From the IMG/VR virus record IMGVR_UViG_3300047558_000128, positions 1-61,155 of that record: a DNA stretch of 61,155 bases; one strand, given 5' to 3'. Both the position numbers and the translations under genes were made by a program. Of this stretch, positions 1 through 61,155 are shown in pieces (position 1 is the first letter of the stretch; the number at the start of each line of letters is the position of its first letter). This DNA comes from a virus. Below the pieces are notes generated by a model. The model was not told the DNA's origin. It saw nothing but the letters and a program-made list of their open reading frames with translations, and searched no databases.

Positions 1-68
1 CCAAACTCTTCTACCTGTGTAACGTGTGTCAAGTCTGCCAAATCAGACCAGTAATATACTTTATCCAT
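1..68 (-). CDS. Partial hypothetical early protein
   Basis: An ATG at 68 opens a frame that runs off the left edge. The 22 visible residues start MDKVYYWSDLADLTHV. The start overlaps the stop of the preceding leftward gene in a TAATG arrangement, which suggests translational coupling. No family is recognisable from so short a piece. Confidence 0.55.
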   Translation of the reverse strand, partial: MDKVYYWSDLADLTHVTQVEEF

Positions 69-232
69 TATGCTCCTACCTTCCATTCCATAGTATCAAA
101 TATGGTATCCATTGTCAAGTGCAAATTGCAGTCACATTCTCCACCATTCATATTCTCCATGAATTCAAAATGAGATAAATTGTCTTCATATATCTTGGTT
201 ACTAGTTCATCTACTGTATATGGTGTGCTCAT
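68..232 (-). CDS. Hypothetical small early protein
   Basis: A 54-residue acidic protein beginning MSTPYTVDELVTKIYEDN. I chose the ATG at 232 because it overlaps the upstream stop as ATGA; an upstream in-frame ATG at 250 would bury 20 nt in the neighbour. Its middle has CDCN, but there is no complete metal site. Function unknown; it is one of a run of tightly packed early genes. Confidence 0.6.
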   Translation of the reverse strand: MSTPYTVDELVTKIYEDNLSHFEFMENMNGGECDCNLHLTMDTIFDTMEWKVGA

Positions 233-429
233 GAATTTGCCATTACCCATTCTTCATCTACCTCGTCGTCATAGCAGCCACAGCATTCAACACAGATAAT
301 CTCATTATCCTTGCTGCAGTTGGGACACAGATATTGGTCCATTGTCATCTCAGGGCTTTCACAGAACTCACAGATGGTTGCTGCAAGTTGTTCAATAGTA
401 TAATCTCTAATGTGGTCTGCCTTGAACAT
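229..429 (-). CDS. Small zinc-ribbon-like early protein
   Basis: About 66 residues with many cysteines: a CEFC pair, then CPNC and CVECCGC. This spacing fits a small zinc ribbon, seen often in phage early proteins of unknown role. An AAGGAG ribosome binding site lies 10 nt before the ATG at 429, so I prefer this start over the ATG at 438, which sits 1 nt after the same site. It overlaps the neighbours on both sides, consistent with an operon. Confidence 0.65.
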   Translation of the reverse strand: MFKADHIRDYTIEQLAATICEFCESPEMTMDQYLCPNCSKDNEIICVECCGCYDDEVDEEWVMANS

Positions 430-763
430 ATGTTCCATACTCCTTGTCTGCCGTCCATTTTTCAATCTCTTCTGAATCCATATCAGCGATATCAATCATT
501 AGATTATTAGTGAACATCCAGTCCCTTACCCATTCGTATAGGTGTTCAGTTCCATACTCTAGGGTAAAGGCAGGGGTATCAGTATTGAGAGCATCCCATA
601 CGATATCCTGTGTACGAATATATAGTTCTTCATCTTGGTAGAACTGGTCAATGATGTCCCACACCCATAACCATACAAGGCTAGGGAAATGGGTCTCATT
701 TAGTTTAGTTAGTTTATCTAGAATCTCGTCTAGTTCTTGTCTTGGGGTTGTCATAGTATCCAT
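407..763 (-). CDS. Hypothetical early protein
   Basis: About 118 residues, rich in Trp and acidic residues (LVWLWVWDIIDQFYQDEE). The C-terminal half has YGTEHLYEWVRDWM, which weakly resembles YGTDFWTGVDAFL in the gene at 1357-1743, so the two may be distant relatives. The start is uncertain: ATG at 763 lies just after the upstream stop, and ATG at 754 gives MTTPRQELDEI. Function unknown. Confidence 0.6.
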   Translation of the reverse strand: MDTMTTPRQELDEILDKLTKLNETHFPSLVWLWVWDIIDQFYQDEELYIRTQDIVWDALNTDTPAFTLEYGTEHLYEWVRDWMFTNNLMIDIADMDSEEIEKWTADKEYGTYVQGRPH

Positions 764-767
764 TCTA

Positions 768-1040
768 CTACTTGTCAAGGATTTCGTCAAGTGTTGTAAA
801 GCCTGTGTCTTGTACCTCTACCCCAGCCAGCAGCAAATCAAATGTCTCATTGATGAATGCCTTTGCCTGGTCTGACTTAGCCTCCACTACCCCACTATCA
901 ATTAGATAGGCAAGTGGTAGTCCAAGATCGTTATAGACAATAAAGTCTTCAAAGATCTCATCGTCACGATAGTTCAACCAAATGTCAGCAAGTATGCTGC
1001 ACTTATCTTGAAACTCTGTAGTTGATTGTGGTGAATCCAT
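768..1040 (-). CDS. Hypothetical early protein
   Basis: A 90-residue acidic protein starting MDSPQSTTEFQDKCSI. A purine-rich AGAGGAAAGAGA stretch precedes the ATG. It overlaps the upstream gene by 38 nt, unusually long for this arm. Its C-terminus (TTLDEILDK) resembles RQELDEILDK near the N-terminus of the next gene; this may be chance. No known domain seen. Confidence 0.6.
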   Translation of the reverse strand: MDSPQSTTEFQDKCSILADIWLNYRDDEIFEDFIVYNDLGLPLAYLIDSGVVEAKSDQAKAFINETFDLLLAGVEVQDTGFTTLDEILDK

Positions 1041-1218
1041 TGTTATCTCTTTCCTCTTGAGCAGACTCTGTCATTATCTCTAATCTGTGAAATGTGGTGC
1101 TAGGTCTCATTCGTGCTAGATAAATACCAACACGCTCAATGTCTAGTCTTAGGTCACAAATCATGTTAGAAATCTTGACAGCGACTTTTTCTTCTTCTGT
1201 CATTCCTCTGTGTATCAT
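1003..1218 (-). CDS. Hypothetical early protein, first gene of its operon
   Basis: About 71 residues, MIHRGMTEEEKVAVKISNMI, charged and probably helical. The ATG at 1218 follows a GAGG site by 5 nt; a GTG at 1224 and an ATG at 1203 are alternatives. A clean TTGCCC-17-TATAAT promoter lies 18-46 nt upstream, so this gene probably heads the operon running left to the window edge. Function unknown. Confidence 0.6.
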   Translation of the reverse strand: MIHRGMTEEEKVAVKISNMICDLRLDIERVGIYLARMRPSTTFHRLEIMTESAQEERDNNGFTTINYRVSR

Positions 1219-1224
1219 TGTCAC

Positions 1225-1356
1225 CTCACTCGTTCATTATAGCAAAAATATGGGGAGAGGGCAAGTAGTGAAAGTAGGAAATGTCTACTCACCCCCTCCC
1301 TGGTGGTACAGCCGTCAACCCCTTAACAGCTGTACTATCCTAGGAGCTAAGCTCAA
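1225..1356 (-). other. Operon boundary with two inverted repeats
   Basis: This 130-nt gap holds a promoter (1236-1264) and two stem-loop sequences downstream of the gene at 1357. One pairs TCCTAG with CTAGGA around the stop codon; the other pairs GTACAGC with GCTGTAC. Neither is followed by a U tract, so a terminator role is possible but unproven. Confidence 0.4.
1236..1264 (-). promoter_or_regulatory. Early promoter TTGCCC-17-TATAAT
   Basis: On the minus strand TTGCCC (1264-1259) and TATAAT (1241-1236) are 17 nt apart, giving transcription toward the gene at 1218. It lacks the TGTCAGA spacer motif of the other early promoters. Confidence 0.6.
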
Positions 1357-1743
1357 CTAGGAAGCTTTGTTGTACCAGACCATGGGCTCTCCAGATGGAT
1401 TAAGCTCACGTACATCTACAAGACTGTTTAGCCAATCAAGAATAGATTGTGGGCATGCCTTAGACTCTTCTAGGAATGCATCTACACCTGTCCAGAAATC
1501 AGTCCCATACTCATCTACAGGGAAGTCAGGAGCAATGGCCCTAGTCTCTGCTAGCGTAAGCTTTCTGATATCACCTTCATATGTACGTGAACCAAGATGG
1601 TCATTAATATAAAGATATACCTGCATGGTTAGTAGCTCGTCCCAAGTGGTACCCAGCTCTTCATCCCATTGCTCTGCATAGAAGATGTTAAGGTCATAGG
1701 CCTTGGTCTCTTCGTAGGTAAACTTACTTGACGATGTCTGCAT
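1357..1743 (-). CDS. Hypothetical early protein
   Basis: 128 residues, MQTSSSKFTYEETKAYDLNI. GGAG lies 6 nt before the ATG at 1743, which is why I prefer it to the ATG at 1755. Acidic, soluble, no recognised domain. It overlaps the end of the upstream gene and ends in a stem-loop at the operon boundary. Its YGTDFWTGVDAFL segment weakly resembles part of the gene at 407-763. Confidence 0.65.
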   Translation of the reverse strand: MQTSSSKFTYEETKAYDLNIFYAEQWDEELGTTWDELLTMQVYLYINDHLGSRTYEGDIRKLTLAETRAIAPDFPVDEYGTDFWTGVDAFLEESKACPQSILDWLNSLVDVRELNPSGEPMVWYNKAS

Positions 1744-2152
1744 TGTCTTCTCCATAAATCTGCTTGAGGTCTTCTACGGTATCGCAAGGAATGTCAATTG
1801 AGCCTTCTTCACATTCTTCGCAGTTAGGGTCATAGTCACCGTCTTCTGTGGTGTCATAGCAGTCACATTGGCGGTAGGTCCAAGTAGGAATCTCTGTCCA
1901 TTCGTCTTCCCATGGATTCTCAGTAATGTAGTAATGAATGCGATTTACAAAATGCCAACCTGCTACGATGTAAGTGCCCTCGTCACCATCTACTTCAGTC
2001 CAGATGTGCTTAGGGTCTTGAGCCTTGACAAAATCTACCTCTTCACCATAAGTTTCAAAATGAATAAGGCTCTCGTCAGGATACTTACTAATAGTATTTT
2101 TGATTGGCTTGAATGTTTCTTCCCACCCACCATAGGTATAAAACTTAGACAT
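1724..2152 (-). CDS. Hypothetical Cys-containing early protein
   Basis: 142 residues, MSKFYTYGGWEETFKPIKN. The C-terminal third contains QCDCYD and CEEC, a possible metal-binding pair, embedded in a very acidic stretch. The ATG overlaps the previous gene's end. No family recognised; probably an accessory early protein. Confidence 0.65.
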   Translation of the reverse strand: MSKFYTYGGWEETFKPIKNTISKYPDESLIHFETYGEEVDFVKAQDPKHIWTEVDGDEGTYIVAGWHFVNRIHYYITENPWEDEWTEIPTWTYRQCDCYDTTEDGDYDPNCEECEEGSIDIPCDTVEDLKQIYGEDNADIVK

Positions 2153-2339
2153 CTAGGGTTACCTTCTTTCCATACTCTCTGATTACGTCTTCGAACTTAT
2201 CTCCCTCAAGTTCTCCAACTTCTTCCATGATAGCATCAAACTCACCCTGTGTCAAGTTCTTGGTATCTAATACATATAGGGGAAAGTTGCTCTGGTGCTC
2301 CCACCAGTCTCCATTAACATTAGCAATATAAACAGTCAT
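2145..2339 (-). CDS. Hypothetical small early protein
   Basis: 64 residues, MTVYIANVNGDWWEHQSNFP. The start overlaps the upstream stop as TAATG, implying coupled translation. Acidic and soluble by composition, with no recognised domain. Confidence 0.65.
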   Translation of the reverse strand: MTVYIANVNGDWWEHQSNFPLYVLDTKNLTQGEFDAIMEEVGELEGDKFEDVIREYGKKVTLDV

Positions 2340-2527
2340 TAGCAGTCTCCGTTACTAGGAATCTTGTCTTCTGGTACACCCATCATAGATAGGATAGCTT
2401 GGCTTCTTCCAATGATACCCTCAAGGAAATCACCATATGGGTCATTGATATCCAAAGCCTCTCGTTCTGGAATCAGTTCAGTGATATCAGCAATAAGATA
2501 ATCAATAATCTCCTGATTACTCGCCAT
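2339..2527 (-). CDS. Hypothetical small early protein
   Basis: 62 residues, MASNQEIIDYLIADITELIP, predicted helical. The ATG at 2527 is chosen because GAGGAGG lies about 6 nt before it; the longer start at 2551 is inside the upstream gene. It overlaps that gene by 11 nt. Function unknown. Confidence 0.65.
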   Translation of the reverse strand: MASNQEIIDYLIADITELIPEREALDINDPYGDFLEGIIGRSQAILSMMGVPEDKIPSNGDC

Positions 2528-2693
2528 CTTCATCCTCCTCATCAGACTCAAACTCTGCTACCTCAATGCTGTGGACAATGCCCGTGTGCGACCAGTCCTC
2601 ATACTCCCAGCCTTGCTTTTCTGCTTCCTCAACGCTATCAGCCTCAACCTCATAGCAATACTCAACAGTTACAGTTACTTCATAAGAACCCAT
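2517..2693 (-). CDS. Hypothetical 58-residue acidic protein
   Basis: ATG at 2693 opens a 58-residue frame: MGSYEVTVTVEYCYEVEADS and a tail of alternating Glu and Asp (ESDEEDEDGE). A weak AGGA site precedes it. The pattern of beta residues then EAEKQGWEY resembles small phage proteins whose core reads VEAES.EEA, but no named family fits. It overlaps the next gene, as expected for this operon. Confidence 0.6.
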   Translation of the reverse strand: MGSYEVTVTVEYCYEVEADSVEEAEKQGWEYEDWSHTGIVHSIEVAEFESDEEDEDGE

Positions 2694-2713
2694 TTATTTA
2701 TCCTAACTTTCTC

Positions 2714-3250
2714 TTAGAAATGGAAGTCTACAGGAACAAGATACCACTTTTTGGAACCCTTGTCAAGTTCTTCCAGCATATATTTCGGGGTAGTGGTGTA
2801 GTTATCCAAATCATAGAAATATGAATCTTGATTCCAATAACCATTTAGCATAGAGGCAGCAGACCTAACATAGTATGCTGTCATATCAAATCTATCCTCA
2901 TCTGATAGATTGCCATTGTTTTCAATAAAGGTATCAACAAGACTACTAAACTTATCTAGTTCTAGTCTTTCTCTGATACGCCCCATTTCTTCGCTACGAG
3001 CAGATAGAGAGCCTTGAAGAGTTTCCATAAACTTATCAGGATTATCAGCAAGTGAAACCACATCGTTGTGATTATCTTGGTATTGATTATTAGGATTACT
3101 ATTCCAACGCCCACCACCAACGACATACCAATCAGACCAGCCACCTAGTCCCTCACTTTCGGAATACATAGATTCAAACTTGTCTTTTACTTTATTGAAA
3201 GCCTCTTCTGCAGAATCAGCCTTTATTGCTATTTGTTGTAATACGTGCAT
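2714..3250 (-). CDS. Hypothetical early protein, first gene of its operon
   Basis: 178 residues, MHVLQQIAIKADSAEEAFNK, with a DWYVVGGGRWNSNP segment of a kind I recall from other actinophage early proteins of unknown function. AGAAAGG precedes the ATG. It has its own TTGACA-17-TAAAAT promoter at 3281-3309 and leads the operon that continues to about 1357. Confidence 0.7.
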   Translation of the reverse strand: MHVLQQIAIKADSAEEAFNKVKDKFESMYSESEGLGGWSDWYVVGGGRWNSNPNNQYQDNHNDVVSLADNPDKFMETLQGSLSARSEEMGRIRERLELDKFSSLVDTFIENNGNLSDEDRFDMTAYYVRSAASMLNGYWNQDSYFYDLDNYTTTPKYMLEELDKGSKKWYLVPVDFHF

Positions 3251-3280
3251 TTGGGGTTGCCTTTCTACTTTGATACCTCA

Positions 3281-3309
3281 ATTTTACACGCTGCCACTGA
3301 CATTGTCAA
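3281..3309 (-). promoter_or_regulatory. Early promoter with TGTCA spacer
   Basis: Minus strand TTGACA (3309-3304), 17 nt, TAAAAT (3286-3281). The spacer begins ATGTCAG, so the -35 and spacer form TGACA-A-TGTCA, an inverted repeat shared with other promoters of this arm. Drives the gene at 3250. Confidence 0.75.
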
Positions 3310-3325
3310 ATTGGGAAAAGAATCA

Positions 3326-3463
3326 GCGTGTCGTAATTACTTTTATATAGTTATTTATATAAGCTCAGATCCAGAATTTGGGAAATTTGTTACACAAACG
3401 TAATACAAAATACTTGACTAATAGTATAAAGTGTGGTCGACCACATTGCGATCAGTTTGTCAA
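3326..3463 (-). promoter_or_regulatory. Composite intergenic control module
   Basis: Contains GCGTGTCGTAA (3326-3336) and TTGACA-16 nt-GTCGAC on the minus strand (TGTCAA 3458-3463, GTCGAC 3436-3441) with GATC between them. It lies between the gene ending at 3519 and the promoter at 3281-3309, in the order seen at the other modules. Confidence 0.6.
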
Positions 3464-3486
3464 GCTCAACACGATCCCTGGAGGGA

Positions 3487-3509
3487 GGGCAGTTTTACGT
3501 GTTGCCCAG
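3487..3509 (-). other. Conserved 3' stem-loop
   Basis: Minus strand CTGGGCA, 11-nt loop ending AAAC, TGCCC, directly after the gene ending at 3519. Other copies keep the shape with GAGCA/TGCTC instead, so the pairing covaries. Confidence 0.5.
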
Positions 3510-3518
3510 CACGTTTTA

Positions 3519-4532
3519 TTATGCGTTAGCCATTACGCCTTGCACAACTTTTAGCAGGCGATTCTTCTCTGCATTTATCATTGGGTCAAACCCACTTGCA
3601 CTTGCAAGAATTGATTCGTTAGAACCGCCACGAGCAGAACGATACCAATCCAAACGCTCAGTAAGTGCATTGAACGCACCCCAAGCAGTGCCAGCAATCA
3701 TGCCATTGTAAGTGCCAGTGTAAATGTCATTGATAACATCTACCTTGTTTTCCCACTTCTTGACAGCACCCTTAGTGTCCTTGTCAGGCTTAGGGTATGC
3801 AGACAGAATGATGTCATTGAACTGTTGTGCAGTTACTTCTTGCTGAATCATGGCGTGTGCCATCTTGTCGAATTCGTCCATGTATTTGTTAGCAAGACCA
3901 AGAGTCTCACGAGCAACCGCAATCTTACCCTCTGCAGTCTGAGTGTGACGAATCTTGAAACTTTGCTTAGGGCCTTTGCCACGAGAACCTAGAGCAAGGT
4001 TTAGAGTGTTAGCACATACAACACGAACAGGTGTGATAGACGCTTGAATAGCAATCGAACCGTCGTGTGATGTATTGATAAGAAGATAAGTCTTTACCTT
4101 ATCTGAAACGCCGTTAGGGTCAAGAACGGTTTCACGCTCAAGAGCAAGAGAACCGAAGACAACACGTCCGCCCTTGATAGAGCCAGCAGTCTCCCAACGT
4201 CCGCCACCGTCCAAGATGTTGTCACCGAATGAGAATAAATCTTCATTCTGCAAAACCTTGTAACGCTCACCAACAACGCCAAGAACGTCATTCTGTGAAT
4301 TGTCAAATGGGTTAGTGCGAGTAACGAAGAAATAGTTCTTGTCACTTGCGAATGTGTCAGGAATCGAAACGTCCTCAAGACGAACATTCCAGTTGTCAAG
4401 GTGTGCCTTCTGCAACATTTCTGCAGTGGTTACTTCTTCAGTGAAGACCTCACCAAGACCATGCCAAGCAGGCTCACGAAGAGAAGCAAAAGCAGTCTCG
4501 CCGTTTGCACCTTGTTCTAGTAGATGTGCCAT
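3519..4532 (-). CDS. DUF932 / TIGR03299-type phage protein
   Basis: 338 residues from the ATG at 4532, which follows a GAAAGGA site; the frame is open further upstream but without a start signal. The N-terminus MAHLLEQG...PAWHGLGEVF and the motifs GVVGERYKVLQN and SITPVRVVCANTL are typical of the phage/plasmid-like TIGR03299 (DUF932) family. The family is widespread in phages and plasmids; its molecular function is not established. Its promoter carries the TGTCAGA spacer. Confidence 0.85.
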   Translation of the reverse strand: MAHLLEQGANGETAFASLREPAWHGLGEVFTEEVTTAEMLQKAHLDNWNVRLEDVSIPDTFASDKNYFFVTRTNPFDNSQNDVLGVVGERYKVLQNEDLFSFGDNILDGGGRWETAGSIKGGRVVFGSLALERETVLDPNGVSDKVKTYLLINTSHDGSIAIQASITPVRVVCANTLNLALGSRGKGPKQSFKIRHTQTAEGKIAVARETLGLANKYMDEFDKMAHAMIQQEVTAQQFNDIILSAYPKPDKDTKGAVKKWENKVDVINDIYTGTYNGMIAGTAWGAFNALTERLDWYRSARGGSNESILASASGFDPMINAEKNRLLKVVQGVMANA

Positions 4533-4569
4533 GTGTGTATCCTTTCGTAGGGGTTTTTCTGATAAGACT

Positions 4570-4598
4570 ATTATGGCAGATACCTCTGACAATGTCAA
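4570..4598 (-). promoter_or_regulatory. Early promoter with TGTCAGA spacer
   Basis: Minus strand TTGACA (4598-4593), 17 nt, CATAAT (4575-4570). The spacer starts TTGTCAGAGG, giving TGACA-T-TGTCA over the -35. Drives the DUF932 gene. Confidence 0.75.
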
Positions 4599-4620
4599 GT
4601 TATATTGGGGAAAATGTTTG

Positions 4621-4700
4621 GGCGTGTCGTAACGTTTTCGTAACAAAGTTATCCACAAAGTTATCCACAGGGGGTCGACACATTTTCGATCAGATGTCAA
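4621..4700 (-). promoter_or_regulatory. Composite control module with DnaA-type boxes
   Basis: Plus-strand order: GGCGTGTCGTAA (4621-4632), TAAC-N7-TAAC (4630-4644), two TTATCCACA boxes (4649-4657, 4661-4669), GTCGAC (4674-4679), GATC, TGTCAA (4695-4700). The module sits upstream of the DUF932 gene promoter. TTATCCACA is the classic DnaA box. Confidence 0.6.
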
Positions 4701-4710
4701 ATATGGGGAA

Positions 4711-4735
4711 TGAGCAGTTTACATGGACGTGCTCA
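4711..4735 (-). other. Conserved 3' stem-loop
   Basis: TGAGCA (4711-4716) and TGCTCA (4730-4735) form a 6-bp stem around a 13-nt loop, downstream of the gene ending at 4786. A further inverted repeat, GCAGGC/GCCTGC, lies between them at about 4750-4777. Confidence 0.5.
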
Positions 4736-4785
4736 GGTCCCTTAGCATGCAGGCAGAAAGAAAGGATAAAAGCCTGCAGTACCTC

Positions 4786-4983
4786 TTACTCTACGTTAAC
4801 CCATTTCATTGCGGTACGTAGAAGATTGTCATAGTCCCCAGACATAGACTCATTCATATACTGTTCGACCTCGTCAGCTGAAGCTCCAGCTTTTCGAAGG
4901 GCCTTAGATACAGCTCCCATGATAGCGAATGCATTACCGTCAGTGCCAGTAAGTTTTACAGTTACAGTCTCATATTTACTCAT
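4786..4983 (-). CDS. Conserved small phage protein
   Basis: 65 residues, MSKYETVTVKLTGTDGNAFA. The pattern VKLTGTDGNAFAIMG...VSKALRKAG...SGDYDNLLRTAMKWV is one I recognise as common among phages of diverse hosts, with no assigned function. The start overlaps the upstream stop. Confidence 0.75.
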   Translation of the reverse strand: MSKYETVTVKLTGTDGNAFAIMGAVSKALRKAGASADEVEQYMNESMSGDYDNLLRTAMKWVNVE

Positions 4984-5174
4984 TAGATTATCTCCGTTAG
5001 GGTTTCGTTGTATTCTACATCATCAGGGTTAGAGAAGTCAAATCCCGAATCCTTATAGTCTTCCTCATCCTCGTATCCTTGAAGGACAAAGAACTTAGCC
5101 ATTGCTTCATCTTCACTAGTGGCCATAACGCTGTATGATTCACCTGTTAGGATTGTGTATTCCTGCTTTTCCAT
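4983..5174 (-). CDS. Hypothetical small acidic protein
   Basis: 63 residues, MEKQEYTILTGESYSVMATS, with the SEDEAMAKFFVLQGYE helix followed by a run of Asp and Glu. Overlaps both neighbours by 1 nt, so it is translated within the 5692-4786 operon. Function unknown. Confidence 0.65.
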   Translation of the reverse strand: MEKQEYTILTGESYSVMATSEDEAMAKFFVLQGYEDEEDYKDSGFDFSNPDDVEYNETLTEII

Positions 5175-5692
5175 TACGCCATTACCTCTTCCTTTGAGAA
5201 CTCATTCAAGTATAGTTCAGGGGTAGGTAGTTTGTCAAGCGAGAACACAACCTTTTTACCACCATACTGTGAGATAAATAGTCTAGTTTGGAAATCAATT
5301 GTATAGACACCCTCGCACATCAAATCATCTTCAATAAAGTCAATCTGATTAGATAGGGGCACACGACCAGTTGAATAGGTTACCACCTTAAGAATGTCTG
5401 AACCTGTATTTCTAGTTAGACTAGGATACATTACAGCAAACTTATCGCTGTTATCCATTGTCATCATTCCGTCAGGGGTAACGAATGGCTTGTACATCTC
5501 TTCCAACTCCGATTCAGTAGCGAAGTAGCATTTGAATAGTGCCTTCTCCAACTGTTCTACAACATTGTAGCCAGATAGGAATGATAGAATGTTTAGGCCC
5601 TGACCATCTGGATAGTGGTCCCATTGTCCATACTGTGCAACAACAGTCTGGCCGTTTGAATCAATTACCTGTGTGATACCTCTTGTACCCAT
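5174..5692 (-). CDS. Conserved phage protein (QYGQWDHYP type)
   Basis: 172 residues beginning MGTRGITQVID, with VAQYGQWDHYPDGQG. Proteins opening MGTRG and carrying QYGQWDG.P.GQG occur in many phages; their role is unknown. The gene heads a three-gene operon behind the TTGACA-18-TATAAT promoter at 5722-5751. Confidence 0.75.
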   Translation of the reverse strand: MGTRGITQVIDSNGQTVVAQYGQWDHYPDGQGLNILSFLSGYNVVEQLEKALFKCYFATESELEEMYKPFVTPDGMMTMDNSDKFAVMYPSLTRNTGSDILKVVTYSTGRVPLSNQIDFIEDDLMCEGVYTIDFQTRLFISQYGGKKVVFSLDKLPTPELYLNEFSKEEVMA

Positions 5693-5721
5693 TTCTTTCC
5701 TTCTTTCTCTTGATACCTACA

Positions 5722-5751
5722 ATTATAGTATGAGGGTCTGACATTTGTCAA
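5722..5751 (-). promoter_or_regulatory. Early promoter with TGTCAGACC spacer
   Basis: Minus strand TTGACA (5751-5746), 18 nt, TATAAT (5727-5722), with AATGTCAGACC in the spacer. The best consensus match of the early family. Confidence 0.8.
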
Positions 5752-5760
5752 GTTATTCCT

Positions 5761-5835
5761 GGCGTGTCGTAAGCTTTTTCTTAAATGTTACCAATTTGTT
5801 ACATTTGGTCGACCCCATTTTTCACCAGATGTCAA
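5761..5835 (-). promoter_or_regulatory. Composite intergenic control module
   Basis: GGCGTGTCGTAA (5761-5772), GTTA-N7-GTTA (5787-5801), GTCGAC (5808-5813), TGTCAA (5830-5835). The GTCGAC to TGTCAA gap is 16 nt. Here the internal GATC is replaced by CACC. Confidence 0.6.
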
Positions 5836-5884
5836 GCTTGGTTCTGATCTTTTCCGAAGATCATTTTGACACTGGTGAAAGTGG

Positions 5885-5907
5885 TGAGCAGTTTCAACAC
5901 TTGCTCA
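5885..5907 (-). other. Conserved 3' stem-loop
   Basis: TGAGCA (5885-5890) and TGCTCA (5902-5907) with an 11-nt loop, just after the gene ending at 5919. Same layout as the copies at 3487, 4711 and 6691. Confidence 0.5.
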
Positions 5908-5918
5908 GGTGTTTCCCG

Positions 5919-6098
5919 TTACTTCCCAACAAGGAAGAAACTTGATGCTGACTTTCGCTTCTGCTTTACGGGAATGTTCTTGGTCTGATTAGTAGCACCA
6001 ATAAACTTTCCATCTGCCGTGCGAACAACAGCCTTGTAGATTTCACCAGACTTGGTGTTCCACTTCTCAGTTGCGATTACAATCTTCTTTCGTGCCAT
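5919..6098 (-). CDS. Small basic hypothetical protein
   Basis: 59 residues, MARKKIVIATEKWNTKSGEI, ending KQKRKSASSFFLVGK. An AAAAGGA site precedes the ATG. Strongly basic ends suggest nucleic-acid contact, but this is only composition. The gene follows the gene ending at 6173. Confidence 0.7.
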   Translation of the reverse strand: MARKKIVIATEKWNTKSGEIYKAVVRTADGKFIGATNQTKNIPVKQKRKSASSFFLVGK

Positions 6099-6132
6099 TT
6101 CTTTTTCCTTTTCGTTGTTGGGTTTATTAGGG

Positions 6133-6158
6133 TGAGCAGTTTAGCCTTGACTTACTCA
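6133..6158 (-). other. Degenerate 3' stem-loop
   Basis: TGAGCA (6133-6138) faces TACTCA (6153-6158): four pairs, one A-C mismatch, one pair. It lies directly after the gene ending at 6173 and keeps the GCAGTTT sequence of the other copies. Confidence 0.3.
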
Positions 6159-6172
6159 GGTCAGGGTTCTCG

Positions 6173-6619
6173 TTAGAGAAGTTCCATTACGGAGTTGTAG
6201 GTGGAAGCATTTACTTCCTCTTGCTGTGTCATCTTTAGAACCTTTAGGTTCTTCTTGAGCAAGTCCAACTTTGTGGTGTAGTCCCTACCAAAGTAAGTCT
6301 TCTCATTTGGTCGCTGTGGTTCTTCAGGTCGCTTAGGGAAACCAAGTGCCTCAGTATCAAACTCAACAGACACGCCATTGTAGCGGTAGTTGCCTGTTAC
6401 ACGAACAAGTGAGCCGTTCTCAGTTCCAATGTTGCTTGGGTCAGATAGTGCCTTGATAGCGTGAGCAATAACATCTTTCTCATACTGCTTTACATCAAGT
6501 TCATACTGCTTGCGAAGTCCAGAGTAGTTCTCAATGTCCTGCTCTACCTTTGCGATTTGTGCCTCAACCTCTGCGATTAGTGAAGCGGTTGGGATTTTGA
6601 CGGATAGTGATTTTGCCAT
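6173..6619 (-). CDS. Coiled-coil early protein
   Basis: 148 residues. Residues about 14-55 (AEVEAQIAKVEQDIENYSGL and on) and the C-terminal KLDLLKKNLKVLKMTQQEE look like coiled coil, flanking a central part with PKRPEEPQRPNEK. A purine-rich site precedes the ATG. Function unknown. Confidence 0.7.
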   Translation of the reverse strand: MAKSLSVKIPTASLIAEVEAQIAKVEQDIENYSGLRKQYELDVKQYEKDVIAHAIKALSDPSNIGTENGSLVRVTGNYRYNGVSVEFDTEALGFPKRPEEPQRPNEKTYFGRDYTTKLDLLKKNLKVLKMTQQEEVNASTYNSVMELL

Positions 6620-6651
6620 TATTTCTTCCTTCTTTCTTTTGGGTTGTATCT

Positions 6652-6680
6652 ATTATGCCATTGGGGTCTGACATTTTACA
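6652..6680 (-). promoter_or_regulatory. Early promoter with TGTCAGACCCC spacer
   Basis: Minus strand TGTAAA (6680-6675), 17 nt, CATAAT (6657-6652). The spacer TGTCAGACCCC is kept although the -35 has drifted. Drives the gene at 6619. Confidence 0.6.
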
Positions 6681-6690
6681 CCTTGCGGTG

Positions 6691-6711
6691 GGGCAGTTTA
6701 GAGTGATGCCC
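6691..6711 (-). other. Conserved 3' stem-loop
   Basis: GGGCA (6691-6695) and TGCCC (6707-6711), 11-nt loop, immediately after the gene ending at 6724. Together with the copy at 3487 this is the GC version of the stem; the others are GAGCA/TGCTC. Confidence 0.5.
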
Positions 6712-6723
6712 AGCACATTGTCA

Positions 6724-6876
6724 TTACGCCTTGTAAGTAGTCCAGCGAGGCTGTCCATTTACATTGAGGCGAACACGCACCGAGCCAGATGCGTTAGGCA
6801 CGATTTCCTCAATCACGCCTGTAACCTTGCTCTTGAGAGTAGTGAAAGTGTCACCAATCTTGTAAGTTGCGGTCAT
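6724..6876 (-). CDS. Small beta-rich hypothetical protein
   Basis: 50 residues from the ATG at 6876 (MTATYKIGDTFTTLKSKVTG), which has GGAAAGGA in front; the frame extends upstream but would cross the promoter at 6926-6955. The sequence alternates Val, Ile and Thr like a small beta barrel (SH3-like). No assigned function. Confidence 0.65.
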   Translation of the reverse strand: MTATYKIGDTFTTLKSKVTGVIEEIVPNASGSVRVRLNVNGQPRWTTYKA

Positions 6877-6925
6877 TTTGCTTCCTTTCCATTTTGTCTT
6901 CATACCAACTTTTGTTGATAATACT

Positions 6926-6955
6926 ATTGTAGTGGATACCTCTGACATTTGTCAA
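6926..6955 (-). promoter_or_regulatory. Early promoter with TGTCAGAGG spacer
   Basis: Minus strand TTGACA (6955-6950), 18 nt, TACAAT (6931-6926), for the gene at 6876. A second possible set, TTGCTT-17-CATAAT, lies at 7020-7048. Confidence 0.75.
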
Positions 6956-6965
6956 GTCTATTTGA

Positions 6966-6980
6966 TAACATTTCGGTAAC
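6966..6980 (-). promoter_or_regulatory. TAAC-N7-TAAC direct repeat
   Basis: TAAC at 6966-6969 and 6977-6980, an 11-nt period. It lies 11 nt upstream of the -35 of the promoter at 6926-6955. Part of a ten-member family in the gaps of this arm. Confidence 0.5.
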
Positions 6981-7051
6981 AACTATTTACTTTTTGTCTG
7001 CTGATTTCCAACTGATACTATTATGGCATAGCCTACTGACAAAAGCAAATC

Positions 7052-7167
7052 CGACACGCCGTAAAATCTGGGAAATTTATAACGAAATCATAACGACACG
7101 CCGTAATTTGACAAATCACAAAAAATGTGTCGACCACAGATCGTGCCAGTTGTCAAGCTGACACGCC
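7052..7167 (-). promoter_or_regulatory. Composite intergenic control module
   Basis: CGACACGCCGTAA twice (7052-, 7094-7106) and a TGACACGCC variant (7159-7167), TAAC-N7-TAAC (7080-7094), GTCGAC (7129-7134), GATC, TGTCAA (7151-7156). It lies directly after the gene ending at 7178. Confidence 0.6.
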
Positions 7168-7177
7168 GTGGTTTTAT

Positions 7178-7894
7178 TTATTTCTTAGTTGCACTGAACA
7201 GAATGTCATTGCGATTAAACACACATTGAGAACAGGCAACACATGCACTACCCTTTTCACTAATTAGTTTAATTTTCTTAGCATTTTCGGGGCATGGAAT
7301 TGCAGCCTTCTCTTGAATGTTTGCAAAGTCTAACTTACCTTCTGCAAAAGTCTTAGCAAGGTATGCAAGTTTTACATCATGCTTTTTCTTGAGTTGAATT
7401 CCTAGTGAGCGGTTTGCACTATCAGTACTAAAATAAAGTGATAGGTTAGCAATTCCCATTAGTGGTTCAACAGCGAATTCTGAACGGGTATAAGCCCAGA
7501 ATTGAGTATCTGCATGATTAAGAATTACATCCTTCCATGCCAATACATAAGTCTCATTAAAGAAATCACCATCCCAGTGGATACGGAATAGTTTTTCTGC
7601 ATTACGCTTTTCACAGTCCTTCTTGAATGAAACGATCATCTCATCCAATAGGTTATACATTGTTAGATAATCAGCGTCTTTGAGTTGTTCCCAATTGGAT
7701 AGCAATACATTCTTTACGCCTTTATAGACTTTTTCGAGTTTTCCTGCATAACAGACGCTCTCACATACAGTGGTCGCACCAGGGCACGAGTAAGCCTTTC
7801 CACTAGGTAATCCAAAAGTGTTTGCGATTGTTGGGGTTTTTCCATTTGGGGAGACTGCATTAGTGACTTTCCTATCTTTGCTACGGGTTAGCAT
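7178..7894 (-). CDS. GP88-like phage protein
   Basis: 238 residues. The N-terminal half has SCPGATTVCESVCYAGK, followed by LFRIHWDGDFFNETYVLAWK; the C-terminal part has CPENAKK and CVACSQC. The cysteine spacing, the HWDGDFF segment and overall size fit the GP88 family of actinophages, whose function is unknown. The Cys clusters suggest metal or iron-sulfur binding (inference). AAAGGA precedes the ATG at 7894. It is the last gene of the operon starting at 8394. Confidence 0.65.
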   Translation of the reverse strand: MLTRSKDRKVTNAVSPNGKTPTIANTFGLPSGKAYSCPGATTVCESVCYAGKLEKVYKGVKNVLLSNWEQLKDADYLTMYNLLDEMIVSFKKDCEKRNAEKLFRIHWDGDFFNETYVLAWKDVILNHADTQFWAYTRSEFAVEPLMGIANLSLYFSTDSANRSLGIQLKKKHDVKLAYLAKTFAEGKLDFANIQEKAAIPCPENAKKIKLISEKGSACVACSQCVFNRNDILFSATKK

Positions 7895-7924
7895 AGTTGT
7901 CCTTTCTTTCTTTAAACTATTTTA

Positions 7925-8212
7925 TCAGTAATCTTCATCTATGTCAAGCCATGCGTCAAGGTGGTGAGCCTCAATAATTGCATAGGCAGGTGCCTCAAGG
8001 CTGCCACGCCATGATACGCCTTCGGGCAGGGGAATCATACGGGAGCCTTCATCTTCATTGTAAGCGTTAATAGCTTCAATACATACAGGTACCATAGATA
8101 GCGGTACAGGTGGATAGTGGTTGCCTCTAAGGTGCATACCAATTGCGTCTTCTAGTGTTAGATTAGGGAATAGGTCTGAATCAGCCAATTCCATTGCCAT
8201 GTTGCTTCCCAT
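7925..8212 (-). CDS. Hypothetical conserved early protein
   Basis: 95 residues, MGSNMAMELADSDLFPNLTL. AAGAAGGA precedes the ATG at 8212, which overlaps the previous stop as TAATG. No cysteines or membrane segment. Function unknown. Confidence 0.65.
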   Translation of the reverse strand: MGSNMAMELADSDLFPNLTLEDAIGMHLRGNHYPPVPLSMVPVCIEAINAYNEDEGSRMIPLPEGVSWRGSLEAPAYAIIEAHHLDAWLDIDEDY

Positions 8213-8394
8213 TAGTTTCCTTCTTTCATTTGTTCAATAATAGCATGGTGGATAGCACTTTGTCTAGTCCTTTGACGGCGTGTCCTTTTATCAAGGTGAG
8301 TGCCACTAGCATTAGACTTTCTAATCTCTCGCATACCCTCAGCATAGGCAGGGTTAGCGGTTGGCTTATACTTATTAGTCCTATCTTTCTTCAT
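8212..8394 (-). CDS. Small basic early protein, probably leaderless
   Basis: 60 residues, MKKDRTNKYKPTANPAYAEG, with KRTRRQRTRQSAIHH. Very basic, so nucleic-acid binding is plausible. Its TTGACA-17-TAGCAT promoter ends 6 nt before the ATG, so the transcript would begin at or next to the start codon. It heads the operon with the 95-residue and GP88-like genes. Confidence 0.65.
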   Translation of the reverse strand: MKKDRTNKYKPTANPAYAEGMREIRKSNASGTHLDKRTRRQRTRQSAIHHAIIEQMKEGN

Positions 8395-8400
8395 ACCCTA

Positions 8401-8429
8401 ATGCTAGCACAATTTGGGGGAAGTGTCAA
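8401..8429 (-). promoter_or_regulatory. Early promoter TTGACA-17-TAGCAT
   Basis: Minus strand TTGACA (8429-8424) and TAGCAT (8406-8401). It lacks the TGTCAGA spacer motif and sits 6 nt before the ATG at 8394. Confidence 0.65.
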
Positions 8430-8455
8430 GCCCATCTTAATTAAGATACGTAAAT

Positions 8456-8505
8456 GTTACCAAAATGTTACATTTGTCGGCACCTGTGGATAACTCTGTG
8501 GATAA
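8456..8505 (-). promoter_or_regulatory. GTTA repeat and two inverted DnaA-type boxes
   Basis: GTTA-N7-GTTA (8456-8470) is followed by TGTGGATAA at 8485-8493 and 8497-8505, i.e. two TTATCCACA boxes on the minus strand, 12 nt apart from start to start as at 4649. No GTCGAC is present; GTCGGC takes its place. Confidence 0.6.
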
Positions 8506-8530
8506 GTACAGAGCATCCCAGGCGATCCGC

Positions 8531-8623
8531 TTACAGTTTGTTTTTTAGTTTATTTATTTCGTTAGCTTGCATCACGTTAAGAGTTACAGACATTGCAAAA
8601 AGTACAGAAAGAGTTACCATCAT
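8531..8623 (-). CDS. 30-residue membrane peptide
   Basis: ATG at 8623, with GGAGG 7-8 nt upstream, opens a 30-residue frame: a hydrophobic helix of about 19 residues (MMVTLSVLFAMSVTLNVMQA) then a charged tail NEINKLKNKL. The ATG directly follows the stop of the upstream gene (TAAATG). The strong ribosome binding site and the helix-plus-charged-tail layout make a real gene likely; a role at the membrane is inferred. Confidence 0.65.
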   Translation of the reverse strand: MMVTLSVLFAMSVTLNVMQANEINKLKNKL

Positions 8624-8824
8624 TTATTTTCCTCCACTCTTTCCGTCACGAGAGAACCATCTAGTGTGCATCTTTCCACTTGGCTCCATTAGATTATAAG
8701 TTGCGAATTCTTTCGCATCTCCAGCATCAACACACTTCTGAAAAGTCTCTACTGCAGAGAGTGCATCTGAAAAATTATGTGAGGACATTAGTTTTCCGTC
8801 ATATGAAATAGTTAGTTGGTACAT
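8624..8824 (-). CDS. Hypothetical small early protein
   Basis: 66 residues, MYQLTISYDGKLMSSHNFSD, beta-rich, ending in basic SRDGKSGGK. Overlaps the upstream stop by 1 nt. No family recognised. Confidence 0.65.
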   Translation of the reverse strand: MYQLTISYDGKLMSSHNFSDALSAVETFQKCVDAGDAKEFATYNLMEPSGKMHTRWFSRDGKSGGK

Positions 8825-9009
8825 TACTCTTCACCTCCGATTTCTGCGAATACTGCGTCAATAAACTTCTGGTAGTTGAAATTAGGATTGTCTGCCTCAA
8901 ACATTTCAGCAAACTCATCAGCAATTTCTGACAAGACAAGAAAGTCAATTTCATCTACATAGTTGTTTAGGATTTGTGCGGTTGCTACATAGTCTTTACG
9001 GGTCATCAT
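8824..9009 (-). CDS. Conserved small phage protein
   Basis: 61 residues, MMTRKDYVATAQILNNYVDE, acidic and helical. The opening MTRKDY.A.A.IL resembles a very common small phage protein of unknown role. The start may be 9009 or the adjacent ATG at 9006; AAAAGGA lies upstream. It heads the three-gene operon that ends with the 30-residue membrane peptide. Confidence 0.7.
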   Translation of the reverse strand: MMTRKDYVATAQILNNYVDEIDFLVLSEIADEFAEMFEADNPNFNYQKFIDAVFAEIGGEE

Positions 9010-9042
9010 TTTATTTTCTATCCTTTTCGTTTGTTTGTATTA

Positions 9043-9150
9043 TTAGTTTAGTGTATTGGTCTGACATTTACAAGCATTGACTATCAGCGTGTCGCCACGC
9101 TTCTCAACACTTGCGAGGGTATTGCATGAATCACAGATAAAAATTTCCAT
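9043..9150 (-). CDS. 35-residue Cys-rich peptide
   Basis: ATG at 9150 opens MEIFICDSCNTLASVEKRGD, with CDSC near the start and CKC near the end: a possible four-cysteine metal site. A weak AGGA lies 9 nt upstream. Its 3' half carries the GCGTGTCGCC motif and overlaps the promoter at 9045-9073, so the frame could be accidental. Confidence 0.45.
   Translation of the reverse strand: MEIFICDSCNTLASVEKRGDTLIVNACKCQTNTLN
9045..9073 (-). promoter_or_regulatory. Early promoter with TGTCAGACC spacer
   Basis: Minus strand TTGTAA (9073-9068), 17 nt, TAAACT (9050-9045), with AATGTCAGACC at the junction. Drives the gene at 9009. Confidence 0.55.
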
Positions 9151-9151
9151 G

Positions 9152-9349
9152 TTAGTTAGTCCTAACTGCGATAGTGCGATACTTGTAACCAATTCCATAG
9201 TTTGGACGGATAGTTACAAGATACGCCTCTGCGTCTGAGTAGAAAACATCATCACGCTTTTCTGCGTATTCAATAGTGCCCTCAAGAGTGCGAGAGCGGT
9301 AGTAGGTTCCCTTTAGGGCTTCTTCGATTGTATAGACATTTGCTGACAT
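9152..9349 (-). CDS. Hypothetical small early protein
   Basis: 65 residues, MSANVYTIEEALKGTYYRSR, beta-rich with many Tyr. Short spacing to the promoter at 9377-9404. Function unknown. Confidence 0.65.
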   Translation of the reverse strand: MSANVYTIEEALKGTYYRSRTLEGTIEYAEKRDDVFYSDAEAYLVTIRPNYGIGYKYRTIAVRTN

Positions 9350-9376
9350 TAGTTGTCACCTTTCTTTAGTAGTTTA

Positions 9377-9404
9377 ATTATACAACAGGGGTCTGACATT
9401 TACA
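9377..9404 (-). promoter_or_regulatory. Early promoter with TGTCAGACCCC spacer
   Basis: Minus strand TGTAAA (9404-9399), 16 nt, TATAAT (9382-9377). The TATAAT is preceded by TTG. Drives the gene at 9349; the -35 overlaps the end of the next gene. Confidence 0.6.
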
Positions 9405-9696
9405 TCATTGAGTAAGTGTCTTGGTGAGCAACACACTCACCAATTTCACCATTTAGGTGATAGTGGGTATCTAAGCCCATTTCAATTTCTTTTCCGTTAT
9501 CAAAAGTGATACGGACAGCGTGGGCATTGTGCCCGTGAATCTTAGTTACAACACCACTAGCAATTGGCTTAGTGTAGAACATCTTACGGGCTAGAAAAGA
9601 GCCATTAGGCTTTTCTGAACCTTCAATTTTCTTGCTACCTGCACGATTGTAGATAGCGATTGTTGAACCTAGTTCAATAGTGCGAAACTTTTTCAT
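9400..9696 (-). CDS. Beta-rich hypothetical early protein
   Basis: 98 residues from the ATG at 9696 (MKKFRTIELGSTIAIYNRAG), which follows AAAGGAG. The alternation of short beta stretches and SGVVTKIHGHNAHAVRITFD suggest a small barrel, possibly KOW/SH3-like; this is weak. It lies downstream of the structured RNA element at 9807-9894, which could act as its leader. Confidence 0.65.
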   Translation of the reverse strand: MKKFRTIELGSTIAIYNRAGSKKIEGSEKPNGSFLARKMFYTKPIASGVVTKIHGHNAHAVRITFDNGKEIEMGLDTHYHLNGEIGECVAHQDTYSMM

Positions 9697-9741
9697 TTTT
9701 AGTTCTCCTTTCAAGAGACTTTCTTTAACTTTCTAGGATAA

Positions 9742-9771
9742 ATCCTAGCATAGGGGTCTGACATTTTGCAA
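9742..9771 (-). promoter_or_regulatory. Early promoter with TGTCAGACCCC spacer
   Basis: Minus strand TTGCAA (9771-9766), 18 nt, TAGGAT (9747-9742), with AATGTCAGACCCCTATGCTA between. Drives the gene at 9696. Confidence 0.55.
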
Positions 9772-9806
9772 CTCACAAAACGGACATTTGCCACATTTGT
9801 GATTGT

Positions 9807-9894
9807 GATTTAGGTCTCATTTATTCGCTAGGCTCACCCGTTTTTCGGTTTATTTGCTAGGCTCATTTTGACCTAAATCTCTCTATTTATTTAT
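9807..9894 (-). ncRNA. Structured RNA element A
   Basis: In minus-strand order: outer stem GATTTAGGTC (9879-9870), TGAGCCTAGCAAATAAA, a short CCG/CGG hairpin with A5 loop (9848-9838), GTGAGCCTAGCGAATAAA, outer stem GACCTAAATC (9816-9807). A TTGACT-17-TAGTCT promoter ends 6 nt before the expected start. Element B at 10958-11050 has the same layout and loop sequences but different stems. It may be a free RNA or the leader of the gene at 9696. Confidence 0.5.
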
Positions 9895-9900
9895 AGGATA

Positions 9901-9929
9901 AGACTAGCAGACATATCTCAAAAAGTCAA
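9901..9929 (-). promoter_or_regulatory. Promoter of RNA element A
   Basis: Minus strand TTGACT (9929-9924), 17 nt, TAGTCT (9906-9901). The sequence TTGACTTTTTG at its start is identical at the promoter of element B (11085-11075). Confidence 0.55.
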
Positions 9930-9931
9930 GG

Positions 9932-10008
9932 CGACACGCCGTGTTTCTTATAACATTCTTATAACGACACGCCCGACTGCGTCGACCAGATCCAGGAGCT
10001 TTTGTCAA
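9932..10008 (-). promoter_or_regulatory. Composite intergenic control module
   Basis: CGACACGCC (9932-9940 and 9965-9973), TAAC-N7-TAAC (9951-9965), GTCGAC (9981-9986), GATC, TGTCAA (10003-10008). It lies between the 39-residue gene and the promoter of RNA element A. Confidence 0.6.
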
Positions 10009-10026
10009 GTCCTGTTCTGGCGTGTC

Positions 10027-10146
10027 TTAGAATGGAGGCTTGTTATCCTCTTCGCCTTGGCGGTATCCAACAGACTTACCAATTCGGTAAGCAACATAGA
10101 CGAACACAATGTCAAGCAATAGGTTGAAGCCGTTGTAAAAAATCAT
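10027..10146 (-). CDS. 39-residue membrane protein
   Basis: ATG at 10146, after an AGAAAGGA site, opens MIFYNGFNLLLDIVFVYVAY and continues RIGKSVGYRQGEEDNKPPF. One membrane helix (about residues 5-21) with a charged C-terminal tail. The consensus promoter TTGACA-17-TATACT lies directly upstream. Function unknown; small membrane proteins of phages can alter host envelope functions. Confidence 0.7.
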   Translation of the reverse strand: MIFYNGFNLLLDIVFVYVAYRIGKSVGYRQGEEDNKPPF

Positions 10147-10168
10147 TAGTTATCCTTTCTTTGTTATT

Positions 10169-10197
10169 AGTATAGACTAGACTAGGTATTCTGTCAA
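10169..10197 (-). promoter_or_regulatory. Early promoter TTGACA-17-TATACT
   Basis: Minus strand TTGACA (10197-10192) and TATACT (10174-10169). It overlaps the 3' end of the zinc-ribbon gene and drives the 39-residue membrane protein. Confidence 0.7.
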
Positions 10198-10341
10198 GTC
10201 TTCACCTAGATACTCTTCAGCGTCTAGGATAGGCATTAGCCCGTCATACTCGTGACAAGCAGGGCATACATAAGCGTAGGTTACGCCGTAGCAGTATACA
10301 CAGATTCTAAGGTCTGAATCAATCTTTCTAGTTTCGTTCAT
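10177..10341 (-). CDS. Small zinc-ribbon protein
   Basis: 54 residues from the ATG at 10341 (MNETRKIDSDLRICVYCYGV), which follows GAAAGGAAG. CVYC and CPAC pairs about 13 residues apart form a standard four-cysteine zinc ribbon, then an acidic tail. Role unknown. Confidence 0.7.
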   Translation of the reverse strand: MNETRKIDSDLRICVYCYGVTYAYVCPACHEYDGLMPILDAEEYLGEDLTEYLV

Positions 10342-10369
10342 TTTGAACTTCCTTTCTTTTACTAAGATA

Positions 10370-10398
10370 AATCTAGCATAGGGGTGTGACATTGTCAA
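10370..10398 (-). promoter_or_regulatory. Early promoter with TGTCACACCCC spacer
   Basis: Minus strand TTGACA (10398-10393), 17 nt, TAGATT (10375-10370). TGACA-A-TGTCA spans the -35. Drives the zinc-ribbon gene at 10341. Confidence 0.65.
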
Positions 10399-10408
10399 GC
10401 TTTTTTAT

Positions 10409-10473
10409 GGCGTGTCGTAGTTTTAATTATAACAATTTGATAACGGGTCGACAGATTTTGATCACTTTGTCAA
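10409..10473 (-). promoter_or_regulatory. Composite intergenic control module
   Basis: GGCGTGTCGTAG (10409-10420), TAAC-N7-TAAC (10430-10444), GTCGAC (10447-10452), TGATCA, TGTCAA (10468-10473). The most compact full copy of the module. Confidence 0.6.
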
Positions 10474-10496
10474 GCTTTCAAATCTGCGTGTTGCGT

Positions 10497-10679
10497 TTAG
10501 ATTTTGGCTTTACCAACCAAAGTACCTGAAATAGAAAGTGCGTCACACGCAACTTTTACTGCAATACCAGCAGGGAGTTTTGCAGGGTACTCATTTAAGA
10601 ATTGAGCAACTGCACCCTTGCTAGGGAGAGAGATTACAGAGACATTACCATTGAAGGTTTCTAGTTTTACTTTATACAT
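10497..10679 (-). CDS. Hypothetical small early protein
   Basis: 60 residues from the ATG at 10679 (MYKVKLETFNGNVSVISLPS), preceded by AAAGGAAAAC; an upstream ATG at 10694 overlaps the previous stop. Basic and beta-rich. Function unknown. Confidence 0.65.
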   Translation of the reverse strand: MYKVKLETFNGNVSVISLPSKGAVAQFLNEYPAKLPAGIAVKVACDALSISGTLVGKAKI

Positions 10680-10693
10680 TAGTTTTCCTTTCA

Positions 10694-10903
10694 TTAGCCG
10701 AAATAAACGGCACCTTTTACATTCTGATGATTAACACATACATTACCACGAGGGATAGGTGTATGACACTTGAAGCATAGCATTTGCATTGGAGCATTTG
10801 TTACTATTGCTAATTCTAAATCTAGTTTTTCTGAGGTAGTAGCCTCATCAAGGGATACCCAACCAGCACCCTGTTCATTCATTCTAAAAATTTCTAGTGA
10901 CAT
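10694..10903 (-). CDS. Small zinc-binding-like early protein
   Basis: 69 residues, MSLEIFRMNEQGAGWVSLDE. The C-terminal half has CFKCHTPIPRGNVCVNH, a CxxC...CxxH pattern that fits a zinc knuckle. GAAAGGA precedes the ATG. It lies downstream of structured RNA element B. Confidence 0.65.
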   Translation of the reverse strand: MSLEIFRMNEQGAGWVSLDEATTSEKLDLELAIVTNAPMQMLCFKCHTPIPRGNVCVNHQNVKGAVYFG

Positions 10904-10936
10904 TTTTATGTCCTTTCTTTAACTTCTAATAAGACT

Positions 10937-10966
10937 ATCCTATCAGAGGGGTCTGACAAATAAGGG
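10937..10966 (-). promoter_or_regulatory. Weak early promoter with TGTCAGACCCC
   Basis: The conserved TGTCAGACCCC is present and a TAGGAT/GATAGT -10 follows, but no good -35 is visible: the position is taken by the outer stem of RNA element B. Transcription of the gene at 10903 may rely on the element B promoter. Confidence 0.35.
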
Positions 10967-11050
10967 CTTTATTTGCTTAGGCTCACTGTGATACTAGTCA
11001 CATTTATTTGCTAAGGCTCATTTCCTTATTTATCCTTATTTAATTTTGAT
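10958..11050 (-). ncRNA. Structured RNA element B
   Basis: In minus-strand order: outer stem AAATAAGG (11031-11024), ATGAGCCTTAGCAAATAAA, hairpin TGTGA/TCACA with 6-nt loop (11002-10987), GTGAGCCTAAGCAAATAAA, outer stem CCTTATTT (10965-10958). Same architecture as element A with different stems but nearly identical loops. A TTGACT-17-TAGGAT promoter precedes it, so an RNA of about 90 nt would start near 11050. Confidence 0.5.
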
Positions 11051-11056
11051 ACGAGT

Positions 11057-11085
11057 ATCCTAACATAGAAAAGCCAAAAAGTCAA
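11057..11085 (-). promoter_or_regulatory. Promoter of RNA element B
   Basis: Minus strand TTGACT (11085-11080), 17 nt, TAGGAT (11062-11057). Its first 11 nt match the promoter of element A. Confidence 0.55.
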
Positions 11086-11127
11086 GGGACAAAACGGACA
11101 TTCTTATGTGTTTTAGGTCACATTTTG

Positions 11128-11166
11128 GTCGACACGGATCGCAGCTTTTGTCAAGTGCGACACGCC
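11128..11166 (-). promoter_or_regulatory. Composite intergenic control module
   Basis: GTCGAC (11128-11133), GGATCG, TGTCAA (11149-11154), CGACACGCC (11158-11166). No TAAC pair in this copy. Directly after the gene ending at 11172. Confidence 0.55.
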
Positions 11167-11171
11167 CTTTT

Positions 11172-11345
11172 TTACATTTTTCTTAGCATCTCATTGAAGT
11201 CATCTAGTGCTTGCTTGTATAGTTCGGGGTACTGTTCAGCAATACCCTTTAGACGCTCATCACTAGCCTTCATTTCAGCATAGGTACCACCCCAATGCTC
11301 AGAGTGATTAGCACTAATTTCTTTTAGCATTTCATCATAGGTCAT
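11172..11345 (-). CDS. 57-residue helical early protein
   Basis: ATG at 11345 opens MTYDEMLKEISANHSEHWGG and ends DDFNEMLRKM. AGGTGA lies 6-8 nt upstream, and the start follows the previous stop (TAATAATG). Charged and helical with no known domain. Confidence 0.7.
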   Translation of the reverse strand: MTYDEMLKEISANHSEHWGGTYAEMKASDERLKGIAEQYPELYKQALDDFNEMLRKM

Positions 11346-11347
11346 TA

Positions 11348-11617
11348 TTATTCACCTACCTTTGGGCAGTAGGTTACATTTCTGCTACTGTGGAATGTTG
11401 CTCCACCTTCTAGCACTTTGTGTTCAAGAACAATCTCGTGTTCCCAACCCCTACCTGCTATGGCAGAGTTAGTTACACGCTCTCCACATTCGGAGCAAGT
11501 TCCAAACCATAGGCGGTTATCCTTGCGGTAACCATCTTCTGGGTTGATTACCTTGAAGTTGAAACCAATTCCGTTCTCACGGATTTCTTTGAAGTTTTCT
11601 TTAGTGATTACTAGCAT
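11348..11617 (-). CDS. Zinc-ribbon-like early protein
   Basis: 89 residues, MLVITKENFKEIRENGIGFN. CSECGERV in the middle, with a further C and H-rich stretch (HKVLEGGATFHSSRNVTYC) near the end, suggests a metal site. GAAAGGA precedes the ATG. It is the first gene of the leftward arm, next to the strand switch. Confidence 0.7.
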   Translation of the reverse strand: MLVITKENFKEIRENGIGFNFKVINPEDGYRKDNRLWFGTCSECGERVTNSAIAGRGWEHEIVLEHKVLEGGATFHSSRNVTYCPKVGE

Positions 11618-11663
11618 TTCTAGTTATCCTTTCTTTTTATTACTATCTTTTCTTTATGTATTA

Positions 11664-11692
11664 AGATTAGCAGACAGGTCTGACAAAGTCAA
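11664..11692 (-). promoter_or_regulatory. Early promoter with TGTCAGACC spacer
   Basis: Minus strand TTGACT (11692-11687), 17 nt, TAATCT (11669-11664). TGAC-TT-TGTCA overlaps the -35. Drives the gene at 11617, the outermost of the leftward arm. Confidence 0.65.
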
Positions 11693-11713
11693 GTCTATTT
11701 GGTGTGATTTATG

Positions 11714-11772
11714 TAACAATTTGATAACGGGGTAGGGGTGCATCCACACTATATTTTGTTACCTATTTGTTA
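11714..11772. promoter_or_regulatory. Two 11-nt-period TAAC/GTTA pairs
   Basis: TAAC-N7-TAAC at 11714-11728 and GTTA-N7-GTTA at 11758-11772 face each other across about 30 nt in the divergence zone, members of the same family as the pairs in the leftward gaps. Confidence 0.5.
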
Positions 11773-11853
11773 TAAAACATGTATCGTACACTTATTAAAA
11801 ATATTCAGATTTTCTCCAAATCCAAAATTTAAAATTTTTCAGATTTTGCCAGG

Positions 11854-11859
11854 TATAAT
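11854..11859 (+). promoter_or_regulatory. TATAAT box 6 nt before an ATG
   Basis: TATAAT with 6 nt to the ATG at 11866, so the mRNA should start at the start codon. No -35 is evident; the upstream DNA is A/T tracts. Confidence 0.6.
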
Positions 11860-11865
11860 AAACAT

Positions 11866-11994
11866 ATGGAAATTCAACGTGATGGAGATACTCCAGTTAA
11901 CGATAGCTGGGCTATGAAAATTTTTTCAGATTCTTGCTGCAACGGATGTTCTTGTAAGTCATCTGATGATCATAAAAAAGAAGACCAAGCTTAA
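11866..11994 (+). CDS. 42-residue Cys-rich protein, leaderless
   Basis: Opens MEIQRDGDTPVNDSWAMKIF and contains SCCNGCSC, four cysteines in eight residues. It is a complete transcription unit: a TATAAT box 6 nt before the ATG and a hairpin terminator overlapping its stop codon. The Cys cluster suggests metal binding. No family recognised. It is the first rightward gene beyond the strand switch. Confidence 0.7.
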   Translation: MEIQRDGDTPVNDSWAMKIFSDSCCNGCSCKSSDDHKKEDQA

Positions 11995-12011
11995 ATAGCC
12001 TGGTCTCTTTA
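11982..12011. terminator. Bidirectional terminator
   Basis: AGACCA (11982-11987) pairs with TGGTCT (12001-12006). The plus strand continues CTTTATTT and the minus strand TCTTTTTT, so it can stop both the 42-residue gene and the convergent gene ending at 12025. Confidence 0.65.
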
Positions 12012-12024
12012 TTTGAGCGGTATA

Positions 12025-12231
12025 TTAACGATTAGTGTTGATATAACCATGCTCTACAAGCAAATCAAATAGCATGCCATTAACATACAGTAGTTGAGGT
12101 CTTTGCTGAGAAAGAGCCTGTTCAACCTGATCGCTTGGAGCATTTTGCTGAATAGCCATTTGACGATTCATATTGTCAATAGCATCTGTCATGAGCTGTA
12201 CAACTTCATCACGTAGCATATCTGTCTCCAT
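12025..12231 (-). CDS. Hypothetical helical protein
   Basis: 68 residues, METDMLRDEVVQLMTDAIDN, Gln-rich and probably helical (QNAPSDQVEQALSQQRPQLL). It is read leftward toward the bidirectional terminator. A TATAAA box lies 12 nt before the ATG, without a clear ribosome binding site. Function unknown. Confidence 0.65.
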   Translation of the reverse strand: METDMLRDEVVQLMTDAIDNMNRQMAIQQNAPSDQVEQALSQQRPQLLYVNGMLFDLLVEHGYINTNR

Positions 12232-12295
12232 TTCTACTAGTAGTTTATAAATGATATCACAATTTGGAAGTTAGTGCAATTTGGGACGGTACATA

Positions 12296-12310
12296 ATCAG
12301 CGTAGCTGAT
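12296..12310. other. Short perfect inverted repeat
   Basis: ATCAGC-GTA-GCTGAT, a 6-bp stem just downstream of the zinc-ribbon gene ending at 12323. It may terminate that leftward transcript, but no U tract follows. Confidence 0.35.
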
Positions 12311-12322
12311 CTCAAATAAGAC

Positions 12323-12532
12323 TTACCAATTACCTACAGGACATTTCGCTTGAAGTAACGTAGTCTTTAAATGCATAAAACATCCACACTTAGCACATCT
12401 AGCTGACTTAGGTCGAAAGAACTCACATGACTTGCATATGTCCAAACGTTTCTCTATAAGGTCTTTATCTGAGCGTGTTTTATTAGGGTCAAATAGATCA
12501 GTAAATTTGACATCCCCTGGATTTTCTGTCAT
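12323..12532 (-). CDS. Zinc-ribbon phage protein
   Basis: 69 residues. CKSCEFFRPKSARCAKCGCF gives CxxC...CxxCxC, a zinc ribbon common in small phage proteins. TGATAAAAT on the minus strand ends 8 nt before the ATG, so the message is probably leaderless. It is divergent from the methyltransferase, and the two promoter boxes lie within 25 nt. Confidence 0.75.
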   Translation of the reverse strand: MTENPGDVKFTDLFDPNKTRSDKDLIEKRLDICKSCEFFRPKSARCAKCGCFMHLKTTLLQAKCPVGNW

Positions 12533-12540
12533 AATGGTCT

Positions 12541-12546
12541 ATTTTA
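12541..12546 (-). promoter_or_regulatory. Extended -10 TGATAAAAT, leaderless
   Basis: Minus strand TAAAAT preceded by TGA, 8 nt before the ATG at 12532. It faces the divergent promoter at 12560. Confidence 0.55.
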
Positions 12547-12559
12547 TCATAAAACATGC

Positions 12560-12565
12560 TATAAT
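12560..12565 (+). promoter_or_regulatory. Extended -10 TGCTATAAT, leaderless
   Basis: TATAAT preceded by TGC, ending 6 nt before the ATG at 12572. No -35 hexamer at the right distance. Confidence 0.65.
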
Positions 12566-12571
12566 TTCAGT

Positions 12572-13264
12572 ATGACAATTCCTAACAGTTCCGTACGCCA
12601 GCTAGCAACTAGCAATGGTGTCACAATTTCTCTAACTTCTGGACCAGACGTTTATCAGCCACTTGCAGAGACAACTCCTGCATGGCCAATTATGAAAAAT
12701 CTAATTGATGCTGCTCCTTCACAAGATGGCCTTATATTTGGAGACTTTGGAACTGGTACTGGTCAATTTGCTATTTTTGCTAAGTGGACATTCCCTGGAA
12801 TGACTGTTAAGGCATACGACAACGATCCTGCTGTACAGAAGTACGTAGAAGAAAATCTTGTCACACATGCAGAGCTTGCAGCAGATGCTGTAGAACTCAA
12901 TATCATGGATGTTGCAGATATCGATCCAAACACAGAATTCGACTTTATCATCTCAACACCACCATACTATGCAGATGTTATCAAGACACTTCCAAGCATT
13001 TCACACCCACACATGGAAGATCCAGAGTCTGCAGTATTTGGTGGTTTCAAGGGATTGGAAGTCCAAGCTGTATTTTTGGATAAGGCTGCACAAACTCTTA
13101 AGTCAGGTGGAGCAATTCTAGTTGTTCACGCACGTACTGCTAAGGATGATATTGCAGATATGCTAACACAGCGTGGATTCACAAATCTTTCATACCACCA
13201 GGATGCAAATCCTTCAGAACTTATGCCAATTGTAGATGCTGGTTTCACAGTAGCATACAAGTAA
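12572..13264 (+). CDS. SAM-dependent methyltransferase
   Basis: 230 residues, class I fold. Motif I, FGDFGTGTGQF, is at residues 56-66; an acidic residue ends the second strand (KAYDNDP, 80-86); STPPYY (128-133) takes the place of the NPPY motif of amino-methyltransferases such as PrmC/HemK and N6-adenine enzymes. It could methylate a protein glutamine, RNA or DNA adenine; the S for N/D in the motif leaves the target open. It is a monocistronic unit: its own extended -10 promoter and a strong terminator at 13282-13308. Confidence 0.8.
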   Translation: MTIPNSSVRQLATSNGVTISLTSGPDVYQPLAETTPAWPIMKNLIDAAPSQDGLIFGDFGTGTGQFAIFAKWTFPGMTVKAYDNDPAVQKYVEENLVTHAELAADAVELNIMDVADIDPNTEFDFIISTPPYYADVIKTLPSISHPHMEDPESAVFGGFKGLEVQAVFLDKAAQTLKSGGAILVVHARTAKDDIADMLTQRGFTNLSYHQDANPSELMPIVDAGFTVAYK

Positions 13265-13281
13265 CCCATAAGTTAGCAATT

Positions 13282-13308
13282 GCTCACAAGTTATCTTGTG
13301 GGCTTTTT
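13282..13308 (+). terminator. Rho-independent terminator
   Basis: GCTCACAAG (13282-13290), loop TTAT, CTTGTGGGC (13295-13303), then TTTTT. One mismatch in a 9-bp stem. Ends the methyltransferase unit. Confidence 0.85.
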
Positions 13309-13386
13309 GCTTATTTGGGGATGGTATCTCTATATCACGCCGAACTTGTCCGCTGGACTTAAAAACTATTTTATCGCTTCGCTTTT

Positions 13387-13406
13387 ATCCACAGATTGTG
13401 AATAAG
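13387..13406. promoter_or_regulatory. Facing DnaA-type boxes
   Basis: TTATCCACA followed after 3 nt by TGTGAATAA, which is TTATTCACA on the other strand. Lies just upstream of the small membrane protein gene. Third site of this type in the window. Confidence 0.5.
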
Positions 13407-13421
13407 TGTTAAAAAATAAAG

Positions 13422-13427
13422 TATAAT
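13422..13427 (+). promoter_or_regulatory. TATAAT box, leaderless
   Basis: TATAATTATACTATC then ATG (13437): 9 nt between box and start. The same run TATAATTATACTA precedes the ATG at 33033. Confidence 0.6.
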
Positions 13428-13436
13428 TATACTATC

Positions 13437-13733
13437 ATGACAACCCTTCAAATAACAGAGATGATTATTGCGATTATGGTTTCTATTGGAACCTTTATTG
13501 GATTGTCAGCTGCAGGTGTCCGCTGGCTTGTCAAACATTACTTCAATGATATAAAGCATGAGCTAAAGCCAAATGGTGGATCAAGCTTAAAAGATCAAGT
13601 AAATCGAATGGAAAAGCAGCATCAGGAATTTAAAAACAGACTAGATGAAGCTGACTTGATGCGTAGAGATATGAATAAAAAAGTAGACAAGATGTATGAT
13701 CTACTTTTGGACTATATTGCTAATAAGAAGTAA
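13437..13733 (+). CDS. Small membrane protein, possible holin
   Basis: 98 residues: a membrane helix at about residues 8-31 (IIAIMVSIGTFIGLSAAGV), then HELKPNGGSSLKDQVNR and a coiled coil to the end. Membrane-anchored proteins with HELKPNGGSS.KDQ are frequent in actinophages and are sometimes annotated as holins. Here there is only one helix and no lysin next to it (the hydrolase lies at 17675), so holin is only a possibility. No ribosome binding site; the promoter is leaderless. Confidence 0.65.
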   Translation: MTTLQITEMIIAIMVSIGTFIGLSAAGVRWLVKHYFNDIKHELKPNGGSSLKDQVNRMEKQHQEFKNRLDEADLMRRDMNKKVDKMYDLLLDYIANKK

Positions 13734-13917
13734 TATATAATATATATAATATATATAAATATAAAGATATAAGATATATTCTACTTAGAGATATTATTTA
13801 ATATTTAATATATATAATAGTCTACCACAGAGTTCTATTCTTTGAGGCCAAAATTGATAAAATCTTTATAACATTTTTATAACTCTTTTTCAAAAAGTCC
13901 TTTTTGTGTAATTATGA

Positions 13918-13923
13918 TATAAT
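13918..13923 (+). promoter_or_regulatory. Extended -10 TGATATAAT of the small RNA
   Basis: TATAAT with TGA in front, ending 6 nt before the first base of the hairpin at 13930. No protein frame of note follows. Confidence 0.55.
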
Positions 13924-13929
13924 TTATAT

Positions 13930-13987
13930 GGCTAGTATCCAGGTCTGTCTCTCATACCCACCATGCCTGGATACTAGTCCTTTTTTT
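13930..13987 (+). ncRNA. Candidate small hairpin RNA
   Basis: GGCTAGTATCCAGG (13930-13943) pairs along 14 positions (one G-U) with CCTGGATACTAGTC (13966-13979), around a 22-nt loop, followed by TTTTTTT (13981-13987). The promoter box ends exactly one initiation distance before the stem, so the whole transcript would be this hairpin of about 58 nt. A plain terminator is the alternative, but no gene upstream reaches it without crossing the AT-rich repeat. Confidence 0.55.
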
Positions 13988-13999
13988 CATTTTATGATG

Positions 14000-14005
14000 T
14001 ATAAT
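14000..14005 (+). promoter_or_regulatory. TATAAT box, leaderless
   Basis: TATAATTATTATACT then ATG at 14015, 9 nt after the box. It starts the first tail-adhesin operon (14015 to about 17682). Confidence 0.6.
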
Positions 14006-14014
14006 TATTATACT

Positions 14015-14404
14015 ATGGCATCACTTTATGAACCCTCAACCTTTGGCTCAGACCCAGCCATTATTAAGTGGCAGGTCGTCCGTGGCGATACCGCCCAAGT
14101 TCGCATAGAATTTGTAGAAGTGGATGAGACCACTCCAATAGACACTTCTACTTGGACATATATTGCCAGTGCATATGATCCAAGGCTTGATACAATAGAT
14201 GAGCTTGATGTCACGCCAGGCAATGGTTTTGTGGTTGTTACAGCACCTGCAAATACTACAAAGCTATGGGGTGCAGGATACGGTTCTGTTATTGCCGAAC
14301 TTTTGTTCGATCTTCAGGTAACAAAACAGGACGGAACCATTTGGACACCAGTACTTGGAAACATTGTGGTTCTTGGTGATGTCACATACGGAGGAAGTTT
14401 ATGA
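14015..14404 (+). CDS. LtfC-like tail protein
   Basis: 129 residues, starting MASLYEPSTFGSDPAIIKWQ. The core VVRGDTAQVRIEFVE...TWTYIASAYDPR matches the LtfC/p132/Gp6 beta-sandwich domain of actinophage tails, in which a strand with RGD/KGD-type turn begins the fold. Paralogues lie at 15114 and 19005. It probably forms a baseplate or fibre attachment module. It overlaps the collagen-like gene by 4 nt (ATGA). Confidence 0.7.
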   Translation: MASLYEPSTFGSDPAIIKWQVVRGDTAQVRIEFVEVDETTPIDTSTWTYIASAYDPRLDTIDELDVTPGNGFVVVTAPANTTKLWGAGYGSVIAELLFDLQVTKQDGTIWTPVLGNIVVLGDVTYGGSL

Positions 14405-15114
14405 CAGTAATTAAGATTGTCCCTATGCCAGGAAGTCCAGGGCCACAGGGAGTACGTGGAGAACGTGGTTTGCAAGGCGAACCAGGCCCTAATGGACTTG
14501 CAGGTGCATCTGCATATCAGATAGCTGTTGGTAATGGCTATTCTGGCTCAGAGGCTCAGTGGTTGGCATCTCTTGTTGGCCCAAAGGGTGATAAAGGAGA
14601 TACTGGAACTCCTGGACAAAATGGACAAAATGGATTAACTGGTGCATCAGCGTATCAGGTAGCGATTTCAAATGGATTCTCTGGATCAGAGCAGCAGTGG
14701 CTTGACTCACTTAAAGCAAGCCAAACATCTGGAACATATACACCAGTTCTGTCTGGTACTGGACTAACCATTACAAATAATCAGGCAACTGGTCATTACA
14801 CAGTAATCAATAACATTGTTTTCTTTAGAATAAGAGTTCCACTAACATATGCCTCTAATTTTGGAACTGGTTCTTACAGCCTCACTCTTCCATTTGCTCC
14901 AGCAGCAGACTTCATTGTCCGTGATGGAGTTATTAATGATGCTTCAGCAGCTGTTAAATATACCCTCAGCCTACATGGAACCGCATCTAGCACAACCGCA
15001 AGCTTGAAATATACAGCAGGAAGCCAATTCTTTGATGTTGACTACAACTCACCATTTGTCTTGGCTACAGCAGATAGTTTTGTTATTAGTGGCACATACG
15101 AGAGGCAGGCATAA
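14401..15114 (+). CDS. Collagen-like tail fibre protein
   Basis: 237 residues. Two blocks of Gly-X-Y triplets (GSPGPQGVRGERGLQGEPGP and GPKGDKGDTGTPGQNGQNG) alternate with two copies of the GASAYQIAVGNGYSGSEAQW module known from phage fibres. The C-terminal 120 residues form a beta-rich head. Collagen-like stalks trimerise and project a receptor-binding head. Several prolines are in the Y position, the site hydroxylated in collagen (a prolyl-hydroxylase-like gene lies at 26731). Confidence 0.85.
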   Translation: MTVIKIVPMPGSPGPQGVRGERGLQGEPGPNGLAGASAYQIAVGNGYSGSEAQWLASLVGPKGDKGDTGTPGQNGQNGLTGASAYQVAISNGFSGSEQQWLDSLKASQTSGTYTPVLSGTGLTITNNQATGHYTVINNIVFFRIRVPLTYASNFGTGSYSLTLPFAPAADFIVRDGVINDASAAVKYTLSLHGTASSTTASLKYTAGSQFFDVDYNSPFVLATADSFVISGTYERQA

Positions 15115-15485
15115 TGGCATATCCAGCAACATACGACATTAAATACTATAGAGGAGACACGCTAGAATTTCGTGTATTTCCTAAAAATGCATCAGGAGCA
15201 GCTTTTGATTTGAGCACATTTAATAATGCAAAGTTTACAATTGCAGATGCACGAGGAGATGGGGCAACAAGACTAAATGGTTTTGCAGAAATTAGAACTG
15301 ACTCTGTAAACAACCTGTCTTATATTGTTTGTGCTATTCTTCCAGGTCTTGGAACGCAACTAGATCCTAATGTTCAGTATGTTTATGATGTTGAGGTAAG
15401 CAAGAATGCAACGCCTTATCCATATGTTTATACTTTGGTTACTGGAACTATATCAGTAACAGATCATGTAAGTGGTGCAATCTAG
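15114..15485 (+). CDS. LtfC-like tail protein
   Basis: 123 residues, MAYPATYDIKYYRGDTLEFR. YYRGDTLEFRVFPKNASG...FDLSTFNNAKFTIADARG matches the same beta-sandwich as the genes at 14015 and 19005. The start shares its A with the previous stop (TAATG). Structural accessory of the tail fibre assembly. Confidence 0.7.
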   Translation: MAYPATYDIKYYRGDTLEFRVFPKNASGAAFDLSTFNNAKFTIADARGDGATRLNGFAEIRTDSVNNLSYIVCAILPGLGTQLDPNVQYVYDVEVSKNATPYPYVYTLVTGTISVTDHVSGAI

Positions 15486-15486
15486 C

Positions 15487-16071
15487 ATGACTGATATCGT
15501 TAGCACAATCTCTTCAATTGACCTAAACGTACTTGGTGGTCCAACTACAATAGAATTGGCAGTTGATTATGGACAGCGTGGAGATCGTGGAAGTTTGATT
15601 CTTTATGGTCAGGGGAAGCCAGCTTTGGTATCTTTGCCAACTGCCCCAGCAGTTTATGACATGTATGTAAATCTACTACCATCTGACGATGAATACCAGT
15701 GGGTATATCAGTACATCTCTCAGCCATCTGGCTATGGATGGAAGGCTCTTTTTAAGCTAAACCCAAACACATATAGTGGCAATAAAACACTCACTTTTAT
15801 AAACGGATCAACAGAGGTATGGATTCCAATTGTTTCTATTACTGGCGGAGATATCGTTACATCAAGCATTACATCTGGTAGCTTTAATGTTCAGCACAGT
15901 GTAATTGCACAAAATCCAGTAGCTTCATCAGTTTCTGTTGGAGATATAGCATTGTCGCCAGATGAGATTCTGGCACTGCCAATAACAATTAAGGCAGCAG
16001 AGTTTGTGAGTGGCGAATGGGCACTACTCTCTGGAGAAAAGCAAGTACACCTATTCATTACTATGGTATAA
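15487..16071 (+). CDS. Tail-associated protein
   Basis: 194 residues from the ATG at 15487, one base after the previous stop; an in-frame GTG at 15472 is the alternative. Beta-rich. It contains AVDYGQRGDRGSLILYGQGK and a middle part with GYGWKALFKLNPNTY, a layout seen in fibre-tip proteins. No named family assigned. Confidence 0.6.
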   Translation: MTDIVSTISSIDLNVLGGPTTIELAVDYGQRGDRGSLILYGQGKPALVSLPTAPAVYDMYVNLLPSDDEYQWVYQYISQPSGYGWKALFKLNPNTYSGNKTLTFINGSTEVWIPIVSITGGDIVTSSITSGSFNVQHSVIAQNPVASSVSVGDIALSPDEILALPITIKAAEFVSGEWALLSGEKQVHLFITMV

Positions 16072-16088
16072 TTTTGAGAGGGTGAAAA

Positions 16089-16544
16089 ATGGCTGCACAA
16101 AATATTGACGGTACCGCTAATGGTACTGGTATCTATAATACAAAAGTTCCAGGATACGAAGATCCTGCAGATATTCAGGCTGCTCTAAAGCTATTCCTTT
16201 ATGGAGATGCTAACTTTAACGCAACTGATCCTGCAAATGCAGTAAACCTTCCAACACACTCTATAGCTAGATATATGAAGGCTATGCAGGATGAGATTGA
16301 TGCACTTCAGTCAATTGGAATTGGGTCGTATTATGGATCTGAACCATCTTCACCACTACTTGGACATGTCTGGATGTCTTCAGAAAACGTAACGCTTGTT
16401 CCAACTGCAGCTGTTTCAATCTACCAGGGAACAGAACCAACATCTGGACTTACTAATGGACTGCTATGGATTGACTCTAGTGGTGCAACGCCTACACTAA
16501 AGGTCTATGATGGATCTACACATACATGGAAGGTGGTTGGATAA
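16089..16544 (+). CDS. Tail fibre protein
   Basis: 151 residues, MAAQNIDGTANGTGIYNTKV. The N-terminal half (DPADIQAALKLFLYGD..., then SIARYMKAMQDEIDALQ) is helical. The C-terminal half has GSEPSSPLLGHVWM and GTEPTSGLTNGLLWIDS, a phage fibre module that reappears as PESPTAGKLWFD in the gene at 21584. A purine-rich GAGAGGG site precedes the ATG. Confidence 0.65.
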   Translation: MAAQNIDGTANGTGIYNTKVPGYEDPADIQAALKLFLYGDANFNATDPANAVNLPTHSIARYMKAMQDEIDALQSIGIGSYYGSEPSSPLLGHVWMSSENVTLVPTAAVSIYQGTEPTSGLTNGLLWIDSSGATPTLKVYDGSTHTWKVVG

Positions 16545-17191
16545 TGGCAGATATTAATTCAGAAGCAAAAGTAGCTTATATTTTTGATGGAACAACTTGG
16601 AGACCAATTGCTGGTGCTGGAACGGTTAATCCATCTGCAGATTATCAGTGGACTGGAGATCATTCATATTCTTCATCTTCCACTGTAACATTTGAAACTG
16701 TTGTAAAGAATAAAGCAGGTATTAATAATTTTTCAAATCCATCAGCTAGAGATGCTGCACTACCAAATCCAGTTACTGGGCTTGTAGCTTTTGTTGCACA
16801 GGCTGCAGATGGCTCAACAATCAACGACATTCAGTTTTATGATGGTACAAGATGGAGATCATCTAATGACTCTGCAATTTTGACTGTGCCAAATGTATCA
16901 GCTAATGGATATACACTTGTTCCAGCAGATGCTGGCAACAGCCTTAGAGTTTCTGAATCAACTGGAACAACTATTTATATCCCAGAAAATGCATCAAACT
17001 CATTCAAGATTGGCCAAAAGGTTGAAATTTTAAGAATGGGAACTGGTGATGTTCTTATTGCACCACTAACTGGAAATGTAACTCTTAATAGTAAGAATGG
17101 CAATAGAAAGATTGCATCACAGTATTCTGGTGCTGTTCTTACAAAAATTGATACAAATTCTTGGCTACTTATTGGTGATTTGACGGCTTAG
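16544..17191 (+). CDS. Tail fibre protein with shared C-terminal domain
   Basis: 215 residues from the ATG at 16544 (TAATG with the previous stop). The last ~100 residues (YTLVPADAGNSLRVSESTGT ... LTKIDTNSWLLIGDLTA) are homologous to the end of the 537-residue fibre at 22109 (YTLSSLSERDSLIEVGSSSA ... WVVYGDLSA). The front part FDGTTWRPIAGAG and FYDGTRWRSSNDSA is a short fibre repeat. Confidence 0.65.
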   Translation: MADINSEAKVAYIFDGTTWRPIAGAGTVNPSADYQWTGDHSYSSSSTVTFETVVKNKAGINNFSNPSARDAALPNPVTGLVAFVAQAADGSTINDIQFYDGTRWRSSNDSAILTVPNVSANGYTLVPADAGNSLRVSESTGTTIYIPENASNSFKIGQKVEILRMGTGDVLIAPLTGNVTLNSKNGNRKIASQYSGAVLTKIDTNSWLLIGDLTA

Positions 17192-17199
17192 GGGTATAG

Positions 17200-17682
17200 A
17201 TGCTAGGTTCATTTGGTTTATGGGCATCTTCCAAGGGTATGAAAACAGTTTCAAACCTTGTTGGGATGACTCGTACCGCTGCTAAAGCACAGATTGTAGC
17301 AGATGGACTTGTAGTAGGAACAGAAACTCCTCAGCAATTTACAAACTCTGCAGATGAATCAAAACACGACAAGATTGTTGATCAAACACCTGATGCAGGA
17401 GTGCAGGCTCAGTATGAATCTCCAGTAGATATCGTTTATGGAGTATTCAGCTTTAGCGTATTCGGTGTTTTTGGATTTGTTCCAGCATTCGGTGTTTTTG
17501 GATTTACACCAACATTTAACGTATTCAGCTTTACTGTATTTAACGTATTCAGCTTCGTTCCATTTTCAGTATTTGGCTTTTCATTCTCTGTATTTACATT
17601 TACGCCAACATTTGCTGTGTTTGGATTCTCATTTAGCGTATTTAGCTTTACCCCAACATTTGCTGTATTTGGTTTTAGATAG
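17200..17682 (+). CDS. PASTA-domain tail protein with VFGF repeats
   Basis: 160 residues. Residues about 15-80 form a PASTA domain (VSNLVGMTRTAAKAQIVADG ... VDQTPDAGVQ), a fold that in bacteria contacts cell-wall peptidoglycan. Residues 81-160 are an uncharged Phe-rich repeat (VFGFVPAFGVFGFTPTF and variants), ending AVFGFR. The same tail ends the Fn3 protein at 23744. A wall-binding adhesin is a fair guess; the role of the repeat is unknown. It overlaps the reverse hydrolase gene by 8 nt. Confidence 0.7.
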   Translation: MLGSFGLWASSKGMKTVSNLVGMTRTAAKAQIVADGLVVGTETPQQFTNSADESKHDKIVDQTPDAGVQAQYESPVDIVYGVFSFSVFGVFGFVPAFGVFGFTPTFNVFSFTVFNVFSFVPFSVFGFSFSVFTFTPTFAVFGFSFSVFSFTPTFAVFGFR

Positions 17683-18235
17683 AATCAATATACCTAACAT
17701 AAGATATTTCGCTATATGATCCGCCAAATCTTTTAATGTCATCAATTGACGTTCTTTTGCCAGGTGCAGGAGAATGAATCATTTTACCATCACCAATGTA
17801 AATTCCAACATGGTAAGCCTTTTTACTATTTTCATAGTGGAATGCAACTATGTCTCCAATATTTGGCTCAGAAACTTTTTGACCACCCAAAGCTTGTGCT
17901 GTGGCACTATGTTCTAGGCTTACTCCTAGCTGTTCATAAAACCACATTGTAAGTCCAGAACAGTCCCACCCAGATGGTGTATGTCCAGAAAAAACATACC
18001 AAGTTTTATTGACATGGTTTCTTAGCTTAGATAGTGCAGCCTCAACTTCCTTTGACTTTTGAAGCTTTTTGTATTGCTCAATGCTATGCTCTAGTAGAAG
18101 TTGTGCTTTTACAGAATCATAGTTGCTGTTGTATTGGAAGGTGACCTGATCTTCAGCATTTGCTGGGGTAACTGAAGTTGTCAATATAAGTAATGTGGAT
18201 GTGGCAAAGCCAACAATTTTAATAGCCTTTTTCAT
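17675..18235 (-). CDS. Secreted NlpC/P60 cell-wall hydrolase
   Basis: 186 residues on the minus strand amid rightward genes. Residues 1-27 are a signal peptide (KK, hydrophobic core, ANA-ED cleavage site). Residues 28-75 are helical. Residues 76-186 are an NlpC/P60 peptidase: DCSGL with Cys92, YHVGIYIGDG with His142, and His154. This family cuts gamma-D-Glu-diamino acid bonds in peptidoglycan. AAGGAGG precedes the ATG, and a strong promoter gives a 178-nt leader. It resembles secreted actinobacterial wall hydrolases more than a typical endolysin; it may be a moron or an exported lysin. Confidence 0.9.
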   Translation of the reverse strand: MKKAIKIVGFATSTLLILTTSVTPANAEDQVTFQYNSNYDSVKAQLLLEHSIEQYKKLQKSKEVEAALSKLRNHVNKTWYVFSGHTPSGWDCSGLTMWFYEQLGVSLEHSATAQALGGQKVSEPNIGDIVAFHYENSKKAYHVGIYIGDGKMIHSPAPGKRTSIDDIKRFGGSYSEISYVRYIDSI

Positions 18236-18413
18236 AAGACTACCTCCTTATTTTTTTATGTTGTTACGACCTCTGTCACAGGTCCTGGCAGACAGTATTC
18301 TTTACAGCGATAGCCTTGAATATCATTGTCTATAGTCTCTCACGATTTTCACTTTGTTGTCACTCTGTTTAATCATTTTTGCCTATATGAACAAAAAGTA
18401 CCCCGAAAGGTAC
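18236..18413 (-). promoter_or_regulatory. Long 5' leader of the NlpC/P60 gene
   Basis: The RNA from about 18413 would begin with GTACC/GGTAC (18413-18398), a 5-bp hairpin followed by TTTTT, which looks like an attenuator. Further down, ATTC pairs with GAAT and GGACCT/AGGTC forms a stem before the AAGGAGG. No known riboswitch consensus is recognised. Confidence 0.45.
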
Positions 18414-18419
18414 CATTTG

Positions 18420-18448
18420 ATTATAACATGTTTTTGACCTTTTTTCAA
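18420..18448 (-). promoter_or_regulatory. Promoter of the NlpC/P60 gene
   Basis: Minus strand TTGAAA (18448-18443), 17 nt, TATAAT (18425-18420), with TGT directly before the -10. Both a -35 and an extended -10, unlike the late promoters. Confidence 0.7.
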
Positions 18449-18460
18449 CAACAAGTCTGG

Positions 18461-18466
18461 TATACT
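18461..18466 (+). promoter_or_regulatory. Extended -10 TGGTATACT, leaderless
   Basis: TATACT preceded by TGG, ending 6 nt before the ATG at 18473. Divergent from the hydrolase promoter, with the two -10 boxes about 40 nt apart. Confidence 0.6.
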
Positions 18467-18472
18467 ATTCTT

Positions 18473-18985
18473 ATGGCAACTGGAAGATCCACAAACTATA
18501 ACCTACCTTTCCCATTAGCAGTAGACGCTGTGAATGTTCACGGAGATATAAAGAGTCTAACTGAAAGGCTAGATGCTGTATTGCCACAGGCATCATATGT
18601 GGATATCCCAGTCACTAACGTCTCATCTGAGGCAATTCCTGCAGGATATCCAGTTACAATTACTGGACATGATGGCACAAATGTCTTGGTAGCTAAAGCT
18701 ACAGCATCTACCACAACATCAATTCTTGGTCTTGCCAGAAATGATATAGCTATTTCTTCAAATGGCGTTGTAGTGGTTGCTGGTGTAATTAATGGAATCA
18801 ACACAACATCTTATTCACCAGGGGCTATTCTTTATGTTGCTCAAAATGGTGGTTTGACCGCAAACGTAGATGGAACACAGGGCACCGCAATTGCAACTGT
18901 TGTTTCTCCAGCAGTCAATGGAATAATCATTGTTGGATCTAAGTCAAATGCTACATGGGGATCACTTAAAGCTGGTCTTTCATAA
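18473..18985 (+). CDS. Tail or decoration protein
   Basis: 170 residues from the ATG at 18473 (MATGRSTNYNLPFPLAVDAV); the frame is open further upstream but the promoter decides the start. After a short helix (GDIKSLTERLDAVL) come about 120 beta-rich residues, VPVTITGHDGTNVLVAK-like, with SPGAILYVAQNGGLT, a pattern shared with DUF2190-type decoration domains. A role in tail or capsid surface is plausible. Confidence 0.6.
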   Translation: MATGRSTNYNLPFPLAVDAVNVHGDIKSLTERLDAVLPQASYVDIPVTNVSSEAIPAGYPVTITGHDGTNVLVAKATASTTTSILGLARNDIAISSNGVVVVAGVINGINTTSYSPGAILYVAQNGGLTANVDGTQGTAIATVVSPAVNGIIIVGSKSNATWGSLKAGLS

Positions 18986-18992
18986 TTAATGA

Positions 18993-18998
18993 TATAAT
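18993..18998 (+). promoter_or_regulatory. Extended -10 TGATATAAT, leaderless
   Basis: TATAAT after TGA, 6 nt before the ATG at 19005. Confidence 0.6.
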
Positions 18999-19004
18999 AA
19001 AACT

Positions 19005-19406
19005 ATGGCCGTTCTTCGTACAACAACTACTACTTCAACTCAGGCAGTAAATGATGCTGGTGAGATTGAGATAGGTGCTACCCCACCAGTTATTAGATGG
19101 ACGGTAGTAAAGGGTGACTATGCATCTTTTAGGTGCTATGTAGAAGATGATAGCGGAACACCGATTGTTCCAGGTGACTATGTTATTAAGGCAGACTTTA
19201 GACGTGGTACAGAAAAGCTATTTCATGTAACCCCAACACAAACAGAGTTTGATAATGCTGGAGAGTTCACAGTAGTTCTTTTGCCAGCTCAGTGCAAGCA
19301 ACTGCAGACTGGTGATGTTTTTGACGTTCAGCTCTCCGATGCTGTCGTAGTTTGGACGGTATGCCGTGGAATTATGACTGTAATCGCAGAGGTAACTGAT
19401 CGATAA
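19005..19406 (+). CDS. LtfC-like tail protein
   Basis: 133 residues. The N-terminus is Thr-rich; the domain begins WTVVKGDYASFRCYVEDDSG and continues with YVIKADFRRG. Third copy of the LtfC-like sandwich in the window (others at 14015 and 15114), and the one with the best KGD motif. Confidence 0.7.
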   Translation: MAVLRTTTTTSTQAVNDAGEIEIGATPPVIRWTVVKGDYASFRCYVEDDSGTPIVPGDYVIKADFRRGTEKLFHVTPTQTEFDNAGEFTVVLLPAQCKQLQTGDVFDVQLSDAVVVWTVCRGIMTVIAEVTDR

Positions 19407-19666
19407 TGGCAAAAACAACAATATCTGAATATCAGTCAAACCTATTTCTTATACAAAAAACAATAAACCCCATTGCAGAGGTAGATGGAATATATCCTGC
19501 TAATTTTGTTAATGCTAAAAATGTAAACTATGTATCAAGAATAGATGTTGTAGAACATCTTCCATTTAGGATTAGATTTTCTGCAATTGGGCTTGATACA
19601 TACGATAGAGGAAATCCTGCAGCGATTGGTATTGCTGTCATTGGATACAGTAACTACATTCTTTAA
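19406..19666 (+). CDS. Hypothetical tail-region protein
   Basis: 86 residues, MAKTTISEYQSNLFLIQKTI, beta-rich. TAATG overlap with the previous gene. No family recognised; its place suggests a tail-fibre accessory or chaperone. Confidence 0.6.
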   Translation: MAKTTISEYQSNLFLIQKTINPIAEVDGIYPANFVNAKNVNYVSRIDVVEHLPFRIRFSAIGLDTYDRGNPAAIGIAVIGYSNYIL

Positions 19667-19683
19667 AATGCTTAAATATACTG

Positions 19684-19689
19684 TATAAT
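19684..19689 (+). promoter_or_regulatory. TATAAT box, leaderless
   Basis: CTGTATAAT, 6 nt before the ATG at 19696. Confidence 0.6.
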
Positions 19690-19695
19690 ATAAGC

Positions 19696-20142
19696 ATGGC
19701 TAGAACTACAATCCCTGCACTTAAAACACTTTTTGAGACTGGAGATCGTCCATCTCAGAGTGACTATGAAGCATTAATTGATACCGCCAGCTCACAGGCA
19801 ACCGATCTTGGCTCATTTGGAAACAATGAGAACACGATCACTGGAATCGAAAGCTCAACTGTTGTTGATACTTTTGATGCAACTGCATGGAGAATGGTAA
19901 AGTATCTTGTTTCAATTTCTAAGGTAACAAATGGGGATAATAAGTTCTATGCAACAGAGTTGACCGTTCTTTGTGATGCTGATAATATCAGTGTTACAGA
20001 ATACGGAACAATTGACAATGATGGGAATATGGGCACCGTTAGCGTCTCTCGCACTGGAAGTACAGTTAGTTTAGTTGTAACTCCAGATGCAATAATTCGA
20101 CCTGTGACTGTACGTTTCGCACGTATGGGTCTTAAGGCGTAA
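19696..20142 (+). CDS. Tail fibre protein
   Basis: 148 residues. The last ~95 residues (WRMVKYLVSISKVTNGDNKF ... ISVTEYGTIDNDGNMGTVSV) are homologous to the end of the 466-residue fibre at 20161 (SAEYTVKVAYGSHTELSKVM ... VAITEYAIVGTNGSAS). The front (TTIPALKTLFETGDRPSQSD) is a short attachment helix. So one head domain is used by two adjacent fibre genes. Confidence 0.65.
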   Translation: MARTTIPALKTLFETGDRPSQSDYEALIDTASSQATDLGSFGNNENTITGIESSTVVDTFDATAWRMVKYLVSISKVTNGDNKFYATELTVLCDADNISVTEYGTIDNDGNMGTVSVSRTGSTVSLVVTPDAIIRPVTVRFARMGLKA

Positions 20143-20160
20143 TATACAAGGAGATAAAAC

Positions 20161-21561
20161 ATGGCAACAGTCACAAAAGACTTTAAGGTAAAAGCTGGTC
20201 TGATTGTTGAAGGTGCAACCGCAACCGTCAATAACCACGACATTCTTACCAAGAAGCAAGACGACCAAGACTACATTGTCAACCTTATTGGTGGTACAGC
20301 AACCTCAGCAAATACTCCAAATACCGTTGTAAAGCGTGATGGAAGTGGAGATTTTTCAGCAGGAACTGTAACCGCAGATTTGGTTGGTGACGTAACTGGT
20401 AACGTAGTAGGAAACGTAACTGGTGATGTAACTGGTACAGTTTCAAGCTTGGCAAATCACGATACAGATGATCTTGCAGAGGGTGCAAACCTTTACTTCA
20501 CAAACCAGAGAGCAATTGATGCCAATACTGGTCTTTGGGATGAGGCAGGTTCTGCTCAGAATGCCCTAAATTCTGCAAACAACTACACCAATGGTGAAAT
20601 TAGTTCTGCAGTTTTGCAGGCACAAACTTATGCAGACTCACTTGCATCTAACTATGACGCAGTAGGAGCTGCAGCAGCTGCACTTACAAGTGCAAATACT
20701 TATACAGACACAGCTGTTGCAAACCTAGTTGATTCAGCACCTGCAATGCTTGATACTCTTAATGAGTTGGCAGCTGCAATTGCTGATAATCCAAACTATG
20801 CAACAGATGTAACAAACCTTATTGCAACAAAGGCAGACACAACATATGTAGACTCTCAGGATTCTGCAACTTTGACATCTGCTAATAGCTATGCTGATGG
20901 ACTTGCTGTCAACTATGACCCAGCAGGTGCAGCAAGCACAGCTCAGACCAATGCAGAAACTTATGCTTCTGGTTTGGTCGGACAGGAGGTGATTGACCGT
21001 GACGCTGCAATTTCAACTGCTATAAATGCACTTGATACAGACGATATTGAAGAGGGCACAGTCAATCTATATTTCACAAATCAGAGAGCTATTGATGCCG
21101 TAGGTGGAACCATTGGTGACGCTATAGATCAGCTGACAACAGACGACATTGAAGAGGGAACCTCCAACCTCTACTTTACAGATGCTCGTGCTGTGTCAGC
21201 TCTTGAGGCAGTAGTTCCAAACTTTACAGAGATTGATATCAATTCTGTAGCAACACAGGTTGCAGCTACTCAGACAGTAGCTACTGCAAGCCAGGTAGTT
21301 GCACATCAGTTTGCGAACACAACACACCGCTCAGCTGAATATACAGTTAAGGTTGCATATGGATCACACACAGAACTTTCTAAGGTAATGATCACCCTAG
21401 ATTCTTCTGACAACGTTGCTATTACAGAATATGCAATTGTTGGAACAAATGGTTCTGCATCAACCATTTCAGCAGATGTAAACGCTGGAAACGTAAGATT
21501 GCTTGTTACAACAGCTAACAACAACTCTATCGTAACAGTCGTAGGAACACTTATCGCTTAA
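20161..21561 (+). CDS. Large tail fibre protein
   Basis: 466 residues with an AAGGAG site. It starts MATVTKDFKVKAGLIVEGAT, like the gene at 21584 and like T4-type fibres. Repeats of DDIEEGTSNLYFTDARAV / DDLAEGANLYFTNQRAI and TANTYTD-like helices make an elongated shaft. The C-terminal ~100-residue head is shared with the gene at 19696. Probably a trimeric receptor-binding fibre. Confidence 0.8.
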   Translation: MATVTKDFKVKAGLIVEGATATVNNHDILTKKQDDQDYIVNLIGGTATSANTPNTVVKRDGSGDFSAGTVTADLVGDVTGNVVGNVTGDVTGTVSSLANHDTDDLAEGANLYFTNQRAIDANTGLWDEAGSAQNALNSANNYTNGEISSAVLQAQTYADSLASNYDAVGAAAAALTSANTYTDTAVANLVDSAPAMLDTLNELAAAIADNPNYATDVTNLIATKADTTYVDSQDSATLTSANSYADGLAVNYDPAGAASTAQTNAETYASGLVGQEVIDRDAAISTAINALDTDDIEEGTVNLYFTNQRAIDAVGGTIGDAIDQLTTDDIEEGTSNLYFTDARAVSALEAVVPNFTEIDINSVATQVAATQTVATASQVVAHQFANTTHRSAEYTVKVAYGSHTELSKVMITLDSSDNVAITEYAIVGTNGSASTISADVNAGNVRLLVTTANNNSIVTVVGTLIA

Positions 21562-21583
21562 GATAATTAAAAGGAGTATGTAG

Positions 21584-22045
21584 ATGGCAACAGTAAACAA
21601 GGATTTCAAGGTAAAAAATGGAATCCAGGTAGCAGGTAGTGGTGTCTTTGGTGGCCCAATAGTTGCTGCTGACCCAACTGATGATACTCACGTTGTTACA
21701 CGTGGATATCTAAATGCACAGGCTGGTGGCGTTACTGTTGCCTCTACTGCTCCTGAATCACCAACTGCTGGAAAACTATGGTTTGATACTGTAACAAAAA
21801 GAATTAACGTCTATGATGAAACATCTGGATGGCTAACAGTAGCTAATGTTGATGACACACTAAATGTGCCTCAACACATTCACGATACTTCAATTGGCGG
21901 TACAGGATTGATCACAACAACATTCCGTGAAGGTGGATCAATTCCAGCAAGTCCTATGTCAAGTGGAATTGACGGAGGTAGCCCATCATCAACAGAATTT
22001 ACCCTAGTATTTGATGGTGGATCAGTTACTGACAATTTTAACTAA
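21584..22045 (+). CDS. Short tail fibre protein
   Basis: 153 residues. The N-terminus MATVNKDFKVKNGIQVAGSG matches the fibre at 20161, suggesting a common docking site. The middle has HVVTRGYLNAQAGG and PESPTAGKLWFDTVTKRINV; the end is Gly/Ser-rich. AAGGAG precedes the ATG. Confidence 0.75.
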   Translation: MATVNKDFKVKNGIQVAGSGVFGGPIVAADPTDDTHVVTRGYLNAQAGGVTVASTAPESPTAGKLWFDTVTKRINVYDETSGWLTVANVDDTLNVPQHIHDTSIGGTGLITTTFREGGSIPASPMSSGIDGGSPSSTEFTLVFDGGSVTDNFN

Positions 22046-22054
22046 ATAATAGGA

Positions 22055-22060
22055 TATAAT
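22055..22060 (+). promoter_or_regulatory. TATAAT promoter with a 40-nt leader
   Basis: TATAAT about 49 nt before the ATG at 22109, which has its own AGAGGAG site. Not leaderless, unlike most late starts. Confidence 0.5.
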
Positions 22061-22108
22061 ATAAGTATTTGGTAGCTATAAACTATCATACAAGAGGAGC
22101 AAAGAAAT

Positions 22109-23722
22109 ATGGCAACAAGAATGCAGCAACGCAGAGGAACTGCAACACAGTGGACCTCAGCTAATCCTGTCCTAGCAGCAGGTGAAATCGGTTTTGAGAC
22201 TGATACAAATAAGTTTAAGATTGGTGATGGAACCACTAACTGGGCATCACTGAAGTACTTCATGAACCTAGATGATCTAGACCTAGATGTTGATGGTTTT
22301 GTAAAGGATGACGAAAAGGGAGCTGCAAATGGTGTTGCCACACTTGACAGCTCTGCACAGGTTCCAATTACTCAGTTGGCAAACCTTATTCAGAATGCTC
22401 CCAACACTCTAGACACACTTAGTGAAATTGCTACAGCTATCACTGATGCAAACGGTATTGTAAACACTGCAATTGAATCAGCTATTGACGCTGAAGTGAT
22501 TGCAAGAAATACAGCAATTACAGCTGCAAATAATACCATCAGCACAAGAATTGATGGAGTTGACACTAGAATTGATGGAGTTGACACCAGAATTGATGGT
22601 GTTGATGCAACAATCCTTGGACTAACAACAGATGCAGTTCCTGAAACAGCAACCAATCAATACTTTACAGCAGAAAAGGCTCAGGATGCAGTCGCATCTA
22701 TGATCTCTGGCACTGATGGCGTTGTAACTACATATGACGACGTTACAAATTCTTTGGTTATTTCGGTAGATGCCACAATTGCTACCACGACAGATTTGTC
22801 TACAGCAGTTTCTGATCACAACTCAGACACCACAAATGTGCACGGAATTGCAGACACATCTGTTCTAGCAACTGACACAGATGTTTCAGATGCAGTTTCA
22901 GCACATAACTCAGATACAACAGGTGTACACGGAATTGCTAATACAGCAGAGCTAGAGACACAAACAGGTGCTCAAGCAAAGGCAGATAATGCACTTGCAG
23001 CAGCAGTTGCAGATGCAGCAGCTACATACGCACCAAAGGTTGCTCCAACAATCACTGGAACAGCAACAGTTGAAAATATTACTGTAACTGGTAACTTGGT
23101 GGTACAGGGAACAACAACAACCGTTGACACTGCAAACCTTGATGTTACAGACTCTTTGATTTATCTAGCATCTGAGCAGTTTGATACAGATGCACTAGAT
23201 ATTGGTATTTTTGGAGCTTATGGAGATGCAAACTCTGGACACTTCCACACAGGTCTTGTTCGTGATGCATCTGATGGTAAGTGGAAGCTTATCTCCGCAG
23301 GCCCTGAGCCAGTATCTAACGTAATTGACTTTTCAGGTGTTACATATGATACTGTAAAGCTAGGTGGAGTTGAGTTTTCTGATGGACTGCAGACAAAGCA
23401 GGGTGTTCCATCTATTACACCAATTTCGCAAAAGACAGCATCTTACACACTTTCGAGCTTGTCAGAGCGTGACAGCCTAATTGAGGTTGGCTCATCATCT
23501 GCAACTACCTTGACAATTCCTGCAGACGCAGATGTAAACTATCCAGTAGGAACTACTCTAGACATTCTACAAACATCCACTGGACAAGTTACAATTGCTG
23601 GTGCAAATGGAGTTACCGTAAATGCAACACCAGGCCTTAAGCTTAGAACTCAGTGGTCATCTGCAACTCTTATGAAGAGAGCAGCAAACACATGGGTAGT
23701 TTACGGCGACCTATCAGCTTAA
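22109..23722 (+). CDS. Large tail fibre protein with tropism-type N-terminus
   Basis: 537 residues. The N-terminus MATRMQQRRGTATQWTSANP, then LAAGEIGFETDTNKFKIGDG, is a widespread fibre domain (the hyaluronidase/tropism determinant N-terminal module). Residues about 150-172 contain three RIDGVDT heptads. The shaft repeats DHNSDTTNVHGIADTS. The C-terminal ~90 residues are shared with the gene at 16544. Probably a host-range fibre. Confidence 0.8.
   Translation: MATRMQQRRGTATQWTSANPVLAAGEIGFETDTNKFKIGDGTTNWASLKYFMNLDDLDLDVDGFVKDDEKGAANGVATLDSSAQVPITQLANLIQNAPNTLDTLSEIATAITDANGIVNTAIESAIDAEVIARNTAITAANNTISTRIDGVDTRIDGVDTRIDGVDATILGLTTDAVPETATNQYFTAEKAQDAVASMISGTDGVVTTYDDVTNSLVISVDATIATTTDLSTAVSDHNSDTTNVHGIADTSVLATDTDVSDAVSAHNSDTTGVHGIANTAELETQTGAQAKADNALAAAVADAAATYAPKVAPTITGTATVENITVTGNLVVQGTTTTVDTANLDVTDSLIYLASEQFDTDALDIGIFGAYGDANSGHFHTGLVRDASDGKWKLISAGPEPVSNVIDFSGVTYDTVKLGGVEFSDGLQTKQGVPSITPISQKTASYTLSSLSERDSLIEVGSSSATTLTIPADADVNYPVGTTLDILQTSTGQVTIAGANGVTVNATPGLKLRTQWSSATLMKRAANTWVVYGDLSA
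22547..22609 (+). repeat. Three 21-nt tandem repeats
   Basis: AGAATTGATGGAGTTGACAC-type units, three copies, encoding RIDGVDT heptads of the fibre coiled coil. Units of 7 codons can be gained or lost in frame. Confidence 0.8.
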
Positions 23723-23743
23723 TAGAAAACGAGGATATAAGAT

Positions 23744-24538
23744 ATGGCAGCAGGTAAAAGAGCAGGTAGACATGCTCAGCAGTCTAATGATTTTCTCCAG
23801 CCACTAGCACCAATTAACGTTGTTGCTACTGATGTTGGAACAAACAGAGCATACAATGATGGTGCTGCTTCTGTAGCGTTTGGGCTACCTGCTAACTCTC
23901 CAGCTGCTACTTCTTACACTGTTACAGCATCAACTGGTCAGACAGCCACTGGATCATCTTCTCCAATTGTTGTCTCTGGTATTGCTACAGGTACAACTCC
24001 AACATTCACTGTAACTGCAACAAACAGCTATGGCACATCTAGTGCATCTGCTGCATCATCTGCAATTACAATTACAACTGTTCCAGATGCCCCAACTGGT
24101 GTTAGTGCATCTTCTCCTTCTGGGGCAAACTACGACACAGTTACTTGGAATGCTCCAGCTAACGGTGGAAAAGCAATTACAAACTACTACGTAACATCTG
24201 ATGATGGAAAGACAGCAAATACATCTTCTACTTCTGTAAACATTACTCAGGAGCAGGGTACAGCTCAGACATATACAGTTTATGCAGATAATGCTAATGG
24301 TAGGTCTGCAGCTTCAGCTGCTTCTGGTAGCGTAACCACATTCTCATTCGTACCATTTTCGGTATTTAGCTTCTTTGGAGTGTTTAGCTTCTTTGGAGTA
24401 TTTGGGTTTGTGCCAACCTTTGGAGTGTTTGGATTCGTACCGTTCTCAGTATTTGGATTCTTTGGTGTATTCGGATTCGTACCATCATTTGGTGTGTTTG
24501 GGTTCACCCCATCATTTGCGGTATTTGGCTTCAGATAA
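23744..24538 (+). CDS. Fibronectin-type tail protein with VFGF repeats
   Basis: 264 residues. After a basic start (MAAGKRAGRHAQQS) come two Fn3-like domains (about residues 25-110 and 113-198, with VPDAPTGVSASSPSGANYDT and NYYVTSDDGKTAN). The last ~65 residues are the Phe-rich repeat FSFVPFSVFSFFGVFSFFGV and on, ending FAVFGFR, the same end as the PASTA protein at 17200. ACGAGGA precedes the ATG. Confidence 0.75.
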   Translation: MAAGKRAGRHAQQSNDFLQPLAPINVVATDVGTNRAYNDGAASVAFGLPANSPAATSYTVTASTGQTATGSSSPIVVSGIATGTTPTFTVTATNSYGTSSASAASSAITITTVPDAPTGVSASSPSGANYDTVTWNAPANGGKAITNYYVTSDDGKTANTSSTSVNITQEQGTAQTYTVYADNANGRSAASAASGSVTTFSFVPFSVFSFFGVFSFFGVFGFVPTFGVFGFVPFSVFGFFGVFGFVPSFGVFGFTPSFAVFGFR

Positions 24539-24561
24539 TCACATAAACTGCCACTATGGTG

Positions 24562-24567
24562 TATAAT
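24562..24567 (+). promoter_or_regulatory. TATAAT promoter of the oxygenase block
   Basis: GTGTATAAT 28 nt before the ATG at 24596, with a GGAG site between. Start of the block 24596-27258. Confidence 0.5.
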
Positions 24568-24595
24568 ATATACATACATAGAACGGAGTATGAGG

Positions 24596-25255
24596 ATGTA
24601 TAAGGATCAGACACCCCTTAGAAGTATCAGTAAGACTACACAGGGGCACAAATTTTTTGAACGTTATCTTGACAATGATCTAGATGTTTTGGCAAAAGAG
24701 CTACAGGCTAGATATGAGCTAATCGAACAAGCCAAGATTCCAGGGGTAACACCAGTAAGCCCATTTGAGGCATGGAAAGACTCTAACAGCATCTCAACAA
24801 TGAAGTGGAGACAGTACAATGTTTTCCAGTTCCACATTGATGGAATATATGAGCTATACAAGGCTGTTGGTGATATGGTTAGAGAAGCTTGTGAACATTA
24901 TGAGCTTGATTTTGAAGAACAAAAGTTTATGATTCAGGGATGGTTCAATATTAACCACTCTGGAAATGGAAAGCTTAACTGGCATGAACACGGTGGCCCA
25001 GGAGCACCTGATTTCCACGGATACTATTCAGTTGCAGCAGAGCCATCATCAACTCACTATATTGTTTTTGACAATGAGGTTGAAAATATTAATAAAAATA
25101 ACCGTGCAATTCTTTCTGAGATGGGGCATCCACATGCTATGGGTGATTGGGACTGGGATGGTCCAAGAATCACAGTTGCATACGATGTAACTCCACTAGA
25201 GTATCTTAAGCGTGGAGGATATTCACAAGAGCAGCATTGGATTCCATTGCGATGA
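24596..25255 (+). CDS. Oxygenase-like protein, tandem copy 1
   Basis: 219 residues from the ATG at 24596 (GGAG 7 nt upstream); ATG at 24590 is too close to that site. The C-terminal half has WHEHGGPGAPDFHGYYSVAA, then NRAILSEMGHPHAMG and PRITVAYD. Paired His clusters and an Arg are arranged as in 2-oxoglutarate/Fe(II) oxygenases, but the usual HxD is HEHGG here. Tandem homologues follow at 25252 and 25911. Classified as oxygenase-like by pattern only. Confidence 0.6.
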   Translation: MYKDQTPLRSISKTTQGHKFFERYLDNDLDVLAKELQARYELIEQAKIPGVTPVSPFEAWKDSNSISTMKWRQYNVFQFHIDGIYELYKAVGDMVREACEHYELDFEEQKFMIQGWFNINHSGNGKLNWHEHGGPGAPDFHGYYSVAAEPSSTHYIVFDNEVENINKNNRAILSEMGHPHAMGDWDWDGPRITVAYDVTPLEYLKRGGYSQEQHWIPLR

Positions 25256-25929
25256 TTGCGATGACTAAGCCACCACAGAAATTCTTTGAGAGGTATCTTG
25301 ATGTTACACAAGATGATCTAGATAGTCTTTATGATTTTTGTGTTGCTCGTGAAAAAGATATGCTTGACGGAAAGTTCCCAGGAATTGCATCAGAAGAAGC
25401 AAAGTCATATTACGAAAAGGGTGGTATGACTACTAGAACTCTGGGCAAGTATAATGTTTTTCAGCTACACCACCCAGTAATTAGAAAACTGCTTGGTGCT
25501 GTGAGAGATATGACAAAAGAGGCTTGTGAATATTATGGTACTGACTTTGAGTCAGAGGCATATTATATTCAGGGTTGGATTAATATAGAGCCAGCTGATC
25601 ATGGAGATGAAGAGTTTTATGCACAAACCATGATTGAGCCTAATTTGCATGAGCACTGTGGTGGGTTAGGAATCCCTGATCTTCATGGATATTTCTCTGT
25701 ATTTGCAGAGCCATCTGTAACTCATTATAGAATTGACAAGGTAACTCCATTTGAAAATATCAATAAAAACTTCAGAGCAGTACTTTCTGAAACTGGACAC
25801 CCACATACACGTGGATGGTGGGGTAATCATGATAAACGTAGAATTACAATAGCTTATGACACCAGAAGTATTCGTGACATTTCTGATGGAGATGCTGGAT
25901 TGGAACAACATTGGATACCGCTAGTATAG
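25252..25929 (+). CDS. Oxygenase-like protein, tandem copy 2
   Basis: 225 residues from the ATG at 25252, which overlaps the previous stop as ATGA; ATG at 25261 (MTKPPQKFFERYL) is an alternative. Homologous to copy 1 along its length: KFFERYLD, NVFQLHHP, LHEHCGGLGIPDLHGYFSVF, LSETGHPHTRG, RRITIAYD. It has an insertion near residue 115 (EPADHGDEEFYAQTM). Ends QHWIPLV like copy 1 (QHWIPLR). Confidence 0.6.
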   Translation: MIAMTKPPQKFFERYLDVTQDDLDSLYDFCVAREKDMLDGKFPGIASEEAKSYYEKGGMTTRTLGKYNVFQLHHPVIRKLLGAVRDMTKEACEYYGTDFESEAYYIQGWINIEPADHGDEEFYAQTMIEPNLHEHCGGLGIPDLHGYFSVFAEPSVTHYRIDKVTPFENINKNFRAVLSETGHPHTRGWWGNHDKRRITIAYDTRSIRDISDGDAGLEQHWIPLV

Positions 25930-26576
25930 TTAAAGAACATAAGTTCTTTACCAGAGATCTGTCAATAGACCTTTCAAGGCTATTAACTTGGACTATTGAT
26001 CTTGATGATAGAATCAGATCTGGTGAACTTGAAATTGGTGCAAGCAAAGAAATGCTTGATGTTTATAGAAATAGAACATCTGGTGCAGGAACTGCACTGC
26101 TTTCTCATTATAATATTTTTGAAATGGGAAATCCAGATCTAAACATTTTAAAAAATGCCATAAATAGTGCACTACTAGAGGCTTGCGAGTATTACGGAAT
26201 TGATTATGATTCTGAAGAATGGTATCTCCATGGTTGGTATAACAGAAATGATAAGGATGGCATGTGGGATGTTTCTCCTATTGACAACGAGGACAAGTGG
26301 CATGAACACATGAATGGTGTTGGTGCACCAGTGTTTCATGGTTACTACTGCGTAAATGCAGAGCCGTCTGTAACTGTATACAAGATTTTTAAGAACCCTG
26401 AAAATATCAAGGTAAATGTAAACAAAAACAATAGAATGGTTCTATCAGAGGTTGGACATCCACATGGCATGGGTAACTGGAGAGTAGATGATCAAAGAAT
26501 TACCTTAGCGTATGATGTGGCTCCCAGGGCATACATTAGTGATGAAGATGCTCAAACATGGACAAGGCTTAACTAA
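25911..26576 (+). CDS. Oxygenase-like protein, tandem copy 3
   Basis: 221 residues. No ATG is available near the start of homology (KEHKFFTRDLSIDL), so the TTG at 25911, inside the end of copy 2, is the best start. Conserved: KWHEHMNGVGAPVFHGYYCV, VLSEVGHPHGMG, QRITLAYD. It ends differently (DAQTWTRLN) from copies 1 and 2. Confidence 0.6.
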   Translation: MDTASIVKEHKFFTRDLSIDLSRLLTWTIDLDDRIRSGELEIGASKEMLDVYRNRTSGAGTALLSHYNIFEMGNPDLNILKNAINSALLEACEYYGIDYDSEEWYLHGWYNRNDKDGMWDVSPIDNEDKWHEHMNGVGAPVFHGYYCVNAEPSVTVYKIFKNPENIKVNVNKNNRMVLSEVGHPHGMGNWRVDDQRITLAYDVAPRAYISDEDAQTWTRLN

Positions 26577-26734
26577 TGAAAAATTGGCTACTTAGAGCTA
26601 AATGTTTTGTCATGGGACACAAAGTTATAGTTGGCAATAAATGTCCAGTAACTGGAATTGTAAGGCTAGATTGTACATCTTGTGGAGACTCTAACATGCC
26701 AAAGCATGTTGATAAGGAGGGAATGTTTAGATGA
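26576..26734 (+). CDS. DUF1660-like zinc-ribbon protein
   Basis: 52 residues, MKNWLLRAKCFVMGHKVIVG. Layout: Cys10, GHK, Cys23-Pro-x-Thr-Gly, then CTSCGD. This order (LxxKxxGHK...CPxTG...CxxCG) resembles the DUF1660 prophage protein family, whose function is unknown. It is joined to both neighbours: TAATG at the start and ATGA at the end. Confidence 0.65.
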   Translation: MKNWLLRAKCFVMGHKVIVGNKCPVTGIVRLDCTSCGDSNMPKHVDKEGMFR

Positions 26735-27258
26735 ACAAGACAGATAACATTAAATACATAAAAGGCTTTATGCCAAAAAACGTTGTTGACACAATATATC
26801 AGTATGCACAAAAATACGATAACGAGTTTGATGAGTTTGGCAATAATGAAAAAGAATTCACAGTAAACGTCTTTAAGCGTTCTGATGAAGAAACTCAGAT
26901 AGTAAAGGATTTAGTTACTGAGTGGGGGCTGAAGGTTTATGAATTTGTGTTAGAAACCTACGGTGGAGAATTCAAGCCTTATGATCCTAATATGTCTCAT
27001 ATAGCTAGATTCGAACCAGGCTGGGGAATGCACGAGCACTTTGATGCCAGTAAGCCAAATGATATTGCTACATTGATTTACATTAATAATAATTATTCTG
27101 GAGGAGATATCTACTTCCCAGAATATAATATTTCTCATAAGCCAGAGCCAGGAGATCTCCTTACTTTTCCAGATAATCCAGATTATGTTCATGGAGTCAG
27201 AGCAATTTCTGATGGTATTCGCTATACAACACCACGCTGGTTTACACGTATAGTATGA
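26731..27258 (+). CDS. 2OG-Fe(II) oxygenase, prolyl-hydroxylase type
   Basis: 175 residues. MHEHFD gives the HxD of the facial triad; YSGGDIYFPEYNISHKPEPGDL is the usual jelly-roll strand; DYVHGVRAISDGIRYTTPRWF supplies the distal His and the 2-oxoglutarate Arg. This is the classic P4H-type signature. Substrate unknown; a tail protein is possible, since a collagen-like fibre (14401) is in the same gene block. ATGA overlap with the 52-residue gene. Confidence 0.85.
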   Translation: MNKTDNIKYIKGFMPKNVVDTIYQYAQKYDNEFDEFGNNEKEFTVNVFKRSDEETQIVKDLVTEWGLKVYEFVLETYGGEFKPYDPNMSHIARFEPGWGMHEHFDASKPNDIATLIYINNNYSGGDIYFPEYNISHKPEPGDLLTFPDNPDYVHGVRAISDGIRYTTPRWFTRIV

Positions 27259-27264
27259 TAAAAT
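27259..27264 (+). promoter_or_regulatory. Extended -10 TGATAAAAT, leaderless
   Basis: TAAAAT after TGA, 9 nt before the ATG at 27274; it overlaps the previous stop codon. Confidence 0.5.
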
Positions 27265-27273
27265 AGATGTACA

Positions 27274-30200
27274 ATGACAACATCTCTTGGGCTATACACC
27301 TCCAAACTTCTCAAGGAACACCCCTTGGGATTTTGGCCACTTCAAGATAAGTGCGACTACTTATCAATACTTTCAGATAGCCAAAAGAATATTAGTCAGT
27401 GGGGGGTTGTAAATGGAACAGTTTCTACTACATCTACAATATCAACCCCAATACCAAGTGCACAAGTATTTAAGGTAAATACTGCAAATATTGGTCAGCC
27501 AAATGTTGCCGTTGTAAAGCTACTGAGTGACACTATTGGTGATTTTTCACAGCTTAATGAATATCTAGCCACATTCACACTCTCTACCTTCCTATACTCA
27601 TCAACTGAAAATATTCTTTCGGCAACCATTGGATTTGTCTATGAAGATGAAACTTATGGAGAGTTTAGAGTATTTAAAAGATTCCCACTAAGTATTGCTG
27701 GGAAGTGGGTTTTCTTGTCTGAAACATTTGATAGGCCATATGACCTAAATGCAAATTACCGTTTATTTATTGAAATTGAATTTCTTTCAAACTCAACTAC
27801 AGACCCAGTATTCTTTTTGTTGAATGGTCTATCTTTGGGACAGTGGTCTGAAGAGTTCCATTCATATTCAGATGGAGTTATTCCGCAGCAGATAGTCGAA
27901 AGCATTCACGGCATACCATCTGGGACTAACGCTGTTAAGTTGCTGGCATCAGCAGAATCAACAAAAGATGGATATGTCCTTGTAAATAATAATCAGCTAA
28001 AGGCTAGAAATGCTGGCATGCCATTAGTCTTTGGATCAGACTCATCACTTACCTTATATCCAAATGGCAACATGCCATCTGTATTGATTCCTGGACTTGG
28101 GTTTTTAAATAATATTGGTAAAAATAAAAATTACACATTTGAAATGTGGTTAAGAATTAATCCTTCGCTATATGAGGATACCAGAATTATGGGGCCTATA
28201 GCTTCATCTGACGGTTTATACGTTAATGGACCATTTCTAAAATTAAAAATTGGTGACCTATCATGCTCTCACTATGTTTCTGAGTGGTATAGGCCAATGC
28301 TTATCCACATCTCAATATCTGTTGACAGAATATCTCTATTGATTAATGGAGAGCAGGTTGGTCAGATTATGGTACAAAGATCAAAGCTAAATCTTCCAGA
28401 GTATTCAGTAAATGGTAGTGAGCAGGATTGGATTGGAATATATTCAAATGATTCTATTGATATGTTTGAGCTTGGACCAGTATCAATTTATACATATCCA
28501 ATATCAAACGTAATTGCCAAGAGAAGATGGGTATTTGGCCAAGGTGTAGAGAATCCAGAGGCTCTCAATGTCGCCTATGGAGGTAAGAATATATTTTTTG
28601 ACTATCAGTTTGCTAAATATTCTTCTAACTACTCTTTTCCTAAAATTGGAAAGTGGTCAAATGGTATAACCAACAATCTATCTGTTGATAGTGACTACCT
28701 AAAAATTCCTTCACTAAAGAAGATGTCAATTGTTTCTCCAACGCTGACTCAGGAGCAAATCCTACTTAACAACAAAGCACTTCAAAATGAAGATGATAAA
28801 TTTTTAGTTCTTCCAATAAACTCATATGGATACTTTGAAAATCTTAATATTCTTAAAGAGGGGTTGCAGTCACTATACGCAACATTTAAGTCAAAAGTAG
28901 CAGTTGAAAAAGATGAAACGCTGTTGCAAATTAGAGATAAGTCAACAGGAGACTATTTCTCAATTGTTTTAAAAGAGACTGGAATAGAGTATTCGCTTAG
29001 ATTCCTTGGATCTACTAAAACTATTGCAGAAACACATCAATACTATCCAGGGGAAAAATTTTCCGTTGGTCTACACATACCAAGATTTGTTAACTATTTT
29101 GGCAACGGTGTAACATCATTTTTTAGTAAGATAGATTCTCTTGCACTATATGTTGGTGGAACTGGCAATAATGATTCATTTTCTGGCAATCTATACTCAG
29201 TTTCGTTTAACAATCAGTTTGCAACAAATAGTTTATCTGACTATTTTGCACCAACTGGTCTTGTCTGGGATACAGATCTAATTGAAGAATTTTTGGAAGA
29301 TGCAGATGCAGGACTTTATAGCACAACATTCTGGGAGCGTGTGCTTGATGGAGGGCATGTTGCAGAGTATGCAGGACAAGGACTAGCAAATAACAGTAAG
29401 GCAAGTTATACCATAAAAGTATATGAAAATAGCTCATCTACATATCTAGACTCACATATTAATGGTTCTTGGACATCAGCAATACCTCTTTCATATTTTG
29501 GCAAATATGTAAAGGCTTCAAGTGGTGTATCTTACTATGATCTAGATTTTATACAGTTTAATATAGGATACCCTTCACCAGGAAAATCTGTAGCCATTAC
29601 AGAACAGGATCAGTCTTGGACATACCAAGAGCTTGAGTATAAGTTTGCTAATCCATCTCAAAAGGAATATAGTGATCTAGATAACCATCTTTACACTGGT
29701 TATAATGACTATAATGACTTAAGATATAACACAAGACAAACATATAAGTTCGACACTTCAAAATCTTTGGTCCGTAGTTACGTATATTTTAAAGATATCT
29801 CTGATGGAACAAGAGATAGCTCATACTATACCAATATTGTTTCGGCATCAACAGACGGCGTTATAACACCTGGCGAAGAGTGGATAAACACCAAGTACGA
29901 GGTCGTTGACAATATGATTATTTACCCACCATCAGACGTTGACTTTAGAAAAATCTCAATATTTGTAGAACTTGACATCTCTGTTGATGAGATATCAGAA
30001 AAGCCATTGGCAATAGGAAGTCTTGAGCTATCGTCAATTTGTTTAAATAATGAAGAACAGACTCCAATTGGAACAAGGTACGGAACAGATGTCTACCCAT
30101 TTACAGAAAATGGTTTCTACTATGACTATAAGTCAAGAAATCCGTTTAGCATTTATAAGGGAAGTACCCCATACCTTTATCTTACAAAGACTAGTGGAAT

Positions 30201-30924
30201 AAAGCTTCGTGGTCTGCTTAACAGAAGAAATGTTCGTGGAATAGAGATTCCAGTAAATAAAGAAAAAACTAATAATCATAAGATGATAGCGATGCAGATG
30301 TTTGCAATGTACGATGGCGACTTTTTCCCTTATAGTCCAACAGAAGTTTTTGAAATAATATCAAATACCTCACATCTAAAATTCTACATAGAGGCCACAC
30401 ACCCAGATGGTCTACGAGCCAAAATTTATGCAATTAATGATAAGACTGGACAGCTTGAAAATGGTATTGGATACTATGTGAATGGAAGGATTGTTAAAGA
30501 GCCAATTCTCACCATAAAGCAGTGGGCCTCAATTGGTATTGGTTTATCAAACCACTTAGACTTTGCACTAAATGGTGGCTCAATCAGAATTACTGGACCT
30601 TTGCTGGTTAACAATATATCCCACTATAACTCTGTTAGATTACAGCAGGTACAGTCCGTATCCGTTAGACCATGGTTTCTTGTCAGAGAGTCTGGACGTA
30701 TCAGGTTTGACTGGAGAGACTGGGAGGGCGTATTCAAGTGGTTTGAAGTCCTTGTATTGTCGTCAAGAAACTTCTATGGCGTTGACCCAGCAGACATCTA
30801 TAGGGCATATGTTGGAACAACAAGGCTTATCGTTGATGACAGATCAATACTTAGGTTATTAAGAACCAGATACAAGACTATTTCAGATGCGTCTTCGCAA
30901 GTTTTTACAGTTAATGCTGTTTAA
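27274..30924 (+). CDS. Large lectin-like tail protein
   Basis: 1216 residues. It opens TSLGLYTSKLLKEHPLGFWP, a start I recall from actinophage minor tail proteins. A concanavalin A/LamG-like sandwich is visible at about residues 285-395 (YTFEMWLRINPSLYEDTRIM ... HISISVDRISLLINGEQVG); similar pieces at 495-640 and 1060-1180 suggest further lectin folds. Likely an adhesin on the tail. Its promoter is leaderless. Confidence 0.7.
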   Translation: MTTSLGLYTSKLLKEHPLGFWPLQDKCDYLSILSDSQKNISQWGVVNGTVSTTSTISTPIPSAQVFKVNTANIGQPNVAVVKLLSDTIGDFSQLNEYLATFTLSTFLYSSTENILSATIGFVYEDETYGEFRVFKRFPLSIAGKWVFLSETFDRPYDLNANYRLFIEIEFLSNSTTDPVFFLLNGLSLGQWSEEFHSYSDGVIPQQIVESIHGIPSGTNAVKLLASAESTKDGYVLVNNNQLKARNAGMPLVFGSDSSLTLYPNGNMPSVLIPGLGFLNNIGKNKNYTFEMWLRINPSLYEDTRIMGPIASSDGLYVNGPFLKLKIGDLSCSHYVSEWYRPMLIHISISVDRISLLINGEQVGQIMVQRSKLNLPEYSVNGSEQDWIGIYSNDSIDMFELGPVSIYTYPISNVIAKRRWVFGQGVENPEALNVAYGGKNIFFDYQFAKYSSNYSFPKIGKWSNGITNNLSVDSDYLKIPSLKKMSIVSPTLTQEQILLNNKALQNEDDKFLVLPINSYGYFENLNILKEGLQSLYATFKSKVAVEKDETLLQIRDKSTGDYFSIVLKETGIEYSLRFLGSTKTIAETHQYYPGEKFSVGLHIPRFVNYFGNGVTSFFSKIDSLALYVGGTGNNDSFSGNLYSVSFNNQFATNSLSDYFAPTGLVWDTDLIEEFLEDADAGLYSTTFWERVLDGGHVAEYAGQGLANNSKASYTIKVYENSSSTYLDSHINGSWTSAIPLSYFGKYVKASSGVSYYDLDFIQFNIGYPSPGKSVAITEQDQSWTYQELEYKFANPSQKEYSDLDNHLYTGYNDYNDLRYNTRQTYKFDTSKSLVRSYVYFKDISDGTRDSSYYTNIVSASTDGVITPGEEWINTKYEVVDNMIIYPPSDVDFRKISIFVELDISVDEISEKPLAIGSLELSSICLNNEEQTPIGTRYGTDVYPFTENGFYYDYKSRNPFSIYKGSTPYLYLTKTSGIKLRGLLNRRNVRGIEIPVNKEKTNNHKMIAMQMFAMYDGDFFPYSPTEVFEIISNTSHLKFYIEATHPDGLRAKIYAINDKTGQLENGIGYYVNGRIVKEPILTIKQWASIGIGLSNHLDFALNGGSIRITGPLLVNNISHYNSVRLQQVQSVSVRPWFLVRESGRIRFDWRDWEGVFKWFEVLVLSSRNFYGVDPADIYRAYVGTTRLIVDDRSILRLLRTRYKTISDASSQVFTVNAV

Positions 30925-30929
30925 TATGG

Positions 30930-30935
30930 TATACT
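30930..30935 (+). promoter_or_regulatory. Extended -10 TGGTATACT, leaderless
   Basis: TATACT after TGG, 7 nt before the ATG at 30943. Head of the portal operon. Confidence 0.6.
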
Positions 30936-30942
30936 AGTGGTT

Positions 30943-31323
30943 ATGAATAAGCAAAAACCACGTTTTCCTGGTCAGGTTGGCGAAACAAAAGTTCAGGTTA
31001 TCGAAGAAAACTTCTCCCTATTTGGAACATATGTATGGACTAAGCCAAATGGAAAAGCTTTTACGGATGGTCATGGAAATGCCCTATCAATAGAAGGTCT
31101 CAAGGGAGACAAGTCAAAGATTAAAGAATTGGCCGATGCTGCCAAATATTGGGGGCAGCCAGAGGGACGTGCAGTTTTCTACCCAAACATGCGTAAGATT
31201 TCAGACGAAGAATACTCTGAGCAGGTAGATAGAATGAATCAGGGCCTAATCCCATCTATGAATGACCTAGGTGCTGTTATTGCTGCTAAGAAAACATTAG
31301 AGCTTTATGGAGATGAAGAGTAA
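30943..31323 (+). CDS. Conserved protein preceding the portal
   Basis: 126 residues from the ATG at 30943; a GTG six nt earlier is in frame, but the promoter places the mRNA start at the ATG. MNKQKPRFPGQVGETKVQVI; the middle has a GNALSIEGLKGDKSKIKELA helix. Joined to the portal gene by TAATG, so it probably serves in head assembly or packaging. No family recognised. Confidence 0.65.
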   Translation: MNKQKPRFPGQVGETKVQVIEENFSLFGTYVWTKPNGKAFTDGHGNALSIEGLKGDKSKIKELADAAKYWGQPEGRAVFYPNMRKISDEEYSEQVDRMNQGLIPSMNDLGAVIAAKKTLELYGDEE

Positions 31324-32960
31324 TGTCAGAATACAATAGCATCATACACGCCAGCCTATCTTCTGAAGAGCAAGAGGTAGACCAGTTTAAGGCACAGGAT
31401 CCATTTATAAAATCATGGGATGACCTAAAGATTTACAATGGTATGGAGAAAAACTTCAGAAGAAGATCTGAAAGAATGGCAAAGTCTAATGACACACTTT
31501 TGCAAAATAGAGTTGTAAATACTGGCATTGACACAACATCTCCTAGGTATCAGGATTCTGCTCTTGCTGTTAGATCTGGAAAAGATGGTGCTCAGTCAAA
31601 AGAAATTAACCCAGGCACAGTATTCAGAAATGGATATGGAATCTTTGATGTTATTACCCCACCATGGAATCTATACGAGCTAGCAAACTACTATGACACA
31701 TCATTTGCCAACCACGCAGCTATTGATGCAAAGGTAGAAAACATTGTTGGTCTTGGTTATGACTTTGAAGTATCAAAGAGAACCATGATGTCACTTGATG
31801 CACAGTCAAATGAAAGTGCTTTGGAAAAAGCAAAAAAGCGTATTGAGCGTATGAAGGTTGAGCTAAGAGATTGGCTAGAAAGCTTAAACAGCGATGAGTC
31901 TTTTACTAACGTAATGATGAAAGTAATGACTGATTTTGAGGCAACTGGAAACGGATACCTTGAAATTGGTAGAACGGTAAAGGGAGAGATTGGGTATGTA
32001 GGCCACATCCCTTCAACAACAATGAGAGTGCGTAGACTGCGTGATGGATATGTTCAGATTATTGGACAGCGTGTAGTTTACTTTAGAAATTTTGGTGCCA
32101 CGAATCCAAACCCAATTACGGCAGACCCAAGACCAAACGAAATTATTCACTTCAAGTCATACTCACCACTAAATACATTTTATGGAGTACCTGATATTAT
32201 TTCTGCAATTGGTGCTTTGCATGGAGATCAGCTTGCATCACAATACAACATTGACTATTTTGGAAATAAGGGTGTTCCAAGATATGTCGTAACACTAAAG
32301 GGTGCAAAGCTTTCTGAAGATGCAGAAGATAAGATGTTTAGATTCTTGCAGACAAGCCTAAAGGGCAATCACCACAGAACTCTATATATCCCATTGCCAG
32401 GAGACTCAGATACCAACAAGGTTGAGTTTAAGATGGAGCCAGTTGAGACTGGAACACAAGAAGCATCTTTTAACGAATACAGAATTCGTAATCGTGATGA
32501 CATTCTTGTAGCACACCAGGTTCCACTTTCTAAGATTGGTGGCGGAGACTCTGCTGCTATCGCTGCTGCCCTTGCACAAGACCGCACATTTAAGGAGCAG
32601 GTTGCACGTCCAAGACAGGATGCAATTCAGAAGATGATCAACAAAATGATCAAAGAAAAAACAGACATCCTTGAATTTAAGTTCAATGAGCTAACTCTTA
32701 CAGATGAAATTGCACAATCACAGATCCTTGAAAGATATGTTAAGAATAAGATTATGGTTCCAGACGAAGCTCGTGACATTCTTGGCATGGGCCCACGTCC
32801 AGATGGAGATGGCAGTAAGCCACTAGAGGTTAAGCCAGAACAGGCTCCCAATAGCACTGGAAATGATGCTAGGGACGCACAAAGAGCAAATAACGCTTCT
32901 GACAGCACAGCAACTGTTGCTGGAAGAAATCCAAAAGGTGAAGGAAGAGCAAGTCAATAA
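31323..32960 (+). CDS. Portal protein
   Basis: 545 residues. NGYGIFDVITPPWNLYELAN, then FANHAAIDAKVENIVGLGYD and the core GNGYLEIGR...GVPDIISAIGAL...GNKGVPRYVV are typical of portal proteins of PBSX/HK97 type. The C-terminus is Asn/Ser/Thr-rich and disordered. The dodecameric portal is the DNA channel at one capsid vertex. It is directly upstream of protease and capsid, as expected. Confidence 0.9.
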   Translation: MSEYNSIIHASLSSEEQEVDQFKAQDPFIKSWDDLKIYNGMEKNFRRRSERMAKSNDTLLQNRVVNTGIDTTSPRYQDSALAVRSGKDGAQSKEINPGTVFRNGYGIFDVITPPWNLYELANYYDTSFANHAAIDAKVENIVGLGYDFEVSKRTMMSLDAQSNESALEKAKKRIERMKVELRDWLESLNSDESFTNVMMKVMTDFEATGNGYLEIGRTVKGEIGYVGHIPSTTMRVRRLRDGYVQIIGQRVVYFRNFGATNPNPITADPRPNEIIHFKSYSPLNTFYGVPDIISAIGALHGDQLASQYNIDYFGNKGVPRYVVTLKGAKLSEDAEDKMFRFLQTSLKGNHHRTLYIPLPGDSDTNKVEFKMEPVETGTQEASFNEYRIRNRDDILVAHQVPLSKIGGGDSAAIAAALAQDRTFKEQVARPRQDAIQKMINKMIKEKTDILEFKFNELTLTDEIAQSQILERYVKNKIMVPDEARDILGMGPRPDGDGSKPLEVKPEQAPNSTGNDARDAQRANNASDSTATVAGRNPKGEGRASQ

Positions 32961-33017
32961 AAACATGATATAATGTTATATAATGTTATAAAAACGTAAT
33001 ATTGCAAAAAAGGGCTC

Positions 33018-33023
33018 TATAAT
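33018..33023 (+). promoter_or_regulatory. TATAAT box, leaderless
   Basis: TATAATTATACTACA then ATG (33033). The gap before it (32961-33017) has two more TATAAT-like boxes (GATATAATG, TATATAATG). Confidence 0.6.
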
Positions 33024-33032
33024 TATACTACA

Positions 33033-34364
33033 ATGACTATTTCTAAGGCACAGTGGACCACAGACGGAAATGACATCCGTCTATCTATGCCACTTTCTAA
33101 AGTGGACCAGGAAAAGCGTATCGTCTCTGGATTTGCCACACTTGATAACATTGACAAGCAGGCTGACATAGTAACCCCAGAAGCTAGCATGAACGCATTT
33201 AAGAAGTTCCGTGGAAATATCCGTGAGATGCACCAGCCAATTTCAGTTGGAAAGATGGTGTCATTTAAAGAAGAAAAGTTTTTTGATCCAGAAACAAAGA
33301 AGATGTATAACGGCATCTATGTTTCTGCATACATTTCAAAGGGTGCTCAGGACACTTGGGAAAAGGTTCTGGATGGCACCCTATCTGGTTTTTCTATCGG
33401 CGGTAGAATGAATAAGTGGGATGATGCCTACGATGAAAAGATGGATACTACAGTACGTATCATCAAGGATTATGATTTGGTAGAGCTATCCCTTGTTGAC
33501 AACCCTGCAAACCAATTTGCAAACATTCTCTCTGTTGTTAAGGCAGACGGGTCTGACTCAGTATCTGGAATTGCTGCTAATACAGTTATTGAAAATGTAT
33601 TCTATGATAAAGAGGCTGGAATTGCTATGCTTTCAGAAGATGAGACAATGAATAGTCCAGTTTCAGGTCAGCCAATGCAAAATATAGGTTTCGTTGAAAA
33701 AAATGACAGCGAAAAATCAGAAATGATAAAATTCTTAGTTGATAGTGCTAAAGGCATTAATCTTGCTAAGATGACAAAGGAGGTAAGTCCTATGACAGAA
33801 GATACAACAGTTGAAGCAACAGTAGAAAAGACTGATGCAGCAGACGCAGTTGTTGAAAATGCAGAGGTCGCTCCAGAGGCAGAAGTTGTTGCAGATGCTC
33901 CAGAAGCAGGCGTTGAAAAGTCTGATGCTGTTGAGAAGAGCGATGACAAAGATGAAGATGACAAGCCAGGTACTGAAGTCATGGAAGAGTCAGACGATGC
34001 GTCTGGCGAAGAAGATGACAAGGAAGAGGCTAAGAAGTCAGATGATGTCGCAGAAGTTTCAAAGGCAGTAGCCGAAATGAAGGACTCTGTAACATCAGCC
34101 TTTAGCGATCTTGTATCAACAATCAAGTCAATGCAAGAAGAAATTTCAGTATTGACCAAATCACTAGATTCAGTAAAAAATGAGGTTTCTGAATCAAAAA
34201 GTGTATTTAACGAGTTTGGAAAGAGAGTAGACGCAGTAGAAGCTGACACTGCTTTCCGCAAGTCTGGCGATATCGGCGATATCGTGCAGGAACAGCCTGA
34301 GACACAGGTTGAAAAATCAATATGGGGCGGACGTTTCCTCAAAACTGCCGATCTATTTAGATAA
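33033..34364 (+). CDS. Prohead protease (XkdF-like) fused to scaffold
   Basis: 443 residues. Residues 1-170 are a prohead protease of the XkdF/S78 type: REMHQPISVGK with His67 and LSGFSIGG with Ser121 as likely catalytic residues, then YDLVELSLVDNPANQF. Residues 255-345 are very acidic and low complexity; 345-415 form a coiled coil (KSMQEEISVLTKSLDSVKNE), the look of a delta/scaffold domain. An internal ribosome binding site allows the scaffold part to be made alone. Confidence 0.85.
   Translation: MTISKAQWTTDGNDIRLSMPLSKVDQEKRIVSGFATLDNIDKQADIVTPEASMNAFKKFRGNIREMHQPISVGKMVSFKEEKFFDPETKKMYNGIYVSAYISKGAQDTWEKVLDGTLSGFSIGGRMNKWDDAYDEKMDTTVRIIKDYDLVELSLVDNPANQFANILSVVKADGSDSVSGIAANTVIENVFYDKEAGIAMLSEDETMNSPVSGQPMQNIGFVEKNDSEKSEMIKFLVDSAKGINLAKMTKEVSPMTEDTTVEATVEKTDAADAVVENAEVAPEAEVVADAPEAGVEKSDAVEKSDDKDEDDKPGTEVMEESDDASGEEDDKEEAKKSDDVAEVSKAVAEMKDSVTSAFSDLVSTIKSMQEEISVLTKSLDSVKNEVSESKSVFNEFGKRVDAVEADTAFRKSGDIGDIVQEQPETQVEKSIWGGRFLKTADLFR
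33792..34364 (+). CDS. Nested scaffold protein (internal start)
   Basis: AAAGGAGGT (33776-33784) lies 8 nt before an in-frame ATG at 33792, codon 254 of the protease gene. Translation from here gives a 190-residue acidic coiled-coil protein, MTEDTTVEATVEKTDAADAV and on. This is the arrangement of lambda C and Nu3, where the scaffold is the C-terminal part of the protease gene. The site is stronger than most start sites of the late region. Confidence 0.7.
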   Translation: MTEDTTVEATVEKTDAADAVVENAEVAPEAEVVADAPEAGVEKSDAVEKSDDKDEDDKPGTEVMEESDDASGEEDDKEEAKKSDDVAEVSKAVAEMKDSVTSAFSDLVSTIKSMQEEISVLTKSLDSVKNEVSESKSVFNEFGKRVDAVEADTAFRKSGDIGDIVQEQPETQVEKSIWGGRFLKTADLFR

Positions 34365-34384
34365 ATCACTTAGGAGGTGACAAT

Positions 34385-35518
34385 ATGTCGGAAGAAATTA
34401 AGAAAAATAATCCAGATGCAGATGGCAACGCCACAGGTCTCTTTAACGGAGAGGGTGCATTCGCATCTGGTTCAGCAGCTGGTGCTAACGTTCCAGGCAA
34501 CTACTCTAACGAGGGTGCTATTGGTAACATTCCAACCGCTAACTTTGGTGTAACATCTGGACCTAACGCAGTAAATCCTTCAGGTGATGCTGGCAGTGGT
34601 ATCCTACGCCCTGAGCAGGCACGTCGTTTTATCGACTATGTTTGGGACGCAACTGTTCTTGCTAACGATGGTCGCAAGGTAACTATGCGAGCAAACACCA
34701 TGGAGCTTGAGAAGGTTAACGTTGGTGAGCGTGTTATCCGTGCAGCTGCACAGGCTAACGGTGACTACACAAACACTGGTGCTACATTCTCAAAGGTAGA
34801 ACTTACAACCAAGAAGATTCGTCTTGACTGGGAAGTTTCTGCTGAGGCTCTAGAAGATGGTATTGAAGGTGGTGCTCTTGAGGATCACCTAGTACGTCTT
34901 ATGACCAACGCATTCGCCAACGACATTGAAGACCTTGCCATTAATGGTACAGGTACAGGTAACGATGCATTCTTGTCAATCATGAATGGTTTCGTTAACA
35001 AGGTCAAGAATGATGGAGATGCACACGAGGCTGTCGTAACAGTAGCTGACAATGCATGGACTCCAGAGGTTATGCAGAAGATTATCCTTGCTATGCCACG
35101 TAAGTACCGTGCACTTAAGAACAACCTTAAGTTCTACGCTGGTACTGACGCATTCCAGGGAATCGTAAAGCACAACGGTACTCTTGCTGACGCTATCGCT
35201 GAAGCATTTGCTGGTACTCCAGCAGGTACCCCTGCAAACCGTCAGGCTTACCTAGACGGTAATGGTCAGACATTTGGTGGTGCTCGCACTACTCGTGTTC
35301 TTGGCGTAGATGTTCAGGAAGTTCCTTACTACCCAGAAGGCTACGTTGACCTTACATTCCCAGCTAACCGTGTTTGGGGTATGCAGAGAGACATCACTGT
35401 AAACCGTGAATACAAGCCAAAGAAGGACACCATTGAGTACACAGTATTTGTACGCTTCGGTATCCAGTGGGAAGAGCAGGATGCGATTGCATTCGCTGAC
35501 GCTGCTGCAGATGCATAA
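34385..35518 (+). CDS. Major capsid protein
   Basis: 377 residues, AGGAGGTGA site. After a Gly/Ala-rich N-terminus (about 75 residues), RPEQARRFIDYVWDATVLAN, then EVSAEALEDGIEGGALEDHL and TNAFANDIEDLAINGTGTGN fit an HK97-fold capsid protein. The end has FGIQWEEQDAIAFADAAADA. Followed by a GC-rich hairpin. Confidence 0.85.
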   Translation: MSEEIKKNNPDADGNATGLFNGEGAFASGSAAGANVPGNYSNEGAIGNIPTANFGVTSGPNAVNPSGDAGSGILRPEQARRFIDYVWDATVLANDGRKVTMRANTMELEKVNVGERVIRAAAQANGDYTNTGATFSKVELTTKKIRLDWEVSAEALEDGIEGGALEDHLVRLMTNAFANDIEDLAINGTGTGNDAFLSIMNGFVNKVKNDGDAHEAVVTVADNAWTPEVMQKIILAMPRKYRALKNNLKFYAGTDAFQGIVKHNGTLADAIAEAFAGTPAGTPANRQAYLDGNGQTFGGARTTRVLGVDVQEVPYYPEGYVDLTFPANRVWGMQRDITVNREYKPKKDTIEYTVFVRFGIQWEEQDAIAFADAAADA

Positions 35519-35540
35519 TCTGTAAACAGTACCTTTTTAG

Positions 35541-35568
35541 GGGGCAGGGGCATCCAAGCTCCTGCCCC
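35541..35568 (+). terminator. GC-rich hairpin after the capsid gene
   Basis: GGGGCAGG (35541-35548) pairs with CCTGCCCC (35561-35568), extendable by two inner pairs. Only TTATCTC follows, so termination may be partial, giving excess capsid mRNA. Confidence 0.65.
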
Positions 35569-35587
35569 TTATCTCATATAATAATGT

Positions 35588-35593
35588 TATAAT
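35588..35593 (+). promoter_or_regulatory. Extended -10 TGTTATAAT
   Basis: TATAAT after TGT, 25 nt before the ATG at 35619, with GAAGGAGG between. A late promoter with a normal leader. Confidence 0.5.
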
Positions 35594-35618
35594 ATACATA
35601 GACATTGAAGGAGGAATT

Positions 35619-36077
35619 ATGTCTGAAGAAATTAAGAACGAAGATGTAGTCCCAGCATCAGTTGTAGCAGAAGAGCCAATCATTGCACCAGAGGTTGCTG
35701 CCAAGGCAGAAGAAATTGTTGCAGAAATTAAGGCAGAAGCTAAAATTGAAGAGGCACCAAAGCCAGCAGAAGATGTAATCACAGGCATCTCTGCACCATC
35801 AACTACAGAAAAGCTAGCACTTGGAGCAGTAGCAGATGGTGTTATTGGCACATCAACAGTCAAGGCAGTCAAGAAGGCTGCTCCAAAGCCAAAGGTTGAG
35901 GAAAAGCGTGATGATGTTGTTGCCCTATATTCACCAAAGAATATTCACTGGGAAGGCGTAGGCAAGCTCTCTAAGGGCTTTAACGTTGTATCTAAGGATG
36001 CAGCAGAGAAGTGGCTTACTAAGGATGGCATTCGCCTAGCTGACCCTAAAGAAGTTGCTAAGGGATACGGACTGTAA
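35619..36077 (+). CDS. Capsid-region protein with Ala/Glu-rich N-terminus
   Basis: 152 residues. MSEEIK is the same as the start of the capsid protein. Residues 10-90 are Ala/Glu/Lys-rich and likely disordered; residues 98-152 (VVALYSPKNIHWEGVGKLSK ... GIRLADPKEVAKGYGL) are a compact domain. Possibly a head-completion or minor capsid protein. GAAGGAGG precedes the ATG. Confidence 0.6.
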   Translation: MSEEIKNEDVVPASVVAEEPIIAPEVAAKAEEIVAEIKAEAKIEEAPKPAEDVITGISAPSTTEKLALGAVADGVIGTSTVKAVKKAAPKPKVEEKRDDVVALYSPKNIHWEGVGKLSKGFNVVSKDAAEKWLTKDGIRLADPKEVAKGYGL

Positions 36078-36982
36078 TGGAAGTATTGAGGGTTCCACCA
36101 TATCCACTAACTACAACATGGAATTTGCCAGATGCAAATTATGGCTACATTGTCTATGTTGAGGATTTGGTGGACCACTCAATCGAAGAAACAGTCATCA
36201 CATCTGATTCAAATGGGGTAGTTGAATACATTCTACCAATCACTAAAGTACAATTTGATAGACAATTCTTGATCAGATTTTATGACGCTGAGCATGAACA
36301 CATCATTTATGAATCAAACTTAGACATCATTAGACCATATACTGATCCAAATAAACTTGGAACCACTGCATCTGAGATTGCCGAATACAAGATGTATGAG
36401 CTAATTGCAAGATCAATTATTGACACATACACAGATGGTGGTTTTTATAACCACAAATCAATTTATCAGGTTAGTGGAAATGGTGCAGACTATATGCCAG
36501 TCTGGCGTGATGCAAACCGTGTACTCAAGGTATACGAAAATAATACTCTTGTTTATGATATTGACTCAACTAATAATCAGTATTCATATTCCGTAACTCT
36601 AGATAACTCTGCCATTCAAAGAGTAGAGACTAGCTCTGTAAATAGACTAGAATCTCCAATAATCAGAGTTCCATCAGCAAGAGGCGACCTAGCATTTGGA
36701 GTAACAAATCCTGGATCATTCCCAACAAACTACGACTATCTTTTTGTCCTAGATGAAGGTTATAGAGCAATTCCACCAGATGTTGAGGCAGCCACAAAAA
36801 TGCTAATTGAAGACATTAAGTGTGGAAAGCTGGACTACTATCAGAAATATGTTACAGCCTATAACACAGATCAGTTTAGAATTCAGTTTGACAAGAAATT
36901 GCTAGAGGGAACAGGTAACGCAATAGTAGACAAGATACTTGAAAAGTACAAGAAGTCTATTACTAAAGTCGGAGTTCTGTAA
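36077..36982 (+). CDS. Head-tail adaptor
   Basis: 301 residues. The C-terminal part, IPPDVEAATKMLIEDIKCGK ... DKKLLEGTGNAIVDKILEKY, is the helical core of connector proteins of the HK97 gp6/SPP1 gp15 type. The first ~100 residues are an added beta domain (TTTWNLPDANYGYIVYVEDL). Position 2 after the capsid gene and TAATG coupling fit the assignment. Confidence 0.7.
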   Translation: MEVLRVPPYPLTTTWNLPDANYGYIVYVEDLVDHSIEETVITSDSNGVVEYILPITKVQFDRQFLIRFYDAEHEHIIYESNLDIIRPYTDPNKLGTTASEIAEYKMYELIARSIIDTYTDGGFYNHKSIYQVSGNGADYMPVWRDANRVLKVYENNTLVYDIDSTNNQYSYSVTLDNSAIQRVETSSVNRLESPIIRVPSARGDLAFGVTNPGSFPTNYDYLFVLDEGYRAIPPDVEAATKMLIEDIKCGKLDYYQKYVTAYNTDQFRIQFDKKLLEGTGNAIVDKILEKYKKSITKVGVL

Positions 36983-37431
36983 TGGTAGTATGCGAAAAAA
37001 CAGATTTCGTATTCCCAATGACAGCAGAAGTATTTTACCCAACTGTTGAGCAGGGGGCATATGGACAGGTCAATAAGTCTTGGATCCACAACAAAACTGT
37101 TGCATGTTATTTTGCATCAGCTGCAGGGGCAGCAAAAGAAGAGGTAATCCCAAATGTTAATATTACAAAAGAGCTTGTTCTTGTAGGTAGAGTTAAGTCA
37201 GACATCAGGGTAAATGCTCAGCAAGATGGTCAAGCAATTACCAATATTGTTATTAGTAATATTAGGGATAATCTTGGAAATAGCATATACATGGAAACAT
37301 CTGGTGTTCGTGATGGCAAATCAACTATCTTTGAGATTGCTTCTCAGGAACCCATTGTTGGTCCATTTGGAAGTGTTGAGTATTACAAGGTTGTACTTAG
37401 AAGATCAGAAAATCAGGGGGTAGACGTTTAA
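36982..37431 (+). CDS. Head closure protein
   Basis: 149 residues, beta-rich, with EVFYPTVEQGAYGQVNKSW and a central DIRVNAQQDGQAITNIVISN. Size, beta content and position between adaptor and tail-completion genes fit a stopper (SPP1 gp16 type). Assigned mostly by position. Confidence 0.55.
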   Translation: MVVCEKTDFVFPMTAEVFYPTVEQGAYGQVNKSWIHNKTVACYFASAAGAAKEEVIPNVNITKELVLVGRVKSDIRVNAQQDGQAITNIVISNIRDNLGNSIYMETSGVRDGKSTIFEIASQEPIVGPFGSVEYYKVVLRRSENQGVDV

Positions 37432-38102
37432 TGTTTTCTATTCAATGGGATGATAAGAAGTTTCAAAAAGAGATGAGTAACCTAATACAGTATTCTGTTG
37501 GATTTCTTGATGGTGTAGAATCTGGCAAAAATGCATTTCTAAATAATCTAGGAAGATCAACTGTGGATGCACTAAAAGACTTCATTGATTCAATGGCTAG
37601 AGTTGATCATCAAATGTTGCACCATGTATACGAATGGAATCAGACTGGAAATCCATCAGCAAGGCTATTTGAGATAGAGTATGCAGTTGTAAATGGTGGG
37701 CTATCTATTAACTCAACACTAACACAGTCTAAAATTGCTGCATCAGGTGCGTCAAGGCCATTCTATAATAAGGCTACCATTATGGAGCAAGGAGTTCCTA
37801 TCACAATTACCCCAAGAAAGAAAGCACTTCGTTTTGAGGTAGATGGTGAGACTGTATTCACAAAGAAGCCAATTACTATTACCAATCCTGGTGGAAGAGA
37901 AGTCCAGGGCGGATTTGAGCAAACCATGAGCACATTTTTCAATAGCTATTTTTCTCAAGCATTTCTTGATAGAAGTGGAATAAACAAATACCTGGAAACA
38001 CCAACACTATATGACAAGTATCTAGTAACAGGTATCAAGATTGGTCGCTCTGCTGGACTTTCTGCAGGGTATAATTGGATGGCAAAGGCAGGTAACGAAT
38101 AA
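37431..38102 (+). CDS. Tail completion or minor head protein
   Basis: 223 residues. SMARVDHQMLHHVYEWNQTG and GRSTVDALKDFIDSM resemble the HK97 gp10-type neck proteins. Then ITITPRKKALRFEVDGETVF. Assigned by position and these motifs. Confidence 0.55.
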   Translation: MFSIQWDDKKFQKEMSNLIQYSVGFLDGVESGKNAFLNNLGRSTVDALKDFIDSMARVDHQMLHHVYEWNQTGNPSARLFEIEYAVVNGGLSINSTLTQSKIAASGASRPFYNKATIMEQGVPITITPRKKALRFEVDGETVFTKKPITITNPGGREVQGGFEQTMSTFFNSYFSQAFLDRSGINKYLETPTLYDKYLVTGIKIGRSAGLSAGYNWMAKAGNE

Positions 38103-38641
38103 TGGCAATACACTATCCACCAGTATTTATTAATGCTTATTTAGCTGAAAAGGTGCCTGCAGAATTAGGCTCTAATAGGTTTAGTGGAGGACTTATGAAG
38201 TTCTTCCCAGCAAGCCCAACAGATATTGAGGCACTAACAGAGACATTTCCAGATGCAGCATCTAATGTTTTTGCAGTTTATGATAGAATGCTCAAAATGC
38301 GTAGAAAGCCATTTCCACACATTAAGTCAGAGCAATTACTATATTATTTTTACAAAATGGCTGGTGACCCAGTAGATCTCATCGAAACCACACAGGTTGT
38401 TCAAGACCTATTAGACAGAGAAGATGAGTCAGCCCAAGAGATAAATGATTGGATAAAGGGACTTCAAAATGGCTCAACTCCAAGCACAAAGGTTGTATAT
38501 GGCCAAGAGTTCTTGATCCCATTTTTCCACAAAATTCGCATATACCAGCTAGAGGAAACAAGAGATCTGATTGATTTTGGCACTGCCAGAACCTATGCAG
38601 GAAACAAAATAATTATTGATTACGATTGGCACAAATCGTAA
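38102..38641 (+). CDS. Tail terminator candidate
   Basis: 179 residues, MAIHYPPVFINAYLAEKVPA. Located directly before the tail tube gene, the usual place of the terminator. The alternation of helical (AVYDRMLKMRRKPFPHIKSE) and beta parts fits, but the motif match is weak. Confidence 0.5.
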   Translation: MAIHYPPVFINAYLAEKVPAELGSNRFSGGLMKFFPASPTDIEALTETFPDAASNVFAVYDRMLKMRRKPFPHIKSEQLLYYFYKMAGDPVDLIETTQVVQDLLDREDESAQEINDWIKGLQNGSTPSTKVVYGQEFLIPFFHKIRIYQLEETRDLIDFGTARTYAGNKIIIDYDWHKS

Positions 38642-38717
38642 TTATATCATAAAGGGCGGTATACTTATAACGAGGAAACAAACGCCCACTTATCCATAAA
38701 ATAAGAGGTGAAAAAAT
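38642..38717 (+). other. Gap before the tail tube gene
   Basis: Contains GGGCG (about 38654) and CGCCC (about 38682), which could pair across 23 nt, a TATACT box and an AGAGGTG ribosome binding site. A hairpin near the start region may set the high expression of the tube gene. Confidence 0.35.
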
Positions 38718-39326
38718 ATGGCATATACACGTGGTACAAGTGCAAACATCATCGTTGGTGCTGCTGCTCTATTCACATACGAGCTTGGCACCCTAACAGA
38801 TGCTGATTTGCCAACATGGACAAGCGGTGTATCTGTAAAGGAAGATCTAACTTCCGACACAGACTTCCGCAACGTTGGTTATACAAGCAACGGTCTTGAA
38901 CTACAGTTCCAGCCTGACTTCGGTGAAGTACAGGTTGACCAGGTTCTTGACGTAGCCAAGCTTTACAAGCAGGGTATGCAGGTTAACCTAAACACCACTT
39001 TTGCTGAGGCGACACTGGAGAACTTGCTCTTTGCTCTTGCTAGCAAGGACACAAACCTTACTTCAGGTGCTGGCCTACAGACCCTCAACCTTTCTGCAGG
39101 TGAACTTGGCGAATGCCCAGTTGAGCGTGGCTTGGTTGCAGTAGGTCCTGGTACAGGTGACTGTGCAGCAAATGAGGAAAGAATCTATGTTGCATACCGT
39201 GCACTCTCAATTGAGAATGTTACAGTAGCAGCAAAGCGTGACGAGGCTACTCAGTTCGAAGTATCCTTCCGTCTGCTTCCAAATGACTCAGCATCTTACG
39301 GCAAGATTGTTGATCGTACATACTAA
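38718..39326 (+). CDS. Major tail (tube) protein
   Basis: 202 residues, MAYTRGTSANIIVGAAALFT. It begins with an N-terminal strand and TDLPTWTSGVSVKEDLTSDT-like segment, then ELQFQPDFGEVQVDQVLDVA, as in siphovirus tube proteins. Codon use is biased to C-ending codons like the capsid gene, as for a highly expressed protein. Followed by a strong terminator. Confidence 0.85.
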   Translation: MAYTRGTSANIIVGAAALFTYELGTLTDADLPTWTSGVSVKEDLTSDTDFRNVGYTSNGLELQFQPDFGEVQVDQVLDVAKLYKQGMQVNLNTTFAEATLENLLFALASKDTNLTSGAGLQTLNLSAGELGECPVERGLVAVGPGTGDCAANEERIYVAYRALSIENVTVAAKRDEATQFEVSFRLLPNDSASYGKIVDRTY

Positions 39327-39343
39327 AATTAAATATAGAGAAG

Positions 39344-39380
39344 ACTGCCCTGGGAAAACTCCTGGGGCAGTTTTATTTTT
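39344..39380 (+). terminator. Strong terminator after the tube gene
   Basis: ACTGCCC (39344-39350) with GGGCAGT (39365-39371), extended by four inner pairs, then TTTTATTTTT. The next promoter box starts three nt later. Confidence 0.85.
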
Positions 39381-39382
39381 GC

Positions 39383-39388
39383 TATAAT
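39383..39388 (+). promoter_or_regulatory. Extended -10 TGCTATAAT, leaderless
   Basis: TATAAT after TGC, 6 nt before the ATG at 39395. It lies directly in the U tract of the preceding terminator. Confidence 0.65.
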
Positions 39389-39394
39389 AGTTAA

Positions 39395-40090
39395 ATGGCT
39401 ACTAGCGTTTATGAAAAAGGTACTGTTGAGACAGTAGATGGTATTGAGATTGAGATAGCCCCACTTAAGATCAAATATCTTAGAGAGTTTATGGAATCTT
39501 TTAAGTTTCTGAAAGAATCAGTAAATGATGAGATGGCCCTGACCTTTATGTCTGATTGCGTGAGGGTAGCTATGAAGCAGTTTTACCCATCAATTGCTAC
39601 AGTCAGACAAGTAGAAGATAGCTTTGATTTGCATTCCGTAAAAAGAATATTACAGATTTCTGCTGGTATAAATATTGATCCAGAAGAAGAGGATTTGGTA
39701 AAGCAAGCAAATGACGACAAAGAAGGAACCAGTTGGGAAGAGTTCGACCTTGTCCCACTAGAGGCGGAGCTATTTATGCTTGGCATTTGGAAAGATTTTG
39801 AAGAGCTAGAGAGTTCAATATCAATGCCAGAATTAAGGGCATTGCTTGACTCAAAAAGAGAAAGAGATTACCAAGAAAAAAGATTTGCAGCAGCCCTCCA
39901 GGGTGTTGATTTGGATGAGCAAAGTGGTAGAAAAGAAGAGGACCCTTGGGAGGCCATGAAGGCAAGGGTATTTAGTGGTGGCAAAGCAAGCGATTCTAAT
40001 GATATACTTGCATATCAGGGAGCAAATGCTTCTAAGGCAGGTTTCGGAATTGGCATGGGCCTTGACTACGAAGATTTACGCTCAAATTAG
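39395..40090 (+). CDS. Tail assembly chaperone, long form
   Basis: 231 residues. Residues 9-90 (VDGIEIEIAPLKIKYLREFM ... FYPSIATVR) are the chaperone domain also found in the next gene. Residues 125-170, ELFMLGIWKDFEELESSISM and ALLDSKRERDYQEKRFAAAL, match the T-type extension of gpG-T proteins (SMPEL...GVDLDE). The extension is in frame, so no frameshift is needed to make the long form. Confidence 0.75.
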   Translation: MATSVYEKGTVETVDGIEIEIAPLKIKYLREFMESFKFLKESVNDEMALTFMSDCVRVAMKQFYPSIATVRQVEDSFDLHSVKRILQISAGINIDPEEEDLVKQANDDKEGTSWEEFDLVPLEAELFMLGIWKDFEELESSISMPELRALLDSKRERDYQEKRFAAALQGVDLDEQSGRKEEDPWEAMKARVFSGGKASDSNDILAYQGANASKAGFGIGMGLDYEDLRSN

Positions 40091-40103
40091 CAACTTGCTG
40101 TGA

Positions 40104-40109
40104 TATAAT
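40104..40109 (+). promoter_or_regulatory. Extended -10 TGATATAAT
   Basis: TATAAT after TGA, about 37 nt before the GTG start at 40147. It separates the short chaperone from the long one. Confidence 0.5.
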
Positions 40110-40146
40110 AATATAACCACACAATATATGTTCATAAGGAGGAACA

Positions 40147-40458
40147 GTGTCTGCAGAAAAGAAAACAATTACCCTTATTGATGGAACAGAAATTGAAATT
40201 AGACCGCTAAAGGTGTCTCTATTGCGTCAATTTATGAAAAAGTTTGAGGGACTTGCAAAGGTTGCCGATAACAATGACAAGTCAATGGATCTTCTAATTG
40301 AGTGCGTACAGATTGCAATGCAGCAGTATGCACCAGACCTTGCTGACGATAAGGCAAAGCTTGAAGATAATATTGATCTACCAACAGTGTACAAAATCGT
40401 TGAAGAAGCATCAGGAGCTGATCTTGGTGGGCAAGGGTTGAGTTCACTTCAAGGATAA
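40147..40458 (+). CDS. Tail assembly chaperone, short form
   Basis: 103 residues from a GTG with AAGGAGG 4-5 nt upstream. TLIDGTEIEIRPLKVSLLRQ ... LLIECVQIAMQQYAPDLADD is homologous to the first half of the long chaperone (MALTFMSDCVRVAMKQFYPS). It lacks the T extension and ends 18 nt before the tape measure, so no frameshift extension is possible here. The strong site fits excess production of the short form. Confidence 0.7.
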   Translation: MSAEKKTITLIDGTEIEIRPLKVSLLRQFMKKFEGLAKVADNNDKSMDLLIECVQIAMQQYAPDLADDKAKLEDNIDLPTVYKIVEEASGADLGGQGLSSLQG

Positions 40459-40476
40459 CTAGGAGTGCAAGTTTGA

Positions 40477-43400
40477 ATGGCTGATATCCAGTCCAATATC
40501 CAAGTCAATATTGATACGTCTAGTGCTCTAGCGTCAATTAAGGCTCTTCAAGCACAGATATCAGCTTTTCAAAAAGAGATGGCTAGCTCTTCAGCAGCCA
40601 ATGCTCTTGCAGCAAAAAACCTACAAAAAGGTTTGATTGATGATATTAATGCTACTGGTAAGTTTACTGCCAGCATTAAAAGCGTAACATCAACAACAGA
40701 TTACTTCACAAGATCACTTGAGAAAAACAAGCTCTCGCTAGGAGAATATTTCCGTTATGGAATGGCTTCTAGCAAGAGCTTTTCTCGTATGTTCCAAAGC
40801 GAATTTGACACAATCAACAAGGTTGCTCGTGAGCGTGTCAAGGATTTGCAAACACAGTATATTTCTTTGGGCAAGGATGCTGCTGGTGTCACTAAAGCAA
40901 TTGCTATTAGACCACTAACTCTTGACCTTGAGAGTACTGCAACTAAAGCACAGATGGCTGCACAAAGAATGCAGCTTTTCAATCAGATTCTAAAACAGGG
41001 TTCTACAAACCTTCTAAACTTTGGTAAGAATACTCAGTGGGCTGGTCGTCAGCTTATGGTTGGTTTTACCATTCCTCTATCTATCTTTGGTGCTAAGGCA
41101 GCACAAGAATTTAAGAAGCTAGAAGAGCAATCAATTAGGTTTAAGCGTGTATATGGCGATGCCATGACAACGCCTGAAGAAGCTGATAAGATGATTGGTC
41201 AGCTAAGAGAGCTTGGTCTAGAATTCACTAAGTATGGTGTTGCACTAGAACAGACGATGCAACTTGCAGCTGATGCTGCAGCAATGGGTAAGACTGGGTC
41301 AGATCTTCTTGCACAGGTTAATCAGGCAAACATTCTTGGTGTTCTTGGTGGCGTAGATCAGGAACAAGCACTTGAAACAACTATCTCACTTACCAATGCT
41401 TTTGGGTACAGTGCCGAACAGTTGGCTGACAAGGTAAACTTCCTTAACGCAGTTGAAAACCAAACCGTAGTATCTATTGAAGATTTGACAACTGCAATTC
41501 CTAAAGCTGGTCCAGTAGTTCAGCAGCTTGGTGGAGATGTAGAAGATCTGGCGTTCTTCCTTACTGCCATGAAGGAAGGTGGAATTAATGCATCTGAAGG
41601 TGCTAACGCCCTTAAGTCTGGTCTTGCATCTTTGATTAATCCAACAGAAAAAGCTTCTAACATGCTTCTTGGCATGGGCATTAATATTAAGAATATTGTT
41701 GCTTCTAATCAAGGAGACGTAGCAGGAATTGTTGTTGACTTTGCAACAGCACTTGACCAGCTTGACCCAACAACAAGAGCACAAGCTATTGAGCAGCTAT
41801 TTGGTAAGTTCCAGTTCTCACGTCTGTCAACACTGTTCCAAAACGTAATTGACGAGGGTACGCAGGCATCACGTGTTCTTGAACTTACAAATATGACAAC
41901 TGCACAGCTTGCAGCAATGTCTAGAAAAGAATTAGGAAGAGTAGAAGAGTCATCTCTATACAAGTTCCAAGCTGCCATCGAAAAGTTTAATGCTGCACTA
42001 GCCCCTGTTGGTGAGCAATTCATGAAGATGGTTACGCCACTAATTGATTTTGGTACAAGAATTTTGAATATGTTTAACAACATGTCTGATGGAGCAAAGG
42101 GATTTATAACAGCTATCATCGGCATTGTTGGCGGTATTGCACCAATTTTTATTATGACATTTGGTCTTATTGCTAACGCAGTAGCTAACGCCATGAAGGG
42201 CTTTCTATTTGTAAAGAATGCTATTCAAGGTGCAAAAGATGAAACAACTGACCTAGGACTGCAGACTCAGTACATGTCAACTGAACAGCTTGAGGCTGCT
42301 ACAGTGGCTGCATCACTTGATCAGGTTCACTCAAAGCTTATACAAACTTTCACTTCTGAGGCAGGAGCAATTGATAAGCTTAGAATTGCACTAGAAAGAG
42401 CAGCTGGAGCACAGGCCAGGTTTGGTGGTGCTAGAGTTGCATCAAACGCACCAAAGCCAAAGAACTTTGCAGATGGTGGAATGGTTGTCTCTGGTCCTGG
42501 TGGACCAAAGGGAGATAAGATTCCTGCAAACCTTTCTGATGGAGAAGTTGTTCTTTCAGCTAAGACAGTTAAGGAAAATCCAGGTATTGTTGGTGCATTG
42601 CTTGGTGGTGGCAAGGTAAAAATTCCTGGTTTTGCAAAAGACCCAGGATCAGTTGTTGGTAGTGCTAAGATCTCAACACCAGCAGAATTTGCTCACGTAA
42701 CAGAAATGTTTGAAATGTCAGTTTCTGATTTCATTAAAAAAATTCAGGAATCTGGAAAAACCCTTTCTCAGGGCGTTCAGAATTGGCTTAACGATGTTGT
42801 AAAGGTAAGTCCAGATGCTAAGCTAAGAATTGGTTCTGGCTTTGGATTCTCACAAAGCCGTGAACTTAACCTAAAGATGCGTGAGGGTGGCTCTGTACCA
42901 ACTGAAGACTTTATAAAGGACTTTTCTGGTAGAGGTGCAGAAAAGTGGCGTAAGAGCATTTCACTTGCTGGAGAAAAGTTCTCAGAGTTGTTGCCAGAAA
43001 TTGAAGTATACGATAAAGCACTTACAGATGCAGTTACTTCTTGGCAGGAGATGACTGGCAAGACAGATATCACATCACAAGAGTTTGCACAAATTGAAAA
43101 GGCAGTAAGAGACAATATTCTTGAGCCATCTTCTAGACTAAGAAAAGCAATTGACAAGGTTGAGTCTGGCGTATACGATGTTCGTGCAAATCTATCTTCA
43201 GAATTTGCAACAGCAAGCGGTGCCACAGTTGAAACGGTAGAAAGACCAAGTAGAAGTAGGCCTGGAGAGACAACCAAATTTAAGCGTATTAAAGATACAA
43301 TGCTTAGAATTGGTGGAAACAGAAAATTTGGCAAGTCTGTATTTGGTGGTGCAACTAATGAGGACTTGGGCATTCAGCCAAATCCACCAGCATCTGAAGC

Positions 43401-46400
43401 TGCAGGTGTAGCTGATGCCGTTGCATATGCCAAGGGTAGAGCATCTGTAGCAAAGAAAGATATTTATGAAGAAACAAGAAAGCGTAATAGTCCACATGAG
43501 CTAGCTCCAAAGGATGGACAGGATGACGCTAAGGCTTATGACGATGCAAGAGTCTCACAACTAACTGCTGATCAAGCTAGAGTAGCTAAGGCAGCTGCAG
43601 TTAAAGCAGATATGTATGGAGGAATGGAAGTTACTCCAGAACTAAAGGCTGCACGTAGAAAGTTTGGTTCAGTAGAAAATATTCCACCAGCAGTTCTTGA
43701 CAAGCTTACATCAGGTATGACATCTGCAGGGGAAGCGTCAGAAAGAGCAGCAATAAATATTGGAAGTATTGCAAATAAGGCAATGGCTGCAACTGGTGCC
43801 ATTAGCTCAATATCATTTGTATTGCAAGGTTTTGGAATTAATCTGGGTGCTTTTGGAGAAATAATTACAAATGTATCAAATGCAATGTTTGCTCTTGCAC
43901 TAAGCACACAAATGGTTTCTAGAAGTCAGACTATCATGAATGCACTAAATATTGCTGGACTTGCAAACTTTGCATCAATTGGAAACTTGGTTAAGGGTAA
44001 GGGATTCTTTGGTGGAATTCAGGCTATTTTTAGTTCCATAACAAAATTTGGTGGTGCACTAACTGGTCTTTCAAGAATAGCGTTTAGAGCAATTCCATAT
44101 ATTGGCTGGGCACTTCTTGCATTTGAGGGCTTCCAGTTTATGGCAGATCAGATTAAGATCAGCAATCAAAAGCTAACTGGCCTTGGAGATGTAGCTAAGC
44201 TAACAGCAGATAAGTTAGCAAAGATTGGCAATGCTTTTGGTTTTGATCCAGCTAAGCCAACAGACTTTGGTTCTAGAATTGGAACATCTGACTCTGGTGC
44301 TGGAGGAAGCAAGTCACAGACCAGTAGAGAAAAGCTATTGTCTGGATACGAGGGAGATACAGTAGAAGATAAGTTCTCTAAGTTTAAAGACGACTATCAG
44401 GCTGAAATTAACGGACTAAGCGAAGCTACTGCAGATCAGGCAACAAGAGCTCTTTCAAGTACGGCTCGTCAGATGTATGCGTCTGGAGCAACACAAGAAG
44501 CAGTAGACGCAACAATTAGAGCTTTGATTGATGCAACAGAGAATAATCCAGAACTTCAAAAGGTTGATGCTGGCAAGATTATTGGCACAGTGTTTGACCC
44601 AACAAAGCCTTCTTCTCTTCAGGCAATTCAGGATGCAGCAAGAACATCTGCAGAGGCATATCAAAAGTCGTACAACCTAAAGCTTGCTACAGATTTTGGC
44701 TCAGCTGTTGATCCAGAAGCATGGATGGCTGGAACATATGATCCATCTAAGGTAACTCAGCAGCAACTAGATGCTGCGAATGTTAAGGGTAACACAGTAA
44801 CTAATCTAGATGCAAATACAATGAAAGAACAGTCTATTCTTGCATCAGAAACAGCTGCATCTGCAGATGCCCTATATCAAGCTTTTGAGGCTTCATCAAT
44901 TGGTGCTGAAGACCTAATTAATAACGTCAATGCTCTTATGGCTCCACTTGAGGGCTTGAGTGAAACTGCACAGGCAAGACTTGTTCCAGTCCTTGTTGAT
45001 GAGCTTGGCCCAACATTTAAGGAACAAACAAAGGATATAACAGATTACAAGGATGTCCTTTATATGGCAAAGTATGTCATGGCTGGCGGTGTCATTACAG
45101 AAGATCAAGTTAATAAGATTAAGAAGGGCAATACTGCTGTTTCAGTTCTTGGTAAGTCATTTGGAAAGCTAGCAATTGAAACAGAAAACTCTAGAAAAGC
45201 CGAAGAAAGAAGACAGCAGGCTGTTGATAATGCTGCATACGTAAAGCAGCAAATAACGAATGTTCAGGATCAGATTAAGGCATATGGAATCCTTAAGGAT
45301 GCAGGATATGACTCTGCAACAGCTCTAGCATTGGTAAACGATGAAACCCTGAGATCTGAGATTCTTGCTGCAGGTGCAGCAGATAAGCTTGGAGAGTTTG
45401 GTGTAAAGCTTAAGGAATATGCTGGCTTGATGGCACAGTGGAACAAGATTAGCAGCTCAGGTTCTGGCTCAGGCAAGAAGAGTCCTCTTCAGGAAGCTCT
45501 AGACTCACTTAAAGAACAGAGAAGCAATATTCTTAATGCAGCAACTGCTTACAGTAAGCTAAGAAAAGCGAATATTGATGTTAGCACTTCTTGGAAGTAT
45601 GCTAACGATGCAACTGTTGCAGCTGGACTAGCTTCAGCAAAGACTACTGCTCAAATAAAGAAGATTGTAGCTGCAATCAAGGAACTAGAAAAGGCAACAG
45701 CAAAGAACGCCTGGGGTAACTTCTCAAAACAAACTGCTGATGCAAAGAAGGCACTTGAGAATCAGTCAAAAATGTCGTCAATTCTTGCAAACATTGGGGC
45801 ATCTGCCGAAGAAATTGATGCATTGATTAATGATGAAAATCTAGCAGCAGGATTTAAGGCTGGAACAGTTTCAGCAGCACAGCTAGAAGAAGCACTAAAG
45901 AGAATTCGTGCCAATGCTGATATTGAGATGAAGATTAAGATGGCTACCCCAGAAGGTATGCAGTCAGTATTTGATGAAGCATATAGCAAGGTGCAGGAAG
46001 CATTCTCTGCAAAAGAAACACAGATCACTCTTGACTTTAAGCTAGGAACTAACCTAAGTGGCGAAAATGATAGCTTGATTAATACTGATGTTCTTGATAA
46101 GACAATTAGTGATGCTGAAGCCAAAATTGATGATATCAATTACAAGATTGATGATTATGAGGCAGGAATCCAGCAGATTGCTTGGCAAGAAGATGAAGTT
46201 AATAAAAAATATGATGCTCGTGGTAAGGCCCTAGACAAGATTCAGAGAGTCAATGATAATATTGCTAGACAGAATAAGGCACAGCTTACAATCGCTGATG
46301 CCCTTTCTCAAGGTGATATTGCTGCTGCTGCAAAGGCTATTGAAGATGCTAGAGCACAGGATGCTGCTGCTGCTATTGATGCACAAAAGCAGGCACTAGA

Positions 46401-47379
46401 TACAGCTAAAGAACAAGAGCTAGCTGCTCTCACTGATGCTCAGGGTAGAACACGTGCTCAGCTTGAGGCATCCATTCTTGATCTAAAGAAGCAGATCTTT
46501 ACAATTGAAGAACAAACACTTGAGCCAGCACAGAAAGCTAAGGCAGAGGCAGAAGCAATCAAGGCTGCTGCAATTGCTAGCATAACGGTGCTTGGAAAGA
46601 ATAAAGATGAATGGGAAGCAATCAAAAATAAGATTGACATTGCTAGAACAAATAGCGACAAGTATAATAAGGCAATTCAAAAAGCACTTGATACTGTAAA
46701 TGATTTAGTTAAGAAGTGGGATGGCCTAGATGGTAAGGTTGTAACAACTACACATGTAATTAACACTATTACTAATAGCACAACTACTGGTGGCGGTGGT
46801 GGCGGTAACGGTGGAGGAAATAATACTCAAAAAGACACTAATCCTACTACAAAAGACACCAAGCCTACTACAACAGTTACCACGCCACAACCTTATTTGA
46901 CCAAGAGATATGTTGGCAGCACACTTGAAACAGTTATGGTTACACCAGCTCACTATGCAGGATCAACCTTTGTTCCAGAAAAGGTTGTTATTCAGCCAAC
47001 TAAGAAGGCTGGCGGTGGTATTATTAATTGGAAGCCTAATGGTACAGATACTGTTCCAGCTATGCTGACTCCAGGAGAGTTTGTTATGAAGAGATCTGCT
47101 GTTAATAAATATGGTGTTGGAATGATGAGAGCTATGAATAGTGGTAACTTTGTTCCAGAAATGTCAGCACCATCAGTAAAGGGGTTCTCAAAGGATAGCT
47201 TTGCCCCTGCAATTTCTGATGCATCAAATTCTATGGTAAACAACAGCTCAACAGTGTATAATTATAATCTAAGCGTTAATGTCTCATCATCTAATGCAGG
47301 TGCACAAGAAATTGCCAATGCAGTGATGGGAAGAATTAAGGCTGTCAATTCTCAAAGGGTTAGAGGAGTTAGGATTTAA
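40477..47379 (+). CDS. Tape measure protein
   Basis: 2300 residues. The front part holds the TP901-type core: FKRVYGDAMTTPEEADKMIG, QLAADAAAMGKTGSDLLAQV and DLAFFLTAMKEGGINASEGA (about 225-395). Hydrophobic helices at about 550-575 and 1105-1230. FADGGMVVSGPGGPKGDKIP (about 665) and GGGIINWKPNGTDTVPAMLT (about 2185) are motifs repeated in tape measures. Coiled coils at 1890-2090 and a Gly/Thr linker at 2105-2130. At about 0.15 nm per residue the tail would be near 345 nm. Confidence 0.9.
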   Translation: MADIQSNIQVNIDTSSALASIKALQAQISAFQKEMASSSAANALAAKNLQKGLIDDINATGKFTASIKSVTSTTDYFTRSLEKNKLSLGEYFRYGMASSKSFSRMFQSEFDTINKVARERVKDLQTQYISLGKDAAGVTKAIAIRPLTLDLESTATKAQMAAQRMQLFNQILKQGSTNLLNFGKNTQWAGRQLMVGFTIPLSIFGAKAAQEFKKLEEQSIRFKRVYGDAMTTPEEADKMIGQLRELGLEFTKYGVALEQTMQLAADAAAMGKTGSDLLAQVNQANILGVLGGVDQEQALETTISLTNAFGYSAEQLADKVNFLNAVENQTVVSIEDLTTAIPKAGPVVQQLGGDVEDLAFFLTAMKEGGINASEGANALKSGLASLINPTEKASNMLLGMGINIKNIVASNQGDVAGIVVDFATALDQLDPTTRAQAIEQLFGKFQFSRLSTLFQNVIDEGTQASRVLELTNMTTAQLAAMSRKELGRVEESSLYKFQAAIEKFNAALAPVGEQFMKMVTPLIDFGTRILNMFNNMSDGAKGFITAIIGIVGGIAPIFIMTFGLIANAVANAMKGFLFVKNAIQGAKDETTDLGLQTQYMSTEQLEAATVAASLDQVHSKLIQTFTSEAGAIDKLRIALERAAGAQARFGGARVASNAPKPKNFADGGMVVSGPGGPKGDKIPANLSDGEVVLSAKTVKENPGIVGALLGGGKVKIPGFAKDPGSVVGSAKISTPAEFAHVTEMFEMSVSDFIKKIQESGKTLSQGVQNWLNDVVKVSPDAKLRIGSGFGFSQSRELNLKMREGGSVPTEDFIKDFSGRGAEKWRKSISLAGEKFSELLPEIEVYDKALTDAVTSWQEMTGKTDITSQEFAQIEKAVRDNILEPSSRLRKAIDKVESGVYDVRANLSSEFATASGATVETVERPSRSRPGETTKFKRIKDTMLRIGGNRKFGKSVFGGATNEDLGIQPNPPASEAAGVADAVAYAKGRASVAKKDIYEETRKRNSPHELAPKDGQDDAKAYDDARVSQLTADQARVAKAAAVKADMYGGMEVTPELKAARRKFGSVENIPPAVLDKLTSGMTSAGEASERAAINIGSIANKAMAATGAISSISFVLQGFGINLGAFGEIITNVSNAMFALALSTQMVSRSQTIMNALNIAGLANFASIGNLVKGKGFFGGIQAIFSSITKFGGALTGLSRIAFRAIPYIGWALLAFEGFQFMADQIKISNQKLTGLGDVAKLTADKLAKIGNAFGFDPAKPTDFGSRIGTSDSGAGGSKSQTSREKLLSGYEGDTVEDKFSKFKDDYQAEINGLSEATADQATRALSSTARQMYASGATQEAVDATIRALIDATENNPELQKVDAGKIIGTVFDPTKPSSLQAIQDAARTSAEAYQKSYNLKLATDFGSAVDPEAWMAGTYDPSKVTQQQLDAANVKGNTVTNLDANTMKEQSILASETAASADALYQAFEASSIGAEDLINNVNALMAPLEGLSETAQARLVPVLVDELGPTFKEQTKDITDYKDVLYMAKYVMAGGVITEDQVNKIKKGNTAVSVLGKSFGKLAIETENSRKAEERRQQAVDNAAYVKQQITNVQDQIKAYGILKDAGYDSATALALVNDETLRSEILAAGAADKLGEFGVKLKEYAGLMAQWNKISSSGSGSGKKSPLQEALDSLKEQRSNILNAATAYSKLRKANIDVSTSWKYANDATVAAGLASAKTTAQIKKIVAAIKELEKATAKNAWGNFSKQTADAKKALENQSKMSSILANIGASAEEIDALINDENLAAGFKAGTVSAAQLEEALKRIRANADIEMKIKMATPEGMQSVFDEAYSKVQEAFSAKETQITLDFKLGTNLSGENDSLINTDVLDKTISDAEAKIDDINYKIDDYEAGIQQIAWQEDEVNKKYDARGKALDKIQRVNDNIARQNKAQLTIADALSQGDIAAAAKAIEDARAQDAAAAIDAQKQALDTAKEQELAALTDAQGRTRAQLEASILDLKKQIFTIEEQTLEPAQKAKAEAEAIKAAAIASITVLGKNKDEWEAIKNKIDIARTNSDKYNKAIQKALDTVNDLVKKWDGLDGKVVTTTHVINTITNSTTTGGGGGGNGGGNNTQKDTNPTTKDTKPTTTVTTPQPYLTKRYVGSTLETVMVTPAHYAGSTFVPEKVVIQPTKKAGGGIINWKPNGTDTVPAMLTPGEFVMKRSAVNKYGVGMMRAMNSGNFVPEMSAPSVKGFSKDSFAPAISDASNSMVNNSSTVYNYNLSVNVSSSNAGAQEIANAVMGRIKAVNSQRVRGVRI

Positions 47380-48017
47380 TGGCTACACAAACATATATGG
47401 ATGGTAGAAAGAAGTACTCACGTCCTCATGCAATGATGTGGTCAAAGCAGCCACCCCTAATTATTAATGGTAAGTATGTTCCATATGGTCTTGAAGTAAA
47501 TGACTTTGTTGATACACAAACAGAGCAACAGCTCAGAGATCAATTTTTGATTCTATCAGATGATAATAGACAGCCTTTAGCATTTAAAACAGATAGAATT
47601 CAAACAAGAAAGCGTATGGTAAATGGGCAGATGCGTTCATATCATATTGCTGATAAACTAAATATATCTACATCATGGGACCTACTACCATCACGTGGAT
47701 TTGCTACATATCCAAATTTTGATACTGCTACTGGAGAGCCAAATCAGGCACTACTAAATGCTCAGGTCATAACGACAGATGGTGGTGCAGGTGGAGTTGA
47801 CATGCTTAACTGGTATGAGAACAATCCTGGATCATTTTGGGTATATCTATCATATGACAAGTATAACGAATTTGCAAAAGATCAGTTTAGATTTGAAAGG
47901 CTTGGAGAATATCCACAGGCATTGGAAATGTATATCGCCTCATTTGACTATGATGTCGTAAAGCGTGGCGGTAATCATGACCTTTGGAACGTATCAATTT
48001 CTCTAGAAGAGGTATAA
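47379..48017 (+). CDS. Distal tail-like protein
   Basis: 212 residues, MATQTYMDGRKKYSRPHAMM. The position after the tape measure and the beta-rich fold (PLAFKTDRIQTRKRMVNGQM, LNISTSWDLLPSRGF) fit a distal tail protein that joins tube and tip. TAATG at both ends. Confidence 0.6.
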   Translation: MATQTYMDGRKKYSRPHAMMWSKQPPLIINGKYVPYGLEVNDFVDTQTEQQLRDQFLILSDDNRQPLAFKTDRIQTRKRMVNGQMRSYHIADKLNISTSWDLLPSRGFATYPNFDTATGEPNQALLNAQVITTDGGAGGVDMLNWYENNPGSFWVYLSYDKYNEFAKDQFRFERLGEYPQALEMYIASFDYDVVKRGGNHDLWNVSISLEEV

Positions 48018-51000
48018 TGTTTGGTAATAAGACACTGCTTGCCCATCTAGAACAATCATCTGGTATAAGCGTAGCATCATCTATTTTTGCAGAGTGGAAC
48101 ATGAACATTCCACAAAATTTTGCTAAGATTGGCAACTATAGATATCGCCCAACATCAACATCAATTTATAGCACAATAGTGTCTTCTTATGATAAATATG
48201 ATGCTGGTAATTTTTACACTGGGGCTACAGATGCAGATATAACAATAGATGGTGGTGTAGACGAGTCTGACCAGCCATTGGCATTTACTCAACCAAAAGA
48301 TCAGGTAAAACTTCTTTTTTCTCTAGAGGATTGTTTTAATAAGTTTAGACCTCGCTCTGGAATTAATAAGGCAAAGTATTTTCCAGACAGATTTTTTCAC
48401 TATAGTGATAAGGATATGGCAAAGCGTCCAAGATACTATATTGCTACTAAAAATGACGCATTTAAGTATTGGACATCAGATAGAACTGAGGATGGCACAC
48501 GTGGTATATCTTACCCAGTAAAAAATGGAAACACTACATCCTACTTCATTGATGACGCAGCTCCATTCATAGTTTATTCAGAAAGCATTCCAGCAAATAG
48601 AATTGTTGTAAAAATGCAAACACATGTTGGGTCAATCAACAAGGGGCCATTCGTTTCTTCTTCAGGAACAACATTGGCTGACCCATTTTATGGTCAAGAA
48701 AATAGCAAGACACCAAGCAAGTGGAGAGTACAGTACCTTGATGAAAATGATACGTGGGTGGATGCAGCTTCATTTTTGCCAACTGACAAAAGGATAAATG
48801 GCACACCAATTATTGGTTCAGATGGATATGTTGAGCTTTACTATGGTGCAATAATTCCAACAGAATATTCTGGAATCTTTAATTACAAGAGAAAATTTAT
48901 TTCTCAACAAATGCTACCACTCAATCCTGATTTGGGGTCTGCATACTTGGTAAGACCAAATGCATCAGATGCTGGAACATTCTATATTTATACATCTTCT
49001 GGTTATAAATCGTTTGCTGCTAGATACGGCTGGTCATTATCTGACACAGAGGTGCTAGATTTCAGAAATACTATTGATGTTACAGAATCATCAGATTACT
49101 TTATTGACCCACTATCTGGTAAGAAAAACTATTCAAAGTATCAGCACATTCGTGGTATTCGTGTAGTTGTAGAGCAAATGAATATTGCTAGTGCATCATT
49201 TGATCTTATTGAAATGTCTCCAAGACTAATATTAGATTTTACAGGAATGACAGAATCTTGTGGCATAACCAAGAGTATGTCTGATCTTGGAAATGCTGGA
49301 ATGCCAGTTGGACAGTTGTTGGCATCAACTGGAAATATAACGATGTTTGATTATAATGAAGTCTTTAATGAAAATAATAAGTCTAGTGTAATATCAAAAT
49401 ACTTAGATCAGATAATTAAGTTTATGATCTATGAGACAATCACAGATACAGATGGAAATAAGTATTTAATTCCAATCAAAACTATGTATTCTTCCAATAA
49501 GCCAACCTTGGCAGCAGCAACTAGAACTCTTACAGTTGAACTCAGAGATTTAACTTTCTGGTTTGAGCAATCAATGGCTCCAGAGCTTTTTATGGTTGAT
49601 GTATCTATGAGTGTTGCTATATCTACGCTACTTGATTCAGTTGGTTTTTCAAATTATAAATTCTTGAGAATGGATGGGGAAAATGATTTAATAATCCCAT
49701 ACTTCTACACAAGCAGTGAGCAGTCTGTTATGCAGGTATTACAAGATATTGCCGTCTCAGCTCAAGCTGCAATGTTTTTTGATGAAGATAACAATCTTGT
49801 AATTATGTCAAAAGCATACATGCTTCCAGAATCATCTTTGCCAAGAGCAACAGACATGATATTGAGTGGAGAAAATACAGATTTAGTAGATGCCAATATT
49901 CAGGATATTGCTGTACAAGAATCTAAGGTGTTTAATAGTGGGGTGGTTAATTTTCAAGAAAAGTATATCCAAAGATCATATGGCTCAATCAAGCAGTCAT
50001 CAATGATAGATAGAAATAAAACCTGGATATATAAGCCAGTATTGCTATGGGAAGCATCTGGATCTTTAAATACAAAGTCTCAGAACGGTCAGCTTACTAA
50101 TCAGTCAGCATATTCGTTAGCTGCAATTCCGCTAAACTCAAATCTTTCTGACAAGATTCCAACAGTTGTGAATGGATCAATTATTAATAATATTATTGAT
50201 TTTGGTGAAGGCGTATATTTTACAACAAGATATAATGGATATTTTTTTGCTAATGGAGAAATAGTAAGATACGATGCTGTTGAGTATAGTATTTCTGGAA
50301 AGACAGCTCCAGTATGGATTCAGAGCACACAAGAATACTCTAATTATTTCCAGGAATTGAAGTTTGGTGGAACAATGTTCCCTACAGGCAGAGTCAGGAT
50401 CTACTGTGAGCCAAAGTATGAAGTTGTAAATGGTGTTACAAGATTTAAGGATGGTGCTGTTAATAAGCATGGGCGTGGCCAGTTTGGAACACCAATAGTA
50501 GAGCATAGTGCAGGACTCTCTTCTGTCTGGACAAACTCTGATGGAACAAACCCAACTCGTGGATGCAAGATGTCTTTTACAGACCTGCTCTCATTTGATG
50601 AAACAACATCAAAGGATAGAAGTAAGTCATTGATCACTGGTGCAGCAGGCATAGCAAATTCTGCAGTGGCTAATGCTAGCAGAAATGGAATAATAAGAAA
50701 CTCTTTAAGTGGAAACTATAAGACTGATGCACAAATAAATCAATTAAAAATTACTGAGGTTGGAACAGTTCAATCCTCTGCACTTGTGTTTGATGGGCCA
50801 ACATTCACTACTGATCTTAAGGCAGTTGATCACCTAAGCTATATTCCAAAACAGCTTGGTCGCCCATACTCTCACTTTGGCACTAGAATGAGAATTATTG
50901 GTAGATCTGAAAATGGTACCAATAAAGTACAAACACCAACTGGGTCTATGGGATACTATCAAGATGGCAAGGTTGGTGGTGCATCTGGTGGTCTAGCTGT

Positions 51001-52276
51001 ACTGCTGAACTCTTCAACCAATAACGGGTACTATTTTGAGGTCATGGCCTTAACTGGTGATACTGTCTTAGGTGAAGAAGAGGTTGTTCTAAATAATCTT
51101 GTATTTTACAAAATCAAATCAGACTCAAGCGGTAACGCTGTACCAGTTCGTCTTTGGTCTGGAATTGCAAATATAGTTGTAGATTCTGGAAATTTTGCTG
51201 GGCAGTCAAGAATGAATACTCAAGAGAATCCCTCAGTATATGACTTAGCAGTAGAATATGAAGAGGTTGACAAACGTTCTACAAGAAGATTCTATTTATA
51301 CATAAATAATAAGTGTGTTGGAATTGTAGATGATACAGATCCACTTCCAGCGTATCAGGGCATGGCACCATTTATTCGTGGAACATCTAGAGTTATGTTT
51401 GAAAATATTTATGCTCTTTCCAAGAAGTACTCTGTAGATTCAACTGGAAGCTTATCTACACCAATTAACTCAGTCTTTGGAGATAGCTCAGTAGATGTTT
51501 CAGAGTCAATGAGAAAATACGCCTTGAGTGGTGCTGTTCAGAAAACATATTTGTCTGATATTAATAGCCAGCAGGGACCAGGCTATGATATTTACTTTGA
51601 AGAATTTGGTACTATCATGAGGGAGGCTGCATACTTTAATATTAAATATGATAAGGCATACCCTGCCCTCAGCTCTAAGATATCTCCAACTTTCAATAAG
51701 ACAAGAGGGTATACCGTATCTGGCTTTATGCCAAACGCATATGGTGCAGAATTCCTTATATTCAACCACACAGATACTGTAATCAGTCTTGACGAAACAA
51801 CTGGTAACTATTTAAGAATTCAGGGTGTGACATTTACTCAGAATTCAGATAGAAAACTTACCCTTGATGATTACTACAAATACAATAGCGATCTTTCAAA
51901 TGTTGATTATGTCGTAAGTGCAACTAACTCACCATTCAAATCTGAAAAAGAATATTTTGATATTAAGGCAAGTCGTGCTACATATGGAACTAATGAATTT
52001 TCGCTAAACGCCAAGTATATTCAAACAGAGGATGCTGCACGTGACCTAATGGGTTGGATCATTTCAAAAACTATAAGGCCAAGAAAGTCTATTGGTATGT
52101 CAGTGTTTGCAGGTTCAGTTCTCCAGCTTGGAGATATTGTTCAGATTTTTTGGACAGACGATAGCGGTATTGACCAGCTAGTTGCTAGAGATAAAAAGTT
52201 TGTTGTTTACAGCATAGAGTATTCAATTGAGCCAACAGGCCCAAATACTACAGTTTATGTTAGTGAGGTAATCTAA
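48017..52276 (+). CDS. Tail hub/tip protein with LamG-like domain
   Basis: 1419 residues from the ATG at 48017 (TAATG); the frame is open 11 codons further up. Residues about 515-625 (LTVELRDLTFWFEQSMAPEL ... AQAAMFFDEDNNLVIMSKAY) resemble the hub domains of gpD/Dit-Tal proteins. A LamG-like part at about 970-1150 (GYYFEVMALTGDTVL, RRFYLYINNKCVG). The last ~110 residues (EDAARDLMGWIISKTIRPRK ... QLGDIVQIFWTDDSG) are again hub-like. Central tail tip component. Confidence 0.7.
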   Translation: MFGNKTLLAHLEQSSGISVASSIFAEWNMNIPQNFAKIGNYRYRPTSTSIYSTIVSSYDKYDAGNFYTGATDADITIDGGVDESDQPLAFTQPKDQVKLLFSLEDCFNKFRPRSGINKAKYFPDRFFHYSDKDMAKRPRYYIATKNDAFKYWTSDRTEDGTRGISYPVKNGNTTSYFIDDAAPFIVYSESIPANRIVVKMQTHVGSINKGPFVSSSGTTLADPFYGQENSKTPSKWRVQYLDENDTWVDAASFLPTDKRINGTPIIGSDGYVELYYGAIIPTEYSGIFNYKRKFISQQMLPLNPDLGSAYLVRPNASDAGTFYIYTSSGYKSFAARYGWSLSDTEVLDFRNTIDVTESSDYFIDPLSGKKNYSKYQHIRGIRVVVEQMNIASASFDLIEMSPRLILDFTGMTESCGITKSMSDLGNAGMPVGQLLASTGNITMFDYNEVFNENNKSSVISKYLDQIIKFMIYETITDTDGNKYLIPIKTMYSSNKPTLAAATRTLTVELRDLTFWFEQSMAPELFMVDVSMSVAISTLLDSVGFSNYKFLRMDGENDLIIPYFYTSSEQSVMQVLQDIAVSAQAAMFFDEDNNLVIMSKAYMLPESSLPRATDMILSGENTDLVDANIQDIAVQESKVFNSGVVNFQEKYIQRSYGSIKQSSMIDRNKTWIYKPVLLWEASGSLNTKSQNGQLTNQSAYSLAAIPLNSNLSDKIPTVVNGSIINNIIDFGEGVYFTTRYNGYFFANGEIVRYDAVEYSISGKTAPVWIQSTQEYSNYFQELKFGGTMFPTGRVRIYCEPKYEVVNGVTRFKDGAVNKHGRGQFGTPIVEHSAGLSSVWTNSDGTNPTRGCKMSFTDLLSFDETTSKDRSKSLITGAAGIANSAVANASRNGIIRNSLSGNYKTDAQINQLKITEVGTVQSSALVFDGPTFTTDLKAVDHLSYIPKQLGRPYSHFGTRMRIIGRSENGTNKVQTPTGSMGYYQDGKVGGASGGLAVLLNSSTNNGYYFEVMALTGDTVLGEEEVVLNNLVFYKIKSDSSGNAVPVRLWSGIANIVVDSGNFAGQSRMNTQENPSVYDLAVEYEEVDKRSTRRFYLYINNKCVGIVDDTDPLPAYQGMAPFIRGTSRVMFENIYALSKKYSVDSTGSLSTPINSVFGDSSVDVSESMRKYALSGAVQKTYLSDINSQQGPGYDIYFEEFGTIMREAAYFNIKYDKAYPALSSKISPTFNKTRGYTVSGFMPNAYGAEFLIFNHTDTVISLDETTGNYLRIQGVTFTQNSDRKLTLDDYYKYNSDLSNVDYVVSATNSPFKSEKEYFDIKASRATYGTNEFSLNAKYIQTEDAARDLMGWIISKTIRPRKSIGMSVFAGSVLQLGDIVQIFWTDDSGIDQLVARDKKFVVYSIEYSIEPTGPNTTVYVSEVI

Positions 52277-53202
52277 TGGCAGAAAAATCAAAAGGGCCAT
52301 CAAAGCCTTTATTGCCAATATTTAAGCAAGTTACAAATAGCGTACCACAATCATTGCAAAAGCCAAAAGCTTTGCCAGGGGATAAGTCATTTATTGGTCC
52401 AGTTACATCAGTGCAAAAAGCAGAAGGTGCAGTTAGGGCTGCTAAGTCAGCCATGAATCAAACTGGAATAACTGCTCAACAAAAGGCAGACAGGTCAAAG
52501 ACACTTGGTCGTGCACAGATGCAGCTTGCCAAAGAAAAGGCAAAGGTTACCCCAAAGCCAGATCCAAAAAAACCAGATCCTAAAAAGCCAGATCCAAAGA
52601 AGCCAAAGCCAACCAAGAAAAAGGTTGTAACAAAGAAGGTTGTCAAAAAGGATACTGCCTCTACAGATACCAGCACTAATACTGATAACACTGAGGATAC
52701 TACTCAGAATGATACATCTGTAAGTGCTGTTCCAGAAACTCCAGAAGCAGGTGTAACTGGAGATAGCGAAAGCCCTAAGACCTATAAGCCAGCTACCCCA
52801 GATCTAATTTTACTTCAGGAAGAGGCATTCCCAGCTGAGGTAATGACTGACCTTCTGTTCGAGGATATTGGTGGAACAGAGATTCTTAATTTAGCTAGAC
52901 ATGATCTTGTTAGCGGTATAGACATCAAGTATCAGCAAATATCTAATTTGTCAAAAATAGAGACAATCTATGGCGGTGCCAACTTAATTGCACTTCAAAA
53001 TACATCAGAACAGGTATTTAAGAAGTACCCTCTTAGCAGATACACCTTTGTTCCAGATAAAACTGATGATCCATCTGGATTTAATAGTCCAGTGTATCTG
53101 GATTCTGATGGAAACCTTGTCGTTGAGCTAACGGCTTTAGATAACTCATATCAGGTTGAAATTGAGTTCCAATCAGCAGATACTAATGATATAATATATT
53201 GA
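52276..53202 (+). CDS. Tail protein with Lys-Pro linker
   Basis: 308 residues: a basic, flexible first half with three PDPKK-type repeats (about 94-112) and a Thr/Asp-rich stretch, then a domain of ~135 residues (DLILLQEEAFPAEVMTDLLF ... ELTALDNSYQVEIEFQSADT). The linker suggests a tethered tip domain. It shares the TAATG overlap of this operon. Confidence 0.6.
   Translation: MAEKSKGPSKPLLPIFKQVTNSVPQSLQKPKALPGDKSFIGPVTSVQKAEGAVRAAKSAMNQTGITAQQKADRSKTLGRAQMQLAKEKAKVTPKPDPKKPDPKKPDPKKPKPTKKKVVTKKVVKKDTASTDTSTNTDNTEDTTQNDTSVSAVPETPEAGVTGDSESPKTYKPATPDLILLQEEAFPAEVMTDLLFEDIGGTEILNLARHDLVSGIDIKYQQISNLSKIETIYGGANLIALQNTSEQVFKKYPLSRYTFVPDKTDDPSGFNSPVYLDSDGNLVVELTALDNSYQVEIEFQSADTNDIIY
52558..52602 (+). 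repeat. Three 15-nt tandem repeats
   Basis: CCAGATCCAAAAAAA-type units, three copies, encoding PDPKK. Variation is mostly at third positions, so the repeat is held at protein level. Confidence 0.75.
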
Positions 53203-53212
53203 GGTAAAAACC

Positions 53213-54589
53213 ATGATAACCAATAAAGGCCAACAGCTAATTACAAAGTATATGATCGGACAGGCAGCGTCATATGCTTCTCACATTGCCGTTGGTTGTG
53301 GACCTATGCCATATAATAATCAGTCAACTGTGTCTCAGGCTGAAATAGCAGAGCAAAGGTTAAAGCAATCACTAGACTTTGAAATGTTTAGGGTACCAAT
53401 CACATCAAGGGGTTATGTTACAGAAGAGTCTGGCTCGGCATCTATTTCTGGAATATCTGTTGCAGATGGAGTTGTGACATACACCACATCAATTAATAAC
53501 TTTATTACTGGTGATCGTGTAACGGTTTCTGGGGTTAATCCATCCCAATTTAATATTTCTGATGCTATTATCATTGACTCATCGCCAACAAGTTTTGCAA
53601 TAAAGAATTCTGTGACTGGTTCATATGTTTCTGGCGGTACTGCAAAGACATATTATACTGACATTGTCTTAACAGCTGAATTACCCACAGAAGAAAGATA
53701 TGAGATCACAGAAGTTGGTTTGTTTTCTGCACAGTCAAACCCAGATGCAGGTTCATATGATAGTAGAACTATTTATTCATTTTCACAGAATGAAAACTGG
53801 CAATACCATGGTACTAGCATTGAGCCAATTCCAGTAATTTACACACCACTAGACCCAAACCAAGCCAACGTTCTTGAAGGAACATATTTAGTCAATGGTC
53901 AGCAAAAGGATTGCAAAGTTATTCATACCAATGCAGACAACACACTATTTGCAAATGAAAATAGAATTAGGCGATATGAAACTTGTAGATATCTAAATAA
54001 CATTGTTGCTATACGTGGCAATACTTCAAATCTTTCATATAGCTCACAGACTGGCAGAATTACTTATAATTCTGGAGATCATATTCACCTAAATAATGTT
54101 AAGTTAAACTTTGATAAGAATTCTCCATCAGATGAGATTAGGCTGGCATTTTCTGTTATCAATAAGCGAGGCAGCGTCGAAGAGAATCCATCAGAAATTA
54201 ACCTAGTAGTTGAATTTGCAACATCAGACTCAACTACATCTGACTCTGCAAAGCTTGAGGTGCATCTCTCATCTACTGATGCTAATTTTTCTAATAATAG
54301 ATATTTTGTTGTATCTAAAAAAATTAGTGATCTGATTACTACTCAGGACTTTTCTTGGAGTCAAGTCACAAACATAAAGGTATTTGCATCAGCAAAAGAT
54401 ACTAATTCTGATGTAACTGATCTGTTTTATATTTGTTTAGACGCTCTAAGACTTGAGAATACTCAGACCATAAATCCACTATATGGAATGTCTGGATATT
54501 CTGTAATTAAGACGGACACTGGCACAACAGTAAAAAAGCTTGAGAATACAACAAATTATATAGAGTTTAGATTTGGTGTAGATATCTAA
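53213..54589 (+). CDS. Baseplate/tail tip protein
   Basis: 458 residues. NKGQQLITKYMIGQAASYAS and HIAVGCG form an N-terminal module common in baseplate proteins. Residues 75-150 are a small beta domain (DGVVTYTTSINNFITGDRVT). The rest is a jelly-roll-like domain (HIHLNNVKLNFDKNSPSDEI, LEVHLSSTDANFS). GAGG precedes the ATG. Confidence 0.6.
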   Translation: MITNKGQQLITKYMIGQAASYASHIAVGCGPMPYNNQSTVSQAEIAEQRLKQSLDFEMFRVPITSRGYVTEESGSASISGISVADGVVTYTTSINNFITGDRVTVSGVNPSQFNISDAIIIDSSPTSFAIKNSVTGSYVSGGTAKTYYTDIVLTAELPTEERYEITEVGLFSAQSNPDAGSYDSRTIYSFSQNENWQYHGTSIEPIPVIYTPLDPNQANVLEGTYLVNGQQKDCKVIHTNADNTLFANENRIRRYETCRYLNNIVAIRGNTSNLSYSSQTGRITYNSGDHIHLNNVKLNFDKNSPSDEIRLAFSVINKRGSVEENPSEINLVVEFATSDSTTSDSAKLEVHLSSTDANFSNNRYFVVSKKISDLITTQDFSWSQVTNIKVFASAKDTNSDVTDLFYICLDALRLENTQTINPLYGMSGYSVIKTDTGTTVKKLENTTNYIEFRFGVDI

Positions 54590-54999
54590 TGGCAAATAGA
54601 AAAACTAAAATTGATAAGGCATCATTGCCATTGGTTAATTCTGAAAATAAATATTTAGTTAGATATAGAGTTGTTTTGGATAAGACCAAGCCATCAGATT
54701 GGTCAAATATTTATTCAGTTGCAGCTAAGTCAGTATCAACTGTCAATGGTGTGGTAAGAGTAAATGGCGGTGTCGTTGACATTATCTGGGAAAATACTAA
54801 CAATATACCACAATACGATGTATTTGTCAAATATGTGCAGTCCAATACATATCAGTACCATGGCAGAACTACCGCACATAATTACTCAATAATTCCACAA
54901 TCTGGACAAAGCTCAGCCTATGTTTTAGTTCAGGCAGCATCATTTCAAAAGAAACCATCTACAGCCCTTAAGGTTTTTGAGGGTAATGTCAGTCTATAG
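54589..54999 (+). CDS. Fn3-like tail protein
   Basis: 136 residues. NKYLVRYRVVLDKTKPSDWS and VDIIWENTNNIPQYDVFVKY have the strand pattern of a fibronectin type III domain. TAATG overlap. Confidence 0.6.
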   Translation: MANRKTKIDKASLPLVNSENKYLVRYRVVLDKTKPSDWSNIYSVAAKSVSTVNGVVRVNGGVVDIIWENTNNIPQYDVFVKYVQSNTYQYHGRTTAHNYSIIPQSGQSSAYVLVQAASFQKKPSTALKVFEGNVSL

Positions 55000-55002
55000 T
55001 GA

Positions 55003-55008
55003 TATAAT
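55003..55008 (+). promoter_or_regulatory. Extended -10 TGATATAAT
   Basis: TATAAT after TGA, 15 nt before the ATG at 55024, with TAGGAG between. Confidence 0.5.
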
Positions 55009-55023
55009 AGTTTAGGAGATATT

Positions 55024-55470
55024 ATGGCAAACATCGTTAGAACACCAAGTGCAGGTCAGCCAATTGATGCTACCTATTTGCTAGAGTTGGCAAATGCGAT
55101 CAACACACTAGCTAGCAACATTTCTACATCTCCAACTATGAAGCTTACTAGTATTAATACTCCATCTGCTGGAGTACAGACTGTTAAGACTTCAGAGGCT
55201 GCCTTTATTGGTGGCTATGTTGAAGTTTCTAGCGGTAACGTAGCAGCAGGAACTGCAGTTAAGTGGGACTATTCTTTCCCATCATACTTTAAGTACCCAC
55301 CAGTTGTAACTGCAACACCGATTAGCGTCTCAGGTGCAGATGCTGGAACTGGAGTTAGCGTTATGATCAAATCTGTTGGTCAAAATTTAGTAAGCGGTAC
55401 GGTAACATTCTCTGGTACTGGTAATCTAACTGTTGGCCTTAATCTTATAATTATCGGCATACCAAACTAA
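55024..55470 (+). CDS. Tail protein with H-type lectin-like domain
   Basis: 148 residues. A short helix (IDATYLLELANAINTLASNI) is followed by a ~95-residue beta domain (VKWDYSFPSYFKYPPVVTAT ... GTVTFSGTGNLTVGLNLIII) like H-type lectin folds in phage fibres. It is the last recognisable structural gene. Confidence 0.6.
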   Translation: MANIVRTPSAGQPIDATYLLELANAINTLASNISTSPTMKLTSINTPSAGVQTVKTSEAAFIGGYVEVSSGNVAAGTAVKWDYSFPSYFKYPPVVTATPISVSGADAGTGVSVMIKSVGQNLVSGTVTFSGTGNLTVGLNLIIIGIPN

Positions 55471-55473
55471 TAA

Positions 55474-56025
55474 ATGGAAAAGAAACAGCATCGCCTTGGG
55501 GCAATGTCTCGTGAAGAGTACAATAATGCACCCATTATACCTGGAAGCAAAAAGGTCTACTTTTTGAATGGTGACTTAGTTAGAGTCCATCATCTAAATA
55601 GGTCTAATGGAATAATGTCTGTTTATAATATTACACAAGACAGGATTGAAAGCTGTCTTATTAGTGATTTTAAGAAAAATCGTGAACGTGCTTTTACTGT
55701 TGGAGAAACTGCTAGTCTAGTCAATCGTCACAAAAAGTACATGCCTTCTTTGGTCCGCAGAGGAATTGTTCCCCCTGCTACAGGATCTCAGAAAGGCGGT
55801 AAAACGGGATGGCAGGTAAGATCTTATTACTCTGAGTCGCAAGTTTTTGAACTTCGTGATATACTAGCTTCATACCACATTGGTGGTCCAAGAAAAGACA
55901 AGTTAATAACAAATAACATTACTCCAACACGCCAAGAGTTGACAAGGCGTATGGGAGATGGTATACTTACATATACCAAAACAGAAGATGGCAGATTCAT
56001 TCCAGTGTGGTCTGAATCTATATAG
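55474..56025 (+). CDS. MerR-like helix-turn-helix protein
   Basis: 183 residues. Residues about 74-135, FTVGETASLVNRHKKYMPSL then VRSYYSESQVFELRDILASY, have the order of a MerR/excisionase winged helix. The N-terminal part (KVYFLNGDLVRVHHLNRSNG) is a small beta domain. It lies between late structural and replication genes, a position that suits a transcription regulator. No clear ribosome binding site. Confidence 0.65.
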   Translation: MEKKQHRLGAMSREEYNNAPIIPGSKKVYFLNGDLVRVHHLNRSNGIMSVYNITQDRIESCLISDFKKNRERAFTVGETASLVNRHKKYMPSLVRRGIVPPATGSQKGGKTGWQVRSYYSESQVFELRDILASYHIGGPRKDKLITNNITPTRQELTRRMGDGILTYTKTEDGRFIPVWSESI

Positions 56026-56039
56026 TAAGGAAAACGGGT

Positions 56040-56243
56040 ATGGAAAACGAAAACACTAAAGTTGGTGTAACTCTTGGTTACACTCTAAATCTAGGCAACT
56101 TCCAGTCACTAAGGATTGACCTAAACGTAATTGATAGTAAGCGTGAGAGCGAAAGCATCAATGAGGCATTTGATCGTGTCTACTCTTTTGTAGAGACCAA
56201 GCTTGCCGAAAAGATTACAGAAGCTAAGTCAGAAGTAGAATAA
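56040..56243 (+). CDS. Small conserved replication-region protein
   Basis: 67 residues, MENENTKVGVTLGYTLNLGN. FQSLRIDLNVIDSKRESESI then EAFDRVYSFVETKLAEK. I recall similar proteins next to helicase genes in actinophages; function unknown. AAGGAAAA precedes the ATG. Confidence 0.7.
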   Translation: MENENTKVGVTLGYTLNLGNFQSLRIDLNVIDSKRESESINEAFDRVYSFVETKLAEKITEAKSEVE

Positions 56244-56551
56244 TGGCAGAACGCAAAGACCGTATGGCTTTGCTTAGTCGCTACTCAAAGCTTTACACTC
56301 AGAGATACGAGCAGAAGCCACAGATTAACATCAACGTTGAGCAATGGGCTGCAGACGCTTTAATTGAATCATATGGCATATCAGAATGCTATGATCTTCT
56401 GGCACACTATTTTGATGTTGCACAGAATCCAAGTTGGAAGTACTTTGCCAACTACGCACAAGAAATAATTGATAAAAAAGAACAACTACAAGAAGATATC
56501 AAAGAAAGGGCAAAGAGAAGAGAGATGGCTAAAAGGTGGCTAAGTGAGTAA
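56243..56551 (+). CDS. Helicase-adjacent helical protein
   Basis: 102 residues, all-helical, with basic ends (QEDIKERAKRREMAKRWLSE). It overlaps the helicase gene by 8 nt. A helicase loader or a DNA-binding accessory is possible from position only. Confidence 0.55.
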   Translation: MAERKDRMALLSRYSKLYTQRYEQKPQININVEQWAADALIESYGISECYDLLAHYFDVAQNPSWKYFANYAQEIIDKKEQLQEDIKERAKRREMAKRWLSE

Positions 56552-57764
56552 TTCAGAATCTAAACTAATCTCAGCTGTTCTGCAAGATAAGCAGATTCAC
56601 GTATTGCTACAGGCAAACGTTGACAATATTCTCAAGACCCATAAAGATATCTGGAACTTTATCAGATTATATTTTGAGCAGAATGGCTCAACTCCTCCGC
56701 AGTCATTGGTTGTAGAGAAGTTCCGTGACTTTCAGCCAGAGTCTGGGGTAGGTGCAACAAAGCACCACCTAGAAGAGTTACAAGCAGAGTTTATGAATGA
56801 TAGCCTAAAGGATATTATTAGAACTGCTGCTGCAGAGGTTCAGGCAGACAAAGGCCTAGATGCACTTGAACTGCTTATCTCAAAAACATCTGAGCTAAGA
56901 AAGAATACTGCAGCAATCCGTGATATTGATGCCACAGATCTTGAGTCTGCAATTGCTTACTATGAAAATGTAAAGAAGCAGGCAGAGCTAGGTTTGGCTG
57001 GTATCAAGACTGGTTTGCCAGGATTTGATAACTATCTTCCAGCAGGAATTATGCCAGGACAGCTAGGCGTAATGCTTGCATATCCAGGTATTGGTAAGTC
57101 GTGGCTATCTCTATATTTTGCGGTACAGGCATGGAAGCAAGGCAAGTCACCAATGATCGTATCACTTGAAATGAGTGAGACAGAAGTTCGTAACCGTGTA
57201 TTCGCAATTATGGGAGAAGGACTTTGGTCACACAGAAAGCTTTCTGCTGGACAAATTGAGATTGACGATTTAAAGATGTGGCACCAGAAAGCACTTCAGG
57301 GTAAGCCAGAATTTCATATCATCTCTAATGATTCTGGTGGAGAAGTTACGCCATCTGTATTGCGTGGTAAGATTGACCAGTATAAGCCAGACTTTGTTGT
57401 GGTTGACTACCTTCAGCTTATGTCTCCAAACCAAAAGTCAGATAATGAAACTGTACGTATGAAGAATCTATCTCGTGAGCTAAAGCTTATGGCTATCTCA
57501 GAAGAAGTTCCTATTATTGCTATTTCATCTGCTACTCCTGATGATGTAACCAAGCTTGATACAGTTCCAACACTTGGTCAGACAGCATGGTCACGTCAGA
57601 TTGCATACGATGCTGACTGGGTGCTTGCTCTTGGTCGTGGAACTAACTCTGATATTATTGAGTGTGTATTCCGTAAAAACCGTAATGGTTTTATGGGAGA
57701 GTTTTTGGTTCAAGCAGACTTTGACAAGGGATACTACAAGTACAAGGATTTTGAGGATAACTAA
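56544..57764 (+). CDS. DnaB-like replicative helicase
   Basis: 406 residues from a GTG start. The N-terminal helical domain is short; the RecA core follows: Walker A AYPGIGKS (179-186), EMSETEVRNRVFAIM, Walker B FVVVDYLQLM (284-293), then SRELKLMAISEEVPIIAISS and QTAWSRQIAYDADW. A ring helicase unwinding the phage replication fork. It is coupled to the primase gene by TAATG. Confidence 0.9.
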   Translation: MSNSESKLISAVLQDKQIHVLLQANVDNILKTHKDIWNFIRLYFEQNGSTPPQSLVVEKFRDFQPESGVGATKHHLEELQAEFMNDSLKDIIRTAAAEVQADKGLDALELLISKTSELRKNTAAIRDIDATDLESAIAYYENVKKQAELGLAGIKTGLPGFDNYLPAGIMPGQLGVMLAYPGIGKSWLSLYFAVQAWKQGKSPMIVSLEMSETEVRNRVFAIMGEGLWSHRKLSAGQIEIDDLKMWHQKALQGKPEFHIISNDSGGEVTPSVLRGKIDQYKPDFVVVDYLQLMSPNQKSDNETVRMKNLSRELKLMAISEEVPIIAISSATPDDVTKLDTVPTLGQTAWSRQIAYDADWVLALGRGTNSDIIECVFRKNRNGFMGEFLVQADFDKGYYKYKDFEDN

Positions 57765-58681
57765 TGGCTGCATATACTCCTGATCAAATTAAGAAGGTCC
57801 TGATTGGTGCAGGTCTCACTATTGAAAAAGAGATTGATTCTGATTACATTATCTTCTGTCCTTTTCATGCTAACAACAGAACTCCAGCAGGAGAAGTAGA
57901 CAAGAATACTGGAAAGTTTTTTTGCTTTTCTTGTCACCATGTTGCAGATTTGGTTGAGGTAGTTATGCATACAACAGCAAGAACATATTTTGAGGCAGCA
58001 CGGTATATTAAGTCAAAAGAAGGACTATCGTCTATTATTGGTGATGTAGAGAAAAAGCTTATTAGCATTCCAGAATACACTCAGTATGACCAAGTTCTCA
58101 TTAAGAGACTAAACCAGCAAGCACTTGAGTCGCCAAGAGCAATGAGATATTATGCTGGAAGACTTATAACAGAGGCATCAGTAAAAAAGTTTCAGCTTGG
58201 ATATTCAGAAAAGCAAGATATGGTTACGATTCCAGTGGCTGCACCTGATGGAATGGAAGTTGGCTTTGTTGGCAGATCTATTGAGGGTAAAGATTTTAAA
58301 AATACACCTGGACTGCCAAAATCAAAGATTTTGTTTAATTTACATAGAGTTAAGACATCTAACAGGGTTTATGTGGTAGAATCATCTTTTGATGCTATTC
58401 GTTTAGATCAGGTTGGAATTCCAGCTGTTGCCACACTAGGGGCAATGGTATCTACAAAACAGATAGAACTTCTTCGTAAGTACTTCAACTCTGTTTTTGT
58501 TATAGCAGATAATGACGAAGCAGGAGGTAACATGAGAGACAAGATTATTAAAAGTCTTGGAGCAATGGTTACTACTGTTAAGTTGGATTCAGCTTACAAA
58601 GACATTGGGGATATGCAAGATGAAGATATAAAAAGGCTAGATATGTCATTTGACAAATCAATAATGGCCATGCTACAATAA
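57764..58681 (+). CDS. DnaG-type primase
   Basis: 305 residues. Zinc site CPFH (32-35) and CFSC (54-57), then a TOPRIM core: VYVVESSFDAIR (202-213), GIPAVATLGAMVS, FVIADNDEAG (245-254). Half the size of bacterial DnaG: the helicase-binding C-terminal domain is missing, and the N-terminal domain is complete. Makes RNA primers with the helicase next to it. Confidence 0.9.
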   Translation: MAAYTPDQIKKVLIGAGLTIEKEIDSDYIIFCPFHANNRTPAGEVDKNTGKFFCFSCHHVADLVEVVMHTTARTYFEAARYIKSKEGLSSIIGDVEKKLISIPEYTQYDQVLIKRLNQQALESPRAMRYYAGRLITEASVKKFQLGYSEKQDMVTIPVAAPDGMEVGFVGRSIEGKDFKNTPGLPKSKILFNLHRVKTSNRVYVVESSFDAIRLDQVGIPAVATLGAMVSTKQIELLRKYFNSVFVIADNDEAGGNMRDKIIKSLGAMVTTVKLDSAYKDIGDMQDEDIKRLDMSFDKSIMAMLQ

Positions 58682-58710
58682 TATAACAAACAAAAAATAA
58701 GGAGAACACC

Positions 58711-59364
58711 ATGGGTGTAATTAAAGGGCTAAAGGATATCAATGCAATTCTTGATAAGCCAAAGTATGAAAGCACAGGAACAAAGGTTCGTTGGGTAAAG
58801 CTAGCTGACGGACAGGCTGCAAAGATTCGTTTCGTAGAGGAATTGGATCAGGACTCAGCACACTATGACGAGGCTCGTGGCCTCTCTGTGGTAATCGCAC
58901 AGCACACCAATCCAAAGGATTACAAGCGTATGGCTGCTTGTACAATGGAGACTGAAGGTCGCTGCTTTGCATGTGAGATGGCACGTAAGGAGCCAAAGGC
59001 TGGATGGCGTTCAAAGCTTCGCTTCTACTGCAACGTGCTAGTTGATGACGGCCTTGAGGCACCATACATTGCTGTTTGGTCGCAGGGTGTCACTAAGCAG
59101 TCTGCATTCAACACTATTCGTGAGTATGCACTAGAAACTGGCTCAATCTCAAACCTTGAGTGGAAGCTAAAGCGTAATGGTCAGGGAACTGAAACAAATT
59201 ACACACTTCTTCCTACCAAGCCAGATGCAGAGCCATTTGTATGGGGCGACTATGAGTTCCACAATCTTGAAAAGGTTGTTCGTGAAGTTCCATATCCAGA
59301 GCAGGAAGCATTCTACTTTGGGTTTGATACTCCGTCTGTTACATCAACCAACATTGATTGGTAA
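58711..59364 (+). CDS. ssDNA-binding protein (gp32-like)
   Basis: 217 residues, AAGGAG site. After VRWVKLADGQAAKIRFVEEL, ACTMETEGRCFACEMARKEP gives a CxxxxxxxCxxC metal site, then LRFYCNVLVDDGLEAPYIAV. The layout resembles gp32-type single-strand binding proteins of phages. The C-terminal end (FYFGFDTPSVTSTNIDW) is less acidic than in T4. Strong codon bias suggests high expression. Confidence 0.7.
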   Translation: MGVIKGLKDINAILDKPKYESTGTKVRWVKLADGQAAKIRFVEELDQDSAHYDEARGLSVVIAQHTNPKDYKRMAACTMETEGRCFACEMARKEPKAGWRSKLRFYCNVLVDDGLEAPYIAVWSQGVTKQSAFNTIREYALETGSISNLEWKLKRNGQGTETNYTLLPTKPDAEPFVWGDYEFHNLEKVVREVPYPEQEAFYFGFDTPSVTSTNIDW

Positions 59365-59377
59365 TTAAGTTTGATTT

Positions 59378-59399
59378 GGGGGTAACTTCGGTTGCCCCC
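59378..59399 (+). terminator. Terminator with UUCG tetraloop
   Basis: GGGGGTAAC-TTCG-GTTGCCCCC: nine pairs (one G-U) closed by a C(UUCG)G loop, followed by ATTTCATCTT. It ends the helicase-primase-SSB unit. Confidence 0.85.
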
Positions 59400-59414
59400 A
59401 TTTCATCTTACCTA

Positions 59415-59443
59415 TTGACAAAATACATTTAAAGTGCAATAAT
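59415..59443 (+). promoter_or_regulatory. Promoter of the polymerase gene
   Basis: TTGACA (59415-59420), 17 nt, AATAAT (59438-59443), with TGC before the -10. AAAGGAAATT lies just before the ATG at 59475. Confidence 0.7.
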
Positions 59444-59474
59444 TATATACACAACAATTTAGATAAAGGAAATT

Positions 59475-61155
59475 ATGAGTTACGCTGGCTTGCATGTCCA
59501 CACACACTACTCACTATTTGACGGAATTGCAACACCACAGGAATATGTGGATCGTGCCGTAGAGCTGGGAATGCCAGCAATTGCAATTACTGACCATGGA
59601 AGTCTATCAGGACACCGTGAAATGTATCGTGCTGCTAAAGAAGCAGGAATTAAGCCAATCCTTGGCATCGAAGGGTATATCACAAAAGACCGCTTTGACC
59701 ACACAGACAAGAAGGAAAAGAACGATCCTCTTGATCTAAATTATAACCACCTAATCATTATTGCAAAGAATGCTAAGGGGCTACAGAACCTTAACAAGCT
59801 TAATGAGATTGCTTGGACAGAAGGATTTTATAAGAAGCCACGCATTGACTGGGATATCCTTGAAGAGTATAAAGATGGTCTCATTATTACATCTGGATGT
59901 TTGTCTGGTGTATTGGCTAAGGCTATCGAAGCAAATGAGTTTGCATATGCTAAGGAACATATTACAAAGTGTAAGAAGATTTTTGGCGATGACTACTATA
60001 TTGAGGTTATGCCACACAACCCACCTGAGATTAATAAGGCACTGCTTGAACTAGCAGATGAGTTTGGTGTAAAGCCAGTTGTTACTCCAGACTGCCACCA
60101 CTCTGATCCTTCACAGAAGGAAATTCAGGAACTTAAGTTGATTCTAAACTCATACTCAAATAAGGTTGAGAAGGGTGCAACTTATGAGGGGTCCAAAAAG
60201 TATGATAATTTGATGGACCGTCTAGATTACCTATATGGTGCAGACCGCCAGATGTCATTTAATAAGTTTGAGATTCACCTACTTTCTGACGAAGAAATGC
60301 ATAATGCCATGAAGGCCCAAGGCATTGACCGTGAAGACATGTATGAGGCTACTGTTGAAATTGTTAATAAGGTAGAAGACTACAAGATTAAAGATCACCA
60401 AGACCTTCTTCCTGTACAGTATCAGAATCCTAACAAAGAGTTGCGAGAGCTTGCCCTTGCTGGCCTAAAAGACCGTGGCATTGAGACAGAAGAATATCTA
60501 GCACGTCTGGATGAAGAGCTAGAGGTAATCGAAGCAAAGAACTTTGGTCCATACTTTCTTGTTGTACGCTCTATGATTTCATGGGCAAAGAAGGAAGGCA
60601 TTATGGTAGGCCCTGGACGTGGTTCTGCAGCTGGTTCACTACTTTGCTATGCTTTGGGTATCACAGATATTGACCCTATCGAACATGGACTGCTATTCTT
60701 CCGTTTCATTAATCCAGAGCGTAATGACTTCCCAGATATTGATACAGATATTCAGGACTCACGCCGTGAAGAAGTAAAAGACTATTTGGTACGTCAGTAT
60801 AAGCACGTAGCATCTATTGCTACATTTTTGCAGTTCCGTGGCAAGGGTATGGTTCGTGACATTGCACGTACTCTAAACGTACCACTAGCAGACGTTAACA
60901 AGGTTCTAAAGGTTGTTGATGACTGGGATGACTACTGCTCTTCAAAGCAGTCAGCATGGTTCCGTGAAAAGTATCCTGAGATTGAGACTTATGGAGATCT
61001 TCTTCGTGGACGAATTCGTGGTACTGGCATTCACGCTGCAGGTGTTGTAACCTCTAAGCAGCCTATCTTTAAGTTTGCTCCACTAGAAACTCGTACGTCT
61101 CCAGGAAACAAGGAGCGTATCCCAGTTGTGGCAGTAGACATGGAAGAGGCAGAGC
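59475..61155 (+). CDS. dnaE: DNA polymerase III alpha subunit, cut by window end
   Basis: 560 residues are visible; the C-terminal part is outside. A PHP domain starts LHVHTHYSLFDG (residues 6-17) with ITDHGSLSGH; its metal ligands look intact, so proofreading activity is possible. The palm has GPGRGSAAGSLLCYALGITD and the catalytic FPDIDTDIQD, then RGKGMVRDIARTLN. Family C replicative polymerase, of the kind carried by some large actinophages. Own promoter; separate from the helicase unit. Confidence 0.95.
   Translation, partial: MSYAGLHVHTHYSLFDGIATPQEYVDRAVELGMPAIAITDHGSLSGHREMYRAAKEAGIKPILGIEGYITKDRFDHTDKKEKNDPLDLNYNHLIIIAKNAKGLQNLNKLNEIAWTEGFYKKPRIDWDILEEYKDGLIITSGCLSGVLAKAIEANEFAYAKEHITKCKKIFGDDYYIEVMPHNPPEINKALLELADEFGVKPVVTPDCHHSDPSQKEIQELKLILNSYSNKVEKGATYEGSKKYDNLMDRLDYLYGADRQMSFNKFEIHLLSDEEMHNAMKAQGIDREDMYEATVEIVNKVEDYKIKDHQDLLPVQYQNPNKELRELALAGLKDRGIETEEYLARLDEELEVIEAKNFGPYFLVVRSMISWAKKEGIMVGPGRGSAAGSLLCYALGITDIDPIEHGLLFFRFINPERNDFPDIDTDIQDSRREEVKDYLVRQYKHVASIATFLQFRGKGMVRDIARTLNVPLADVNKVLKVVDDWDDYCSSKQSAWFREKYPEIETYGDLLRGRIRGTGIHAAGVVTSKQPIFKFAPLETRTSPGNKERIPVVAVDMEEAE

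Follow-up and report, generated by a model that had tools for sequence, protein, structure and literature searches.

The window analysed here is the whole of a 61,155-nucleotide stretch of viral DNA (positions 1 to 61,155 of IMG/VR record IMGVR_UViG_3300047558_000128). The locus under study begins with a gene for a 98-aa protein, which is followed by an AT-rich block with TTTATAAC repeats, a promoter (P1), a hairpin, a second promoter (P2), a probably leaderless gene of about 129 codons, and a collagen-like tail gene (Table 1). The 98-aa protein is possibly holin-like, judging from its sequence. Both neighbouring genes have a TATAAT hexamer 8–9 nt ahead of the ATG (13423-13437 and 14000-14015), and the mRNAs of both are probably leaderless. 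In most members of the family described below, P2 is located 2–12 nt past the hairpin. The AT-rich repeat is located at approximately 13734-13820. The conserved AT-rich block contains TATATAATATATA, and in relatives CTTATATATATTTAAGTATACAC; the TTTATAAC repeats follow, one helical turn apart, and may be the site of a regulator. The AT-rich block and the TTTATAAC repeats are also kept in relatives without the hairpin RNA, and the GC-skew minimum of the window, at 12-14 kb, coincides with them, the region 13734-13883 being a possible replication origin or regulator site. Elsewhere in the window, three consecutive and mutually similar genes of about 220 codons are found at 24590-26576 in the structural region, apparently as a tandem duplication, and the structural genes at 17200-17682 and 23744-24538 have terminal repeats of the type VFGFxPxFxVFxF.

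Table 1. Positions in the window of the hairpin, its promoter and the neighbouring features.
Feature	Coordinates	Strand	Remarks
Gene for 98-aa protein, hydrophobic N-terminus	13437..13733	+	syntenic upstream neighbour
Two TTTATAAC repeats	13865..13883	.	ahead of P1, spacing 11 bp; conserved in relatives
P1, extended -10, TGATATAAT	13915..13923	+	hexamer 13918-13923; no clear -35
Stem, 5' arm, GGCTAGTATCCAGG	13930..13943	+	base pairing, covariation
Loop, 22 nt	13944-13965	+	
Conserved loop section, TGTCTCTCATACCCACC	13946..13962	+	ATACCCAC is the most constrained part
Stem, 3' arm, CCTGGATACTAGTC	13966..13979	+	base pairing, covariation
U tract, seven T	13981..13987	+	predicted intrinsic terminator for the hairpin RNA
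P2, -10 of the next gene	14000..14005	+	ATG at 14015
Gene for 129-aa protein (phrog_1084)	14015..14404	+	head of the tail operon, syntenic

A preliminary description of this DNA had placed at this locus a hairpin with a 14-bp stem, a 22-nt loop and seven T, between an AT-rich repeat and a leaderless promoter at 14000, and all of these elements are present. One of the 14 pairs of the stem is a G-U pair, and 6 nt separate the -10 hexamer from the stem, the base of which, at 13930, is the probable transcription start. The predicted 58-nt RNA folds with -24.9 kcal/mol, compared to -9.1 +/- 2.45 kcal/mol for 200 dinucleotide shuffles, none of which is equally stable (z = -6.45). When both strands of the window were scanned for TATA(A/C)T with a long stem within about 10 nt, the hairpin at 13915-13987 was the single site. 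The hairpin of the window lies in an open frame that runs into the next gene (13904-14404), but a coding function was rejected, as stops are found there in other members, for example L006. The Rfam covariance models gave zero matches in the window and in eight diverse relatives, and no earlier description of the hairpin RNA was found in the open-access literature. The predicted RNA is a member of a family of small phage RNAs without a counterpart in Rfam.

The exact 17-mer of the loop, TGTCTCTCATACCCACC, is found in at least 119 viral stretches (scan of viral_contigs), in nearly all of which the hairpin stands behind TGNTATAMT. In a cellular collection of 257 Gb it is present in only 10 scattered stretches, none with the promoter-hairpin architecture, and a search of cultured phages and plasmids gave no convincing match. 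In L044 and L114 the 17-mer has another context, a short stem and a weak model score, and is there probably due to chance. In 40 whole records one strong copy was found in each, except in G035 where the sole match is weak; the additional rows of this search either repeat the same site on the opposite strand or are weak. Since the 17-mer scan fixes the loop, a second sample was chosen by homology to the downstream protein, with the hairpin ignored. The hairpin is present in 76 of the best 80 homologues, all close to the gene from hairpin-bearing phages, so that this number is not the frequency in the whole group; it corresponds to 76 of 79 testable loci, as three (L326, L333, L335) have no hairpin and the locus of L336 is cut by the contig end. 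A capsid-based sample has the hairpin in 3 of 27 records, most of them too short to reach the locus, and two records that do reach it, L277 and L275, are without the family hairpin. Via homologues of the flanking genes, the same locus arrangement was traced to progressively more distant phages. The promoter-hairpin cassette is also found in another phage context, in L141 (near 1763-1827, - strand) and L152 (near 6322-6387, + strand), downstream of large proteins, apparently tail proteins of the LamG type, and with a second small inverted repeat, AGTCTTGACCGCCAATAGACT, replacing P2.

The members of the family have a common layout, with TGNTATAMT, a stem of 13–17 bp, a loop of mostly 15–20 nt and a U tract. 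In the sample picked via the downstream protein, TGNTATAMT is present in all 76 hairpin-bearing loci; the distance from the end of the -10 to the stem is 5–8 nt in 67 of the 75 loci scored, and a U tract (five or more T among 8 nt where the stem ends) is found in 74 of the 75. The sequence of the stem is variable, and each of the 13 pairs tested is altered on both sides with pairing retained. The proportion of paired stem cells is 95.7%, compared to 81.8% in shuffles and at most 49.6% when slid, and the covariation score of the stem is 0.637 against 0.341 in shuffles; the first sequence set had 14 of 17 stem pairs covarying. L006, L008, L009 and L010 have both sides of the stem altered and the loop kept. 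The stems have many G-U and few A-C pairs, in agreement with an RNA of the + strand, that of the hairpin. At the corresponding position L277 carries a plain terminator, with neither promoter nor loop motif, L275 has no hairpin, and L326, L333 and L335 are without both hairpin and promoter. In L333, what looks like a decayed copy of the hairpin lies some 50 nt ahead of position 801, with TGATATAGTATA and then a weak inverted repeat of A and T only, without the loop motif. The spacing kept between promoter, stem and U tract, the covariation, and the absence together of promoter and hairpin strongly support the proposal of the preliminary description that the locus would give a self-contained RNA.

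The loop contains ATACCCAC, identical in 52 of 52 aligned members (an alignment that left out two more divergent ones, L327 and L348), and has the consensus UG, a pyrimidine tract and (C)AUACCCAC(C). The canonical core is present in 41 of the 76 sampled hairpins; most of the other loops have a pyrimidine tract of different length and C/U content, and a few differ in the last bases. A comparison of stem and loop in relatives had been proposed at the outset, and its outcome, stem letters that change freely while always pairing and a loop core that stays nearly constant, indicates that the loop must do something important and supports it as the functional part of the predicted RNA.

The nearest cultured relatives of the capsid protein are those of Streptomyces phages, with about 43% identity. 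The low G+C content and the abundance of these phages suggest a freshwater actinobacterial host, and the phage of the window probably infects such bacteria. As stand-ins for the host, 16 complete genomes of about 1.2-1.5 Mb from the same class were used, which from their size and base composition should be Nanopelagicales.

The loop had been suggested as an antisense contact site, with a search for complementarity to phage and host mRNAs as the check, and a trans-acting RNA whose loop pairs with specific mRNAs of host or phage would agree with a loop that is single-stranded, rich in pyrimidines and carried by a stable stem, a design known from antisense RNAs, and with the C/U exchanges in the tract, which would retain pairing with G. 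In 6C RNA and RsaE of Gram-positive bacteria, too, a stable stem carries a single-stranded loop rich in C; the hairpin RNA apparently differs from these in its loop sequence, and it belongs to a phage gene. Against such pairing, a conserved complement of the loop was found neither in 395 Actinomycetes genomes (up to 2 mismatches), nor in the 16 complete stand-in genomes of about 1.3 Mb (wobble and one mismatch), nor in 28 phage records (3 mismatches), where additional matches came at the control rate, and the phage start sites show no recurrent target. At translation starts, compared in two genomes of 1.2 Mb each with 882 orthologous pairs, the loop pairs no better than 60 shuffled loops. The only good candidate, the dnaA start GGGTGGGTAGATG, pairs well in one genome and is not conserved in related genomes. 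Changes in the length of the tract also fit pairing poorly. A specific antisense target is thus not supported, and we consider this explanation rather improbable; a long specific contact is unlikely if the genomes searched resemble the host, a result that does not extend to short seeds.

Further contacts were rejected as well. The loop shows no preference for host ribosome-binding regions or translation starts beyond base composition, and a mimic of the anti-Shine-Dalgarno sequence is not supported, as the difference for the loop (-1.05) is close to that of shuffles (-1.21 +/- 0.36) and the true anti-SD gives -2.14. The 23S rRNA (L261-L267) has partial complementarity to the loop over 8-12 nt, TGGTGGGTA, and TGGGTAGGAGAG with one mismatch, and GGGTATG in the tRNA-Gln (CTG) of two genomes is complementary to it. 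These matches are conserved, but were judged to lie within chance for the length searched, and the loop variants do not all preserve them.

In another reading, the hairpin has the sole role of an intrinsic terminator, halting read-through from the 98-aa gene and insulating the P2 operon. This would agree with the stem, which is long, contains G+C and in nearly all members runs into U, and with the plain terminator that L277 has at this place. Like Rho-independent terminators, the hairpin has a stem and then a U tract ending the transcription unit, but it differs from them in the fixed upstream promoter, the invariant loop core and a loop that is longer than usual. Neither the promoter nor an invariant loop is required for termination, but ATACCCAC is fixed in the 52 members; all 76 have the extended -10 at a fixed distance ahead, the relatives that lack the loop motif also lack the promoter, and the U tract is poor in some members (L010, L085). 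The presence or absence of promoter and hairpin together argues against a mere terminator, which we find unlikely. The hairpin and its U tract could also act as terminator for the upstream gene.

It is still less probable that the hairpin acts in cis, with a factor bound to the loop deciding between a stop at the U tract and continued transcription into the tail operon, in the manner of an attenuator or of put. The put element of phage HK022, one of the promoter-proximal RNA elements known in phages, is a structured RNA that opens a phage transcript and suppresses terminators in cis. The hairpin would similarly open a transcript, and in most members it directly precedes a structural operon. 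However, the hairpin RNA ends in its own U tract, the operon has the separate promoter P2 close behind with a leaderless start, and L141 and L152 carry the cassette without P2 and in their other context. That the RNA primes or regulates replication at an origin unwound in the AT-rich block seems very improbable, as the skew change that coincides with the conserved block and repeats also coincides with a switch of gene strand, relatives without the RNA keep the block, the RNA is located elsewhere in L141 and L152, and the RNA-dependent prophage origins of cluster A mycobacteriophages, likewise actinophage RNAs without an ORF, comprise several hundred nt beside parABS in extrachromosomally replicating prophages (PMC7157519), with no shared feature found in the RNA of about 58 nt beside tail genes, even if an AT-rich region adjoins it here.

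The explanation that we favour, and hold to be fairly probable, is a free-standing phage small-RNA gene in which the stem is a scaffold and the fixed loop meets a conserved partner in the host. RNA polymerase would start at the stem base, 6 nt past the extended -10, copy the 14-bp hairpin and end at the U tract, so that the product would be about 58 nt long. The letters of the stem may vary provided that they pair, and the single-stranded loop UG-Y(n)-CAUACCCACC would be the active part, which a partner shared by the hosts would recognise in trans. The family itself, its covariation, the constraint on the loop and the fact that promoter and hairpin are present or absent together are results of the sequence analysis; that the RNA is transcribed and acts in trans, and what kind of partner it has, we infer. 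The variable pyrimidine tract and the missing complement tilt the choice of partner towards a protein, or towards a stable RNA contacted over a short structured region, either being more likely than a long antisense match. More tentatively, the new family, which would be common in a large group of probably freshwater actinophages, might be a small decoy that uses UG-Y(n)-CAUACCCACC to capture or mimic a ligand of a conserved host component; an RNA-binding protein, a nuclease or the transcription or translation machinery would be candidates, as tentative as the decoy itself.

Trans-acting small RNAs of phages and prophages are known, such as 24B_1, IsrK, AgvB, SprY and DicF (reviewed in PMC12197685), which like the hairpin RNA are short non-coding phage genes with their own promoter and terminator. 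Those belong to enterobacterial or staphylococcal phages and have in several cases identified RNA targets, whereas the hairpin RNA shares no sequence with them, and the searches for its target found none.

Public viral contigs contain many related phages, with at least 597 relatives by capsid, and the probable hosts, freshwater actinobacteria, are abundant bacteria whose infection biology is little known. The covariance model and the loop consensus can be used for searches of metatranscriptomes and for pull-down. An RNA that is so small, conserved and common points to one constant contact in the host.
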